Source: Siphonodentalium dalli (taxonomy: Eukaryota; Mollusca; Scaphopoda; Gadilida; Siphonodentaliidae). Taken from it: DNA of 64,000 bases. A program made the position numbers and the translations under genes. The stretch lies in assembly GCA_032622095.1 (NCBI GenBank), contig CP136063.1:69851980-69915979 (forward strand), in the 5' to 3' direction. The notes below the pieces were generated by a model, which saw only the letters and a list, made by a program, of their open reading frames with translations, did no database searches and was not told where the DNA came from. Shown one piece after another: positions 1 to 64,000 of this stretch. The stretch's first letter is position 1; the number at the start of each line of letters is the position of its first letter.

Positions 1-470
1 GGCTCTATGGCATGGGCCACAGTGAAAACACATATATATAGACCTGCCTGGACCGAGTTGGCCCTGGGACGAGTAGGCCCGGATCCACAGAGAAAACATG
101 AATATTGTATAGAAGGATATAACAGATGAATATAAACTAATATACTATAAGACTGTATCTAGTTAAATCCAGGATGTGCCAGACCCGATGATGGTAGCAA
201 CCTCACTTCAACAGTTTCAATTCCAGCGCCTACATTTGTATCTGGAGTCGGACACATGTTAAATCGCAATGTTTATTCTATTGTAAACTCACTTTATACC
301 AGGATTATTTCCTTTTTCACACTACATGTATATATGACAACTAACTGTTATTCTATTTACTTTTGTAAGTATTCTTATACTCGATTTGTTCATATTTATT
401 TGCATCTTCCTGAATAGTGGTTTTGTTTTATATCACCTAATTTTGCTGGTAAAAAAAGTGGAAGAAAACA
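1..470. other. No gene recognised
   Basis: AT-rich non-coding sequence. I see no convincing reading frame, splice-bounded exon or repeat border before the satellite-bearing element that starts near 471. Confidence 0.5.
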
Positions 471-1346
471 GGGGTCACTATGAATACCGAACACAACCGA
501 ACATAATCGAACACAACCGAAAACAAGTTAAAATAAGGGTTAAAAGACGGAAATACATATGTATAAGAAATAAATTGTGTATGAGAGTGTGTGTATATGT
601 AAGCTGGTGCTATGTGAAGATTGAAGCAATTTGTTCGATTAAAAGTTACGTTAAAGATAGTTTTATGTAAATTTACGCCGTCGGCGCATAAGCCAGAGTT
701 CGGCGAGATGGCGGCTAACAACATGTATATGAATACCAAACACAAGTCCAAATAAGGCATATATAAGGGAAATATGTAAAATAAAGTTTATAATGATGTG
801 TATGTATATGTAAGTTAGTGATATGTGAAGTTTGATGCAATTTGGGCGATTACAAGTTTCGTTATTGGTAGGTTTATGTACAATATTAGCTGTCGGCACG
901 TAAACCAGAGTTCGGCGAGATGGCGGCTAACTATATGAATACCGAACACAAGTCCAAATAAGGCGTATATAAGGGAAATATATAAAATAAAGACTTTTGT
1001 GATGTGCATGTTAATGCATTTTAGTGATATGTGAAGATTGATGCAATTTGGGCGATTAAAAGTTACGTTAGTGGTGGTGTTATGTACAATATTACGCTGT
1101 CGGCGTAAACCAGAGTTCGGCGAGATGGCGGCTAACAATATGAATACAGAACACAAGTCCAAATAAGGCGTATACAGGAAAATATATTAAATAAAAGTTT
1201 ATTGTGATATGTATATATATGTTACTTATAGTGATATGTGAAGGAAGTTTGATGCAATTTGGGCGTTTAAAAATTGTGTTATTCAACTTATTGGTAGTTT
1301 TTATAATAATTTTACGCCGTGCACTCTTGTGTTGGCATACATTCAC
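471..1346 (+). repeat. ~205-bp tandem repeat, about four diverged units
   Basis: The phrase GTTCGGCGAGATGGCGGCTA recurs at about 698, 909 and 1114, giving a period of 205-211 bp. A fourth, more diverged unit runs to about 1330. Each unit also contains GAATACCGAACACAAG, a block like GATGCAATTTGGGCGATTA, and a CGCCGTCGGCG box. The reverse complement of the same sequence occurs at 6250-6316 and 10056-10345, so this is part of a dispersed element with internal tandem units. That design is known from Helentron-type and 'pearl' elements of bivalves, but I cannot assign a family. The short ORFs here are products of the repeat. Confidence 0.8.
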
Positions 1347-1433
1347 CGTTAAGTAATTAACTTACAGGTATTCAGTTGGCTGGCTGGCTGGTTTAAAATT
1401 GTACTTTTGACACATTATTTTTTTTTTTTTTTT

Positions 1434-1625
1434 TTATAGTGCAGCGTTGACACTTTTTTGTGGGTTTATAGTGCTGCACCTTTTTTATGCTTATTTGGCA
1501 CTCGAGCCGAATCCCTGACTCTGCACAATTACCCACATTTAAGGGGAGTGTGTGTCTTTGCGCTGAAGCGACTTTTTTTTTATAGTACTACACCTTTTTT
1601 ATGATTATTTGGCACTCGAGCCAGA
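1434..1625 (+). repeat. Diverged direct duplication (~130 bp apart)
   Basis: The block TATAGTGCTGCACCTTTTTT followed by TTATTTGGCACTCGAGCC at 1468-1507 recurs at 1580-1622 as a one- or two-base variant. This is probably part of the same dispersed element that runs to about 2085. No coding potential is seen. Confidence 0.5.
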
Positions 1626-1791
1626 TCACGGCTTGATCTGCCAAGGTTTTTTACCATGTTTAATGCCGTCGTCAATGAGAGCCTGCTGTTTTAATGAGAG
1701 ACGTTGATATGGCGCTGATGTCATTTTGGTGTTACCGTGTGCATTGCCTTCAGTTGGATAAAGAGACATCAAACTTTCATGTGTGTTTAAC

Positions 1792-1955
1792 AATAATCCA
1801 TTGAATCCAATGATAATCATATACAACATGGATTATTACTTTCAAAACACACATGAACCCAAAGTATTTAAATCATAATCCATTGAAACCAATGATAATC
1901 CATACATCGTGGATTATTACTATCAAAACACACAGAGCCCAAAGTAAGCCTCAAT
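1792..1955 (+). repeat. Two copies of an 82-bp repeat
   Basis: AATCCATTGAATCCAATGAT and AATCCATTGAAACCAATGAT start 82 bp apart. Both are followed by GGATTATTACT and CAAAACACACA. The unit is non-coding. Confidence 0.65.
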
Positions 1956-2089
1956 GGTATCGCCGAGTAGTGTCAGATCGTTACACCGAACACAGCTAAT
2001 TAATTAACGGCGTCTAATGGCGGATAGGAGTCGGTTATCTTCCGAACAGAGGGCGCTACACGCAAAGTCGGTCCTGCAGTCAGTGCAGT

Positions 2090-2939
2090 GTAAACAATTA
2101 ATTACACCACTCTATAGAATCAGCGTGGAATGATTGGAATCGGACGTTCTTCTGCATCGTCTTTCTCTCAAATTCATTTTTAAAATGCCTTCTACCTGTT
2201 GTTTATTTGATATGTTGTAAGTTATTACAGTATATTAAGCCGTTGGAATACATTGTAGGTAGTAGAAAGTAACTAGAAACAAACATCAGTTCAATGTTGG
2301 GTTAAATTAGTTTGTCGAGTGAAATGACTTTGCCATGCGCATGTTGTGGGTGTGTTGTTTTGAGAAATCATATATCGTGAGGATATATACAAAACATCGT
2401 CCGATTGTTATGACATAAACTGTATCATGTTACAGTAATACATGCATGCTGCTATCTCTTAAGTCTCCAAAAATAAATAGAGGCTGCACGAGGGTGCAAT
2501 CAAATTATGCAATGACACAGACCGGGTACAGATGTGATTCCTGTCAATTCTCGAGTTATAAATAAATAAATGTGGTGGTGAGACAGAATGCCTCTTTTTT
2601 ACCATTCACATGTCAGCTGTCCTGCGAGTATTTTATACAAAATATCATTGTCATCATGAATTATAAACTGAGTTAAGTTATCTACCCGGTATAGTTTCTG
2701 TGAGGTGTTTTATTTTTTTATTAACGTCTTTGAAATACGTTGTGTAAAAATCCGATAGAGAGGACACCATCCTCGAGATGAACTCGTCATCACACTCGAT
2801 AACCATCCATTTACAGTCAACTTGTGTGAAAACAACAAAAACACAACTTTGTTTTTGTGTGCAAAACAACTCTCCTTGTATTTGATAATACTAGTCATGT
2901 TTCTTGTCCAAAGCTAGTGTACCCATTATCATTTTTTCT
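2090..2939. other. No gene recognised
   Basis: AT-rich sequence between two repeat blocks. The block ending near 2085 (CGCAAAGTCGGTCCTGCAG) has its reverse complement at 6155-6240, which marks the inner edge of the large inverted repeat. I see nothing else I can support. Confidence 0.4.
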
Positions 2940-3510
2940 TTACAGGCACGGGCGGTGTTCGTTCCAGAAATATTCATATTTGTTCAAATCGCCATCAACA
3001 GAACTTTACAGAAGGAATATTAAAATATATATAGGCCCTAGTGTTGTTCATATGCCAAACATAATCAGCGTGTAAATAGTATAATATTGTCATCAAGACG
3101 TAGGCTGCGATGATGCATGTAAACAAGAGCCTGATCGTGTTACAGAAGTTTTGCTTCTGTTTACATAACATAATATAACGCAATTCTATTGGTTAATCGC
3201 ACACAAATGATATAAACGCTCTTTATTATTTCCATATCAGGAAACAGTAACAAATAACGCTCTTTATGTTTACCATATCCGGATCTAAACAAACGCCAGG
3301 TTCTGCATCGTTGTTTGCTTTTGTTCACATAACAAAGGAAAAACGTTTGACAATAACATACTGTTTATGCCATTATTATATTATTGGTATAAGAACTAAG
3401 TCCGTCTATATTTTACTATTATTTCTGTTTATGGCGGTTTTTGACGGAGGTGGATATTTTAACAGCATACCCACCGTCAATGTACGCCACCCGTATCTTT
3501 AAATACTGTA
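2940..3510 (+). repeat. Dispersed repeat, copy 1 (second copy at 56372-56880)
   Basis: The two copies share AGGCACG at the left edge, TATTCATATTTGTTC, the repeated phrase CGCTCTTTATGTTTACCAT, CATACTGTTTATGC and GGCGGTTTTTGACGG, in the same order over about 510-570 bp. The short ORF at 3266-3502 lies inside and is not supported as a gene. Confidence 0.7.
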
Positions 3511-4667
3511 CATTTTCTGAAGAAATTGTGTGGTCTCGCGTTGTGTATGTAAGTAGGGCACTTTACTTCAACTATTCTATCTAGTAGTAGGCCTAAGCTA
3601 GCTAGGAAAGGTTTTTCGGTTGAAATGAAGATCCCACAGCTTGTGACATGTAATTTCGTTTCATCCATATAGTTTTTAATCGCCAAACTTTCAAACCATC
3701 GGCAACTTATCGTCTGGAAGTTCCATAAGATAGGCCTACTCGGGTTCCAGATTTTCTTCGTTACCAAGCTATTTGCTGTTTTTGTAAAATTCCAATCTGG
3801 AATACGAAATTAGTTTGTTTCAAAATGTTAATTTGACCCCAATTAATGCTATTTGTCATCAATATATTTAAACCGCCAATGACCAGCGTCGTTGTGAACA
3901 AGCGACATGTGGGGATTTATTACTTGAGCATTCCCTTTGGGTGTTATGTAAACAAAGTATACAGATGCGTGTGTCATTCTCAATGTAGGAAGACCTGTTG
4001 ACAGTTAATCTAATTACAAATCACACTGTCGGTGGTCATAAGCAAGGTGACAATGCTACATTTTACCAAGAATCCTAAATACCCTATAAAATAACGTCAT
4101 CACACTATCATGCGCTCGGCTAGCACGTGCCACCCACACGTATTCATATATTGTTGTATATCTATATACAGTTTGCCGTTGTGCATACATCTTATGGGAA
4201 TCTTTAATGTAAAAATTATCAATTTATCTGATGTGTTATAGTTTGTTCTGTTTGGGTGTAAATAAATGTAATAAACCACGATATATGCCTATGACTTTGC
4301 GTGCTATTATATATAAGCCGTGGAATCAAGAATTTGTTTCTCAACAGGATAGTCAGTGTCAACACTATTTTATTATGGGTATTTCCTCTGATGTAAAAAT
4401 AATATAAGAATAAAATGGCACAAAAATACAACGAGCAGCAATTATGAGAGGCGATATCGGTGAGAGATGCTTGTTTATTATTCGATAATATTTGAAACAT
4501 ACCTCAGTTTTAATTCATGTTTTCGGCACGACAATTTATCGCCATGCTTTCTCAATTCATCTTTCAGTTGTGCCAAGTTCATTTCATCACATTTACGATC
4601 CATAAGTTAACTACGATACATATATGTAAGAACATATGACCTCTCTAAATTCTGACCGAGAATATAC
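3511..4667. other. No gene recognised
   Basis: Non-coding AT-rich sequence. The small ORFs here lack codon structure, splice context or recognisable motifs. Confidence 0.4.
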
Positions 4668-4674
4668 TGTTATT

Positions 4675-6094
4675 CAGGGTTTCCGCCAGGTGGAAATTAA
4701 TGAGTCCGTATTGGGGAAACACATAACGCGAAGGGACAACCATGGTTCGTCCTGTCGGGTGAAAATTTAGTTATTTGACACTGAAAAGTAGCCATTTTCT
4801 TGCACCTGAGTTTCCCACAACAATCCAAAGCTACGTATATTATGCAAGTCGATCATTTCCGTTGGTGCATTAATTCTGTTGATGGTATCCAAATAATTAG
4901 TCATGTAATTACGTACGTAAGACTGCCATCTGATAAATGAACGAGCTACGAGTTACAGTGTTTACAAATTTATAACTTACAATAAGATTCCAAACAGGTA
5001 TAATGAATCTAAACACTAAAAAGCATCTACGCATTGACCAATAATACCTAGCAAGGAGAATTGAATAAAGTATTTCTTAGAATTTCAAGTAGCGTCAGCG
5101 AAAATGAAACTGACAGGATTATATATTCTGTCAATCGTAAAACTATTTGTGCCCTGTGACGTCATACTGCAGGGTTTGTCTGCAGGAGATATTTATAGCG
5201 GCGAAATACGAATGGTAGCGAAATCTTTCATTCGGAACGCGTAGCTTGTTCAATAGTCTGTATTAGTTCAACAACAGTTGACGACCGCAGCTATAGAACA
5301 GAGTTTTAGCCAACGTGTTATAAAATATAATTGAGTTTTTGTGGGAAATGTGAACATGTGCGTCGTTGATTGTGCTTGAGGACCCAGGCGGGACAATGAA
5401 ACTATTATTGACCGTACTTTGACTTTATCTCCATATTGGGGGGGGTATGTGTTCGTGTTTATCCTCCATGCATGTAATACGGCTCAAATGAATGGTGTTG
5501 TCACTATGAATTCCCGCTATAAAGACTGATTTGGGACAGGTTCCGTATTATTGTGAAATAAATCACTTTGGGATTTTGTTGAGTATGCATGGCATTATAC
5601 GCATAATAATCAACACACGTAGAGAATCACATGTATTTTTCAGGAACTTCACTTACATCGAACTCAAAACAAATGATAATACAGCAATAAGATAAATGAT
5701 CAACATTGAGTAGTTTCATCCACGAAAATCACATGCATAAAAATGTCCCGACTCAGCAATTGGGTGTACTTTGATCCAATTATGAAATCGTACGATAGCA
5801 CGGGGTCTTCGAGTCTGAGTAGTTTCATCCATGGAATCCCGTGCACAAAAATATCCGCACTCAACAGTCCGGCATTCTTTGAAGTTACCGCGACATGTAT
5901 TACGCTGTAACTAATGTCGCTATTTGACCCGCTTTTTCACTAGTATTCTGTTTAACCCCCGAACTCCCGTTGCAGCCGGATTTTTATTACGACATATTGC
6001 TACTGACTGTTGGTACATGTATGAATCAAACAGATCGTCTGCGAGGGGAATGGGTCCGTGGGACCTACCCGCAGCCGGCCTGGCGGAAACCCTG
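4675..6094 (+). mobile_element. hAT-like non-autonomous DNA transposon, copy A
   Basis: The ends are CAGGGTTTCCGCCAGG and CCTGGCGGAAACCCTG, an inverted pair. They are flanked by TGTTATT at 4668-4674 and again at 6095-6101, a 7-bp target duplication. A second copy lies in opposite orientation at 6317-10048 with its own duplication. CAGGG termini with a 7-8 bp duplication fit the hAT superfamily; P-type is an alternative. No transposase frame is present in the 1.42 kb, so the element depends on another source of transposase. Confidence 0.8.
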
Positions 6095-6142
6095 TGTTAT
6101 TCGTTAATTATACCACTGCTGTTCTTATAGCCACTTATCGCT

Positions 6143-6316
6143 TGGAGTTAGTCAGTTATCGCTTGGACCGACTTTGCGTATAACGCCGCCAAGCGGAGAC
6201 AGCTGCAGATAACCAACTCCTATCTCTCATTGCAGGCCGAATACAAGAGTGCATAGATACTGCATTGCCAACTCAAATTGCACCAAACTTCACAAATCAC
6301 CAACATACATCTACCT
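6143..6316 (-). repeat. Inverted copy of the satellite-bearing element, part 1
   Basis: On the minus strand this matches the right end of the first block: CGACTTTGCGTATAACGCC and AACCAACTCCTATCTCTCATT correspond to 2020-2075. It then enters the ~205-bp unit (CAAATTGCACCAAACTTCAC). The unit is broken at 6316 by element B and resumes at 10056. Confidence 0.65.
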
Positions 6317-7293
6317 CAGGGTTTCTGCCAGGCCGGCTGTGGGTCTGTCCCACGGACCCATTCCCCCCGTCGGTCGTTGCATGACATCCCGCTCATACAC
6401 AAATAAATGACGTTATTGAATACTTTCAGTCTTGTCTGTGTCAACAGGCTATACATGTATATCTACACTTATTTTCATTAATATTGACAAAATGAAATCG
6501 ACACAGTCCATCTCCCGAAAAAAAACAATAAGAAAGAGCGTGTCAAATAGCGACATTAGATATATACAGCGTATTTACATGTCGCGGTAACATCAAAGAA
6601 TGCCGGACTGTTGAGTGCGGATATTCTTGTGCACGGGATTACATGGATGAAACTATTCACGCGCGAAGACCCCGTTCTATCGTACGATTACATAATTGGA
6701 TCAAAGAACACCCAATTGCTGAGTCGGGGATATTTTTATGCATGGAATTTTCGTAGATGAAACTACTCAATGTTGATCATTTATCTTACTGCTGTATTAT
6801 CATTTGTTTTGAGTTTGATGTAGGCCTACCGGGAAGTCTTTATAGCGGGAATTCATAGTGAGAACACCATTCATTTGAGTCATATTACATGCATGGAGGA
6901 TAAACACGAACACACCCCCCCCCCCCAAATATGGAGATAAAGTCAAAGTACGGTCAATAAGTTTCGTTGTCCCGCCTGGGTCACCATGCACAATAATCAA
7001 CGACGCACATGTTCACATTTCCCGCCAAAAACTCAATTATATTTTATAACATGTTGGCTAAAACTCTGTTCTATAGCTGCGGTAATCAGTTGTTGGACTA
7101 ATACAGACTATTGAACAAGCTACGCGTTCCGGGTGAAAGATTTTGCTACCATTCGTATTTCGCCGCGCTAAATATTTCCTGCAGACAAACCCTGCAGTAT
7201 GACGTCACCGTGCACAAATAGTTTTACGATTGACAGAATATTATATATAATCCTGTCAGATTCATTTTCACTGACGCTTCTTGAAATTCTAAG

Positions 7294-8211
7294 TAGAGCT
7301 GGGACGGTTATGCGGTTAACCACCAACTATGGCCGTGACCGGTCACGGATTTGCCGTGGTCGGTTAACCGTAACATAACTATTATAGTGTATGATCACTG
7401 TGATGGTCAGCTATGACTGGCTATAAGAGGGTTAATCTGTCTCCGTCAATTAAAATGAATCCGAGATTGACGGAACAACATCAAACGCGGTGTGTCGGCT
7501 CTTTGAAGGCTACATTTAACAGCCTGCCGACGTCAAAACGAAACATCAAAGGGTCAGCACACGTGTGATCTTACAACATTGTCACATCGCATGACTTGTA
7601 TTCAGTGCCACGCCGGCATCGATGGCATGTCGTTTTCACTTTGATATGAAGCCGACGGAGTTGTCTGCTTGGGTCAATCGGGTGGGCGTTGATAACATGT
7701 CAGTTGTCACTCACGGGAAGGGTGCTAATTAGCTAATTAAGAATAAATAATAATTGTTCGCCCACCCAGCTACCGGAAATTGCGGAATAATCAATAAAAT
7801 ATTCCGGAATGTATATTAAACCTTTCTAGTCGTCACTTCCGTGTCGGTGTGTTCAGCTTCCCGCCCGATCACATATCCCGATGGCGATGGAGTAATTTTA
7901 CAAGGACAATAAATGAACACAACACAGCCTCACAGGGGAATGACATTGTATATTTATTTTATTCAGTAATAAATTGAAGATGTGTACTTAATTAGATATG
8001 TGATTATGTGTGTCATGGGTGACAACTTCTTTGTATAATGGGCAGGAGCCGTTCTCAAACTTACCATGTCAGTGAGCATCACAATCATCGCCGTTCTGCA
8101 TACTGGGCTTACCCACCCATAATAGTACCTATAATATGTGGTTAACCGGTTAATCGCGTTTTTTTGCCGTTCATAACCGGTCACGAAAAACCCATAACTG
8201 TCCCAGCTCTA
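7294..8211. mobile_element. Nested hAT-like MITE (element C) with perfect 8-bp duplication
   Basis: The termini TAGAGCTGGGACGGTTATG and CATAACTGTCCCAGCTCTA are inverted. The flank ATTCTAAG occurs at 7286-7293 and 8212-8219. The undisrupted site is visible in copy A near 5085 as its reverse complement. Subterminal GTTAACCGG-type motifs are present at both ends. The 918 bp contain no transposase. The 8-bp duplication and GCTGGGAC terminus suit hAT. Confidence 0.85.
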
Positions 8212-8386
8212 ATTCTAAGAAATACTTTATTCAATTCTCCTTGCTAGGTATTATTGGTCAATGCATAGATGCTTTTTAGTGTTTAGATTCATTATACCTG
8301 TTGGAATCTTATTGTAAGTTATAAAAATGTGTAAACACTGTATTAAACTCGTAGCTCGTCTTTCAATCAGACGGCAGTCTTACATA

Positions 8387-9804
8387 CTGTTATGCCCTAA
8401 GTAAATGACCCATTAACTGCAGTTATAATCCGTTTACAACTGCGGTTAAACCGTAACCGCACCGCAGTTATTTTCCGTAACTGCGGTGGCATCGCAGTTA
8501 CATGCGGTTAGGTAACCGCAGTTAATAACCCTTAACTACGGTTACACCGCAAGTAAACGTTAACCTTCCGGTATTTGAATATTTAATGGGAAAGAGAGGG
8601 GTACTACCCATGCATCTACCAGTGTATGTTATCGTTTTGTGTTTTAGCGATCACGGCAAAGTGGTAACTTCATAATCGACCAGGAGTTGATTGTATGTTT
8701 TTGTTATCACCATCGGTACTCAACACGATATATTTTATGTTTTAATCCCGACTTGTTGAAAACTGTATAATTTTGACGTATATGTTCTAGTATACGTCCG
8801 TTGTTCGGCTTGTGAAAAAATACATGCTTATGTTTGAAGCAAAGTAGAGTGCTGAATTTAATACTAGTAATAGTACATACGCAATTCGCGAATCTAGCTG
8901 GTGTGTCATGTATGTAGTTTAAATAATTATGATTATATAGCAACGAATGCAAGATCGGAAAACTTAAATAACGGTTTCCGATATCCGAATAATGCCCGAT
9001 TTTTGAAGAGTGCGGTTGTTCCGTTTGAACGCATTTTGTGACTATGTATTGTTTCTCTCACTTTACATTTATGATGCATGTGTAGGACTCTAACCCACAC
9101 TTTATATAATTATATAATTATCCACTCGAATCCGTTTGAAATTCAGTGGCCATTTGATCCGTTTGAATGCGTTTTTTCCATTTTAAACGCGTTTTCCTTA
9201 CATTGAAAGTGACCGGCACTCGTCAGCTAAATTGTCGAATAATTATATTTATATATAATTATATAAATATTTAATTTATCGATGGTTAAAGTCGAAAATG
9301 GACCGTAAGGATTCCGATTACCAGTCGGGGTTAGCCCAACTGTTATTTTCACCAAAAGGCTACTATAAAGTATACAACATAAAAATAAAAATAAATCCAA
9401 AAATAAATAAAACACACAAAAACACTTTTGTTTTTTCACACCATACATCATAATCTTCCGTTTACCCAAAACATAAAATATTGGTATATGAATGTCTGTT
9501 CTATTTATCCAAAATAAATATAAGATCCACAACAAAAAATTGATATTGAAAAGTACACTGGCATGTTATTTGGGCTAACTTGTCTAACAAGCATGGCAAC
9601 TAAAACATGACACGCCATATGGCATCTGTTCCATTAAGAGCGACATATACCGGTTTAACCGCGACGTATCCGTTTTAACCGCACAATTTATTCGGTTCTC
9701 TTGCGTTTTAAACGCATCTTATAACCGCAGTTAGGTTAAAACAGAACGCATTTAAACTGGGGTGCCACTTCAGTTAGATGGGCCATTTACTTTGGGCATA
9801 ACAG
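8387..9804. mobile_element. Nested element D, TA target duplication likely
   Basis: The termini CTGTTATGCCCTAAGTAAATG (first 20 bases considered) and CATTTACTTTGGGCATAACAG are inverted. The empty site is readable in copy A near 4905 as the reverse complement TTACGTACGTAAT. Comparing the two implies a TA duplication (GTAC is an alternative), compatible with Tc1/mariner-type insertion. Subterminal DNA is crowded with AACTGCGGTTA and its complement (about 8413-8560 and 9640-9770). No transposase frame is recognised in 1.42 kb. Confidence 0.75.
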
Positions 9805-10055
9805 TACGTAATTAAATGACTAACTATTTGGATACCATCAACAGAATTAATGCACCAACGGAAATGATCGACTTGCATAATATACGTAGCTTTGGATTGC
9901 TTTGTGGGACACTCAGGTGCAAGGAAATGGCTTTTTTTTCAGTGTAAAATAAAAAAAATTTCACCTGACGGGACAAACCATGGTCGCCCCGTCGCGTTAT
10001 GTGTTTCCCCAATACAGACTCATTAATTCCCCCCTGGTGGAAACCCTGTCTACCT

Positions 10056-10345
10056 ACATATCCCTATATACTTTTTTTCTTATATTTGTTTTAATCATCC
10101 CTTATTTCGACTTGTGTTCGGTATTCATAGAAATCCTCGCCGAACTCTAGCTTGCGTGCCGACGGCGTAACAGTATAAAACTGCCAATAATATAACTTTT
10201 AATCGCCCACATTGTATCAAACTGCACATATCGCTACCTTACATCCACCTACACACCCCTATCCACTTTATTTGTTAAATTTCCCTTATATATTCCTTAT
10301 TTTCGGTTGTGTTCGGTTATGTTCGGTATTCATAGTGACCGGAAA
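10056..10345 (-). repeat. Inverted copy of the satellite-bearing element, part 2
   Basis: This continues the ~205-bp unit after element B. TGTGTTCGGTATTCATAG, GCCGACGGCG, TTTTAATCGCCCA and a final GTTCGGTATTCATAGTGACC are the reverse complement of 471-900. The outer end matches the start of the first copy (GGTCACTATGAATACCGAAC), so the two blocks share a terminus. Confidence 0.75.
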
Positions 10346-10570
10346 ACAGAGGAGATAAACTGCTTACTTTTTTTTAGATTGTATGGGCACTGATTTAAGT
10401 AATGGCCAAGAAATTTGGGCTCTTCTTGCTCCCCCAACGAATCCCAAACCTTACTGACATTTTATTTCAAAGCCCGAACTTTAAACATTTGCCCAAAAAA
10501 ATAATATGGATTTTTTTTTTTTTTGCTTTCACATATGCTTGTAGTATCTCCCCCTCTAAAACATAAATAT

Positions 10571-10786
10571 CTAAACAATCACATGTAGCCAACTTTTCCA
10601 AAAACCTTTGAGGTTGCTAGTGACGGTACATGTACCGTCGCAATTGCTCTGTTGAGGCTGCTGCAACTTGCAGTCGCGCTCTCCGTTATTAATATTACCT
10701 TCATCGATTTTATGGAGTGAAAAATTAACTGTCGACGCCAGTAAAGCCACAACTAGCCCTAAAACCACAAGTTCTGTCTGCGCCAT
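10571..10786 (-). CDS. Possible first coding exon of a small secreted protein
   Basis: The 71-residue frame starts with ATG in a good context (GAG before, G after). It begins MAQTELVVLGLVVALLAS, a short polar start followed by about 15 hydrophobic residues, which reads as a signal peptide. A polar Cys-containing stretch follows (residues about 25-60, cysteines at about 39, 49 and 53). I recognise no family. About 310-450 bp upstream on this strand lies a cluster of YY1-like motifs that could belong to a TATA-less promoter. The frame is short and no clear splice donor is visible, so it may be an exon fragment or chance. The role is unknown. Confidence 0.3.
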   Translation of the reverse strand: MAQTELVVLGLVVALLASTVNFSLHKIDEGNINNGERDCKLQQPQQSNCDGTCTVTSNLKGFWKSWLHVIV

Positions 10787-11099
10787 CTCGTGTCTAGTAG
10801 GTAAATACTCAAGTATTTGAGGGTAATATTATCAAAAATGAAAATTTGTCACATGCACGAACACCGGCCAGATGTGAAACCCGGAAGTAGGGCGGGATTT
10901 AGATTCTTCAAAAAACTAACTCGGAAGCGACACGTATATATGCGCGATATTGACGACACGTCGCACAACATATTAATAGACAAGTTACAACTCATCTTAC
11001 GATTGTTAACATTTTTCAATGGGGATCTATATAGCCATATATACTTTGTTCAGATTATAACAATAAATAACTCGGATGTTAAGATTTGCGATAAGATAT

Positions 11100-11240
11100 G
11101 GCGTCCAAGATGGCGGCCGTTTTTTTAAGGACGACCAGCTGGGCGCAGGTCGTCCTTATACTAAGTTCGCTTTCGAACATGGGCGCCGCCATCTTGAGTT
11201 ATGAGCGCCGCCATCTTGGATTTGAGGGGCCGCCATCTTG
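11100..11240. promoter_or_regulatory. Cluster of four YY1-like AAGATGGCGGC motifs
   Basis: One forward motif (CCAAGATGGCGGCC at about 11104) and three reverse motifs (GCCGCCATCTTG near 11185, 11207 and 11229) lie within 140 bp in a locally CG-rich patch. The AANATGGCGGC core is the known binding motif of YY1-type zinc-finger factors. It could be a promoter of the minus-strand ORF below it, or simply part of a repeat, since the same motif recurs in transposon arms at 26.7-27.2 and 31.1-31.6 kb. Confidence 0.4.
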
Positions 11241-12655
11241 AAACGTCATTGCAATTAAATTAAAACTACAAAATGTTACTTTTCATATAGCCAACATAAC
11301 AGTATTCATTGCGTTAAGGCATCACATGGTTTATTCTTTGAACAATAATCATGACTTAAATCATAAATATTGTCGACCGGACTCGGTTTGCTATGACATT
11401 CGGGAAATGTCGGAAATTTACGTAAAACTGCAAATTTTCCTTAGCCACCTCGCGAAAACAACATAATTCATATCGTAAATATATTGAACGTTTATTATAT
11501 AACTAAATAAACTTTTCTTTAGTTTAGTAAATTAGTAGTTCTAAGCATGTTCACGTAAACTGTTAAGTTACGTCATATGTTGTCTCCAAAGCGACGTCAT
11601 ATTGGCACGCGCATTTTCCCGCGAAAGTTATTGACGTTTTGACAGGGACGCGACAAAGCACACAAAGCAGGCATAATGTTGGCATGGTTCGCATTAGGTT
11701 TGGTTGGGTTGACGTTGTTTCATAGAGCATGGCTCCGAGTCCGCGCTGGTATAAATGTAGCTCCATGGAATTGTAATCAAACTGATCAAATCCCAACCTA
11801 TAAAATCACTATAGAATTTGTACAGGTACAAACAAAACATGTTCTTGGAAATTGAATGTTCTTACTTACTTATATTCTAATGATTTGGGTTGTGATTTGA
11901 AACAAACAAACAACCCAAATTATGAGGGGGTAAACCCAAGTTCTCACTCATCATAATAACCCCAATTTCCAACCAAGGCCAAGGGTTGTGGAGGCGAGTA
12001 CAACTAATATTTCATCCAAATTGAGAATGGGCATAATGTGCCAGCCAAAAAAATGAGCCACGATCGAAAGGCTGGAAGATACATGTATGAGTACAATATG
12101 ATAATTATGAGGTACAGACCAAATCCCCCTACCACAAGCAACCAACTTCGTGTACATGTACGTAATTTGTTATAAGAAATATTTATAGTTAATTATATCT
12201 TGACGTTCATATAAGTCAACACATATTAGTCTGAGTATAGTGCATACCTGTACGTCGTGACTGCACGGTCGTCCTTTTTTACATGGATTTCAATGCCATA
12301 ATTTCTTGTTTCCAATATAGCCTAGCTTTAGAACAGGGAATATATACAACCTGCTTTAGAAGCCCAATGCCTCTGCAGGTCAAGTTATTAATATTAATAA
12401 TATTACGGTATCACAAAGTTCGTTCCGCATTTCAGAAATTCAGAAACATGTATTTCGGAATGTTGGGTCCTGTCTAATACATGTATTACCTATTATAGTG
12501 GAAATGTGCCACTCGTAATTCAAGATGGACACAAAATAGCGATTTAACTACGGTACACGGTACATTAAATTGACTATATCTCAAGACATACCGGGCATAA
12601 TGACGAACACGTGTAGCCTTTGCGAATATGACAAATTCACTTCAGTTGACGCATA
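11241..12655. other. No gene recognised
   Basis: AT-rich non-coding sequence. Short ORFs at 11563-11796, 11951-12157 and 12283-12477 have no motif or exon-border support. Confidence 0.4.
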
Positions 12656-12663
12656 CTTTATCT

Positions 12664-13925
12664 CACAGGGGCCTGTAACGCGCTCCGCTGTCCGCCCCCC
12701 TTTCGCGCTGCCCATATACGCCGCTTAGACTATACGCGCCTGCTGCACGTTAATGGTAGTATTATAGAGACAAGGGGAACAGTATGTATTCACCTTTTTA
12801 CCATCGCTCGGCAATCGGACAAATTTAGCCCATTCACACCAGTAATGCTAACGATATAGCCACGGATGTATCGGCGAAGAATTCATCTTTCAATCAATTC
12901 CACAAACTCCCATCAGAACCATTCGATATACATAGCATTTAATAAATTTTTAACCACCGAGTATTATCTCCGAAGAGCGTAAATTTTCAGTTTGATCCGA
13001 CTCAGTAGCAATGGCGGATATGTTTCTCTAATTCACCACCCATACAGCTTACTATCATTAAAAATCGGTCAAACGATCAACTAAACATCTGGAGCTCAGT
13101 GATTTCTTGTCGGCTAATCATTTATTTACTCATACAAATCAACACATCGTCAGTAAACAATTTTTATAGAGGCGAAATCTGTCGATAATTCTAATTTTGT
13201 TTTCATTATTTTTTTTACGATTCACGCAGCTCCTCATTTTAATATCCATTACGACCTGACCTCGATTATAATACTGAGCGGTGATTGGCTGTTTCTACTA
13301 TGGCAGTCATGGAAAGGTCAGGTCGTAATGAATATTAAAATGAGGAGCTGCGTGAATCGTAAAAAAAAATGAATAAAAGTTGGAATTATCGACAGATTTC
13401 TTCTGTATAGAAATTGTTTACTGACGATGTGTTGATTTGAATGAGTAAATAAATTATTAGCCGACTAGAAATCCCTGAGCGCTAGATGTTTAGTTGATCG
13501 TTTGACCGATTTTTAATTATAGTAGGCCTAAGCCTTGCGGGTGTGAATTTAGAGGAACATATCCACCATTGTTTTTTTTTAGCCGGATCAATCCGAAAAT
13601 TTACGTTCTTCGGAGACAATATTTGGTGGTTAAAAAATTATCAAATGCTATGTATGATGTATATGAATAATTCTGATGGGTGTTTGTGGTATTGATTGAA
13701 AGATGAATTCTTCGCCGATACATCTGTTGCTATATCTTTAGCATTACTGGTGTGAATGGACTAAATTTGTCCGATTGCCGAGCGATGGTAAAAAGGTAAA
13801 TACCTACAGTTCCCCTTGTCTCTATAATATTACCATTAACGTGAAGCAGGCGCGTATATAGAAGCGGCGTATATGGGCAGCGCAAAAGTGGGGGCGGACA
13901 GCGGAGCGCATTACAGACCCCTGTG
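12664..13925. mobile_element. Palindromic hAT-like fold-back element with perfect 8-bp duplication
   Basis: The termini CACAGGGGCCTGTAACGCGC and GCGCATTACAGACCCCTGTG are inverted. CTTTATCT flanks both sides (12656-12663 and 13926-13933). The two arms (about 12664-13260 and 13312-13925) are reverse complements along nearly their whole length, joined by a loop of about 50 bp. No coding sequence is present. The 8-bp duplication and AGGGG terminus point to hAT; the near-total palindromy makes it a fold-back element. Confidence 0.88.
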
Positions 13926-13933
13926 CTTTATCT

Positions 13934-14570
13934 ATGCAAAATTTATTCTCTCATTTAAAAATGAGATAATCGAGAAGAACATATATAAGATAGGCCTATG
14001 TATACATGCAAAAGATTGAGAATATGGCAGAACCATATGTGTTGGTCCCAAAATTTATATACACGGACCTATATATACCGCTATATAGTGCACATATACA
14101 CACATTATATGAATGGATCCATACCTGTTGGAAATTTTGGATAGGCCTATGTTTTGTTTTCATTCCCTCTGTTTGTTTTGTCGTCGCATCGTGGCATTTC
14201 GAGATACAGATTATGCGATTTCACGAGCTGTGTAGAACTGGCGATATGCAATCACAATATACACAGATCGATATTATTTATAAAGTTCCATCATGTTTCA
14301 AACACCAAAACATCACCGATACCCAACACAGTTTCTCAGTTGATATTGAAGAGGACACTCTGATTTGCATTCAGTAGATAATGTACCTGTTTATGTTGTG
14401 TATTGGCCTACTTTAAAAATTATTTTGAGATAATATTTAATCAATGGATACATTTGACGATGTCGATTGATACATTCGAAAACAAATCACAAGAAACTTT
14501 TTCAAAAATTTAATATCGTCACGAATGAAGACAACCATTATTACAGAATGATTCATCCATCTCATTTACA
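13934..14570. other. No supported gene; one 123-codon ORF
   Basis: An ORF at 14006-14377 (+) has one hydrophobic stretch (about residues 45-65) but no family motif, no similarity I recognise and no splice context. I treat it as unsupported. Confidence 0.35.
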
Positions 14571-14838
14571 TGAGGTCCCCAGAGGGTGAATTTAGTGACG
14601 CTATCCCGCATAGCGGGCTAGCATCACTAAGTTCACCCTCTGGGGACCTCATTCTGCTTAGGCCCTCAGCTGCTATGGTAGATCTAGGATCAGATTGAAG
14701 TTCCCCAGTTGAAGTTGTTGATGATCACCCATTGGGCACCTCGATTATGGATTTTACCTTCTGCAAATTAGGGGATATATACGCTGTGCGGGATAGCATC
14801 ACTAAATTCACCCTCTGGGGACCTCATTCTGCAATGAC
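14571..14838. repeat. Small fold-back repeat with CACCCTCTGGGGACCTCA arms
   Basis: TGAGGTCCCCAGAGGGTGAA (14571) pairs with TTCACCCTCTGGGGACCTCA (ending 14651) around GCGGGCTAGC. The right arm recurs at about 14795-14835, and a diverged version lies at 16525-16590 with the same GCTAGCATCAC core. AGATTGAAGTTCCC follows both clusters. This looks like a MITE family with several partial copies. Confidence 0.65.
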
Positions 14839-15779
14839 AGACATGCTATTTGCAGACTTGGTGTCATTCACACACCAGTGGGTTTGCTTGATCAAACAGG
14901 TGAGACTTCTTGAATAATTCTGAGGTTGCTCGGAACAAAATTATACAATTTATTTCGTTATATATTCTGTATGGGAAATACATAATTGACAAATTAATCT
15001 CAAAAGGGGCAATGTCAGACAGATTCAGTTTGTGATTATATACACATTTTATGATAACATATTTTCAACCAGTTTTTCAGCGAGAAATGTTCCCCAAAAT
15101 GTTGCCACGTCGAAGATTTGTTTTACAATGCCATTTTCATGTGCCTAATGTGATACTGATGATTAGAAATAAATCGGTCCCAACATGTTCTACACCAGCG
15201 CGGGGTCAAGTCATAATTTTGTACATAAGCTGCCCTACTCATGATTATATAATATAAACGGCTGACGACATTGGTGATATCGAAACGCGTTTATATACAG
15301 TCTGGCGTATATATTACAATTACCGTAAGTATCATGGTTTATTCTGTCTCTGTTCAATTCAAAACTGATACCGAAGTTGGAGATTACGAAATCCAAATCT
15401 GGCTGATCGGCTCATCATAGGGGCACAACGAGGCGCCTATCTCAATCATCGTTGTAGTATGTTATGTGAATATCCGTCTGCTCATTCCGATCAAATGGGA
15501 CAAAATCACCACTATTTAATACTCACCATAACAATATTCTCTTGACAGGGTAGGTTTTCAATGATCAAAATGGCCGAAAGTAATAAAAAGATCAGAAACG
15601 AGTCTGAGCCAAAATCGTGGTGAGCCCGCTGAACCCCAGTGAGTCTGAGGGGCCGGTGTGGCGTTGTGCACCATGTTTTAAGTTATTAGATCCGACATCC
15701 ACTTTGCCATATTGGCATAGTAAACCATATTAAGTAATATATAAAGCAAATAATGGTATTTCGCGAACATGCGATTTTG

Positions 15780-15960
15780 AACCGGTTGTGGGGACGACAG
15801 GTCGTGCCACGAATATCTACTCTGGCTAACGCCCGTATAGATCATATTCCACCAGTACAAACCCTGGGAACAGGTTCTGAACTGGACTGGTGGAATATGA
15901 TCTCTTCGGGCGTTAGCCATGCAGAGTAGATATTCATGGCATGATCTATGGGGGTGCAGA
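15780..15960. repeat. Fold-back copy of a short dispersed repeat (family L)
   Basis: ATATCTACTCTGGCTAACGCCC followed by ATCATATTCCACCAGT runs into its own reverse complement, centred near 15880. Related single arms occur at 57240-57385, 59208-59340, 59600-59730, 60925-61060 and 62715-62825. The 128-codon minus-strand ORF at 15678-16064 is made from this palindrome and is not a gene. Confidence 0.65.
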
Positions 15961-16590
15961 AGGAAATTCCAGTGTGGACACCCGCAGCTGAGACCCTGAA
16001 CGGATGGCATGGAGGAATTGATTTTCGACTCCTCTGCATCGCGGTCGCTGCTTCTAACGACCACGATGAAGTACCCTATCTATAGATTTCCGGTATGGCA
16101 CACCGTGAAGTGCTAATTTTAGGAAGTTGTCTGAGTGTAAATTCTACTTTTTAACCACTTGAATCAGCGTCGCATGGGAGAGAACTCTACCTTAATACTG
16201 GTAGATTTTTGTTTAGGTTTCCAACCAGGAAGTTTGCAATTGGTCACAGCTATATATAATTATCGGTGAATGGATTCACAATAGTTGCCAATAATTATTG
16301 GCGACTTTATTGTAATACGCGGCACAATAGCGTGGAGTGAGTATTCGTCGTTGTAAAAGGTATGTCCAGCTAAAATTTCGTTTCGCAAAATGACGACGAC
16401 GAATGGCATTCGTAAATGGTATTTACTAGCTCTTGTCTAGATTTACGGCAAATTACGCACTGATCGAAATTGTATGAATAAGATCATAAGATGGTATCAA
16501 GCCTGAGTTTAGTGTGTCTGTCATTTGCAGAATGAGGTGAATTTACTGACGCTGTCCGCACAACGGGCTAGCATCACCAAATTCACACTC

Positions 16591-17940
16591 TGTGTAGACT
16601 GGCCTGGTCTGCTATGGGAGACATACGAGTAGACTCAGATTGAAGTTCCCAAATGGTGAATATTCACACTGACCAACCGTTTCCCCGTTGTGGTGTGCGT
16701 TTGGCCGTTGTGGTGTGGAGAAACGCCGTTGTACGGTGTTTTTGGCGAAATTCGCAAGCGGATAGGAGAAGGCTGACCACCATAATCGGGATGGAGAGGT
16801 AATGTGCATATTTATTATAATGAGACCCCCACAGCCCTGAAGTAGGATATTATACCCAACGAATGAGCGCTTCCCTGCATGGCTCTCTGTTTGCGTGTAC
16901 GGCTGAGAAATAGCCTACACAAAATGCCAGGGTGGGCATTCTGACCGTGGTTCCTCGACATAAAAACCTTATTTGCTCACCCCTGAACACAACTTGACAC
17001 CCCGCTGGTATTCTCCACGTAAGAACAATTATCCCCGATCATGCTGGTAACGGCCACAACTCTACAATGGCCTAAATATTCAATAAAATCCCAATCGAAG
17101 TGGGTCAACAGCAGCGAAAAAATGACAACGCCGTTGTGGTTTTTATGGCAACAACGTTGTGGCGGGGCTGGTTTTTCGATTTTCGGCGATCATGCAGTAT
17201 TTTGATGTTTTTGAGACCAGAACAAGGTGTTTCACGCCTATTTCGTATTGTGTATCCAAAATATTGCATGTATTATCCGTATAAACAATGTTTACTCGTG
17301 CATACATGCCATGTAACCTGTCCCCATAAACACGTTTTGTGCTCCAAATCGAACAAGTCATGCATTTTTCACAGCCAGTTATGAGGTGTTATGAACTGCC
17401 CGTTAATTGTCCATATATGCGAGACATTAATCTTCATTTTGACTTATATGCTGTATGGTTTTATGATATTTAGTGTGAATATATGACCGAGAAGTTGGTT
17501 GAAATTCTGTATAGCAGGTGGACAGATATTTCTCATTGTTTTCACCCGTGTCATGATATGTAACCTCATGCATAATGGCCTTCGAGATGACGATTGCTGT
17601 TAAAATAGTCAGACAGAATACTAAAATACAGAGTATGTTATAATAGACTTACATCAATCATAAATATATCGCAGATATTACTAGATAATATGGTATTGTC
17701 AAGTTTGTCAGTTTATGTTGTGTAAATAAAAGTCAAAACGTTACATATCCCGACTTTGTTTTGCATAACAAGGCGTACAAACTTTACGCGATAATTATGA
17801 GTTGTGTAAGAACGAACTGTTTTAATATTATTTTTATTTATGGGTTTATTGGAAGTGACATATTTAACTGCAATTCCCTCAAAAACGCATAATGTCTATT
17901 TAATTGTTATCCAACTGTTTGATCATACATAATTTTTTTT
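16591..17940. other. No gene recognised
   Basis: Non-coding sequence with repeated GCCGTTGTGG-like phrases near 16690-16730 and 17127-17160. ORFs at 16612-16809 and 17100-17384 have no motif support. Confidence 0.35.
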
Positions 17941-17962
17941 TTTTACATTCTTTGTCTTTCAG

Positions 17963-17999
17963 GAAAAGAAAATCAGGAGGTGTTTGGTGGCCTTCAAAA
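17963..17999 (+). other. Candidate 37-nt internal micro-exon
   Basis: A long T tract and TTCTTTGTCTTTCAG end at 17962. A purine-rich 37-nt segment follows, then a consensus donor GTAAGT at 18000-18005. Both borders are close to optimal, so recognition as an exon is plausible. All three frames are open through the segment. The parent gene is not identified; it could be a 5' UTR or coding exon of a plus-strand gene whose other exons I do not recognise. Confidence 0.4.
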
Positions 18000-18146
18000 G
18001 TAAGTATGCTGAGATGCTAGCCTATTTGGATAAAAATAACATAAATTCAGAGAACAACCGACAGGGTCTCACCTAACGATTTAAATCGTAAACTTGGAAA
18101 TTATTCAAGAAATAAGGTATATAAATCTCTTTTGTGACACGATTAA

Positions 18147-19228
18147 AGGGGTACTGTACGCCAAATGTTGTTGTTGGTTTCTATAGTCTCCGAGTCGGAG
18201 AATAAGGTAACAATTTTTTCATTATTTGAAAGTCTGTTGAGTACGAAGTAGTGTTACGGATGACAAATTTACCGGAATGCAAAAATACAAATTGTCGTTG
18301 TCGAGTAATTTTTGTACAGTTTTCAACCAAATGAATCAAATAAAAGTTATATTATAGGCATACTAGTCCCATGTAATCATTTAAGTTATTGTATCGTCGC
18401 TAGTCAGTGAGTGGCTTGAGTGTTCTCCCCGTATCATCATAATATTTTAAGCGATCGTGTGTGCGATCGGTTTAACAATCCAGTATCCCTCAATTACTTT
18501 GTTTGATTACGGAAATTCGTAATTTAATTGACGCCATTTTATGGCTCCAGTCAGGGGGGGGGGTCGGAAAAAAATTTCAGGCACGTATGGCATTTTTTCC
18601 CTTTCGATAATTTTTTGTACCCACCCACCCCCACCGCCAAATTTTTTTCCGTTTTCGGCAGTTTTTTCCGACCATTTTTTGACACCCACCCCCCCTTTTA
18701 ACACTAAAACAGAGATTTGCGGGGGGAAATTCACTGTAAACAGCTGTATATGAATTTCTGTGCATACTATTTATCATGGATGTTAACATGGACATGTAAA
18801 TAGGAATGAGTAATTTTGAGGTCATTCGGCCAAAAAAAATGGCTGCCAGCGGCCATCTTGGATTTCAATAATTTGCAACAAAATACAACACGATAACTGC
18901 CTGCAGTCAGTTTACCAGTTAGAATTACATTATTTCTCTCATTCAAACTGATTCAAAGTGGTTTTGAAGCCCAACTCATTGCCAAAACACTAAAACACCC
19001 ACCCCGGCATACGTGCCGGAAGAAATTTTTTCACCCCCCCCTGCTCCAGTCATAAATTCAATTTATATCAAATTATAAACTTTTAAATTATTAAATTTTA
19101 AGATAGCCTATTAACCTGAGCGTTTACAGAATACATCTTCGACTCAAATTACTTATGTTTCTATATATTATCGATATTAGATCGTTGTTGTCACCGGAAA
19201 TTTAATGAAAATGGCGTACAGTACCCCT
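18147..19228. mobile_element. TTAA-flanked MITE (element E)
   Basis: The left end is TTAA then AGGGGTACTGTACGCCA. The right end is TGGCGTACAGTACCCCT then TTAA (18143-18146 and 19229-19232). Termini of the same type bound 36118-37637 and start 40375. The TTAA duplication is the mark of piggyBac or Kolobok transposases. No transposase is encoded. The interior carries a nested element at 18552-19042. Confidence 0.85.
18552..19042. mobile_element. hAT-like MITE nested in element E, 8-bp duplication
   Basis: GCTCCAGT flanks both sides (18544-18551 and 19043-19050). The ends are CAGGGGGGGG and CCCCCCCT, with inverted subterminal AAATTTCAGGCACGTATG-type sequence against CATACGTGCCGGAAGAAATT. The overlapping proline-rich ORFs at 18507-18825 are artefacts of this C/G-rich terminus. 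A related terminus occurs at 63028. Confidence 0.8.
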
Positions 19229-19232
19229 TTAA

Positions 19233-20740
19233 GACATTGTTTCGGCAATGGATTACTTCTTCCCATAGAAGGTTCATTCTCACACGTTTTTTAATTAATC
19301 TGATATGGATAATATCAATGTTTTGTTTAATACTCATCGATTTTGTGCAGTAGCTTCGACGTGGAAATTAAATAAATGACCGTTGTGCGTAGTTCGCGTA
19401 ACCGGTAATCGAGTTCACGGATCTCCAGTGTGATTATGTAGAGAGGAAAATTGGTTGAGCTATAACATTATTTCATACAGTGGTGATTATATGTCGAGTA
19501 TGACGATATTGTATGCATTAATATAAGAAGAATCAATTGCTGTATGATATATTCATATCAATATGGTTACAAATCACGAGTATACAATGATAGAAGGAGT
19601 ATGACAAGCCCCACCACGCCTAGTCACAATATGGCACAACCTCACGCTTATCTCACCAAGGGGATACATGTTATTCCAATTTCCTCATGTTGTGGTCAGT
19701 GGGTTATTGTTTTTCGATTTTCGGAAATTGGACATCGGATTGCAGATTCCATTTGGATACGATATCCTAAGCGTATATTTGCACACGGATAAAATACAAC
19801 AGGCACATTTCTGGTGAGCATATGGAGCTATAGGTAACCAAGAATAAAACACAGCCCCGGTTTCCTGAAATTTATACAGTGAAAACAAATGCTGGCCATT
19901 CTGGGTGGGGTTTGAAGGGGTACAGTATGGTTTATGGGGAGTAGGTCAAGTGGTATTATATTACTGCTAGTCTCTAGTTTCATTTGTAAAATATGATTTT
20001 TAGTTTAGTAATTATTTATGGACATCATAATTCATGATGTGTCACATTTGGTGTCAAGGGTGATTTAGTGTTCAGTGAGGGCTTTTTATTTTGTTTTGTT
20101 TAGTATTTTTGTTTTGTTCCTTGTTTGTTTGTTTGTTTGTTTTTTTTTTAACAGGGAGTATATATATAAACAAAACAAAATAAGTTTGATAAGAAGTATA
20201 TACTGATTGATATTGAGTAATTTGTTTACATACATTATTTTAATTATATATTCATTATTATTTATTCAATTTAGTCTAGTATAGTATATGATACTTAGTC
20301 TGCACATGTGGCACATCATATGGAAGTAAAATATGTTTACTGTAGAGTTCATTATATTTAGCTTGTGGATAGTTGATTGTGGGAAGTGTGGATTGTAGTG
20401 ACTAGTCAATTTAGGACCTATTAGCATGATATTCATGAATAATACACTGACATTTCGTATTTTGGGAATATGGATGGTTACCACTATACAATAATGTACA
20501 TATACAACTCTACACCATGCCTAATATTCTAGGATTTATCCTGGATCTAAAGTTTGACAACTTATAGTTCAAAACATCACTTCAAAAATATAATTCTGTG
20601 GATGGGTGGTTTTGTGGTGTGGTGTGGTGGGTGGGTTATCACCACTAGTTAATTCTAACTGACTAGTATTATACAACCCCCCCCACACACTTTGTTCATA
20701 ATACGTCAGTATTCCAATAGATAATCATCACTAATTGATT
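19233..20740. other. No gene recognised; short TTTG microsatellite
   Basis: Non-coding sequence. A run of TTTG units lies at about 20120-20145. The ORFs at 19544-19792 and 20266-20484 have no support. Confidence 0.4.
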
Positions 20741-20900
20741 TATAACATTTTATATAGTAATTATAACATGATTTATTTAAAACCATATTTGTATGATAAT
20801 TATAACATGATTTATTTAAAACCATTTTTATATATTAATTATAACATGATTTATTTAAAACCATTTTTATATAGTAATTATAACATGATTTATTTATAAG
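20741..20900 (+). repeat. 39-bp tandem repeat, about four copies
   Basis: TATAACATGATTTATTTAAA starts at 20762, 20801, 20840 and 20879, a steady 39-bp period. A partial unit precedes the first. The array is AT-rich and non-coding. Confidence 0.85.
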
Positions 20901-21189
20901 GTTGCTTTGAATATTTTGGTCTAGAAGTGCATTCTTGTACACTGATGAAATTAAATCTTAGTCAGTCTGAACATTTGGAAAATCACAGAAAATTTAGAAC
21001 ATGTTCCGTTTTTTGACTACATGTAATTCAAAACAACATTTACAACAAGTTTCACTTGGTGGGGGACTGTGGGTGTGTGAGGTGGGTTGTCATCACTAGT
21101 TAATAACCTTCTCGCATTATACACTTATGTCATTCATAATATTTTAGTATTTAGTATTTGTTTTATATTTAGTACATATTATGAAATAT

Positions 21190-21352
21190 TAAGTGGTACA
21201 TACATATAGATATACACATATATATATGCATATATACATACACATATATACATATATACATACGTATACACACATATGCCCACATACATACATATACATA
21301 CCCAAAATACATACTCATGCATATACATATACATGTACACACATACATATAT
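21190..21352. repeat. Imperfect ATAC/TATA microsatellite
   Basis: This is a run of ACATATATAC-type dinucleotide-rich sequence. The Tyr/Met/Val-rich ORFs on both strands here come from it. Confidence 0.8.
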
Positions 21353-21884
21353 ATTGTTATGGATAAACATTACATATGCATATGTTATACATTTTTTTCA
21401 GAAGATATATTTGAGCGGATTGGTGGGGCAACATAAAATAAACAAGTCTAGTATTCATCTTTGCTTCTCATGTTGCAGGAATTAAAAAAAGGATAATGAG
21501 ATATATGCCCTTGTGACACAATGGACATAGACTGCTTTATTTTGTGCAAAATGTCAGAGCTAATTATGCATTTTGCTCATATGAAACGATGAGAAACAAG
21601 TTGCAAGTTTAGCAAAAATTTATAGCTCATAAATTGATTCATTTTCGAACAAACATGGTGATCTTTAGTCAATGTTCACTTCACTGTAATCATGAATGGA
21701 AGTGGATGTTGTGTATTGCAGTGATAATATTACCAGGTTGCCTCTGCATTTAATATAGATATATAAAGTATGGGTAATTTTAATCAAATGCAGTTTAAGT
21801 CATTAGTGAGTAGTATATAGTTGTAGATATATATTTCCAACAAGTTCCACATACAAAACATCTTGTTGTGGTGAATAATGATAT

Positions 21885-22831
21885 TCATATATCTGTTGCT
21901 GCCTTTATGTGCTTAATACTTCCATTTGCAGCATATTTAACCAGAACTTTTCCTCCAGTTGACCAGGCATCTTCCACTTGTCCATTATCTTGTGCCTTCT
22001 TTAGAAGGATGTTGTTTTTAAGTGTTAAGTCCTCCTTTATAACTATGCCACTTCCCTTAAGCATTCTTCTAACCTTCATAACATCCAGTTTGTCCATTCT
22101 GTTCACAAACTTCACAATCATTGGTCTGTTTTGATCTTTTGTAGGTTCTCCCAGCAATGCTCACATCTTTAGTTACAATTTTGAGGTTCAGTTTTTTATT
22201 GCACACATCAACCACTTTATCAATACAGTCTTCAATTTTCTCCTGAGAACAGTCTCCCCCGATTCCATATATCCCCACACTCTCTTGTCTAGTATGCTGT
22301 TCCAAGTTATTCACTTCTGTTTTTAGTGCTACTACTTCCTTTTCTAGTCTTGTGGTGTTTTCATCTCTTTCACTGTCTTTTTGTCTGATAGTTTCAATTT
22401 CTTTCTTCATCTCGTCATACTTTTTGTTCATATCAAATATTTCACTTTCATGTTTGGATTCCAGAGTATTTATTTTAGTTTCAAATTCTGTTTTAACATT
22501 GTCAATAAGTGAATTAACAGTTTCAGTTGTTACCAGTGGGAAAATAGCAGCTTCCAAATCTTGTTTAGTAACAACATTGTCCAATTTGATGTTCATCTCT
22601 TTGAGGAGTTCAGCAATTTGCTTTTCTGCTGGATCAATGTGTGTGGATGGTTTCACCTATTTATCAGAAGCAAAGTTTTTCATCGATGTCTGACCTGATT
22701 CTGCAGTTTTTTGTTTTTTTGGGTGGGACATTAGATTTGAATTTGGTATTAGTAACGTTTGGTAGCGTACCCTTGTTCAAACTATCGTCGTTACTGGACG
22801 TTGAACTTGTCAGATCGCGTTTTGGTGGCAT
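21885..22831 (-). pseudogene. Decayed LINE-type ORF1 (coiled coil plus RNA-binding region)
   Basis: Reading from an ATG at 22831, the protein begins MPPKRDLTSSTSS, a basic, Ser-rich start common in LINE ORF1 proteins. The frame is broken near 22665-22690 by a shift and stops. It resumes as an acidic/basic heptad-like coiled coil (about 22560-22300, rich in Lys/Glu with Leu/Ile spacing). It then reaches a segment with HTRQESVGIYGI, resembling the RRM-like start of ORF1p. A second shift near 22150 leads into NRPMIVKFVNRMDKLDVM and an end near 21885. This architecture is that of L1/CR1-class ORF1 nucleic-acid chaperones. No partner reverse transcriptase follows on this strand, so the copy is isolated and non-functional. 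Confidence 0.7.
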
Positions 22832-22859
22832 CACTATAGCTGATAACACGACGATAGGA

Positions 22860-23360
22860 GACTCAACTTTCGAGTAATAAAGTTTCTGTCTGGGGTCAAA
22901 TTACTAACTTGAAGACTCACTATAGTGTAGAGTGTTGATATCTAAATTCAATTGTCAATATTGAACGGCTGTAGCGTATATCTAATGTCTATATTCTGTC
23001 CGATTAACCTGCCACGTCGAAAACAAACTTACACGGCCGCCATTGTTGTGGTTGTTGAGGTTTTATCACAAATAAATATGTTTTGCGTTTTCACTTATTC
23101 TCCCTATATGTAGGCAATTTATAATTTTAAACTGAACATCTACTTGCTCCTTTTATCGAGGTACATGTATAATATATATGTTACAATTATGACATTTATA
23201 ATGACACCAAAGACACAATTCACATAGTTCGCAGCATATTTTATTTTATATTTATAAAACCACTGCCATGAGGTTACTATTAACCAGTGTTTAGTCAGGC
23301 AGCTAGGTATACCCTTGTGGAGTATGTGAAGGAGCAGTGACATGGACAGTCAACGTATGA
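22860..23360. other. No gene recognised
   Basis: Sequence between the ORF1 relic and the LINE on the opposite strand. A GGCCGCCATTG motif lies at 23036. Nothing else is supported. Confidence 0.35.
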
Positions 23361-23582
23361 GTATGCTGCGATAGCTGTGATGTTTGGCATCACTACTCAT
23401 GCGTAGACCTAGACACAGCAGAAGTCCACTCACTAGAAGAAAGACCCACCAAAGAATGGAAATGCATGAAATGTGACAGCATCAACATCGAGAGCTTCAC
23501 ATTCCATAGCTATGCAGTCAATACCTCCAACTACTACCAAACACTAAGCCATCTAGACAGCTCCATCCGAAGTATGAACTAA
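23361..23582 (+). pseudogene. PHD-finger remnant of CR1-type ORF1
   Basis: Seventy-three codons are open after a TGA. CDSC is followed by WHHYSC and, about 25 residues on, by WKCMKCDS. This matches the Cys-Cys-His-Cys-Cys-Cys tail of a PHD-type finger, as found in CR1-group ORF1 or ORF2 N-termini. The first Cys pair is cut by the upstream stop. The frame ends at TAA 23580-23582. In the intact family it would aid nucleic-acid binding; here it is a fragment. Confidence 0.65.
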
Positions 23583-23691
23583 ATTTTCGACCCGACCAAT
23601 ACTAGCAGTCCCAAAGCAGACACAACTCTAGGCTCAGCATCAAGATCGAACAGATTAGCATCCCAAAATACCTCTAACACCAAGGAAAGAC

Positions 23692-24717
23692 AATCTCAGA
23701 TTGCTAATTGTTAATTGTAGAAGCCTAGTCAGCAACAAAGCGGAAATGGAAATTGTAACCACCTACATAAAGCCTGACGTTATCATCGGTACAGAGTCAT
23801 GGCTAAAATGAAAGAAGCCAGGTAAAGAACCAGCTCAAAATGCCATCAAGTCAGCTGAAGTCTTTCCTGAAGACTATACTGCCTATAGGAATGATCGAGA
23901 TACGACGGGTGGAGGAGTCTTCATTGTCATTCACCAGGAAGCAGTTGCAATAGAGAAGACAGAATACATCACCAACTGCGAAATTGAATGGATTAAACTG
24001 TCAATACAAGGAGGCAAGGATATACACGTAGGAAGTTTCTACATGGCACATCGATCCAAATCAGACCTAGAAAATCTAGAAAAATCCATCAAAGCACTGA
24101 TGAAAAAGACTGACTCCAGTTTCATCCTCGGAGGAGATTTTAATCGTCCTGACATCGACTGGGATACAATGACTGTACGGCCAGGGGCACAAGACCGAGA
24201 GATTCAGAATGACCTCATCAACAACGTGTGTGCGAAATTAGGACTAAAACAGGTACAGGAGGACCCAACCAGGGAAGGAAACCTACTGGACCTAATCATA
24301 ACAAACAACCCATCACTAATAAAATCAACCACTACAATACCTGGCATATCAGACCACAATATGATCATTGCTGACTGTTCTCCAACTCCGTCCTACAACA
24401 AACCAGTACAGAAAACTAGATATCTATTTCACAAGGCAAATTGGACTGACATAGCTGCAGATGTGGAGAAGATAGCGGTGCAAATAGAAGATTTTGCGAC
24501 AGATACCAACATCGATACCATGTGGAACTACTTTCGCGATTCCATCAAAGAAGTCGTGGAAAATAGAGTGCCAAAAGCACCAAGATGTCGACGTAAACAA
24601 CTACCGTGGATAAATAGAAGACTCAAACTACTCCTAAAAGACTACACAGGAAAGCTAAAGAAGCAGGAAGTTGGAAAGTGTACAAATACCACCAGAAGAT
24701 ATGTAGAAGAGAATTGA
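23692..24717 (+). pseudogene. Endonuclease domain of CR1-like ORF2
   Basis: Family role: nicking target DNA to prime reverse transcription. Visible EN motifs in order are LIVNCRSLVSNK (Asn motif), VIIGTESWL (catalytic Glu motif), GGGVFIV, FILGGDFNRPDIDW (the GDFN motif) and ISDHNMIIAD (the SDH motif with catalytic His). An in-frame TGA directly after the TESWL motif (23809-23811) interrupts the domain. The frame then stays open to 24717. True continuity with the RT needs a shift near 24655, because the alternative frame reads on into lysine-rich sequence and the RT. Key residues E, D, N and H are all present. Confidence 0.85.
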
Positions 24718-24797
24718 GGAAAGCATAGCAAGAACATATAAACACCATACTAAAGAAGAGGAAGGAAAAGAAAACATCCAAACCTTTTTGGAGCTAC

Positions 24798-26534
24798 ATG
24801 AATGCCAGAAAACAAGAGAGAACAGGTACGCCACCGCTAAAAACAGGAACATCACTCACAAACGATGCAAGAGAGAAAGCGGAGCTACTAAATAAACAAT
24901 TTCAGTCGGTTTTCACCATAGGCACTGATGAAGAGCTACCATCAATACCGCAGAACAGTATAAACATCAAGACACTGGAAATCACAGAAGAAGGGATAAA
25001 GAAGCTTCTGGAAGATATCAAACCATCAAAGGCACCAGGTCCAGACAACATCCCTAATAAAGTACTCAAAATACTGGCCAATGTATTGGCGAAACCCATC
25101 ACCACCATTTTCAACAAATCCATATAGACAGGCACCCTTCCAGAAGACTGGCTGAACGCAAACATAACACCAGTTTATAAGAACGGGGATGTACACCAAC
25201 CATCAAACTACAGATCAGTTTCACTTACTTCAACATGCTGTAAACTACTAGAGCACGTCCTGTGTAGACACATCCGCGACCATCTGGAACTCTGCAACCT
25301 ACTTACTGATAGAAACCACGGATTTAGATATGGCCACTCATGTGTAACCCAGCTTGTAAACACCACACAAGATCTACTATCGTCTTTCGACTCGGAGAAA
25401 CAAACATGCAGATATGGCAATTCTCGACTTTTCAAAGCCTTTGACACGGTACCACACCAGAGTCTATTATACAAACTGAAATCGTACGGAATCACCGGAC
25501 CTATACACACCTGGTTGACAAGCTTCTTAACAAAAAGGCATATGAGAGTAGTGCTGGAAGGAGAAACATCCAAAAGTGTTCCAGTGGAATCGGGAGTACC
25601 CCAAGGCACAGTACTAGGACCTCTACTATTCCTCTACCACATCAATGACCTTCCAAAAGCAGTCAAATCAGAAGTAAGACTCTTTGCTGATGACTGCATC
25701 CTATACCGCCAGATAAATAGCCACCAAGACCACATCAAACTACAACAGGACCTGACATCACTAGAAGAGTGGGCAAAAACCTGGGGGATGAGATTGAATG
25801 ACGGAAAATGCTCCATAATGTCCATGAAGAACAAGGACAAGAACAAAACATCGTTCATCTACCAACTTGACAATCAAATTCTGCAAACAGTCAAACAAAG
25901 CGTTTACCTAGGATTGAACATCACAGACGACCTAAAGTGGACAACGCACATATCCAAGATCACAGGACGAGCCAATAACACCCTAGGCTTCCTACGCAGA
26001 AATATACGAAGAGCGGATAACAAATCTAGAGAGACAGCATATAGATCTATGGTAAGAACATCACTCGAATATGGAGCTGAAATATGGGATCCCGCCGCAG
26101 TAGGAGAAATAGAGAAGTTAGAAAAAGTACAGAGAAGAGCGGCTAGATTCATCACCAACAACTATAGAGACAGAGAAAAAGGCGCAGTAACCAGCATGAT
26201 AGATGGCCTAAGGTTAGGCTCACTAGAGTCCCGCAGAAAGATGAAGAGAATAGAACTCTTCGGCAAGGTGGTTGAGGGTAAAATCCCAGCCACACACACA
26301 CATGACTTACTAAAGGAAAAGAAAGGACGGAAGATTCGAGCAAAACAATTTCCAGACCATAAAAGTTATAACATAATTTCGAGCCAAGAGTGTATCAACT
26401 CACGATCGTTCGAACCAATAAGAGCCAACACGGACCAATATAACCATTCATTCTTCGTGAGAACGATCAGCGACTGGAACAGTATAGAAGAATATGCATG
26501 CTCTGGGACCACACCAGGATCAACATCAGAGTAG
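24798..26534 (+). pseudogene. Reverse transcriptase domain of CR1-like ORF2
   Basis: One frame throughout, broken only by a TAG at 25125-25127. RT landmarks: SKAPGPDNIPNKVL, PEDWLNANITPVYKNGD, PSNYRSVSLTS, FKAFDTVPH (motif A region), SGVPQGTVLGPLLF, and FADDCILY, the catalytic FADD box at about 25681. Downstream are WAKTWGMRLNDGKC and YLGLNITDDLKW. A C-terminal region carries LEKVQRRAARFI and SFFVRTISDWNS, typical of CR1/Jockey-group elements. The motif A region reads GNSRLFKAFDTV where another frame reads AILDFSK. So two compensating shifts have replaced about ten residues, including the first catalytic Asp. The enzyme is dead. Confidence 0.88.
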
Positions 26535-27309
26535 TAGCAACGACGCGACAACAGCCGAGAGGCTCCTGTGCCGGATAAATACAGATACAGATACCCCATA
26601 TGGACCCCCCAGGAATCCTCCGGACCGATTTTTTTTATCTACCTGGATACCTCTAGAGTAGAATTCCGGATGTTAACAAGAAATCAACCTGGCCGCATAT
26701 GACGTAATCCAAGATGGCGCCCATGAGGGTCGGAAAATTTCGCGATTTTACCCTATGTCTATGTATATGACGATTGTGGAAAAAATAATTGAGATATGAC
26801 ATTAAAGTGAATTGCATTTTGTTCCTTATATATTTCTATGTTAACTGATATCAAATTTGTAAATTAAAATCCAAGATGGCCGCCAGAATATGGCTCAGAA
26901 TTTGAGAAATTAGAATGTTTTTCAACAATTTGTTCAGAAAAAACACAAAACCAATCATGATATGACAGAAATATGTGAACATTATGACGTTTATATGACC
27001 GCAAGTAATCCTTCAATATCATCTGACAAAAAAATCTGCTATCGACAACTCAGGAAGAAAACAAAATGGCCGCCAGTGCGATCACCCGCAACAGTCGGTA
27101 CATTTCGCGATTTTACCCTATGTCCAGTTATATGATTGTGGGTAAACCATTCGCTGTATTACATGTGGTGTATTCCTCGTACTTTTCTGGTGTCAATGAT
27201 GCCAGTAGAGACCCAAAATGGCCGCTATTATATGCCTTAATTTAGAGAACATGCCTGTCTGTTTTTTTTTTACAGAGATCCTATTATAAATAATACTTAA
27301 GTATTGTTT

Positions 27310-28100
27310 TTAAGTAGTTTTTAAATGTTCCCGACCAATTTCATGGGTCCGCTTCATTTCTTGTTCAAGGTCTTTCAGGTATTGACTGGTATCAGTTTTA
27401 GGCTGAGTTTCTTTCGTAAACTTAAACACCAAGTCTACTGGGTGATTAACTTCACGTCCCAACATAAGTTTAATTGGGGTTTGTCTGTGCACTGATGATC
27501 TTAGCGCGCCCGCTATTTGGGGAAGGAATTTGTACCAGTTTCGTTGGTTTCTGTCAACGAAACATCGGACCGCATTCATCAGGGTCCGATTTTGACGTTT
27601 CACCTGGCCATTTGCCAAAGGTCGATAAGGGGTCGTTCGGCTTTTATGTATTTGGAGTAACTCGCAGATCGCGAGGAAAAGTTTACGTTCAAAACATGGG
27701 CCCTGGTCCATCAAAGTTTGCAAGGGGCATCCGAAGCGTGCAAATAATTCATTTACCGCCGCACATGCCATCGTTTCTGCGGTCTGATCAGGAAGGGGAA
27801 TACACTCCACCCACTTAGTAAACTGATGCGTGATCACCAGAATGTATTTGTCATCCTGTTCACTGAGTGGTATTGGTCCCAGGAAATCCAGGGCACCCTG
27901 TCCATTGGATTACCCGCATGGAATGTTTGCTTTTCCCATTTGGCATGCCTCGATGGTTTCTTCCATCGATTGCATTGGGGGCAGGCCCCTGTGAATGATT
28001 CAATGTCTTGAGTAATTCCATGCATAGAAGTACTTTTTGGCTCTAGCTTTGGTACGCACCACGCCCTGATGACCAGAAGCGGGTATAATTCAGAGAACAT
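27310..28100 (-). pseudogene. Gypsy-type integrase copy in the left arm, catalytic Glu lost
   Basis: On the minus strand the frames read ACPQCNRWKKPSRHAKWE (end of the HHCC zinc region), then FTKWVECIPLPDQ, LMDQGPCFE and ANGQVKRQNRTL. Gypsy integrases use a D, D(35)E triad. The second Asp (in MDQG) is kept, but the Glu of the NGQVE motif is Lys here, and the first Asp motif is broken by a frame change near 27830. This copy cannot be active. It is nearly the reverse complement of 30330-30990. Confidence 0.8.
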
Positions 28101-28137
28101 GCATGTTTTACCTGATATGGAACCCGCGAGTTCTCAG

Positions 28138-28400
28138 GACTTATTTTTGTATGTACCTGGACACATCTAAAGTAGCACTTTGAATGTTAACAAGAATCGT
28201 CTTGGCCGCACATGACTTAATCCAAAATAAGAGGGTGAACAATTATGCAAATTACCCCTAAGTTTATAGTCAGATTAGAAAAAAGCTATATGAGATATTA
28301 AATTGAGGTAAATTGCGTTTTGTTCCTTATACCATTCCACGTATTGTATTATGTGTTCTGTTCAGAGAGTATAAAACCATCCTATCTACCCCCGCCAACG
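28138..28400 (+). repeat. Third, diverged copy of the element's terminal block
   Basis: TTTTTGTATGTACCTGGACAC, GATGTTAACAAGAA-like sequence and TGCGTTTTGTTCCTTAT match, in order, 26625-26830 and the reverse complement of 31500-31690. It is more diverged than the two outer arms. It may be the true left end of an older copy. Confidence 0.65.
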
Positions 28401-28986
28401 CGGAGGAATCAGGCACCAGGGCCATTGAAAATAAATCATGTCACGAATGTGTGACAATTTGTATGTAAACGTTACAACAAGTAGCTCCAACCTCAACATT
28501 ATTCATCATGAACAGACGCCCCGAGTTGCCTATGGTCAACAAGACGGGCACCAACTCGTATTTATTAATCCTGATATAATAGGATTCAACATCTTTGTCG
28601 TCAGAGCTTTCGCTGTTTCCTTCGACAAGCAAATCGTGGAGTGTTGGTGGAAGAATGCCACATTCGGACCACAGTGTCTCTAAAATTCCTTCGTCATCTG
28701 TCCATTCATTTTCCAATGGTGACGGAATAGTGTGCTAATTCACATGCGACAGTTTCAGTTGACCAACACGGAAGTTCACCCGTTTTATGTGAGGCGTCAG
28801 CGACCTCTTACGTGGTGGCATTTTGGATAAGTCAACTTTTGATGACTTGGTGCCGATTAGTTCACCTTTCCCAACCATCTATATCAGCATCAAATATCTC
28901 ACCGTGTCAACGTTCTTCGCTCTATAGGAAATCCAAGTCCATAATGCGTCTTATTACCATGCCAGGTATATGCCTACCATCAAGTC
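28401..28986. other. Internal sequence of the Gypsy relic without recognisable domain
   Basis: Overlapping ORFs on both strands (28438-28716) show no protease, gag or RT motif I can defend. The RT catalytic core expected upstream of 28987 is missing, so internal sequence has been deleted or replaced. Confidence 0.4.
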
Positions 28987-30151
28987 TTGGTCAAAGATGA
29001 GGAGTTTCTAGGAAGAATTGTCAGTCAGGATGGGGTTAAACTGAATGACGAGTCCCTAGAAACAGTTAAAAACTGGCCAATCCCACCAAGTACCAAGGAA
29101 GTAGAAAGCTTTTGTGGCCTTGTGAACTACCATCGGGCTTTTGTCAAAAGTTATGGCGAGATAGCTAGACCATTATATGCCCTCACTGGAAAACAGCCAT
29201 TCATATGGGGGAAGAACAGCAGGAGGCCTTTAATACACTCAAGGCTCTCTGGTGTCTCCTCCAGTCTTGGCACTACCCAACAGTAAAGACTCCTTTGTCC
29301 TGGATTGCGATGCTAGTGGGTGGGCCGTCGAGGCGGAGCTCTTGTAGATCATAGGGGGTGAAGAACGAGTGATTGCCAATGGTAGCTTTATCCTTACCCC
29401 GGAGCAAAGCCAGTATTGCACACCCCGGAAAGAACTCCTGGCTGGCATACGGTTTAACCGGCAATTCCGTCACTACCTTTTGGGCAAGCCCTTCCTTCTA
29501 AGGACGGATCATAGCAGCCTCAAATGGTTGATGGATATCAAGAGCCCCCAGGGTCAAATAGCTAGATGGTTGGAGGAGCTCAGCCAATATGACATAGTGG
29601 TTGAGCACCGAGCGGGAAATAAGCATGTATATGCTGACGCCCTCTCCCGAATACCAACTGAGGTCACTTGCCAGCAGTATACCGCGGGCTGTGACCTTAA
29701 CAAGTTGCCATGCAATGGCTACAAATACTGTCAGCATCTCCAGCGAAACTGGGCTAGATTTGAAGAGGAAGTTGTGCCTTTAGCCGAGGGGTCATGGGAG
29801 TTTGTAACTGAGAATGACCAAGTGACTCCATCTGTCTCAATGGTAACCTCCGCTAATTACTCAGGGGAGGAATGCTGGCAAGATGGATTCCAAGGGCTGC
29901 CTTGGGACCCAGGAGGCGACTGGTCGGATTGCGAGCCATGGATGGGTTGTGTCTGCCCAGAAACTGGATGGATGCACTCAAAATTGGACTTGCATTACCA
30001 CTATATACATAAGACAAAGGTAAATGTGAGACAAGTTACAAGTTCAGATCCCGACCTAAGCTTGGCCGGTATATGCACCCTAGTTGAACTGGGGAAACAA
30101 CGTAAGGATCCGGATCTATCCCCAGTCACTGCGTGGATAGAATCCGGTTAA
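28987..30151 (+). pseudogene. Ty3/Gypsy RT C-terminus and RNase H
   Basis: The first frame (28987-29286) reads EFLGRIVSQDGVKLND and FCGLVNYHRAFVKSYGEIA, the RT thumb/connection. A shift near 29270 and a TAG near 29345 follow. The second frame (29369-30151) carries LTPEQSQYCTPRKELLAG, RHYLLGKPFLLRTDHSSLKW, PQGQIARWLEELSQYD and HVYADALSRIP. These are the RNase H signatures, with Glu (RKELL), Asp (RTDHS) and Asp (ADALS) visible. The first Asp lies in the shifted segment (LDCDAS). In the family it degrades RNA in the RNA:DNA hybrid. The stop and shift make it a relic. Confidence 0.85.
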
Positions 30152-30164
30152 GAACCAACAGAGG

Positions 30165-30990
30165 GTGAATTATTCCATTAAGGCCACTAAATATATCTGG
30201 ATTAATCGTCAGAGATTTGTGATAGTAAATGAATTACTGTACAAGATAAAAAGGAATGGGGAGCAGGTTTTAGTCATTCCCAGCCAATTTGCGGCTGAGA
30301 TCTTGACTATGGCTCATGATATACCCGCTTCTTGTCATCAGGGCGTGGTGCGTACTAAAGCTAGAGCCAAAAAGTACTTCTATGCATGGAATTACTCAAG
30401 ACATTGAATCATTCATATGGGCCTGCCCCCAATGCAATTAAGGGAAGAAACCATCGAGGCATGCCAAATGGGAATTGCAAACCTCCCATGCGGGTAGTCC
30501 AATGGTAAGAGTGCACCTGGATTTCCTGGGACCATTGCCACTTGGTGAACAGGATGACAAATATATTCTGGTGATCGCGCATCAGTTTACTAAGTGGGTG
30601 GAGTGTATTCCCCTTCCTGATCAGATCGCAGAAACGATGGCATGTGCGGCGGTAAATGAATTATTTGCACGCTTCGGATGCCCCTTGCAAATTTTGACGG
30701 ACCAGGGCCCATGTTTTGAAAGTAAACGTTTCTGTGCGATCTGCGATTTACTCCAGATACATAAAAGCCGAACGACCCCTTATCGACCTTCGGCAAATGG
30801 CCAGGTGGAACGTCAAAACCGGACCCTGATGAATGCGGTCCGATGTTTCGTTGACAAAAACCAACGAAACTGGGACAATTTCTTCCCCAAATAGCGGGCG
30901 CGCTAAGATCATCAGTGCACAGACTTACTGGCCAAATCCCAAATAAACTTATGTTGGGACGTGAAGTTAATCACCCAGTAGACTTGGTGT
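30165..30990 (+). pseudogene. Gypsy-type integrase copy in the right arm
   Basis: The zinc-binding region appears as HDIPASCHQGVVRTKARAKKYF (the His pair), then, after a frameshift near 30400, ACPQCN. The core reads VHLDFLGPLPLGEQDD (first Asp), ILTDQGPCFES (second Asp) and ANGQVERQNRTL (Glu), so the D,D,E triad is intact. The frame stops at 30892 and resumes in another frame as far as about 30990 (QINLCWDVKLITQ region). The family role is inserting the cDNA into chromosomes. This is the less damaged of the two antiparallel copies. Confidence 0.85.
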
Positions 30991-31733
30991 TTAATTTTAC
31001 GGAAAAAAAAACTGATACTTAAGTATTATTTATAATAGGATCTCTGTAAAAAAAAAAAAGACAGGCATGTTCTCTAAATTATGGCATATCATAGCGGCCA
31101 TTTTGGGTCTCTACTGGCATCATTGACACCAGAAAAGTACGAGGAATACACCACATGTAATACAGCGAATGGTTTATCCACAATCTTCATATAACTGGAC
31201 ATAGGGTAAAATCGCGAAATGTACCGACTGTTGCGGGTGATCGCACTGGCGGCCATTTCGTTTTCTCCCTGAATTGTCGATTGCAGATTTTTTTGTCAGA
31301 TGATATTGAAGGATTAGTTGCGGTCATATAAATGTCATAATGTTCAAATATTTGTGACATATTATAATTGGTTTTGTGTTTTTTTCTGAAACAATTGTTG
31401 GAAAAAAATCGAATTTCTCAAATTCTGAGCCATATTCTGGCGGCCATCTTGGATTTTGATTTACAAATTTGACATCAGTTAACGTAGAGATATATAAGGA
31501 ACAAAATGCAATTCACTTTAATGTCATAACTCAATTGGTTTTTCCACAATCGTCATATACATAGACATAGGGTAAAATCGCGAAATTTTCCGACCCTCAT
31601 GGGCGCCATCTTGGATTACGTCATATGCGGCCGGTTGATTTCTTGTTAACATCCGGAATTCTACTCTAGAGGTATTCAGGTACATACAAAAATCGGTCCG
31701 GTCCGGATGAGTCCTGGGGGGGGGGGGGGTCCA

Positions 31734-32435
31734 TAGGGGGTGTACCTAGCTGCCCGACTAATTGGTGTGTGAAGTCAGGCTGGGTGTAAACTAACGAACA
31801 TTAGTTAATGGGAGGTCTATGGTCATTAATGCTCATTTCAATGTTTGGGGTTTCAGAGAAATATGTATCATAACCATCGCCAAGTAGGATAGTTTGTGTT
31901 AAATTCCAAAGAGGACCTTCAAATTTATCATTCCAACTAGATTTCTGGTAGATAGCACCCTCTGATGTAGGGGGTGTACCTAGCTGCCCGACTAATTGGT
32001 GTGTGAAGTCAGGCTGGGTGTAAACTAACGAACATTAGTTAATGGGAGGTCTATAATCATTAATGCTCATTTCAATGTTTGGGGTTTCAGAGAAATATGT
32101 ATCATAACCATCGCCAAGTAGGATAGTTTGTGTTAAATTCCAAAGAGGACCTTCAAATTTATCATTCCAACTAGATTTCTGGTAGATAGCACCCTCTGAT
32201 GTAGGGGGTGTACCTAGCTGCCCGACTAATTGGTGTGTGAAGTCAGGCTGGGTGTAAACTAACGAACATTAGTTAATGGGAGGTCTATGGTCATTAATGC
32301 TCATTTCAATGTTTGGGGTTTCAGAGAAATATGTATCATAACCATCGCCAAGTAGGATAGTTTGTGTTAAATTCCAAAGAGGACCTTCAAATTTATCATT
32401 CCAACTAGATTTCTGGTAGATAGCACCCTCTGATG
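31734..32435 (+). repeat. Three near-identical 234-bp tandem units
   Basis: TAGGGGGTGTACCTAGCTGC starts at 31734, 31968 and 32202. The units are almost identical; unit 2 has ATAATCATTAA where units 1 and 3 have ATGGTCATTAA. The array starts exactly at the right end of the Gypsy fold-back and ends at CTCTGATG before unique DNA. It is non-coding. Very low divergence indicates recent amplification. Confidence 0.92.
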
Positions 32436-34110
32436 TGATTTCAAAGCTAAAAAATTAATCGCCATTTAATTAGTATATACACGCGGTTATTTGCCTATAC
32501 AATTGGCAGATACTGTTTTGGGCTTGCAATATGATGTATATATAGTAACAAAACATGCAAATTGCAATTTGCACGACAGTGTTCCTGCAATTAGCTGTAC
32601 ACCAAATAATTATGTCTAGAACCCGAAGCCACGACAAATAGTTTTCACGGCTGGCTCAACCAATTTTGGTGGCTGGTTATCTAGCTAAGCCGGCTCAGTC
32701 GCGACGTTCGTGGCTGACGAAATATGGCGGCTCAGCCGGCTTAGACGTTATCATTCTGCGTATTTCGCTTCCGAAATTTTCCCAATCCCCGGTTATAGAC
32801 ACCCGCTTGTTTTTGGCGTTTGTTGTGAACCCGTATAATTCCAGACCATGCGTATTCTTTTGGTGTTGGGCTTTTCCATTATGGCGAAATACACGAAGGA
32901 CTCAGTAAAGGACTCGCAGTGATGCACTATGTAGTTTCCCATCTATCTAATCGGTATATTAGTTACATTGGGACTTCTGTCGACTTCCGACGGCTATATC
33001 ATCACTGGCATCTTGCGATATATGCACGCATCATTGAATGCTGAATCCGATAGTATTGATATATAATATTTCAAACTATTTTCTATTCTCTTCTACAGGT
33101 TATGTGCATATATTGACAAATGTCAGCGATGTCTGAGACTGAGATCGTGTCGAAATAAATAATTTATACGTTAAACCCTTTCAATACTGAATGGATGTTC
33201 CCACTCCGTTATATGAAAGCATGCATTGAAATAGTCTATTCCACAATGAGAGGCCCCGGGTATTCTGATAGTGTAGCAACCATACCGTGTCCATACGAGT
33301 ATGCCAATATTAGGCAATGCGGGTTAGTTATTTGCGATTCGCAGTACAGTTGTCCTTAACATATAAGTCCATGCACATGGCTCAGCCATTTTACAATTCC
33401 GGCAGCGGAGATTTTTTCATGCGGCTGGCGTTAGAGATAATATGGCTGCCGCCGGCTTGTGGCCAATATGGCTGGCGGCGGCGGCGTGTGATGGCGGCTT
33501 CGGGCTCTAATTATGTCTTTCGGCAATAATTTTAACAAACAGCCGAAAAACTCAAGTTTTGTGCTATGTAAGTCAGTGTGGACCTTTATTACGTCATGTC
33601 CATAGCAATATGTAAACATTCAGACGTTTTAGTTATAAGAAAATCGGTGTTTATCAGACCAAGTTGCAGACGATTCGTATAATTTCACCTAATAATTGTG
33701 ATTTCTGAGGACGTACTTTATATCCAGAATTTATAGATAGTATACTCTACCATTAATCAGAGGGATTTTATATTCCTGATGTGTCATGGTTTTTAACAAT
33801 CACGAATGTTCGGTAAAAAATGTAGGTATATTGTGTAACAAATGAAAATTTCCTGCATAATTTCCGGTGTCGGATATACACAGTGGTATTGTAACCTTAC
33901 CCGGCTATGGTGTCTATTGATGCGAGAGATTATTACGCCACCGTAGTGTGGTGTTTCTAGCTTTTGGTTTTTTGATATCGCATGGTCGATCGATAATTCA
34001 CTGGGTGATTGTACATTCGGCAAACCTCGTCAGATTCCGTCACCGTTTCATCGTACCGATAATTACGAGAGTACAACTAAGATTGGCACATGTGTTTACG
34101 TCACCGGTGT
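32436..34110. other. No gene recognised; GGCTGGC/GGCGGC-rich patch
   Basis: GC-rich phrases (GGCTGGCTC, GGCGGCGGCG) near 32650-32740 and 33370-33500 look like the two ends of one element: GGCTCAGCCGGCTT near 32731 against GGCTCAGCCATTTT near 33381. I cannot define its borders. ORFs at 32666-32908 and 33317-33529 are not supported as genes. Confidence 0.35.
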
Positions 34111-34129
34111 AATTGTGGGGACATGCTTC

Positions 34130-34895
34130 TATTATGAAGGTTTGCTATCCCGAAGGTCCGCTATTCCGAAGGTTCTCTATTCCGAAGGTTTTTGTTATTT
34201 TTAGGTTAATTCTATATTTTAAAGTATTGAGACTAATTTGAGAGGGTTCATTTTCACAAAGATTCTTTATATGGAGTGTGCGCTCACATCCGAACTGATC
34301 ATGGGCGCACATCGATACAGATACAGGAGGAAATAACTTAACTTAGAACATTAAATGTGATTTTGTTTTGTTTTCGCTGGTTTTCTTGAGATTTTATGTC
34401 ATTACGTGGGCCCATACCTTTGAATTCTTGGCATATACTATGAATGTTGTGGTATATATGGACCCTCCCGCATTGGGACATGACATAGGTTCAGTTGACT
34501 TAAGTGGTGTTCTGTGTGTGCTCCAATTTGGAGTTCAATATTTTAAGGGCCAAGTTTAGAATTTTATGGGTCCATACCTTTGAACTCTGGGCATATAATA
34601 TGAATATTGGGGGGCATGTCTCTATTCCGAAGGTTCACTATCCCGAAGGTCCACTATTCCGAAATTTCTCTGAATGTTCGCTATTCCGAAGGTTCACCAA
34701 TCCGAAGGTTCGTTATTCCGAAGGTTCTGTGTTCCAAAGATTTTTTTTATTTTAAGGTTAATTCTATATTCTAAAGTAACGAGAGGGTTCATTATCACGA
34801 AGATTCTTTTTATGAAGGAAATAACGTAAAACATTAAATGTGATTTTGTTTTGTTTTCGAGGGTTTTCTTGAGTTTAATGTCATTACGTATGACC
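34130..34895 (+). repeat. Duplicated block with TATTCCGAAGGTTC short repeats
   Basis: Two copies (about 34130-34400 and 34620-34890) each begin with several CTATTCCGAAGGT units, followed by TTAATTCTATATT and TGTGATTTTGTTTTGTTTTCG. The intervening part itself duplicates CCATACCTTTGAA (34412 and 34573). The spacing is about 490 bp. Confidence 0.75.
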
Positions 34896-35089
34896 TTATT
34901 TCTCATTACATATTCACGCCAAGGAGCCCCTCAATAATCTGAGGCAAGAGTACGCCTGCTAAAGGCGAATTATAACAGTTGGGGGTATAACGCTCAATAA
35001 ATACTGGAGGCTATAACAAACTGCGCAGTAGAATATCGCTGAATGGACGAGTATGAGATGAGCCTAAATGCAATTGTGACTTTGTTTAA

Positions 35090-35260
35090 AGGCCCACTTA
35101 ATTTTCGAGTCATTAATTTTTTATAGTATATACGGTTTTAATAACAATTTATGACATAAAATTTGAATAAACTACTATAATTCATCACCATTTGAAAGGC
35201 AGAATACTTCTATCTCCTAGTTTGAAACACCTTCAAAATACCGCGTCGTATATCTAGCAA
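35090..35260 (+). mobile_element. Partial TTAA-flanked MITE related to 40792-41274
   Basis: TTAA at 35086-35089 is followed by AGGCCCACTTAATTTTCGAG and then AACAATTTATGACATAA, matching the left end of the element at 40792. The right end is not found, so this copy is truncated or replaced by the tandem array that follows. Confidence 0.6.
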
Positions 35261-35299
35261 TTAGCAACCAACATGTCCTCCTCGGCTTTCCATAGAATT

Positions 35300-35830
35300 C
35301 AACGTAATTTGATACTTATGGGTATTTGTGTCCGGGAAGTGTTTTGAACGGGTCAAATCGTGACCCCGACCTGACCTTGACCATTAAAACTGTCAATGCA
35401 AGGTCAATTTGGGTAAAACGGACAAATTTCGGCGAAATTTGATACCTAGGGATACTTTGGTCCGAGGAGAGTTTTGAACGGGTCAAATCGTGACCTCGGC
35501 CTGACCTTGACCTTCAATATGGCCAATCAAAGGTCAACTCGGATAAAACGGATAGATTTCGACGAAATTTGATACCTATGGGTACTTTTGTCGGGGGGGG
35601 GGGGTGTTTTGGACGGGTCAAATCATGACTCTGACCTTACCTTGACCTTCAAAATTGTTAATTAAAGGTCAAGTTGGGTAAAACGGACGGATTTCGACGA
35701 AATTTGATACCTATGGGTAGTTTTCTACGGGTGGGGGTGTTTTGGACTGGACAAATCATGACCCTGACCTGACCTTGACTTTCGAAATAGTCAATTGAAG
35801 GTCAAATCGCACCTTTCACCGGAAAGCAGA
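35300..35830 (+). repeat. ~130-bp tandem repeat, four units, rich in AGGTCA half-sites
   Basis: GATACCTATGGGTA or a variant starts at 35311, 35441, 35571 and 35706. Each unit has TGACC-TGACCTTGACC and a later AAAGGTCAA, so hexamers of the nuclear-receptor half-site type occur several times per unit. The array lies about 1.9-2.4 kb upstream of the TLR start codon. Receptor binding is only inferred from the motif. Confidence 0.8.
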
Positions 35831-36113
35831 TGGGAAACAGCCCGGGTGAAGTCGGGCCTATCAGCTTGTGTAATAAAGAAGACAGTTTGATGAAAGTAAT
35901 GTATATATGCCACGAGAAACGGGAAAACTTGAAATATGGAAGTACGCAAATTTCCCGCATAAAATTTGAAAGCTAGTTTATAGAATAATTGTATTATTAT
36001 TTATATTTATGGCTAATAATACGATCTTGGTGGCGTTACCATTTCTGACTATGGTTTTCTTGTTTCCATTGCGAAAGTAGAACCAGAATGAATCATAGCC
36101 GTTGAGAGTGTTG
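35831..36113. other. No gene; carries a recurrent terminal motif
   Basis: GGTGGCGTTACCATTTCTGA followed by CTATGGTTTTCTTG at 36029-36063 has its reverse complement at about 44090-44125 and 50000-50030. This suggests the end of a dispersed repeat. Confidence 0.45.
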
Positions 36114-36247
36114 TTAAAGGGGTACTCTGCGCCATTTTCATTAAATCCCCGGTGATTACATGCAACGATCTACGGATCTAATATCGATAATATATAGAAA
36201 ACTAAGTAATTTGAGTCGAAGATGTATTCTGTAAACGTAAAGGTTAA

Positions 36248-36720
36248 AGGTACTCAACCCGATAAAACTCCTCTCAATTACTATTTCAATGGCTTCGGGG
36301 GTCAAAAATATTTGATTCGAGTCGAGGAAGTCACCCATCAAAGCTCAGATTTGTTAGATATCGATTTTAGAAATCTATTATTTTTCATTATCGTGAATTC
36401 TTTCTGGCCCAGTACGTAGTCAATTAATTATTACCACTTGATTATAGAGTTATCCATCCTTGTCTGTTTGAATAGAATTTTGGCGTAAAATCTCGAGCAT
36501 GTTACCAAATTGACGGCAGTTATAAGTACTCATCTCGAGAACATAAGAATTTTCAAAAATCAATATCTAATAACTCTGAGCTTTGTTTGATGGGTTCCTC
36601 GACTCGAATCAAATATTTTTTACCCCCAAAGCCAAAGAAATAGTAATATAGGACCCTCTGATCGGATTGTTGTTGTTGGAATCTGTTGAGATGGGGACCC
36701 TCTTTACGGGTTGAGTACCT
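36248..36720 (+). mobile_element. TTAA-flanked MITE G, copy 1
   Basis: TTAA then AGGTACTCAACCCG at the left; CGGGTTGAGTACCT then TTAA (36721-36724) at the right. Non-coding. Two further copies lie at 36942-37410 (inverted) and 41279-41743. Confidence 0.88.
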
Positions 36721-36941
36721 TTAATAGGTTATCTTGAAATAAAAGTTTATAGTTGGATATAAATTTAATTTATGGCTGGAGTCATAAATTAAATTACAAA
36801 TTTCCGTGTACAAGATTTAATCAAAATAATACACGGATAGTGGATTGGGCAAAGAGTGGCACATATGATCGAATACAAAATTATGTTGATAAGGGCGTAA
36901 ACTCAAGCCACTCACTGACTAGTGACTATACAATGACTTAA

Positions 36942-37410
36942 AGGTACTCAACCCGTAAAGAGGGTCCCCATCTCAACAGATTCCAACAACAACAATCCGA
37001 TCAGAGGGTCCTATATTACTATTTCTTTGGCTTTGGGGGTAAAAAATATTTGATTCGAGTCGAGGAACCCATCAAACAAAGCTCAGAGTTATTAGATATT
37101 GATTTTTGAAAATTCTTATGTTCTCGAGATGAGTACTTATAACTGCCGTCAATTTGGTAACATGCTCGAGATTTTACGCCAAAATTCTATTCAAACAGAC
37201 AAGGATGGATAACTCTATAATCAAGTGGTAATAATTGACTACGTACTGGGCCAGAAAGAATTCCCGATAATGAAAAATAATAGATTTCTAAAATCGATAT
37301 CTAACAAATATGAGCTTTGATGGGTGACTTCCTCGACTCGAATCAAATATTTTTGACCCCCGAAGCCATTGAAATAGTAATTGAGAGGAGTTTTATCGGG
37401 TTGAGTACCT
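36942..37410 (-). mobile_element. TTAA-flanked MITE G, copy 2, inverted relative to copy 1
   Basis: TTAA at 36938-36941 and 37411-37414. The sequence is the reverse complement of copy 1 with only a handful of differences visible by eye. The two form ~470-bp arms around a ~220-bp spacer directly upstream of the TLR exon. Confidence 0.88.
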
Positions 37411-37640
37411 TTAATGAGTATAATGGACTATTTGCATATAATATAACATTTATATGATACATTTGGTTGAAAACTCCAAAAATTACTCGACAAATTGGTA
37501 TTTTCGTATTCCGGCTAATCTGCCATCCGTAACATTACTTCGTACTCAACAAACATTTAAATAATGGAAATCTGGTTACCCTATTCTACAACTAAGAGAC
37601 TAAAGAAACCAACAACAACCTTGGGTACAGTATCCCTTTA

Positions 37641-37652
37641 ATATATTTGCAG
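37641..37652 (+). promoter_or_regulatory. 3' splice acceptor before the TLR coding exon
   Basis: ATATATTTGCAG ends at 37652, and the ATG of the TLR follows at 37677. This implies an upstream 5' UTR exon and an intron, with the whole protein coded in one exon. The pyrimidine tract is short, because the MITE terminus TTAA sits directly in front of it. Confidence 0.6.
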
Positions 37653-37676
37653 ATTTGATCCCCAGACGCACACAAG

Positions 37677-40374
37677 ATGAAGCCACCAGTCGAGATTACT
37701 TTACTCGGATTCGTGTATGTATTTGATGTCATCTTGGCGTTATCAGACCGCCACCCTTGCAAGGACCTTTCGGAGTGCAGCTGTAGCGTTTTTTACCCGG
37801 ATGAGGGAGTGGACGTTGATTGTGCTGGGAAATTGCTCACGTCGGTACCTGAGAACATTCCGATAAATACGGTGACTCTCGATATAAGCCGGAATCCGCT
37901 CGGTGTTCTCCGTAATCACTCGTTCAGCGGTCTGTTCAAACTGAAGGAGCTCAAAGCAGACGACGCAAATCTTAAGTTTATCGATGTTGGTGTTTTTTCA
38001 GACTTGATAGCGTTAGAATTCCTATCTTTGTTGGACAATTCTGAGTTGGGCTTTTATGAGGCCAAACTGGAGGTAAATGTGTTCGCGCCATTGCAAAAAC
38101 TGACAGAATTACGGGTCTATGGAAATGTCGGTTCATTTTCAACGACTATGAAATATCCAGGTTATCTTCTGACAACTTTAAAAAATATCGGCTGCTATGT
38201 TTGGTGACAGCATGAAACGCCTGGTCAACCTCACCAGTTTATATATGTCTGGTATCCACAGCAACAGTTACTGTAACATGACTCACATACCACAGAACTA
38301 CTTTACTAATATTCCATATATTAAGAAATTAACTATACAGAAGTGCGGTGTAGTTAACATACATAAACTCGCACTTGGCGCACTTAAAAACATATTCGCA
38401 CTGGATTTATCTTATAACATGGATTTGAATTTACATGGAGCCGAAGAAGCATCATATAGCTTACGGAATTCCAATATAACAGAGTTATATCTGATTGCTA
38501 TACATAGAACCTTCGGCCTTGGCGTTCCATTAAAAAAAGCACACGTGCAGTGGCTGAAAAATACACCCATACAGGTATTGGATATAAGTAGCAACAGGTT
38601 GGAAACGGTCGAAGATGGCACACTTCTAGACTTACCTCCCGGGCTGCAGTTGGTAAACATTGCAGACAACAAGTTGACATATGGAAGTTATATACTTGAG
38701 TTTGCACAACTCACTAATGTCAAATACATAAACATGAGTCTCATGTTCGCATCTCACAACCCTTTAACGGGATCGTTAGACAAAAGACTGACTTGTGGTG
38801 ATGACCCCGACCCCATTGCACGTGGACCTAACCCGGAAACTATACACACCACAGGAGATAGTCGAACAGACGAGTTTATAAATAACAAACAGCAGACGAT
38901 CAATGAAACTGGCAATACACGTACCGACGGGTCTCGTGTTAAGCAAAGTTTGCCGTCCATGTTAGCTGCAGGTATTCCGATACCGGTACCCAAATCCTTC
39001 AAGCTAATTCTCGCTTCCCAGATGTCGCTACAATATAAAATCCCTCGGATAAGTTTCCAGACGAATAATATTGAACTCGGTGATCTTAGTTCTAATTTAC
39101 TGTACAGTTGGGTCGGACCAGTCATCGGTTTGGAGAAAGTGACATTTCTCAATCTGTCCAACAATTTCTGTTCGCACATATCAGAGCATTTCTTCGACGA
39201 AATGGTTGGACTACAGTCTTTAATATTGGATAATAACTTACTAGGATTTGAGATATCAGACGACCGTCGCGGAAATATTTTCAAAAATTTAGTAAACATT
39301 CGTGTTTTGAATTTGGCACAGAACAGACTTACTGACGTACCGGATAAACTCTTGACTCACATGAGGAATCTTTCACGTTTGGACATTAGTAGAAACATAC
39401 TGTCAGACTTGGATTTCAGCATTGACTCCCTGACCTCTTTATCGTATCTTGACCTTTCTGAAAACGTCATTCCTTCCATACCAGCAGATATGCGCAATGC
39501 GTTTGATAAACTTGGTAGTCGTTTGACGCTTATTATCACAGGAAACAAACTTCAGTGTAACTGTGAAACCATCGAATTCTTAGAATGGATTCAGGCAACT
39601 GACGTAAAGGTTCCATCAAAAGAGCAACTTTATTGCAAAGTCGACGACAAGAGAAGATATTTTACGGACATTGAATCGGTAATAAAGCAACTTGATCAGC
39701 GATGTCGTGATTACGTTCCCTTCATTCTTGTCGGCGTCATTGGTATTTTTCTGTACATCGTCGGCATACTTCTTATGGTTATTTATAGACACAGATGGAA
39801 ATTGCGGTATCTGTACTATGTTGGACGAGCCCGCTTCCACCAAGCCGAACACGAGGGCGAGTTTATGTATGACGCCTTCATTTCTTACGCGGAAGAAGAC
39901 AAGCCATTCATCAATGAAATGGTAGATCGACTTGAAAAGAATTCCAAACTGAATCTATGCATCCACGAAAGAAACTTTGTGCCAGGTATGACAATAGAAT
40001 ATAACATAACAGCTTGTATTCATAACAGCAGGAAGGTGGTCTGTATACTGTCCAGTTCGTTCTTCAAGCGTCCTTGGTGTCAATATGAATTCCACATGGC
40101 TCGCGTTGAAGAAATGCACACCGGCCGAGATGTCCTAATTCTCGTGAATCTCAGTTATTTCGCGTCCAAGGAGATTCCACACGAGATCAAGGAACAGATG
40201 GAGTTTGCATCTTATTCCAGATATCCTAACCATCCCGATGAGAGGATTAGAGAATTATTCTGGGCTAATCTTATCATGTCAATAATGGACAGTGCCCAGC
40301 TACCTAAGAAACGCGACAACGATGGTGAAAATACAAGACGCAAAGTACTCTACACACCTGTTAAAGGAAATTAA
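37677..40374 (+). CDS. TLR: Toll-like receptor, one frame disruption
   Basis: A membrane pattern-recognition receptor of innate immunity. Part 1 (37677-38207, 176 codons) has a signal peptide (about residues 1-22), an LRRNT with Cys 28, 34, 36 and 49, and the first leucine-rich repeats. Part 2 (frame from 38197, 725 codons) continues the LRRs. It has an irregular hydrophilic island with a repeated TGxxRTDxx phrase (about residues 215-250) and an LRRCT with Cys 454, 456, 480 and 503. One membrane span (about 506-530) and a TIR domain (about 556-705) follow. TIR boxes are YDAFISYAEED, HERNFVPG (box 2) and a terminal FW. The two parts are joined by a frame change near 38170-38200; one base fewer in the A6 run at about 38179 would restore one frame. 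That is either an assembly error or a null allele. The single C-terminal cysteine cluster fits the sccTLR type. The stop TAA lies within the TTAA of a MITE. Confidence 0.92.
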
Positions 40375-40720
40375 AGGGGTACTGTACACTAAATCCGGCC
40401 ATTTGAGAGACCATCTCCTTTTATACTCAACAGAATATATGCAACAAACGAATGACTTTGGGGCATGGGTTACTGCAAAAATACACTCATACTCTATGAA
40501 TCATGTAAAAACATGGTAATTATAGTGAAAATTAATTTATGACTCCAGCCATTTATTCATTTTCGTTATATTTACCATGTTGTATGTATCGTTCACAGAG
40601 AACAGGCGTGCATTTTGCACTAATCCATGGCCCAAATTCATTCATTTGGTGCATATATTCTATTGAGTATAAAAGGAGATGGTCCCATAAATGTCCGGAT
40701 TTAATGTACAGTTCCACTGT
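40375..40720. mobile_element. TTAA-type MITE (element I) forming the TLR 3' flank
   Basis: After TTAA (40371-40374, which holds the TLR stop codon) comes AGGGGTACTGTACACTAAAT. The right end is ATTTAATGTACAGTTCCACT, a mutated inverted copy. Inside, CCATCTCCTTTTATACTCAA pairs with TTGAGTATAAAAGGAGATGG. The centre has ATGACTCCAGCCAT, as in elements E and F. The right TTAA has decayed. The TLR 3' UTR, if transcribed, would consist of this element. Confidence 0.8.
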
Positions 40721-40791
40721 AATCAATTGAGATTGTACATGTATATAAAAACAGTAGTTGATTTCCTGCTGCTGTATCTATATATTGTTTA

Positions 40792-41274
40792 AAGACCCAC
40801 TTAATTTTCGATTCACCAATTATTGTTTTCATAGTGCCTTGATATGTGGTTTTAATAACAATCTATGCCATAATATTATTAAAATACTATAATTCATCAC
40901 CATGTGGAACGTCTGTGTCTCAGAAGGTGCCCATAGAGTAATAGAAAATAGCTGAAATAATAAAATCATTTTCCCCGTTATGACTCCCAGAATGCAACAG
41001 AATTCAAACTACAGTTTATTTTCAATAGAAGGGGAATAACTCTTTATCTAAATATATACAGTTATATTCCCCTTCCATTGAAAATAATATACTTTGTGCT
41101 GAAACTTGAACACAGAACAGACATCTTTATATCAACAATAAACGACATGTTCACAGTTTATTACATTGAGTATGATGAAAGTACAATGTTTTGGAGCTTC
41201 CTCCTTCAAATGTTATATAATATGGCATATATTTTATACAACATGATCTGGGGGTTCGAAAATTATGTGGGTCT
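40792..41274. mobile_element. TTAA-flanked MITE H
   Basis: TTAA (40788-40791) then AGACCCACTTAATTTTCGA; right end TCGAAAATTATGTGGGTCT then TTAA (41275-41278). A GGGGAATAAC palindrome lies near 41030-41080. It is non-coding. The right TTAA is shared with the next element. A partial relative lies at 35090. Confidence 0.85.
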
Positions 41275-41278
41275 TTAA

Positions 41279-41743
41279 AGGTACTCAATCCGAACAGAGG
41301 GTCCCCATCTCAACATATTCCAACAACAACAATCCGATCAGAGGGTCCTATATTACTATTTCTTTGGCTTTGGGAGTAAAAAATATTTGATTCGAGTCGA
41401 GGAACCCATCAAACAAGATATTGATTTTTTAAATTTGTTATTTACTCGAGATGAGTACTAATAATTGCCTTCAACTGCCGTAATCTGCTCGGGATATGTA
41501 CACCAAAATCTATTCAAACAGACAAGGATGGATAACTCTAAAATCAAGTGGTAATAATAACGCAATTTTGACTGAGTTCCGGGCCAGAAAGTATTCCCGA
41601 TAATGAAAAATAATAGATTTCTAAAATCGATATCTAACAAATCTGAGCTTTGATGGGTGACTTCCTCGAATCGAATCAAATATTTTTGACCCCCGAAGCC
41701 ATTGAAATAGTAATTGAGAGGAGTTTTATCGGATTGAGTACCT
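41279..41743 (-). mobile_element. TTAA-flanked MITE G, copy 3
   Basis: It begins AGGTACTCAATCCGAA right after the TTAA shared with element H and ends GGATTGAGTACCT before TTAA (41744-41747). It has the same orientation as copy 2 and is somewhat more diverged. Confidence 0.88.
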
Positions 41744-42035
41744 TTAATTGATGTGGTATCTGGTTAACTCAATTAATATTCTACATGTATATCATACATT
41801 GTGCAATCATTTTGTACCCTGGTAATTTCGTATCCTACCCTTTCGTAACCGATTTGGCCATTCTTACCCTCGTTTTTACGTATTTGGAAGGTGCCATGTC
41901 AATCTGAGATGAGAATATTGATATGTATGCTAAATAAAAGCGGGGGTTACGAAATGACTCAGAAGGTTACGAGTTGACACAGCTTGAGGTTACGAGTTTA
42001 CTTATTTTGGAGGTTATATACGAGCTGGTCAGGGT

Positions 42036-42180
42036 ATGATCTTAATTTCAGGGTATAATATTAATTTCAGGGTATATAATATTAATTTCAGGTAATTTCA
42101 GGGTATAATATTAATTTCAGGGTATAATATTAATTTCAGGGTATGATATTATTTTCAGGGCATGATATTATTTTCACCAA
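42036..42180 (+). repeat. ~19-bp AT-rich minisatellite
   Basis: Units of TTAATTTCAGGGTATAATA with length variants are repeated about seven times. The last two units change to ATTATTTTCAGGGCATG. Confidence 0.85.
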
Positions 42181-42840
42181 TAGTATCATTCTGGACTCAT
42201 CGACATGAGACCTATTCTGAAACGGAATGGAATCTGACGAGGGTTATCGATTGCAATATTGTACATCAAACAATAATGTCCCTCAGAAATCATTTACCCC
42301 ACCCAGTAATACGCCGATGGTGTACATGATTTGCTCTGAGGACGTGTGGTACATCCTGGGGAATTCCTGAAGTTCTCAAAGTTACCCCCTGTCTTGAGAA
42401 TCGGTTTGTTTATCTACTTATGTACCAAGAACAGACAGTCCCGTAATATTGTAAATTCTTGTTTTGTTAGTAGACTAAAATAAAATTTGGCTTGCTTCAA
42501 TGTTAATTAGTTATTATCCCAATTTAGTTTTTCGTGTACAGATAAGTGATATTGCACAATCCTCCTCCTATATAGTGCGTTGAACATACAGTTCGCAGAA
42601 TATATGATTGTCATAATCATTAGACACTACACTTTCCTTCTAAGGCCATGTTCACAATGTCAGCGAGTACGTTTCTAATCACATTTGGTACACCCAATTA
42701 CGCAAATACCGAGTACGTTTTAATCACATTAGTCCAACACCTCCTACGACAGGGTCAGATATACTTGGCAGTGTACACCCAAGATGGTGTAATGATGATA
42801 TAAGAATGGCCTCAGTTAATGCACTCCTGATATCAACTTT
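42181..42840. other. No gene recognised
   Basis: Non-coding sequence with two GAGTACGTTT-TAATCACATT phrases (about 42664 and 42711) that also occur near 46640. No exon or ORF is supported. Confidence 0.35.
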
Positions 42841-43220
42841 GAAAATATGGCCTCTCGTGAGGGTTAATTAAAATATGGTCACATACAGAGAGGGTTAATT
42901 AATTATGGTCAGATGAGGGTAAATTAAGATATGGTCATGAGGGTTAAATAAAATATGGCACCATGCGGGTTAATAACATTGTTTCTTGATTGTTGATTAA
43001 AATATGGTCCCATAACTGATGAGGGTTAATTAAAACATGGTCACATAAGGGTTAATACAAATATGGACCCATGGGGGTTAATTGAAATATGTGGTCCAAC
43101 GAAGGTCAATTAAAATATCAGAGTTAATAAAATATAGTCCCATGATTAAAATGTGGTCCAATGAGGACTAATTGAAATTAGTCTGAAATATTCTCCCCTC
43201 TCTCCCCATGATGATAAGTT
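42841..43220 (+). repeat. Degenerate GAGGGTTAATTAAAATATGGTC array
   Basis: About ten imperfect units of roughly 25-35 bp with the core AGGGTTAATTAAAATATGGT run through this interval. It is non-coding. Confidence 0.75.
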
Positions 43221-44475
43221 AAAACATGGTCCCAGGTGGGGGGGGGGATTTCTTATAATTCTTCAACTCTTATATTTGCTCCGTACACATAAATCAAAAT
43301 GATGTTCAGAATAAGGCCACATTGTATGTTAAACAACCAATGTGAAGGGTTAATTTTGAAACTTTTCTCAATAACATCACTATTCATGAAAAAAAAGTTT
43401 AGATATCAAGTCTAAAGTTCACTAAACGTCAATATTTACAAACAGCACGAATGAGTGACGTGATAATTGGTTAATAATTACCAACCCAATTCATTTAGAA
43501 TATAACATGCCGATATTTGTCGCGTATAACTAACTCAAAAAGTTAACTAAACGATGTTAAATAACATGTTAAACACCAATACAAACAAACAGCTCGAAGG
43601 GTGCATGTGCGAATTAAATTTCTTATACCATCCTCAATTCCCCATACAATATAATAGTAGATAGCATTCCGATTTATGTCACGTGAAATTGAATGAAAGA
43701 TGTTCAAATAACAATGCAACAAAAAAGGTTAAAGAACAATATAAACACACATCGCGCAGTGCGCTAAGGGTTAACGCGCGAATTGCCGTTCCTCGGTGCG
43801 CAATTTTTAGCATTCGGCTAATAAGCCATGGTTCAATAAAGGATGTCGAGACGTCGCCGAGATAACCCCAAAGCGATACGTGAATATAAATCACGACAGA
43901 ATCGCTGATGCTCCCTCTGAAATAGAAACGAGTACGAAAATATTCAAGTACCTTTCTAATCATATGGTTCGCGTACGAAAATATCCCAGTATCTTTTTAA
44001 TCATATTTCCCCAATTGGCCCAAACTCAAGTAACACCACGTTCACAGAAAACACAGATAGAGGCGATTGACATAGAGGGCGTAACAAGAACACCATAGTC
44101 AGAAATGGTAACGCCATCCAGATCATATTATTAGGCATATATATGAAATATATTAGAGCTATAATTTATTGATTGTAAAAATGTGTATATAGGTAACGGC
44201 TATATTGTTGATTATATGTAAAAACAATTATGTCTGTTTTGAGTGACAAAATCGGACTTGCCAAACTTCTGATAATTATTATATATTTACTCACCATGCG
44301 TCCCATATGATATGTGTTCACAAAGGGCGCATACGTTCCGATTGGTTAAAAGGTTCATCGCCAAACATGCAACGACGATTGCTCGCGGTAAATAAACATA
44401 AACTGTTAGTTTCGCGGTTCTCTTATACGACATTTGAATTGTTTTCGACTGACATGTATCTTTTCTTTGTTATTT
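43221..44475. other. No gene recognised
   Basis: Non-coding sequence. A CACCATAGTCAGAAATGGTAACGCC motif (first 20 bases considered) at about 44090 is shared with about 36040 and 50005. ORFs at 43679-43963 and 43880-44098 are unsupported. Confidence 0.35.
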
Positions 44476-44933
44476 GTGACCCGCCATATCAAATCCAGTC
44501 GTAAGTCGGGATTTTGTTTACCCTGTGCCAATGCATTCTCTTATATATGCGAGTCGACCATAGGTCGCCTAGCATATATAAGAGAATGCATTGGCCTAAC
44601 AATTTTTTACAATTTTAATAATTTTTTCTTGTATTCTTTAACAATTTTATAATTTTACCCATACAGAGCCCCAGACAAACATGAGCAGACGACACTCTTC
44701 TATATGCTTCTATATATGTGTGGGGCTCCCTGCCGGGTAATGGATGTTTTTTATTTTATGTCCTAAAAATTGTAAGAAACATTTATTTAAAAAAAATGAT
44801 ATAAAATTGTTAGGCCAATGCATTCTCTTATATATGCGAGGCGACCTATGGTCGACTCGCATATATAAGAGAATGCATTGGCACAGGGTAAAAAAAATCC
44901 CGACTTACGACTGGATTTGATATGGCGGGTCAC
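44476..44933. mobile_element. Double-hairpin MITE J, copy 1 (4-bp duplication ATTT)
   Basis: The termini GTGACCCGCCATATCAAATC and GATTTGATATGGCGGGTCAC are flanked by ATTT on both sides. Near each end lies a ~69-nt near-perfect hairpin starting GCCAATGCATTCTCTTATAT, with a GTCGACC-ATA-GGTCGCC tip. The middle holds a GAGCCCCAGACA / TGTGTGGGGCTC pair. It has no coding sequence; translations with ANAFSYICES come from the hairpin. A 4-bp AT-rich duplication does not fit hAT or piggyBac; Sola- or Chapaev-like enzymes are candidates. Confidence 0.9.
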
Positions 44934-45099
44934 ATTTGTTCTAATTTCTATTGAAATAGAGGTATGAAATTTACTGAGAGAAGCCAGTCTGCGGCGGCTG
45001 AACAATGAATGATTTACAAACAATCTCGAGACTCATTATCACTAATTTCCGACAAGGTTTCATTCACCACCTATTATTAAAAAACTAAATGGTTTAGAG

Positions 45100-45905
45100 A
45101 ATCCATGACTTCTAATTATGGAGAATAATTCATAGTTCCTTCAAGGTTTCGTGAATGCACCGACTCAGTATTCCGTTAAAACAACTAATCCTTCAAGTTA
45201 TTACAATAACTACGGCTTATCACTGAAGGAATCTCATTCACCACACCAGAAATCCTCTAAATGCGGACCAAAAATAAACTTACAATGCAACCATGGTGGC
45301 GATCTCCGCATTTTCTTATTCAATCTCCACGCCATATAATATTTAAACGCCCTCCAATTGGCTTCATGGGAGACATTATTCATGTCCTGGTAGTCACAAT
45401 GGAACTTATGGAAGGCAACTGCCAAACAGAATATGTCACAAGCAACGTCACAATCAAATCAGCCTGAACGAGTGGACTCCCTTGAGTTCGTCCGCAGAGT
45501 AAAACCTTGTCACATGTCTACATGGAGAGGATGGAAGCTTTGTTGGAACAATCCGAGTAATCTAGAAATGGCTAACATCCTCAACCGCACGACATATGAC
45601 AATAATACTACATGCAAACACTGGCAATTTATACCATAATCAGGCTGAACACATGTTTCTTCATTGTTTCTCACCACATATCGTTCAACTGAAGAACTGC
45701 TTCTGGTATCGAACCATTAATGTTCATGGCATCCCTATATTCATAACAATGGATCACTTGTCTTGCCATGAATTTATAATGTATGCATTCGGATGCCAGT
45801 CGTTGATCCCTCTAACATTCCAAACGAAAATAACTTATCCAGATACTGCTTTTCGTTCACAAGTATATTATGATTATGCTATATATATGATTATTTGCAA
45901 GTGAC
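45100..45905 (+). pseudogene. Possible C-terminal tail of a LINE-type reverse transcriptase, very degraded
   Basis: Across two frames the sequence reads TTCKHW, then, after a shift near 45610, NQAEHMFLHCFSPHIV. This resembles the Cys-x2-Cys ... His-x4-Cys knuckle and following FW segment at the end of non-LTR reverse transcriptases, with the second Cys changed to Trp. Upstream frames (45261-45639) have no firm motif. This is a weak call from pattern only. Confidence 0.3.
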
Positions 45906-47548
45906 TACTCGCATATAAATACATATATACGTATAATGATTATCTTTAATGTAGCCTGTAGCCGTATAGGTCTAAATTGGTAGGGAAACACTAGATTAAA
46001 AGTAGCACTATATAGTAGTAATGTATATATATATCTCAATTAAATTATAACATCATTGATCTGTATAACATATGTAATGCAAATATACTGCGAAGTCATT
46101 GAAATTATTGAACATGCATGATATAAATTATAGTGTGAAAACATATTTAATGTGAAATTGCAACCGTCATACATGTTATATATACATGCATATACATATT
46201 ACAGTAATGTGGTTATTTATACATGTATACATATAGTAGAATAACAGATTCTTTATCCGAAAGCATGACGAAACGATAATATCAGATATGTTTTGTAGAC
46301 TGTTTGTCATTTATATGAATTTAGACAACGTGGAACCATCGTGCATGTGCATAACACAACGACAAACTTAAATTGTGTTTGTTCTGAGAACATATATGTA
46401 ACGCCATGTTAATGTTATTGTCTTTTTATTATGTAATTGTATATATGTTGTATACTACGTCTCTATTACGTGGAGGAATAAACAATCTCCATCTATGCAT
46501 TGTGTTCCTGCAATAAAATCTGCAGGAGTGGCCCAGCCATTGTTCACGCCTAAATATCGAAAGCAATTAACACGGTTATAAAAGTTAGTAGTTACATACC
46601 ACAACAATGAGACATCCGTGAATCGGTAAGCAAATATATCGGTAGCCAGTACGTTTTTTAATCACATTTGTTATTAGCTCCTATGAATTGCTTTATTAAC
46701 CCATTTCACCACTTTCTGTGGTATTTGAGCATATACATGAAACCACCGACCCGCCCGACCCCAATATCCATCACAATTACACTATATAGTAAGCCTCTAC
46801 GGCGTCAAGGACGGGCCGGCGTATAAATATGATACATGCGCCAGATATGCCTAGCAGTATACACCATAAAATAGGGCGTACTAATTGATGACGTCATAAA
46901 ATCAGACATATCAGACAAAGCGTTCGGCCTTGGTTCGTTATGATATGCACACAAGCAGACCCACTCATGTATTTACTCCAGTGAAATGGACCCACCCATG
47001 TATTTCACCGATGTATTTTACCGGAATGTAAGAATGTATGTGGTTGTACAGGCCCCTGCGGGAAATTACTAAAATACCAACATAGACTATACCAGTGTAA
47101 AGGTTCCAATAATCGATTTTGGCTAAAACCACACCCAACTATAAAAACTCTACATCAAAATATCCCCCAGTGTGTCTTATTGGCAATAGAATTCCCTTTC
47201 ATTTGATATATGACTTGGCGAAATCGAACGAAGTAAAGTCGATATATGATGTCGGAAAGTACCGAATTCTACCGAACAAATCGCCTCGTCAAACTGGGTG
47301 TCCGACGAGCGCCCTTTGACCTCGTTATAAAATCAATATTTTCGAGCAATAAATTGTCGCGAACGTGTATTTAAACGCGATGGCATAACCTATAAATACT
47401 CACATATATTATACTCTATAAAACACATCAGCTGCGTAATGTGCTATTGTGAAATAGAGTTATCACTCACGCCCTTGTAAAAACAATCTGGTTAATTTAC
47501 CAGACTCTGGTCTGGTAAAATGAAGTAAAGTCAGGTAAATACTTATAT
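45906..47548. other. No gene recognised
   Basis: AT-rich non-coding DNA. An ORF at 47119-47319 has no support. The motif AGTACGTTTTTTAATCACATT (first 20 bases considered) near 46648 recurs from 42664. Confidence 0.4.
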
Positions 47549-48008
47549 GTGACCCGCCATATCAAATCCAGTCGGAAGTCGGGATTTTTTTTTACCCTGT
47601 GCCAATGCATTCTCTTATATATGCGAGTCGACCATAGGTCGCCTCGCATATATAAGAGAATGCATTGGCCTAACAATTTTTTACAATTTTAATAATTTGT
47701 TCTTGTATTATTTAACAATTTTACAATTTCACCCATACAGAGCCCCAGACAAACATGAGCAGACGACACTCTTCTATGTGCTTCTATATATGTGTGGGGC
47801 TCACTGCAGGGTAATGGATGTTTTTTTTATTTTATGTCCTAAAAATTGTAAGAAACATTTATTTAAAAAACATGATAAAAAATTGTTAGGCCAATGCATT
47901 CTCTTATATATGCGAGGCGACCTATGGTCGACTCGCATATATAAGAGAATGCATTGGCACAGGGTAAAAAAATCCCGACTTCCGACTGGATTTGATATGG
48001 CGGGTCAC
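47549..48008. mobile_element. Double-hairpin MITE J, copy 2 (4-bp duplication ATAT)
   Basis: Same termini and paired hairpins as 44476-44933, flanked by ATAT on both sides. It is nearly identical to copy 1 along its 460 bp. Confidence 0.92.
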
Positions 48009-49015
48009 ATATGCTCTGATAAAAGCCGTGCATAATCGTTGTAAAAAGGACAAGCCCTTGTAAATCCAAGTAAAGGCAAGGTGTATCCCACTTTACTCTG
48101 GTAAATCCTGCTGTATTAGCATTAATAATCACAAATCATTAACCAACATGGGAGCCTATGCACCAGCAATTTTGAGATTGATTGGACTCCACATAGGGGA
48201 ATAATAAACACAATCCAATCCACCTAAATTCTTGCCCATTCGTGGTTGAAAAACGTTTTGTAGGATCAGTGTGTAAGTGTAGACTCAAGTCTGAATTGTT
48301 CAAATGACATTCTACCAGACTGTAGTGTTGAAATAAGACTAAGATTCAAACTACCATTCTTCTTCTATTACTTTTATATTATTGTATTTTACCTCACATC
48401 ATTCGAAATCACAGGACGTGTTATTTATTAGCGCCCACATAACATTAATACTACGGAATGTAGAACTCAATTATTCACAAAATCCATCTCCGACTGGAAG
48501 CAACCCATATAAAAAGCACAATAATTGTTGCGCCAGGTTGTGGAGTAAAGAGTTTTTTTAAAGTGAGATTTTCCCCAGAAGAAGTGATTTTAAAGAAATG
48601 GTATCAAGAGTATATTCCGTTTCAGCAGGGTTAATTTTCACCAAAGTAGGCTATACTCTGTTACACCATGGCATGATTCCATCGAGAATTTACTAGATTA
48701 TTTTCTGATTTACCTGGGTTTTACCCATGTATTTTCTGTTTCACCGACATTTTAAAGGAGTACAAGAGTAAAGCGGGATACACCATTCTTTTACCTGGAA
48801 TTTACACGGGCATGACCTTTTTGGGGCTTTACATGGATCTCAGTGAGAGCTTTCCAATGAATGACAACAGGCCATATTTCCGACTAAATCCTGAAAAGTT
48901 ACCCATAATTTTGCTGTGGTTAAGGAGTCGATTCTTTAGGGCATTAGTATTGCTGGGTGTGAATTTGGGCCGACGACTTCGTTTCCCTCACATTTATTCT
49001 GATTCGTGGACTGCA
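48009..49015. other. No gene recognised
   Basis: Non-coding sequence with several TTTACCTGG / CCAGGTAAA-like phrases. An ORF at 48812-49045 (+) has no recognisable domain. Confidence 0.35.
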
Positions 49016-49615
49016 ATTGTGGACAAGAAAGTTCTCAACTCATAGGCAAGTTTATTTTAATAGTTATCAAATATATATATAACAATCTTCATTAACCCTT
49101 TACCCAACAGAAGGGCCCTGTGCCAATGCATTCTCTTATATATGCGAGTCGACCATAGGTCGCCTCGCATATATAAGAGAATGCATTGGCTTAACACATT
49201 AAAAATTATAAAATTGTTAAAGAATGTAAGAAAAAATGGTAAAAAGTGTTTTTTTAGGCCAATGCATTCTCTTATATATGCGAGGCGACCTCTGGTCGAC
49301 TCGCATATATAAGAGAATGCATTGGCACAGGGCATAACTGTAACTATCACAATGTGGTCAAGGAGCCGGTTCCAATGATATCCATATTTGTATGGTTCTA
49401 TTGAGACAGACCGAAGATATTTTAGGCTGTTGAAGCTTTATTTGGCCGGTTTTGGCCGGTTTGTTGGGTAAAGGGTTAATGAAACCAGAGACAACATGGT
49501 GCATCTGCACATTGTGGACAAGAAAGTTCTCAACTCATAGGCAAGTTTATTTTAATAGTTATCAAATATATATATAACAATCTTCATTAATGAAACCAGA
49601 GACAACATGGTGCAT
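49016..49615 (+). repeat. Tandem duplication of ~105 bp; left copy split by a MITE, right copy empty
   Basis: ATTGTGGACAAGAAAGTTCT ... CTTCATTAATGAAACC ... ATGGTGCAT occurs at 49511-49615 uninterrupted. It also occurs at 49016-49504 with element K1 inserted at its TTAA (49092-49095). Apart from the insertion the copies look identical. Confidence 0.92.
49096..49475. mobile_element. Double-hairpin MITE K, copy 1 (TTAA)
   Basis: The termini CCCTTTACCCAACAG and TTTGTTGGGTAAAGGG are flanked by TTAA. CCCTTT termini with a TTAA target suit piggyBac. It carries the same two ~69-nt hairpins as family J, but its termini and right-hand ~140 bp (GTGGTCAAGGAGCCGGTTCC) are different. It is non-coding. Confidence 0.92.
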
Positions 49616-49660
49616 ATTGCATGCAACTGCACGCGTAGGAAGACAACACTTCAATTAAGG

Positions 49661-49890
49661 TCCATACGCCCTGTCACTGACTCGTGGCCATGTTGGATCC
49701 TCACACCTCCCTTCGGTTTTTTCAGTGCTAAAGGTCAAAGTTCTGGAGTAGCATTCCATATATGGAGCTTTTGAATATTCATGAATTCCATATATGGAAT
49801 GCTACTCCAGAACTTTGACCTGTAGCACGAAAAGAACTGGACGGACTGGATGGATCCAATATGGCCGCGACTCAGTGACAATGCCTGTTG
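49661..49890. repeat. Fold-back element with a perfect 35-bp stem
   Basis: AGGTCAAAGTTCTGGAGTAG and on to 49766 pairs without mismatch with 49787-49821 around a 20-nt loop. The inverted similarity extends outward (CACTGACTCGTGGCCATGTTGG against the complement of CCAATATGGCCGCGACTCAGTG). It is non-coding. Confidence 0.85.
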
Positions 49891-52217
49891 GATGTGGTGA
49901 CAATGGCTGACAAGAAAACCATTCTCAACAACAAGATATAGAACAATAAGACTTTAATGCGTCAGTTTCATTTGTATAACTGTCCTACAGTACACACAAG
50001 AAAACCATAGCCAGAAATGGTAACGCGCTCAAGGTAATATATTATATACCCATGATTGTAATTATAGAATCTTTTTCATTTCGTTATTTGTAATTGGCAT
50101 AGCTTATCACAAACAAAAAATCAACACTATTGACATAATGTAAACGCCAATAAACGAAATTGAAATTCTCAACTACACCTTTTACCGGGCTCGTCCTCGG
50201 GGTCGCACTACAGCTCGGCCTCGGGATCGCACTACAACTTTTAATGTGTCCCCATAATTAACATTCTATAAATAGAACCCCCATGCGCTATGTCAGCGCC
50301 CAGGCGAAACAGGAATTTGTACATTAGTATACACCCAGGGCGCGTAACAACCAGAGCCGGATTTTAAGGATTTCTCATATTAATTGAGTGCTTTATATTT
50401 GGAAACAATGAGCAAATGGCCGGCTTCAAAACAAGTGTTAGTTTTTGGATATATACGTTGAAATTGTTTCTTGAGCTTCCAGTGTTTCATTGGTTGTAAA
50501 CACCACTCCACATGTTTGAGTTGAAATTTGATGGAACAAATTGTCCATATTTTAGTTTTAACAAATATTTTTCTTGTCACCACATCCAATCGACCGTTAT
50601 CGTAACACGGGTAGTGTATAATGTATGGTAGAGTATAAATCACAACAGGCCATGCGTAAAATAACCCAGCATGCATGTGGTAAATAAATACACAGTTCGT
50701 GAACAACGATATGCTTGAGTTGGAACTGTGTTATGTTCACTTCCATTTGTGATCGACATGGCGAAATGATTAATTCGCACCAACAGAGATACCATGTTCT
50801 TTCAACATTTAAAGATACATGCACATGGCCTGTCAAGTTGCATGGATGAATTGAACAGAAGTCTAGAAAGCATACACACTTAACACCGGAGTGCTAAACT
50901 GTACCCATGGAGTGCTAATGTAAGCACTTCAGGATAGACTTCCTTTCATCAGCTCCCGAAAGTATTATATTTAGTTAAATACCAGTACATTGTGACAAAT
51001 AATAGCTCAAATTGTCTTGAACATACCGCAGCACACACGAGTCGGAATACATGTTACTATATATGTGCAACATGCATCCATAAACAATTAAAATAATTAT
51101 TTATTAGCCACTCGCGTCGCACTCCGTGGCACTATCCACGCACACAAATACCATGCAGGGAACATTACCAACGATATAGGTCATTGTCCTGTGGCTTTTG
51201 TCGTTTAATTGCCGAACGAAATTCGTGCTAAAAGCGACAAGATCCTCACGACGAAACGTTTCCTCTCCGAGCACAACAAGCCGTTACAATTGACCGTTAT
51301 ACACGTGTGCATCACGCCTGTATTCCAGCTGGAACATCGGAGATGATCTGAACCATGCACAATCTGTGCCGAGGTAGGTCTCGAGTTGGAATGAAAATTC
51401 CTAGTTGGTTTAGCACCGAATATTAGAACCTGAAAGCAAGACAAATCAGCCGATAACAATGCTGCTAATTGTGAATATGAAACGATGTTATCGCCTAACT
51501 TAGTTCATTTTACCACATTTTCATCAAGAAAATTTGGGTACAATTTCGTAATGAACTAATAGAAAAATAAGTATCGGGGAGGCAAAACAGCCAGTGTAGC
51601 CTGTGCTAAATGTGTCATTACTGGTTTGAAGGTTTAATTATTTTACAAAACTGGGAAAGATCACAAAAAAGTGAACAATTTGGATACGAAACAGGATTTT
51701 CGTATTCAGTGAAGGCCAACTCTGTGGTTACAAGAAAATAGCCCGATTTCTCTCCCTTGAATTCTGTCATCTGCGCTTGGAAGATATTTTTTCAAATTGA
51801 TACGATAATTTTTTTTCTATTTCAAATATTTCTCAGCTCTAACATAGCTCTATCAGGGGAAAGAAGCTTATTTACTAACATTCGCTCTGTAATGGTCGGT
51901 TTGTGTGTGCAAACCACGGGGCATAACTCAATTACAAGTTTTACAAAGAAGCTAAAGTACAGACATTTGATTACACCCAAAGTTTCGGTCGAAATTAAAA
52001 CATGCTTGATGGGACCTATGCCAAAGATAATGGCTCAGCATATATTTGAAGAAGAGTACCCCCTCCCAGTTTGGCCAAAATTGCTGGAAATCGTATTGCT
52101 ATACCTAAAGCAAATTTGGACACTTGTTTAATAACAATGCTTCCTGTGTTTGACAAGAAAATACACGCGCGATCTCTACCAGTAAATCTATTTCAACTAA
52201 TACATCAGTGAGCGTTC
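49891..52217. other. No gene recognised
   Basis: Non-coding AT-rich DNA. The AAAACCATAGCCAGAAATGG motif at about 50004 is shared with 36040 and 44090. ORFs (50380-50836 minus, 51205-51459 minus, 51757-52131 plus) show no domain, signal peptide or consistent splice borders. Confidence 0.35.
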
Positions 52218-52275
52218 TATACCTGTATATCACACTATACCTGTATATCACACTATACCTGTATATCACACTATT
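52218..52275 (+). repeat. Three 18-bp tandem units
   Basis: TATACCTGTATATCACAC starts at 52218, 52236 and 52254 without differences. Confidence 0.9.
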
Positions 52276-53491
52276 ACGTTTCTGGTTTTGTGTTGGTGAT
52301 ATTCACAAGGATTCAACTAGTTTGATTTACTGTAGTTTTTAAATTTATGTTTACAGTTAATTCAATTCATGCAGTGACATCAAGTAATTTAACCATTTCT
52401 ATACTATATACTCAATGACGAATATTTCCCTGATGAAATGTTCAGACAACTGAACTTATTATCCGAACATTTCCCACAAATGAATATGACTCATTCTGCA
52501 CTTGCGTTATCCATTTTTCGTCTGCTTTTATTACCTCAACACGCCTTCTAATGAATAATAGACCGTTCCGGTGAATTCTTTTATAACTGAGTGTGAGAAT
52601 TCATTTAGTACAGAAAGGGTTGAATTTCCATATGCGAGTATCTATGAGGGTGGAAAAACTGGGCGCCTCAGCGCTACCTTAAGAAAACCGAGGTTATTCA
52701 CGTTCGTGCCGAACTTTGCATACTTTGCTCGTGAACTTACAATATTAACCGTAATAAGTTTCATAGATGTGACTCAATGCGAAATGGAAAATTAAACATG
52801 TGTCCAAACTGTGTGAAGTTTATTAAAAGTTCAAATTAGTCACAAAGCGACATTTTAGTTTGGACATCAACATGAATGGAGAATGGTTCATGTCTTACAA
52901 TTTATGGACCATGGACGTTCAGTGGAAAATCACACAAAGTTGTACATCCGAAATTATGTTGTTTCAGAAATACTTAACAAATTATTCAACTGAGACATCG
53001 GAATTATAGGTTCGACTGGAAATCATTCCCACATAAATATGGTATAAATGTGTTCGAATGATAAATGGCCATTATTATGACAGAAAGGATCTGGTTACTA
53101 CGAATCAGGTGGCTGACTCGCTTTGGGCAAGGACCAAATTAATGCGCGAAACTAGGCAACAACTGTCTTTAAGATTCTTCATCATGGAAGTTACAGTTTA
53201 ATTTCAGATTTTCGGCTCAAAGCTGATATCATTGCTTAGTGAATGAACATTGTTATCCATATGTCGTCTGCGACTCTCTTGTCTGTTTATTTGCGTACAC
53301 TCAATGTCTCTTGTTGGATAGACTGGTTCTTGGTCCTCAACTGCAACAATCTGAACACGTATAGTAACCTGAACCCTCCAGCATTATGCTTATCGCTATA
53401 TACAATTTATTTGTCGTGTGCCTTTATTAGTAAATACTTCTCTTGTTGTATGTATTTCAAAATCCGTCATTCCGATTTCAACTTGATAGCC
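52276..53491. other. No gene recognised
   Basis: Non-coding sequence. ORFs at 52571-52795 and 53243-53527 are unsupported. If the minus-strand gene has a 3' UTR intron, its last exon could lie in or beyond here. Confidence 0.35.
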
Positions 53492-53745
53492 AAGCTCCAT
53501 GCAGAGTTCAGTCCCCTATACGCATGACCTACCGCTGCTCGCACCTACACGTAACGAAGCTCCATGCAGAGTTCAGTCCCCTACGCATGACCTACCGCTG
53601 CTCGCACCTACACGTAATGAAGCTCAATGCAGAGTTCAGTCCCCTACGCATGACCTACCGCTGCTCGCACCTACACGTAATGAAGCTCCATGCAGAGTTC
53701 AGTCCCCTACGCATGACTTACCGCTGCTCGCACCAACACGCAATG
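53492..53745 (+). repeat. 63-65-bp minisatellite, four units
   Basis: AAGCTCCATGCAGAGTTCAG starts at 53492, 53557, 53620 and 53683 (one unit has CTCAATG). Because three units are 63 bp, two plus-strand frames stay open and give repeated peptides. There is no independent evidence that it is translated. Confidence 0.88.
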
Positions 53746-54019
53746 TGAAGAAATGCCGCATTTATTTATTTGAGATTTTTGTAGGTAACAATTAATTCTG
53801 CATTATTCGGAGAAACTGAAAGTTCATATTCATTTTAAAAATGGTCTAGTTCAAGCCCGAATGAATTGTAACTGGCAAATCACTTCAATAAAAAAATGTT
53901 AGATTTAATTTAAAAATAAACGTGCTGGCAGCGTTCAAACATCGCTTTAATAGCACGTGATTCCTGACTGTCCACATTTAATTCGAATAGGAGTGAACAA
54001 TCGCACTCACCTGAACTGT

Positions 54020-54159
54020 TCAGTACATGAATGTGTTACTGATAGGACTCTTCCGCTTGTCGTCATTCGTGTCGGTTAGGACCTCACCAGCGTCGGTCGT
54101 ATCCACTGCATCGTCATATTCATCGAGAAACTTAAAAGCATCAGCCGTTACATGCTTGC
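54020..54159 (-). CDS. Last coding exon of an unrecognised minus-strand gene
   Basis: After an acceptor ending ATTTACAG (AG at 54161-54160) the exon begins GC|AAG. It stays open for 45 residues rich in Asp/Thr and ends NTFMY and TGA (54022-54020). The first two bases complete a codon with the single G left by the exon ending at 58178, giving Gly, so the phases agree. A strong donor, TTCAG then GTGAGT (54010 downwards), lies nine bases after the stop, suggesting a 3' UTR intron. The Phe-x-Tyr end could be a class II PDZ ligand (inference). The first 26 bases of the exon and its acceptor belong to the 47-bp array at 54134-54777. Confidence 0.65.
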
Positions 54160-54777
54160 CTGTAAATACGATAGTTTGATAAAAGCATCAGCCGTTACAT
54201 GCTTGCCTGTAAATACGATAGTTTGATAAAAGCATCAGCCGTTACATGCTTGCCTGTAAATACGATAGTTTGATAAAAGCATCAGCCGTTACATGCTTGC
54301 CTGTAAATACGATAGTTTGATAAAAGCATCAGCCGTTACATGCTTGCCTGTAAATACGATAGTTTGATAAAAGCATCAGCCGTTACATGCTTGCCTGTAA
54401 ATACGATAGTTTGATAAAAGCATCAGCCGTTACATGCTTGCCTGTAAATACGATAGTTTGATAAAAGCATCAGCCGTTACATGCTTGCCTGTAAATACGA
54501 TAGTTTGATAAAAGCATCAGCCGTTACATGCTTGCCTGTAAATACGATAGTTTGATAAAAGCATCAGCCGTTACATGCTTGCCTGTAAATACGATAGTTT
54601 GATAAAAGCATCAGCCGTTACATGCTTGCCTGTAAATACGATAGTTTGATAAAAGCATCAGCCGTTACATGCTTGCCTGTAAATACGATAGTTTGATAAA
54701 AGCATCAGCCGTTACATGCTTGCCTGTAAATACGATAGTTTGATAAAAGCATCAGCCGTTACATGCTTGCCTGTAAA
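54134..54777 (-). repeat. 47-bp minisatellite, 13.7 units, each carrying a splice acceptor
   Basis: AAAAGCATCAGCCGTTACAT starts at 54134 and then every 47 bp up to 54745. The units look identical. On the minus strand each unit reads ATCGTATTTACAG then GCAAGCATG, the acceptor and start of the last coding exon of the gene on this strand. The outermost unit is preceded by a better pyrimidine tract (TTTTTTCTACTTCTGCTTAT), so that is probably the ancestral acceptor and the array grew into the exon. Confidence 0.9.
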
Positions 54778-54829
54778 ATAAGCAGAAGTAGAAAAAACAC
54801 ACCAACGTGATCAGATACCGACCAGGACT

Positions 54830-55192
54830 CATACTGTAGCTGAAGGGGTCACTCTCAACAATAAAAGTGCTGAAGGGTACACAGGGTTTGAAAATATGCT
54901 GAAAGGTACAACACATGGTTTGTGATCGGCATTGGCACCTTTACTTAAACTGTGTTTCTGAAAGTTTGGCGCCCATTAGAAGTTTGTTTTAAGTTCATTT
55001 TAATGTTCATTGGAATATAAACAATTATTCTCCAACAGAAATCATGGCAGATACGAAAACTAAACGTCATTTAGAAGGACATTTCAAAACCTGTGTACCC
55101 TTCAGCACATTTTCAGCACATTTTGAAAACCTGTTAAACCTTTGGCACTTTTTTATGAGAGTGACCCCTTCGGCCATACTGTACGCGTATAA
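54830..55192. repeat. Fold-back element
   Basis: ATACTGTAGCTGAAGGGGTC ... ACTCTCA at the left pairs with TGAGAGTGACCCCTTCGGCC at the right. TGAAGGGTACACAGGGTTTG pairs with AACCTGTGTACCCTTCAGC. The ORF at 55044-55412 overlaps the right arm and is not supported. The element lies in the intron between the last two coding exons of the minus-strand gene. Confidence 0.75.
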
Positions 55193-55795
55193 TGTACGGG
55201 CCAAAACAAAACAAAAAAGATCACCTTTGCTCCACTTTGACCGAACAAAGGTTTCTATACATCAAATTGAAGATTCTTATCTCCCGCATCAGAACATAAA
55301 TGTTGCCAGACAGGCAAAGTGTCCAAACATGGCGAAAATTACGGGAGATAACTTCTGCCCCTATTCAAATATAGGATTTTACCCAGGTATGATCTACCGC
55401 CCACGGTGGTAGTCAATACTGGACTACGGGTCTAATGTTGATATATGTCGTTCAAAATATGATAATTCACGAAACGATATATAATATCGCTACACATTTT
55501 CGGAACAAATCTCATTCAAATTGTAGAATTGGTGCAAGAAAAAAAAAAAGAAACAGCAAAATTATTGTTTTGATGAAATTTGACATGAGATGAATTGCCC
55601 CATCTTCCGCATGGTCGTGTCTCGTCATTTTCCGCCAAACGTCTGAATATGAAGTCACTTGAATATGGGCAGATTTAGGACTTCACCATATAACACAAAC
55701 GCTTCGTGACTTTAATACCCAGATCACTATAGTAATATACAGTTACTGCAATATATGTGAAACCATATATTATAAGTACGACGATTACAATAAAT
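55193..55795. other. Intronic sequence without further features
   Basis: This lies in the inferred intron of the minus-strand gene (between 58178 and 54159). Nothing beyond ordinary AT-rich sequence is seen. Confidence 0.4.
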
Positions 55796-56254
55796 GTGAT
55801 CCGCCATATCAAATCCAGTCGTAAGTCGGGATTTTTTTTACCCTGTGCCAATGCATTCTCTTATATATGCGAGTCGACCATAGGTCGCCTCGCATATATA
55901 AGAGAATGCATTGGCCTAACAATTTTTTACAATTTTAATAATTTGTTCTTGTATTCTTTAACATTTTTATAATTTCACCCATACAGAGCCCCAGACAAAC
56001 ATGAGGAGACGACACTCTTATATATGCTTCTATATATGTGTGGGGCTCCCTGCAGGGTAATGGATGTTTTTTTTATTTTATGTCCTAAAAATTGTAAGAA
56101 ACATTTATTTAAAAAAAATGATAAAAAATTGTTAGGCCAATGCATTCTCTTATATATGCGAGGCGACCTATGGTCGACTCGCATATATAAGAGAATGCAT
56201 TGGCACAGGGTAAAAAAATCCCGACTTACGACTGGATTTAATATGGCGGGTCAC
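55796..56254. mobile_element. Double-hairpin MITE J, copy 3 (4-bp duplication AAAT)
   Basis: The termini GTGATCCGCCATATCAAATC and GGCGGGTCAC are flanked by AAAT on both sides. The paired hairpins are intact. It is inserted in the intron of the minus-strand gene. Confidence 0.92.
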
Positions 56255-56371
56255 AAATGTCATTTCAGAATCAAGAATGTGATTATTCCTGATCAATGAG
56301 CTACTTACTCTTGATCAGAACCCCATCATACAATTTCACAGAATTCAAGTCAATACTAGGCCTACTACTTA

Positions 56372-56880
56372 AAGGCACGTGCGGCCTTAATTGTCGAAAA
56401 TATTCATATTTGTTCCAAACACCGTAAACAGAAAAACATTAAAACGCATACAGTTCCGTTCATATATACCATGACCATCGCGTAAACAGCATGTTATAAT
56501 AAAGGCCTACTATATTTTACCTAAGCAAGAGCATGATTGTGTTACAAAAGACAGCACAATGCTACTGGCTAATCACACACAAATGGCATAACCGCTCTTT
56601 ATTAGTTCCATATCAGGTATTCATCGACAAAGAACGCTCTTTATGTTTACCATCATAATATAAACAAACACCAGAAAAGTAACTTTTTATGCTTTTGTTT
56701 ACATAACAATGGTCAAACATATGACCATAACATACTGTTTATGCGATATTTCTTATTTGTATACGGACAAAGTCTATCTACATTTTGATGTTCTTTCTGT
56801 TTGTGGCGGTTTTTGACGGGTGGAGATATTTTCACAGGATACCCACCGCCAAGGCCAACCGTGTCTTTAAAATCGCAATA
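56372..56880 (+). repeat. Dispersed repeat, copy 2 (first copy at 2940-3510)
   Basis: It shares, in order, AGGCACG, AATATTCATATTTGTTCC, GCTCTTTATGTTTACCAT, ACATACTGTTTATGC and GGCGGTTTTTGACGG with the first copy. It lies in the same intron. Confidence 0.7.
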
Positions 56881-57239
56881 TTTCCCATATATACATATAT
56901 TTACACTCACACATGCATTCGCGTTGTGGAACATGAATGCAGGACGTTGTTTGGTCGATATTACGTCACATGTCGTCGCGCGCTGAGAATATATAACATT
57001 GGCAATGGGCGCTTAATGCTCTTCTAACTGCCAGTTGACTCAGTTGAGTGTAAATTTAAGAAATGGATGTTGATTTGCTTGCGTTCATATAGTATGGATG
57101 CAAGTTAGTCTGACGAAAGCGTTCCACATATAAAATGTCACACCAACATGCATTCATGCACTCATGCACTCTATGGAACGCAACAAATTCAACATCCACT
57201 TTTGAAGTTGATTATAGAGGAACAATCATAAACAAAGAT

Positions 57240-57385
57240 ATATTCCCTGCCTTGCTTGTTCAATGTTATAAAGTTCCCTGTCAGAAGGGATCAGAACGTC
57301 AAAAAGTTCCCAGGTTTTGTGCTGGTGGAATATGATCTATACGGGGGTTCGACATAGGAGAGCTTCATGACATGATCTAGGACGA
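57240..57385 (-). repeat. Family L short dispersed repeat
   Basis: TTCAATGTTATAAAGTTCCC ... AGGTTTTGTGCTGGTGGAATATGATCT (key phrase GTGGAATATGATCT) is the reverse complement of the 62715-62825 type. It is intronic with respect to the minus-strand gene. Confidence 0.6.
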
Positions 57386-58177
57386 GTGCTGCGATTAGAA
57401 TTTCCAGGGTATATGTTACAAGGAACCATTTAGAGTTACACTTCTAAATGTGTACAGGGAAACTAGAATTAGCATTACAAAACTTATTGCTGCTGATTGG
57501 TCAATGGTGGATTACATACGAGGGAAAAGTTAATGAGCGGGAAAAGAAAATCATAACATACCATACGTATATATATAGCGATCATTTCTGTATATATGGT
57601 CAGGAATTCGTGCAAGGGTCTGGATATATTTATACTGATGATTTGTGTGCATACAGTTGGGTAGTTGTGGAAATGCAAGATTATAGTTTAGAAGAAATGG
57701 GGTGGTTTTGGTTTCACCGAAATGGTGCATCGGGTGGTGTTCTATGCGAAAATTTATTTAAACTTATTTAAAATGGGACTACTCTCAGTTGATGTGTCCA
57801 TGCTGGAATCGTTTTGCTTTTCATTTAAACAAATTATTACAACCTTTAAATGTGTGAATGCAATTTAGGACAATGAATAACAATCCAACGACTCTACTGT
57901 TGAATTACATATAATAGCAAAGGAGATTCAACTTTGCTTGTAGCCATAGAAGCATATAAGTGTTTCTCATTGTATTAATTTTGAATAATTTTGTTTCATT
58001 TCCACAACACATGCATATGTACTGTGAACAACGAATCGTGCTGATTGGAAATAATGTGCAGTTCTTAGTTGCCTGCTCAGCTAAAAGCCTTAATAAAGTT
58101 AATTAAATAAAAATTACATAAAAAAGCTAAGGTGTTTAGGATGGATGATAATTTGATAATAGAAAACAAAATCTTAC
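57386..58177. other. Intronic sequence; unsupported 107-codon ORF
   Basis: The plus-strand ORF at 57448-57771 is Trp/Tyr-rich with no motif or splice border, and it runs antisense inside the intron. I do not accept it as a gene. Confidence 0.35.
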
Positions 58178-58988
58178 CCTGGTTGGATATATCCCCTGAG
58201 GTTACGGAAGCTGGGGAATCTGGTCGGGCTGAGTCCGGTATATCTACAGACTGCTGTCGTTTATTATATGATGAAGCATATGACGTCACTTCAGATGGCA
58301 TCTTTGGTGACGTAGACGACAGAACACTTTGCGGCCCACCCGTTTCCGGATCCCTGCGATCGGCCCTTTCTTCTATCATCTGCTCCATTGTTTCTATGAG
58401 GGGATTTTCGTAAGCATGATCCGATTTCCTCTTATTATTAGGAGTACTATCTAAATCACCCTTATACACATAAGGTCTAAGATTTATCTCAGCAGTGATG
58501 TCGTCACTAGATTTTGTTATAAAACGTTTTTTTTTCGTCATCAGTGACGTTGTCTGTAGTTTTGTGCAATTCGTCGGCTGATTTACTGAGATTTTCTTTG
58601 GATCTTAGTATCACTTCCGGGTGAGATTTATTTAGAGCACTATGCGCAGGTTGCCTGTAAATATCCGGTTCGTTATTGGATGAGAACACATGAACATCCG
58701 GCAAGTTTTCAGAATGCGTCGAATGACGCTGTTCCTTATAATCTTTGTCAGATTTTTTAGAGGAAGCATGACTTCCACTTCTGTCGCGTCCTTCATTGCT
58801 GGTTTTAGAGTGCCGTTTCGCTTTAGGACCCGACGTCTTCCGCACTTTCTTCTCTACCCTGTCACGTGTGTGAGCGTTGTCGCTCTGAGTTCTCTTAAGT
58901 CGTATATCATTGCCACTCTGTGGTTGCCGTTGTACCCTGGCGTCGTAGAAATCAGGAGCGTGTCCGTTAACATGGCGGCGAGGGATAT
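58178..58988 (-). CDS. Large internal exon of the unrecognised minus-strand gene
   Basis: The acceptor is AACTTCTCTCTTGTAG (AG at 58990-58989); the donor is CCAGG then GTAAGATT (58177 downwards). The exon starts AT|ATC and ends with one base over, phase 1 at both ends, matching its neighbours. It encodes about 269 hydrophilic residues rich in Ser, Lys, Asp, Glu and Arg with no cysteines, membrane span or fold I recognise. Features include an RRDRVEKK-like basic start, a Ser/Lys/Arg/His-rich stretch, and DHAYENPLIETMEQMIEERA (possibly a short helix). This looks like a disordered cytoplasmic or scaffold region. At 58529-58537 a run of nine A breaks the frame; eight A would keep it open and make the exon length a multiple of three. 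Confidence 0.72.
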
Positions 58989-59207
58989 CTACAAGAGAGA
59001 AGTTGAACTTGTTTTATCTACAATAAAATTAACCCATTGCATATAAACTATACATTTAATATGAGTAACATGTTGGTATTCTTGAATTTATGTTCTGGGG
59101 GCATTAGTAACACGACTGGATTCGACCAACAAATACCAACAAATAAATGAGATGGAATTGGCGGATTTTCGAATAGGGGGATGTACTGGCATATATGCAT
59201 GATGTGC

Positions 59208-59730
59208 ATGTGCATATATCATGTCATGAATCTCTATTCTGGCTACGCCGAAGAGATCATGCTCCACCATGCAGTTCAGAACCAAGGAACTTTTTGAGAT
59301 GTTCCGACAGGGAAGTTAATAACATTGAAACAAGCGTGCATGTAATATATTTTTTAGTTAATACACGTTCCTTCATAACATATTTCACACTAGGTGCAGG
59401 TCGCAGCTCAAGATTTCATGATGTATGTGACTTTGTTGATCCGATTATGATTTGCATCACATACAATCATGGAATTTCTCCCCAGAAATAATTCAATGTT
59501 TATTTGCGATATTGACTCACAAAAGGCACAAACATGATGAAATCTCGAGCTGTGACTTCCCAACTGGGAAATAGATTATTATGGAACAAGTATATACAAA
59601 GAAATACATTCCATGCGTTGATTGTTCAGCGTTATAAATTTCCCCGTCAGAACACCCAAACGTTCCCAGGTCTTGAAAGGGTGGAATATGATATCTACGG
59701 GTGGAGCCTGAGTAGAGATGCATGTCATTA
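59208..59730. repeat. Family L fold-back repeat
   Basis: CATGAATCTCTATTCTGGCT (59225) and AGGTCGCAGCTCAAGATTTCATGATG (key AAGATTTCATGATG) face their reverse complements (CATGATGAAATCTCGAGCTG near 59535 and GAGTAGAGATGCATGTCAT near 59708). Both ends therefore carry the same ~120-bp arm. It lies in the intron between two coding exons. Confidence 0.65.
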
Positions 59731-60114
59731 GCCATAGGTGGGTGCATTGCTTCGTATGTGCGTCAACAAATGATTAATTCTTATCGAAATGGCCATGTTA
59801 CGACCGGAGTGTGTCGTAGAGATATCGATAACATTTCAATTGTTATGGGGACTCCGTGATGTCATGAAGTAACTCTATTGCCAAATGAATCAGTGAAATT
59901 GTGATGCGCGCGCAATACTGTTGTGGATTTAGCATACGTTTCACTTCGGCGTTGAGTTTTTTTTCACTTCTGTGTTTATTGTTCCAAATCATGCTTTTTA
60001 ATGATCAAATACAGGCTCTTATAGATAATCAAGTGCCGACAAATACCAATAATAACCACAAAAGTTATATTCCCAAAATTTGGATAAACATACAGATGGA
60101 TAATACAAATGTCA

Positions 60115-60272
60115 TTATACATGTTGTGTACATTATGTGTTTTCTTGTACTCGTCCAGGTTGTCGTGAAAAGTCATATTGGACTCGACACTGCGTGTCTC
60201 GATCAATATGATTTTTCACAACAACCTGGACTCTACAAGAAAAACACATAATGTACACAACATTGTATAATG
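60115..60272. repeat. ~68-bp-arm hairpin
   Basis: CATTATACATGTTGTGTACA ... GTCATATTG pairs with CAATATGATTTTTCACAACA ... CATTGTATAATG, with a loop at about 60181-60203. A few mismatches are present. It is intronic and non-coding; the 116-codon ORF across it is not supported. Confidence 0.8.
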
Positions 60273-60677
60273 TTGATGATATGATTGATAAAACAAACCA
60301 CTATTATGACGATCGTGTCGTTATTTGTTTATAATGAGTATCAATTGACAAATACGCACCGTTCCCTCATTAAAATCAACATATTTCGACCATTTTAGGG
60401 GATTTCCGCGAATTCGGGAACTTCCGCAAATAGACCTCCACAAATAGGGACCTACTGCGAATTGTCACAACCGGAAAAACCCATTATCTATAAATAAAAC
60501 GCACAGCGAACCATAGCTATCTAGATTATCTAGGACAGGACAGTATACACCCGAGGCCGTTAATAACTTTATAATATTAGTCATCTATACACAATATGTG
60601 TTCATCCGCGGTTCAAAACTGAAGTTCGAATATCTGGCATAATTACACGCGTCGCGTGTATACTAATGTATACTTAC

Positions 60678-60809
60678 CATCCTCGTAGCCGTATACAACA
60701 GGGTATTTCTCCCGACTGTAGTCATAGGCGCTATATAATCCGTCCTCTGCAAGTGGAGCTAACTGCTGGCTGTGGTATATACGTAGATTGTTCTGATACG
60801 CCATGTATG
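60678..60809 (-). CDS. Upstream coding exon of the unrecognised minus-strand gene
   Basis: The acceptor is TACTGTTCTTCTTCCAG (AG at 60811-60810); the donor is GAGGATG then GTAAGTAT. It is 132 nt, phase 1 at both ends, and only one frame is open. It contains AYQNNLRIYHSQQLAPLAED and ends near VVYGYED. The final G joins AT of the next exon to give Asp. It is tyrosine-rich (nine Tyr in about 44 residues), unlike the Ser/Lys-rich exon that follows. No family is recognised. Earlier exons must lie beyond 60811, possibly outside the window. Confidence 0.7.
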
Positions 60810-60924
60810 CTGGAAGAAGAACAGTAGTTGTGCATGACGTATTGTAACATTATGGTAATGCTCTTGCAAATATAGATCATTTTGACAAAATGCTCTCAGT
60901 TTTTACACTAATTTTATAGACCAT

Positions 60925-61140
60925 CTCACGAGTCTCTATTCTGGCTTACGCCCGTGGAGGGAGAACATTCCGCCCGTACAAAACCTGGGAACTTTTTTAT
61001 GTTCTGTCCTGTTATGACAGAGAACTTTATAACATTGAACAGTGGTGGTCCCAGGTCGAGATTTTGTGATTTAAAAAAAAACAATTTGTGAGCCTATATC
61101 GCAATAAATATTTATTAGGGAGAAATTCTATGATTGTGAG
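60925..61140 (+). repeat. Family L short dispersed repeat
   Basis: CGAGTCTCTATTCTGGCTTACGCCC (key TCTATTCTGGCT), TACAAAACCTGGGAAC, GACAGAGAACTTTATAACATTGAACA and GGTCGAGATTTTGTGAT follow the consensus order. GGGAGAAATTCTATGATTGT matches the centre of 59208-59730. Confidence 0.6.
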
Positions 61141-61623
61141 CGACCCAAAGCAAAACGGCTAACCAACACCAACGTCACTTAGATAATGCAATCTCCAGGT
61201 GCAATGGGACATTAATTTTTGAACACCTTCTGTGCAATACTATGTTATGGAACATGTATTAACTAAGAAATTTATATTACTTGTTTTGTTTTTTTCAATA
61301 TTATAAGCTAAACTAAATTTATTATGTCCCGAAACTCAGTTTCGTTGCACTCGCTGACCTAAAGATTGTAATTTCTAGACTTTGCGCCACCCGAAACTTT
61401 GACTTCTTCCGCTATAAGTGCATCTCTATATATAGCAAAGCATAATCGCCAAACAAATGTACGTTGTAACTGAACCTGGCTATTATAGTATGTTAAACAT
61501 GCTGATTAATTATAAAAGCAACAAATTCTTCTCGGTATTAATTTTGCTTATGTTCTCGGAGCAAGAATACAAATTAAGGAGATGGCGTTATGAACAGATT
61601 TGCGAAATTGCCATAAATGTGCT
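61141..61623. other. No gene recognised
   Basis: Non-coding AT-rich sequence upstream of the last identified exon of the minus-strand gene. I found no further exon with matching phase. Confidence 0.35.
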
Positions 61624-61627
61624 TTAA

Positions 61628-62019
61628 CCCTTTACCCAACAGAACGGCCATGTGCCAATGCATTCTCTTATATATGCGAGTCGACCATAGGTCGCCTCGC
61701 ATATATAAGAGAATGCATTGGCTTAACACATTAAAACTTATAAAATTGTTAAAGAATGTAAGAAAAAATGGTAAAAAGTGTTAAAAAAAGATTTATTTTA
61801 GGCCAATGCATTCTCTTATATATGCGAGGCGACCTATGGTCGACTCGCATATATAAGAGAATACATTGGCACAGGGCATAACTGTAACCATCACAATGTG
61901 GTCAATGAGCCGGTTCCAATGATATCCATATTTGTATGGTTTTATTGAGACAGACCCAAGATAATTTAGGCTGTTGCAGCTTTATTTGGCCGTTTTTGGC
62001 CGGTTTGTTGGGTAAAGGG
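61628..62019. mobile_element. Double-hairpin MITE K, copy 2 (TTAA)
   Basis: CCCTTTACCCAACAG and TTTGTTGGGTAAAGGG are flanked by TTAA (61624-61627 and 62020-62023). It has the same hairpins and right-hand block as copy 1 at 49096. Confidence 0.92.
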
Positions 62020-62023
62020 TTAA

Positions 62024-62714
62024 TTTCTAGATACCAGGCCCATTGTTGTTGTGTTAGTACAAAATTCGTATTTTTCAAAGAATAATTTGGATTAAGGATA
62101 TATCATGAAAAGACTGATCTTCTAAGCATTTGCCACAGATAAGCCGAGAGAGGCTGCTTGCACATCACCTTAAATAGCTACATGAACGGGATACCGGGAA
62201 TTTCTTGCCAGAAGGAAAGAGTGTTAAAATTTCAAAATGTTTGCGGATTTACGGAATCTTATCTGTCACAATGTTTCCATTGTTACATGGGTCACCGCCC
62301 AGGAGTATAAAGACATATCAAAAAATTCTCTACATGCCGGTGTACGACCTGTCATTCAAATGAAGAAAAGTATAGCCTTCAAGTAAGAATATTTTATTGT
62401 ATGCACCTCTCGACGTGGGCAATAAAAGGTCAAAAAAAAATTTCAAGAGGACAAAAACCTACATTCGCGCATGACTGGGTCTATTCATATTTGCAGAATG
62501 TATCGTGGGTTCGCCGTATACATGACGAAATTCGTTTCATTGTATGCAAGTAATGCAACGCAGAATACGTGAGGTGTGGATAAATAGATATGGTTTGAAA
62601 CTGTTTGACTCATCCTTGTGGATTTTAATGATAATCGTGCCCCGGGTATGATACCTGCATGGTGTCGTACTGAACCATGTGAACACTTCACACAGCATGT
62701 AAGATGTTGATAGA
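62024..62714. other. No gene recognised
   Basis: Non-coding sequence. The minus-strand ORFs at 62485-62863 overlap a family L repeat and are not supported. Confidence 0.35.
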
Positions 62715-62825
62715 TCATGCCATGAATCTCTACTCTGGCTAGCGCCGGTAGAGATCATATTCAACCAGTACGAAACCTTGGAACTGTTTGGAGCTTTGAC
62801 AGGGAACCTTATAAAGTCGAAAACA
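62715..62825 (+). repeat. Family L short dispersed repeat
   Basis: ATCATGCCATGAATCTCTAC, CTCTGGCTAGCGCC, GATCATATTCAACCAGTACGAAACC and TGACAGGGAACCTTATAAAG give the clearest single-arm copy of the family. Confidence 0.65.
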
Positions 62826-63027
62826 TAACACGGTTGGTGTATGTGACTGGCACTGTTTAACACCGCAGTGATTGCTTATGCAATGTGTCCATGCATTGTA
62901 TGTCAGAACTAGACTGGCATATACCGGATATTTAGTAATTTTACAGCATGAAACAATATATACTGACCGTCTAAATGCAGTTTTGATGCTAAAATTACAT
63001 TTTAAGGCCACAAATAGTTGAACAATA

Positions 63028-63110
63028 CAGGGGGGGGGGGGGGTAATAAAATATTTGCAGGAAGGTATGCCGGGGTGGGTGGGTGGTCCGAGAGGCAAAA
63101 AACGCGTTTT
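63028..63110 (+). mobile_element. Terminus of a hAT-like MITE related to 18552-19042
   Basis: CAGGGGGGGGGGGG is followed by GGAAGGTATGCCGGGGTGGG, matching the reverse complement of 19000-19042. The other end was not located, so the borders are uncertain. Confidence 0.5.
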
Positions 63111-63840
63111 TTACAACCTCATGTAAATTTTGTACTAAAGTCCTTTTGTGCACATATTTGACATTTCTAACAGTTTAAAATATATTATAACTGCAAAAAC
63201 ACCTTATTTATGTTACTGGGACCTTATATAGGCCATAGTGGAGGTGACATTAAGCTGAAATGTTGCATATGGGACGGTGAGGTGAAAAACTTCCTTCCCG
63301 AAACCTTTCAAAAAAAGCTTCGAGAAATGTAAAACTGAAATAAATAAACTTGTCCTCATGATTGTAACTGAGACCTTTAAGCCAAGATCATTATGTGAAT
63401 GGAAAAAGAGCGAGCAGCTGTCTCAAACATAAATGTGACTATGATGGCTGAACAATATGCAATTTATTTTTATTTTGAGCTGTGGAACAAAAATCCTTTT
63501 TGTGTCCTCTTGGCCACACACCACCCCATCAAACGTGCTCGGAAAACATTGTTTGATACCTTCTGATAGATGCAGCATAAAAGTCCAACAATATATTCCT
63601 TCTATGCGACTCGACTGAGGTTATTTATTTTATTAACTAGGCTGTCATCGATATATACCAGTATTTAGAACGTGATTGGCTCGTTTGTTGAGAGCCTAAT
63701 TCAACAAAGGTGAATTCACTGTGAACGTCATTCTAAATGAAAGTGACGTCATTCTAAATGAAAGTGACTTTATAAAATTGGACACACTTTATGCCATTTT
63801 TACCCTTTCATGACAACAGCAACACTGTTGTAGCATTAAA
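63111..63840. other. No gene recognised
   Basis: Non-coding sequence. A short duplicated phrase, GTCATTCTAAATGAAAGTGAC, occurs at 63726 and 63747. Confidence 0.35.
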
Positions 63841-64000
63841 GATCCTGTGCCAGTGCATTCTCTTATATATGCGAGTCTCCCATAGGGGGCCTGGCATATA
63901 TAAGAGAATGTTCTCACTCAGATAGTCAATGTATATATTATTAGGCCAATGTATTCTCTTATATATGGGAGGCTCCCTATGGAAGACTCGCATATATCAG
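63841..64000. mobile_element. Diverged double-hairpin element, cut by the window end
   Basis: CCTGTGCCAGTGCATTCTCTTATATATGCGAG (key GCATTCTCTTATATATGC) folds back at 63877-63913. A second hairpin starts GGCCAATGTATTCTCTTATA at 63943 and is truncated at 64000. The tips differ from families J and K (TCTCCCATAGGGGGCC), so this is an older or third family. Confidence 0.75.

Follow-up and report, generated by a model that had tools for sequence, protein, structure and literature searches.

Introduction

Minisatellites that lie across an intron-exon boundary have been described in amphioxus, in Adh3, BflGb6 and BflGb9, under the name of mirages (PMC3087553). The BflGb6 mirage repeats the 3' end of the intron together with the start of the exon, six times in one haplotype and three times in the other, with units of 150-160 bp that are 81-100% identical; the Adh3 units are 10-72 bp long, and somatic instability is reported for them (PMC3087553). 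According to its authors, the Adh3 data and RT-PCR on the globins suggest that regular splicing is undisturbed (PMC3087553).

In human UBC and VCX3A, dual-specific sites are reported to let repeat expansions be spliced out (PMC10809524). The potato RdRp gene gained an intron when a segment spanning an intron-exon boundary was duplicated once; the new donor is GT, and RNA-seq proves the intron (PMC4974935). Internal tandem repeats at exon-intron boundaries in human segmental duplications, averaging four units of 30 bp, can create introns, with alternative transcripts supported in part of the cases (PMC2812944).

Here we describe an array of 47-bp units in the scaphopod mollusc Siphonodentalium dalli, on the minus strand of the 64,000-nucleotide stretch of DNA that was analysed (the window), and compare it with these systems.

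Results

A uniform 47-bp array

TRF reports a period of 47, 13.7 copies, 100% matches, 0% indels and a score of 1290 for the array (Table 1), and a script run on the minus strand finds all 13 complete units to be letter-identical, each composed of bases 1-27 of the exon that we call D, followed by the 20 bases TCAAACTATCGTATTTACAG, which end in TTTACAG. The boundaries ACAG/GCAAGCATGTAACGGCTGATGCTTTTA (a slash marks a splice boundary) number 14, and their first exon bases run from 54770 and 54723 down to 54206 and 54159 in steps of 47. The first-pass annotation had counted 13.7 identical-looking units, placed acceptors at 54159+47k and seen near-zero divergence, all of which agrees with what we find; the 0 differences among 13 units point to recent expansion or strong homogenisation, and the locus may be polymorphic.

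At up to three mismatches, a search of the 2.23-Gb genome for the 47-mer returned 13 matches, all of them in the array (a control pattern had 0), and the whole 767-bp stretch 54011-54777 has a single genome match. The 20-base tail of the unit, a short filler, has one match outside the array in the window at up to four mismatches, on the plus strand at 22777 with three mismatches. The array is a genuine feature, and chance is ruled out as its cause.

When the 611 bp of units are removed in silico, the intron end gtgttttttctacttctgcttattttacag abuts a complete exon D and the boundary reads ...ttattttacag/GCAAGCATG...TTTTAAGTTTCTC, a normal intron end, so the array resembles a tandem-duplication insertion into an intact boundary. 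An RNA structure that masks the outer acceptors was considered and rejected, the array folding worse than its shuffles (z +5.1; each of the 20 shuffles was as stable or more so). The whole window had no match in Rfam at the gathering threshold.

Table 1. Features of the array and of the gene around it, in window positions
Feature	Position	Strand	Remarks
47-bp minisatellite	54133-54777	minus	13 complete units (54160-54770) and a partial unit; TRF, script, genome search
Outermost (distal) acceptor, first exon base	54770	minus	preceded by a strong pyrimidine tract; presumed original acceptor
Intron end gtgttttttctacttctgcttattttacag preceding the outermost acceptor	54771-54800	minus	home-made score of 9.2 (repeat acceptors, 2.8)
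Proximal acceptor, first base of complete exon D	54159	minus	sole long-tail acceptor among the 14
Exon A	66380-66055	minus	window-extended numbering, beyond the window (locus L001); ends in phase 1
Exon B	60678-60809	minus	132 nt; phase 1 to 1
Exon C	58178-58988	minus	811 nt; acceptor ctcttgtag/ATATCCC, donor CCAGG/GTAAGA; phase 1
A9 run, frame loss of exon C in the assembly	58527-58535	minus	
Exon D, last coding exon	54011-54159	minus	149 nt; starts in phase 1; stop TGA at 54020-54022
Donor GTGAGT after CAG	54005-54010	minus	9 nt past the stop codon; suggests a 3'UTR intron after exon D
AATAAA, poly(A)-signal-like motif	53765-53770	minus	alternative end if the 54010 donor is unused
Second AATAAA, overlapping the first	53761-53766	minus	
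63-bp x 4 array	53492-53745		95% matches; just past exon D, outside its coding part

Arrays elsewhere

Six arrays, this one included, pass a cut-off of at least 3 copies, at least 95% matches and a period of at least 10 in 164 kb (the window and a further 100 kb), where they cover 1,934 bases. High-identity arrays are thus common, and a hit on some exon boundary would be expected in a genome of 2.2 Gb. We also cut out, with their flanks, 30 of the 85 myosin-head matches listed, many of which are paralogues and not independent: none of the 30 matched exons touches an array (at least 2.5 copies, 95% matches), and at 6 of the 30 loci such an array sits in the flank, at a distance of about 0.9 kb. 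A 44-bp x 13 minisatellite (95%) lies near a myosin exon (L026:12-585) and is also present in 5 other loci of the 30; a 30-bp x 4.1 minisatellite (100%) lies upstream of exon A (L001:6743-6865), and a 234-bp x 3 array with 99% matches occupies 31734-32436.

The gene and its reading frame

Read along the minus strand, the exons form a chain in the order A, B, C and D whose splice sites and phases are consistent except for one extra base in exon C. As assembled, exon C meets a stop before its donor, and the other frame, from the A9 run onward, is open for 357 nt up to the donor, which none of 2000 shuffles matched. Because 811 nt is a multiple of three plus one in a chain that otherwise runs from phase 1 to phase 1, the break looks like a single extra base, and our reading is that it stems from a run-length error of one base or from a very recent mutation. 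Elsewhere in the window, the Toll-like receptor gene likewise shifts frame next to an A6 run (~38180), which favours an assembly error at the A9 run without proving it. Were the frameshift real, exon D would be wholly untranslated. The coding signal of exon D is weak, with 167 of 2000 shuffles of 108 nt likewise open.

A Pfam search at E up to 5 matched none of six proteins (exons A-D and two exon-like ORFs at least 70 kb upstream), and no solved structure was found for the peptide of exon A. Whole-genome searches brought out no paralogue, either of the tail (one match, exon D itself) or of exons A-C (three matches, all from the A-D gene). With neither a Pfam family nor a paralogue to lend it one, the predicted A-D protein carries no family name. 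We searched the 98 kb upstream with a simple exon finder for a transmembrane exon that ends in phase 2 and found none; one set of cut-offs left only 7 donors and 23 acceptors there. Laxer cut-offs located none in the nearest 71 kb either.

The window holds several other elements. The Toll-like receptor gene (37659-40374, plus strand) has LRR and TIR domains in its second ORF, with TLR5 as the best PDB match. A non-LTR retroelement at 23812-26534 (plus strand) has three open stretches, an endonuclease domain (PF14529) and, by eye, a reverse-transcriptase-like ORF. Gypsy-like pieces at 27310-30894 include an RNase H domain (PF17917, 29348-30151, plus strand) and, again by eye, integrase-like ORFs on both strands. 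A dispersed palindromic element, noted by eye at several places in the window and also in ORF translations, with arms like CCAATGCATTCTCTTATATATGCGAG (for example at 61650-61860, 55850-56200 and 63890-63990), looks like a small inverted-repeat transposon.

Fourteen acceptors and two possible tails

Exon C joined to any of acceptors 1-13, that is to 13 of the 14, encodes the tail GKHVTADAFIKLSYLQASM and an early stop, and joined to acceptor 14 it encodes GKHVTADAFKFLDEYDDAVDTTDAGEVLTDTNDDKRKSPISNTFMY, 46 residues including a Gly that spans the junction. The multiplied acceptor of the first-pass annotation is thereby upheld at the level of sequence, together with its phase and the two possible tails, and so are its in-phase long tail from the proximal acceptor and its early end from each distal one. 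Of the proposed switch between C-termini one half may hold, in that the choice of acceptor could matter; the number of units fails as a switch, since all 13 acceptors with at least one unit downstream share one early stop, so that only the presence or absence of the array, or the efficiency of splicing, could make a difference.

The polypyrimidine context of the outermost boundary differs from that of the repeat acceptors and beats it. On a home-made acceptor and donor score, computed for the outermost, second and innermost array acceptors (the remaining ones being letter-identical), the outermost reaches 9.2 and the repeat acceptors 2.8; those of exons A, B and C reach 11.6, 8.6 and 6.6. Our yardstick from the same genome is the best-scoring AG near each of the 30 myosin matches, these picks being unconfirmed sites of which some are clearly false. 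An AG was in range in 29 of the 30 loci (not in L021), and merging identical picks left 20 distinct ones, 15 of them at 2.8 or more, 5 lower and 1 above 9.2. To judge by these scores, the outer site is clearly better, and the repeat sites would fall at the weak end of what the genome appears to use. A branch-like CTGAT lies 28 nt upstream of each repeat acceptor and 40 nt upstream of the outer one.

A consensus donor past the stop codon

The exon had been called terminal, a label that no longer fits well: a consensus donor, CAG/GTGAGT, sits 9 nt past the stop, so exon D is probably followed by another exon. This site scores highest of the four donors scored in the gene (8.3 vs 3.9, 6.6 and 4.8) and has the best U1 pairing in the gene (-11.9 kcal/mol), and MAG/GTRAGT occurs only three times, this site included, in 328 kb (both strands of the 164 kb). 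The AATAAA motifs near 53770 would permit a simple 3' end, and they count against a non-terminal exon D.

Nonsense-mediated decay affects transcripts whose stop lies beyond the usual limit of 50-55 nt upstream of a junction. If the 54010 donor is used, the 13 outer acceptors place their stop 137-701 nt upstream of the junction, and the productive stop is too near the junction for decay. Stops at such distances predict decay and not a second protein; use of a distal acceptor would then probably lead to mRNA decay rather than to a second C-terminus, and the switch would be one of on and off, not of two C-termini.

Possible GC-type donors at the array boundaries

All 14 boundaries also read CAG/GCAAGC, which departs from the GC-AG donor consensus only at +6. 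The 328 kb contain 17 copies of MAGGCAAG, 3 of them outside the array. The U1 pairing of CAG/GCAAGC is -6.3 kcal/mol, that of donors A, B and C -5.4, -8.8 and -8.9; viewed as a case of intron gain by tandem duplication, the duplicate would carry an acceptor and a candidate donor derived from the exon. We hypothesise that splicing of a GC-AG intron of 611 nt could take the array out of the RNA, either ahead of the upstream intron or once that intron has gone. The donor re-made once exon C has joined the first acceptor pairs more weakly (-4.2), which makes ratcheting less likely than removal of the array first. An mRNA from which the array had been excised would be the same as one joined directly to 54159, so ordinary RNA-seq is blind to the difference. 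A GT donor inside the unit, CAT/GTAACG, was rejected as weak (U1, -1.4 kcal/mol).

Discussion

We consider it probable, with some reserve, that this is a young mirage-type minisatellite over the 3' end of the intron and the start of exon D, in a gene that tolerates it. A segment made of the intron end and 27 bases at the start of the last coding exon would have been duplicated in tandem, and the duplication would have grown to 13 extra copies, probably through unequal exchange or slippage, leaving a pre-mRNA with 14 acceptors on offer. The array would be tolerated since, in what we take as the most likely state, the productive mRNA still links exon C to 54159, either directly or following removal of the array in the RNA; any of the 13 outer acceptors would lead to one shared early stop and probably to a product of mRNA decay. 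This reading is supported because the edge of the unit falls on a splice boundary of an A-B-C-D chain that is consistent in phase but for the extra base of exon C, because all 13 units are identical and, at up to three mismatches, are met nowhere else in the genome, because high-identity arrays are common in the surrounding DNA, and because similar arrays have been published for amphioxus Adh3, BflGb6 and BflGb9 (PMC3087553). Counting against it are the weak coding signal of exon D and the frameshift of exon C, and also the prospect that the truncating outer acceptor, at 9.2 vs 2.8 on the home-made score, could well dominate.

The alternatives overlap in their odds and are not all mutually exclusive. 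That same difference in score would suit a loss-of-tail allele, in which splicing at 54770 makes the product end in GKHVTADAFIKLSYLQASM or sends the mRNA to decay, so that the sequenced individual has little or none of the long tail. Thirteen of the 14 acceptors truncate, and 2.8 lies near the low end of the 20 distinct myosin picks, with 5 lower; yet 15 of these unconfirmed picks score at least 2.8 and 1 is above 9.2, so that a score of 2.8 is low but perhaps usable, and the amphioxus mirages are reported as harmless to splicing (PMC3087553). We hold such an allele to be somewhat improbable. That the gene is dying, the frame break of exon C being real and the array having grown in unconstrained sequence, would agree with an exon C that stops short of its donor as assembled; it is made unlikely by the 357 nt left open after the A9 run (0 of 2000 shuffles), by a length of one base over a multiple of three in a phase 1-to-1 chain, and by a pattern that looks like a single extra base, either the usual kind of error in run length or a mutation of very recent date. 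Base-level errors in the assembly are plausible, given that A runs interrupt two gene-like frames of the window (A9 in exon C, A6 in the Toll-like receptor gene), and one amphioxus mirage was apparently mis-assembled in the draft genome (PMC3087553). An artefact in the array itself or in its copy number is nevertheless very unlikely, for 645 bp is short relative to long reads, if such reads were used, and 47-bp units cannot arise from homopolymer errors.

An intron in the making is a further, doubtful reading, under which every boundary would be at once an acceptor (TTTACAG/) and a GC donor (CAG/GCAAGC) and the array a row of potential GC-AG introns of 47 nt each. The array would be excised as one 611-nt intron or stepwise via zero-length exons, either of which would restore a normal boundary in the RNA. 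The presence of CAG/GCAAGC at 14 of 14 boundaries, when MAGGCAAG occurs just 3 times outside the array in 328 kb, argues for it, as do a U1 pairing between that of donor A and those of donors B and C, and a CTGAT motif 28 nt before each repeat acceptor. GC donors, however, are weak in general, the re-made donor pairs worse still, and the GC likeness stems from the exon's own first bases and may be luck. The study of dual-specific arrays treats AGGT, and AGGC and GC-AG are absent from its main text (PMC10809524). Distinctly improbable, to our mind, is a minisatellite that erases itself, expansions of any length being spliced out through dual-specific boundaries as an n x 47 nt GC-AG intron; if this were true, the coding exon would be shielded, the array would be free to grow, and an intron would have been caught while forming.

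As a young, tolerated mirage, the array would show a lancelet-type boundary minisatellite in another animal, so far without sequence decay. Its 14 near-identical acceptors, of which 13 follow the same 47 bases or an identical 20-base intron end, offer in a natural gene a clean test of splicing choice among equal sites, and the array is also a test of how tandem expansions turn into introns. Among the papers listed in our literature searches, judged by titles and opening lines of abstracts, we recognised no boundary minisatellite with GC-type dual sites, which may exist in print all the same; the main text of PMC3902484 does not contain the word 'minisatellite'.

Comparison with known systems

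Set against the systems described at the outset, the S. dalli array shows the following points of likeness and difference:

(i) As in the amphioxus mirages, and in BflGb6 with its intron end and exon start, the unit spans an intron-exon boundary, placed here by phase and splice sites. It differs from BflGb6 in its 13 identical 47-bp units and in an outermost copy that keeps the better pyrimidine tract. The array is unusually long and uniform next to the lancelet repeats, and would be best filed as a very young, uniform mirage, by one of the three features of the kind, the unit that spans the boundary.

(ii) With the dual-specific arrays of UBC and VCX3A it has in common a boundary that matches both acceptor and donor, and a possible intron made up of a whole number of units (13 x 47 = 611); with the potato RdRp intron, a duplicated segment that holds an intron end and an exon start, the exon part here supplying a candidate donor. 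It departs from both in having GC in place of GT, from the former in a unit that is not a multiple of 3, so that partial retention truncates, and from the latter in its 13 copies. The AGGT of dual-specific arrays reads AGGC, the GC variant, at 14 of 14 unit boundaries, and we do not file the array as a member of that class.

(iii) The repeats of human segmental duplications resemble it in their position at exon-intron boundaries.

(iv) Classical recursive splicing at zero-length exons, which uses AG/GT sites in long introns, resembles it in an acceptor that directly abuts a donor, and differs in that the S. dalli boundary has GC, not AG/GT.

Taken together, the S. dalli array joins features of the mirages, the dual-specific arrays and the potato intron, with GC replacing GT.
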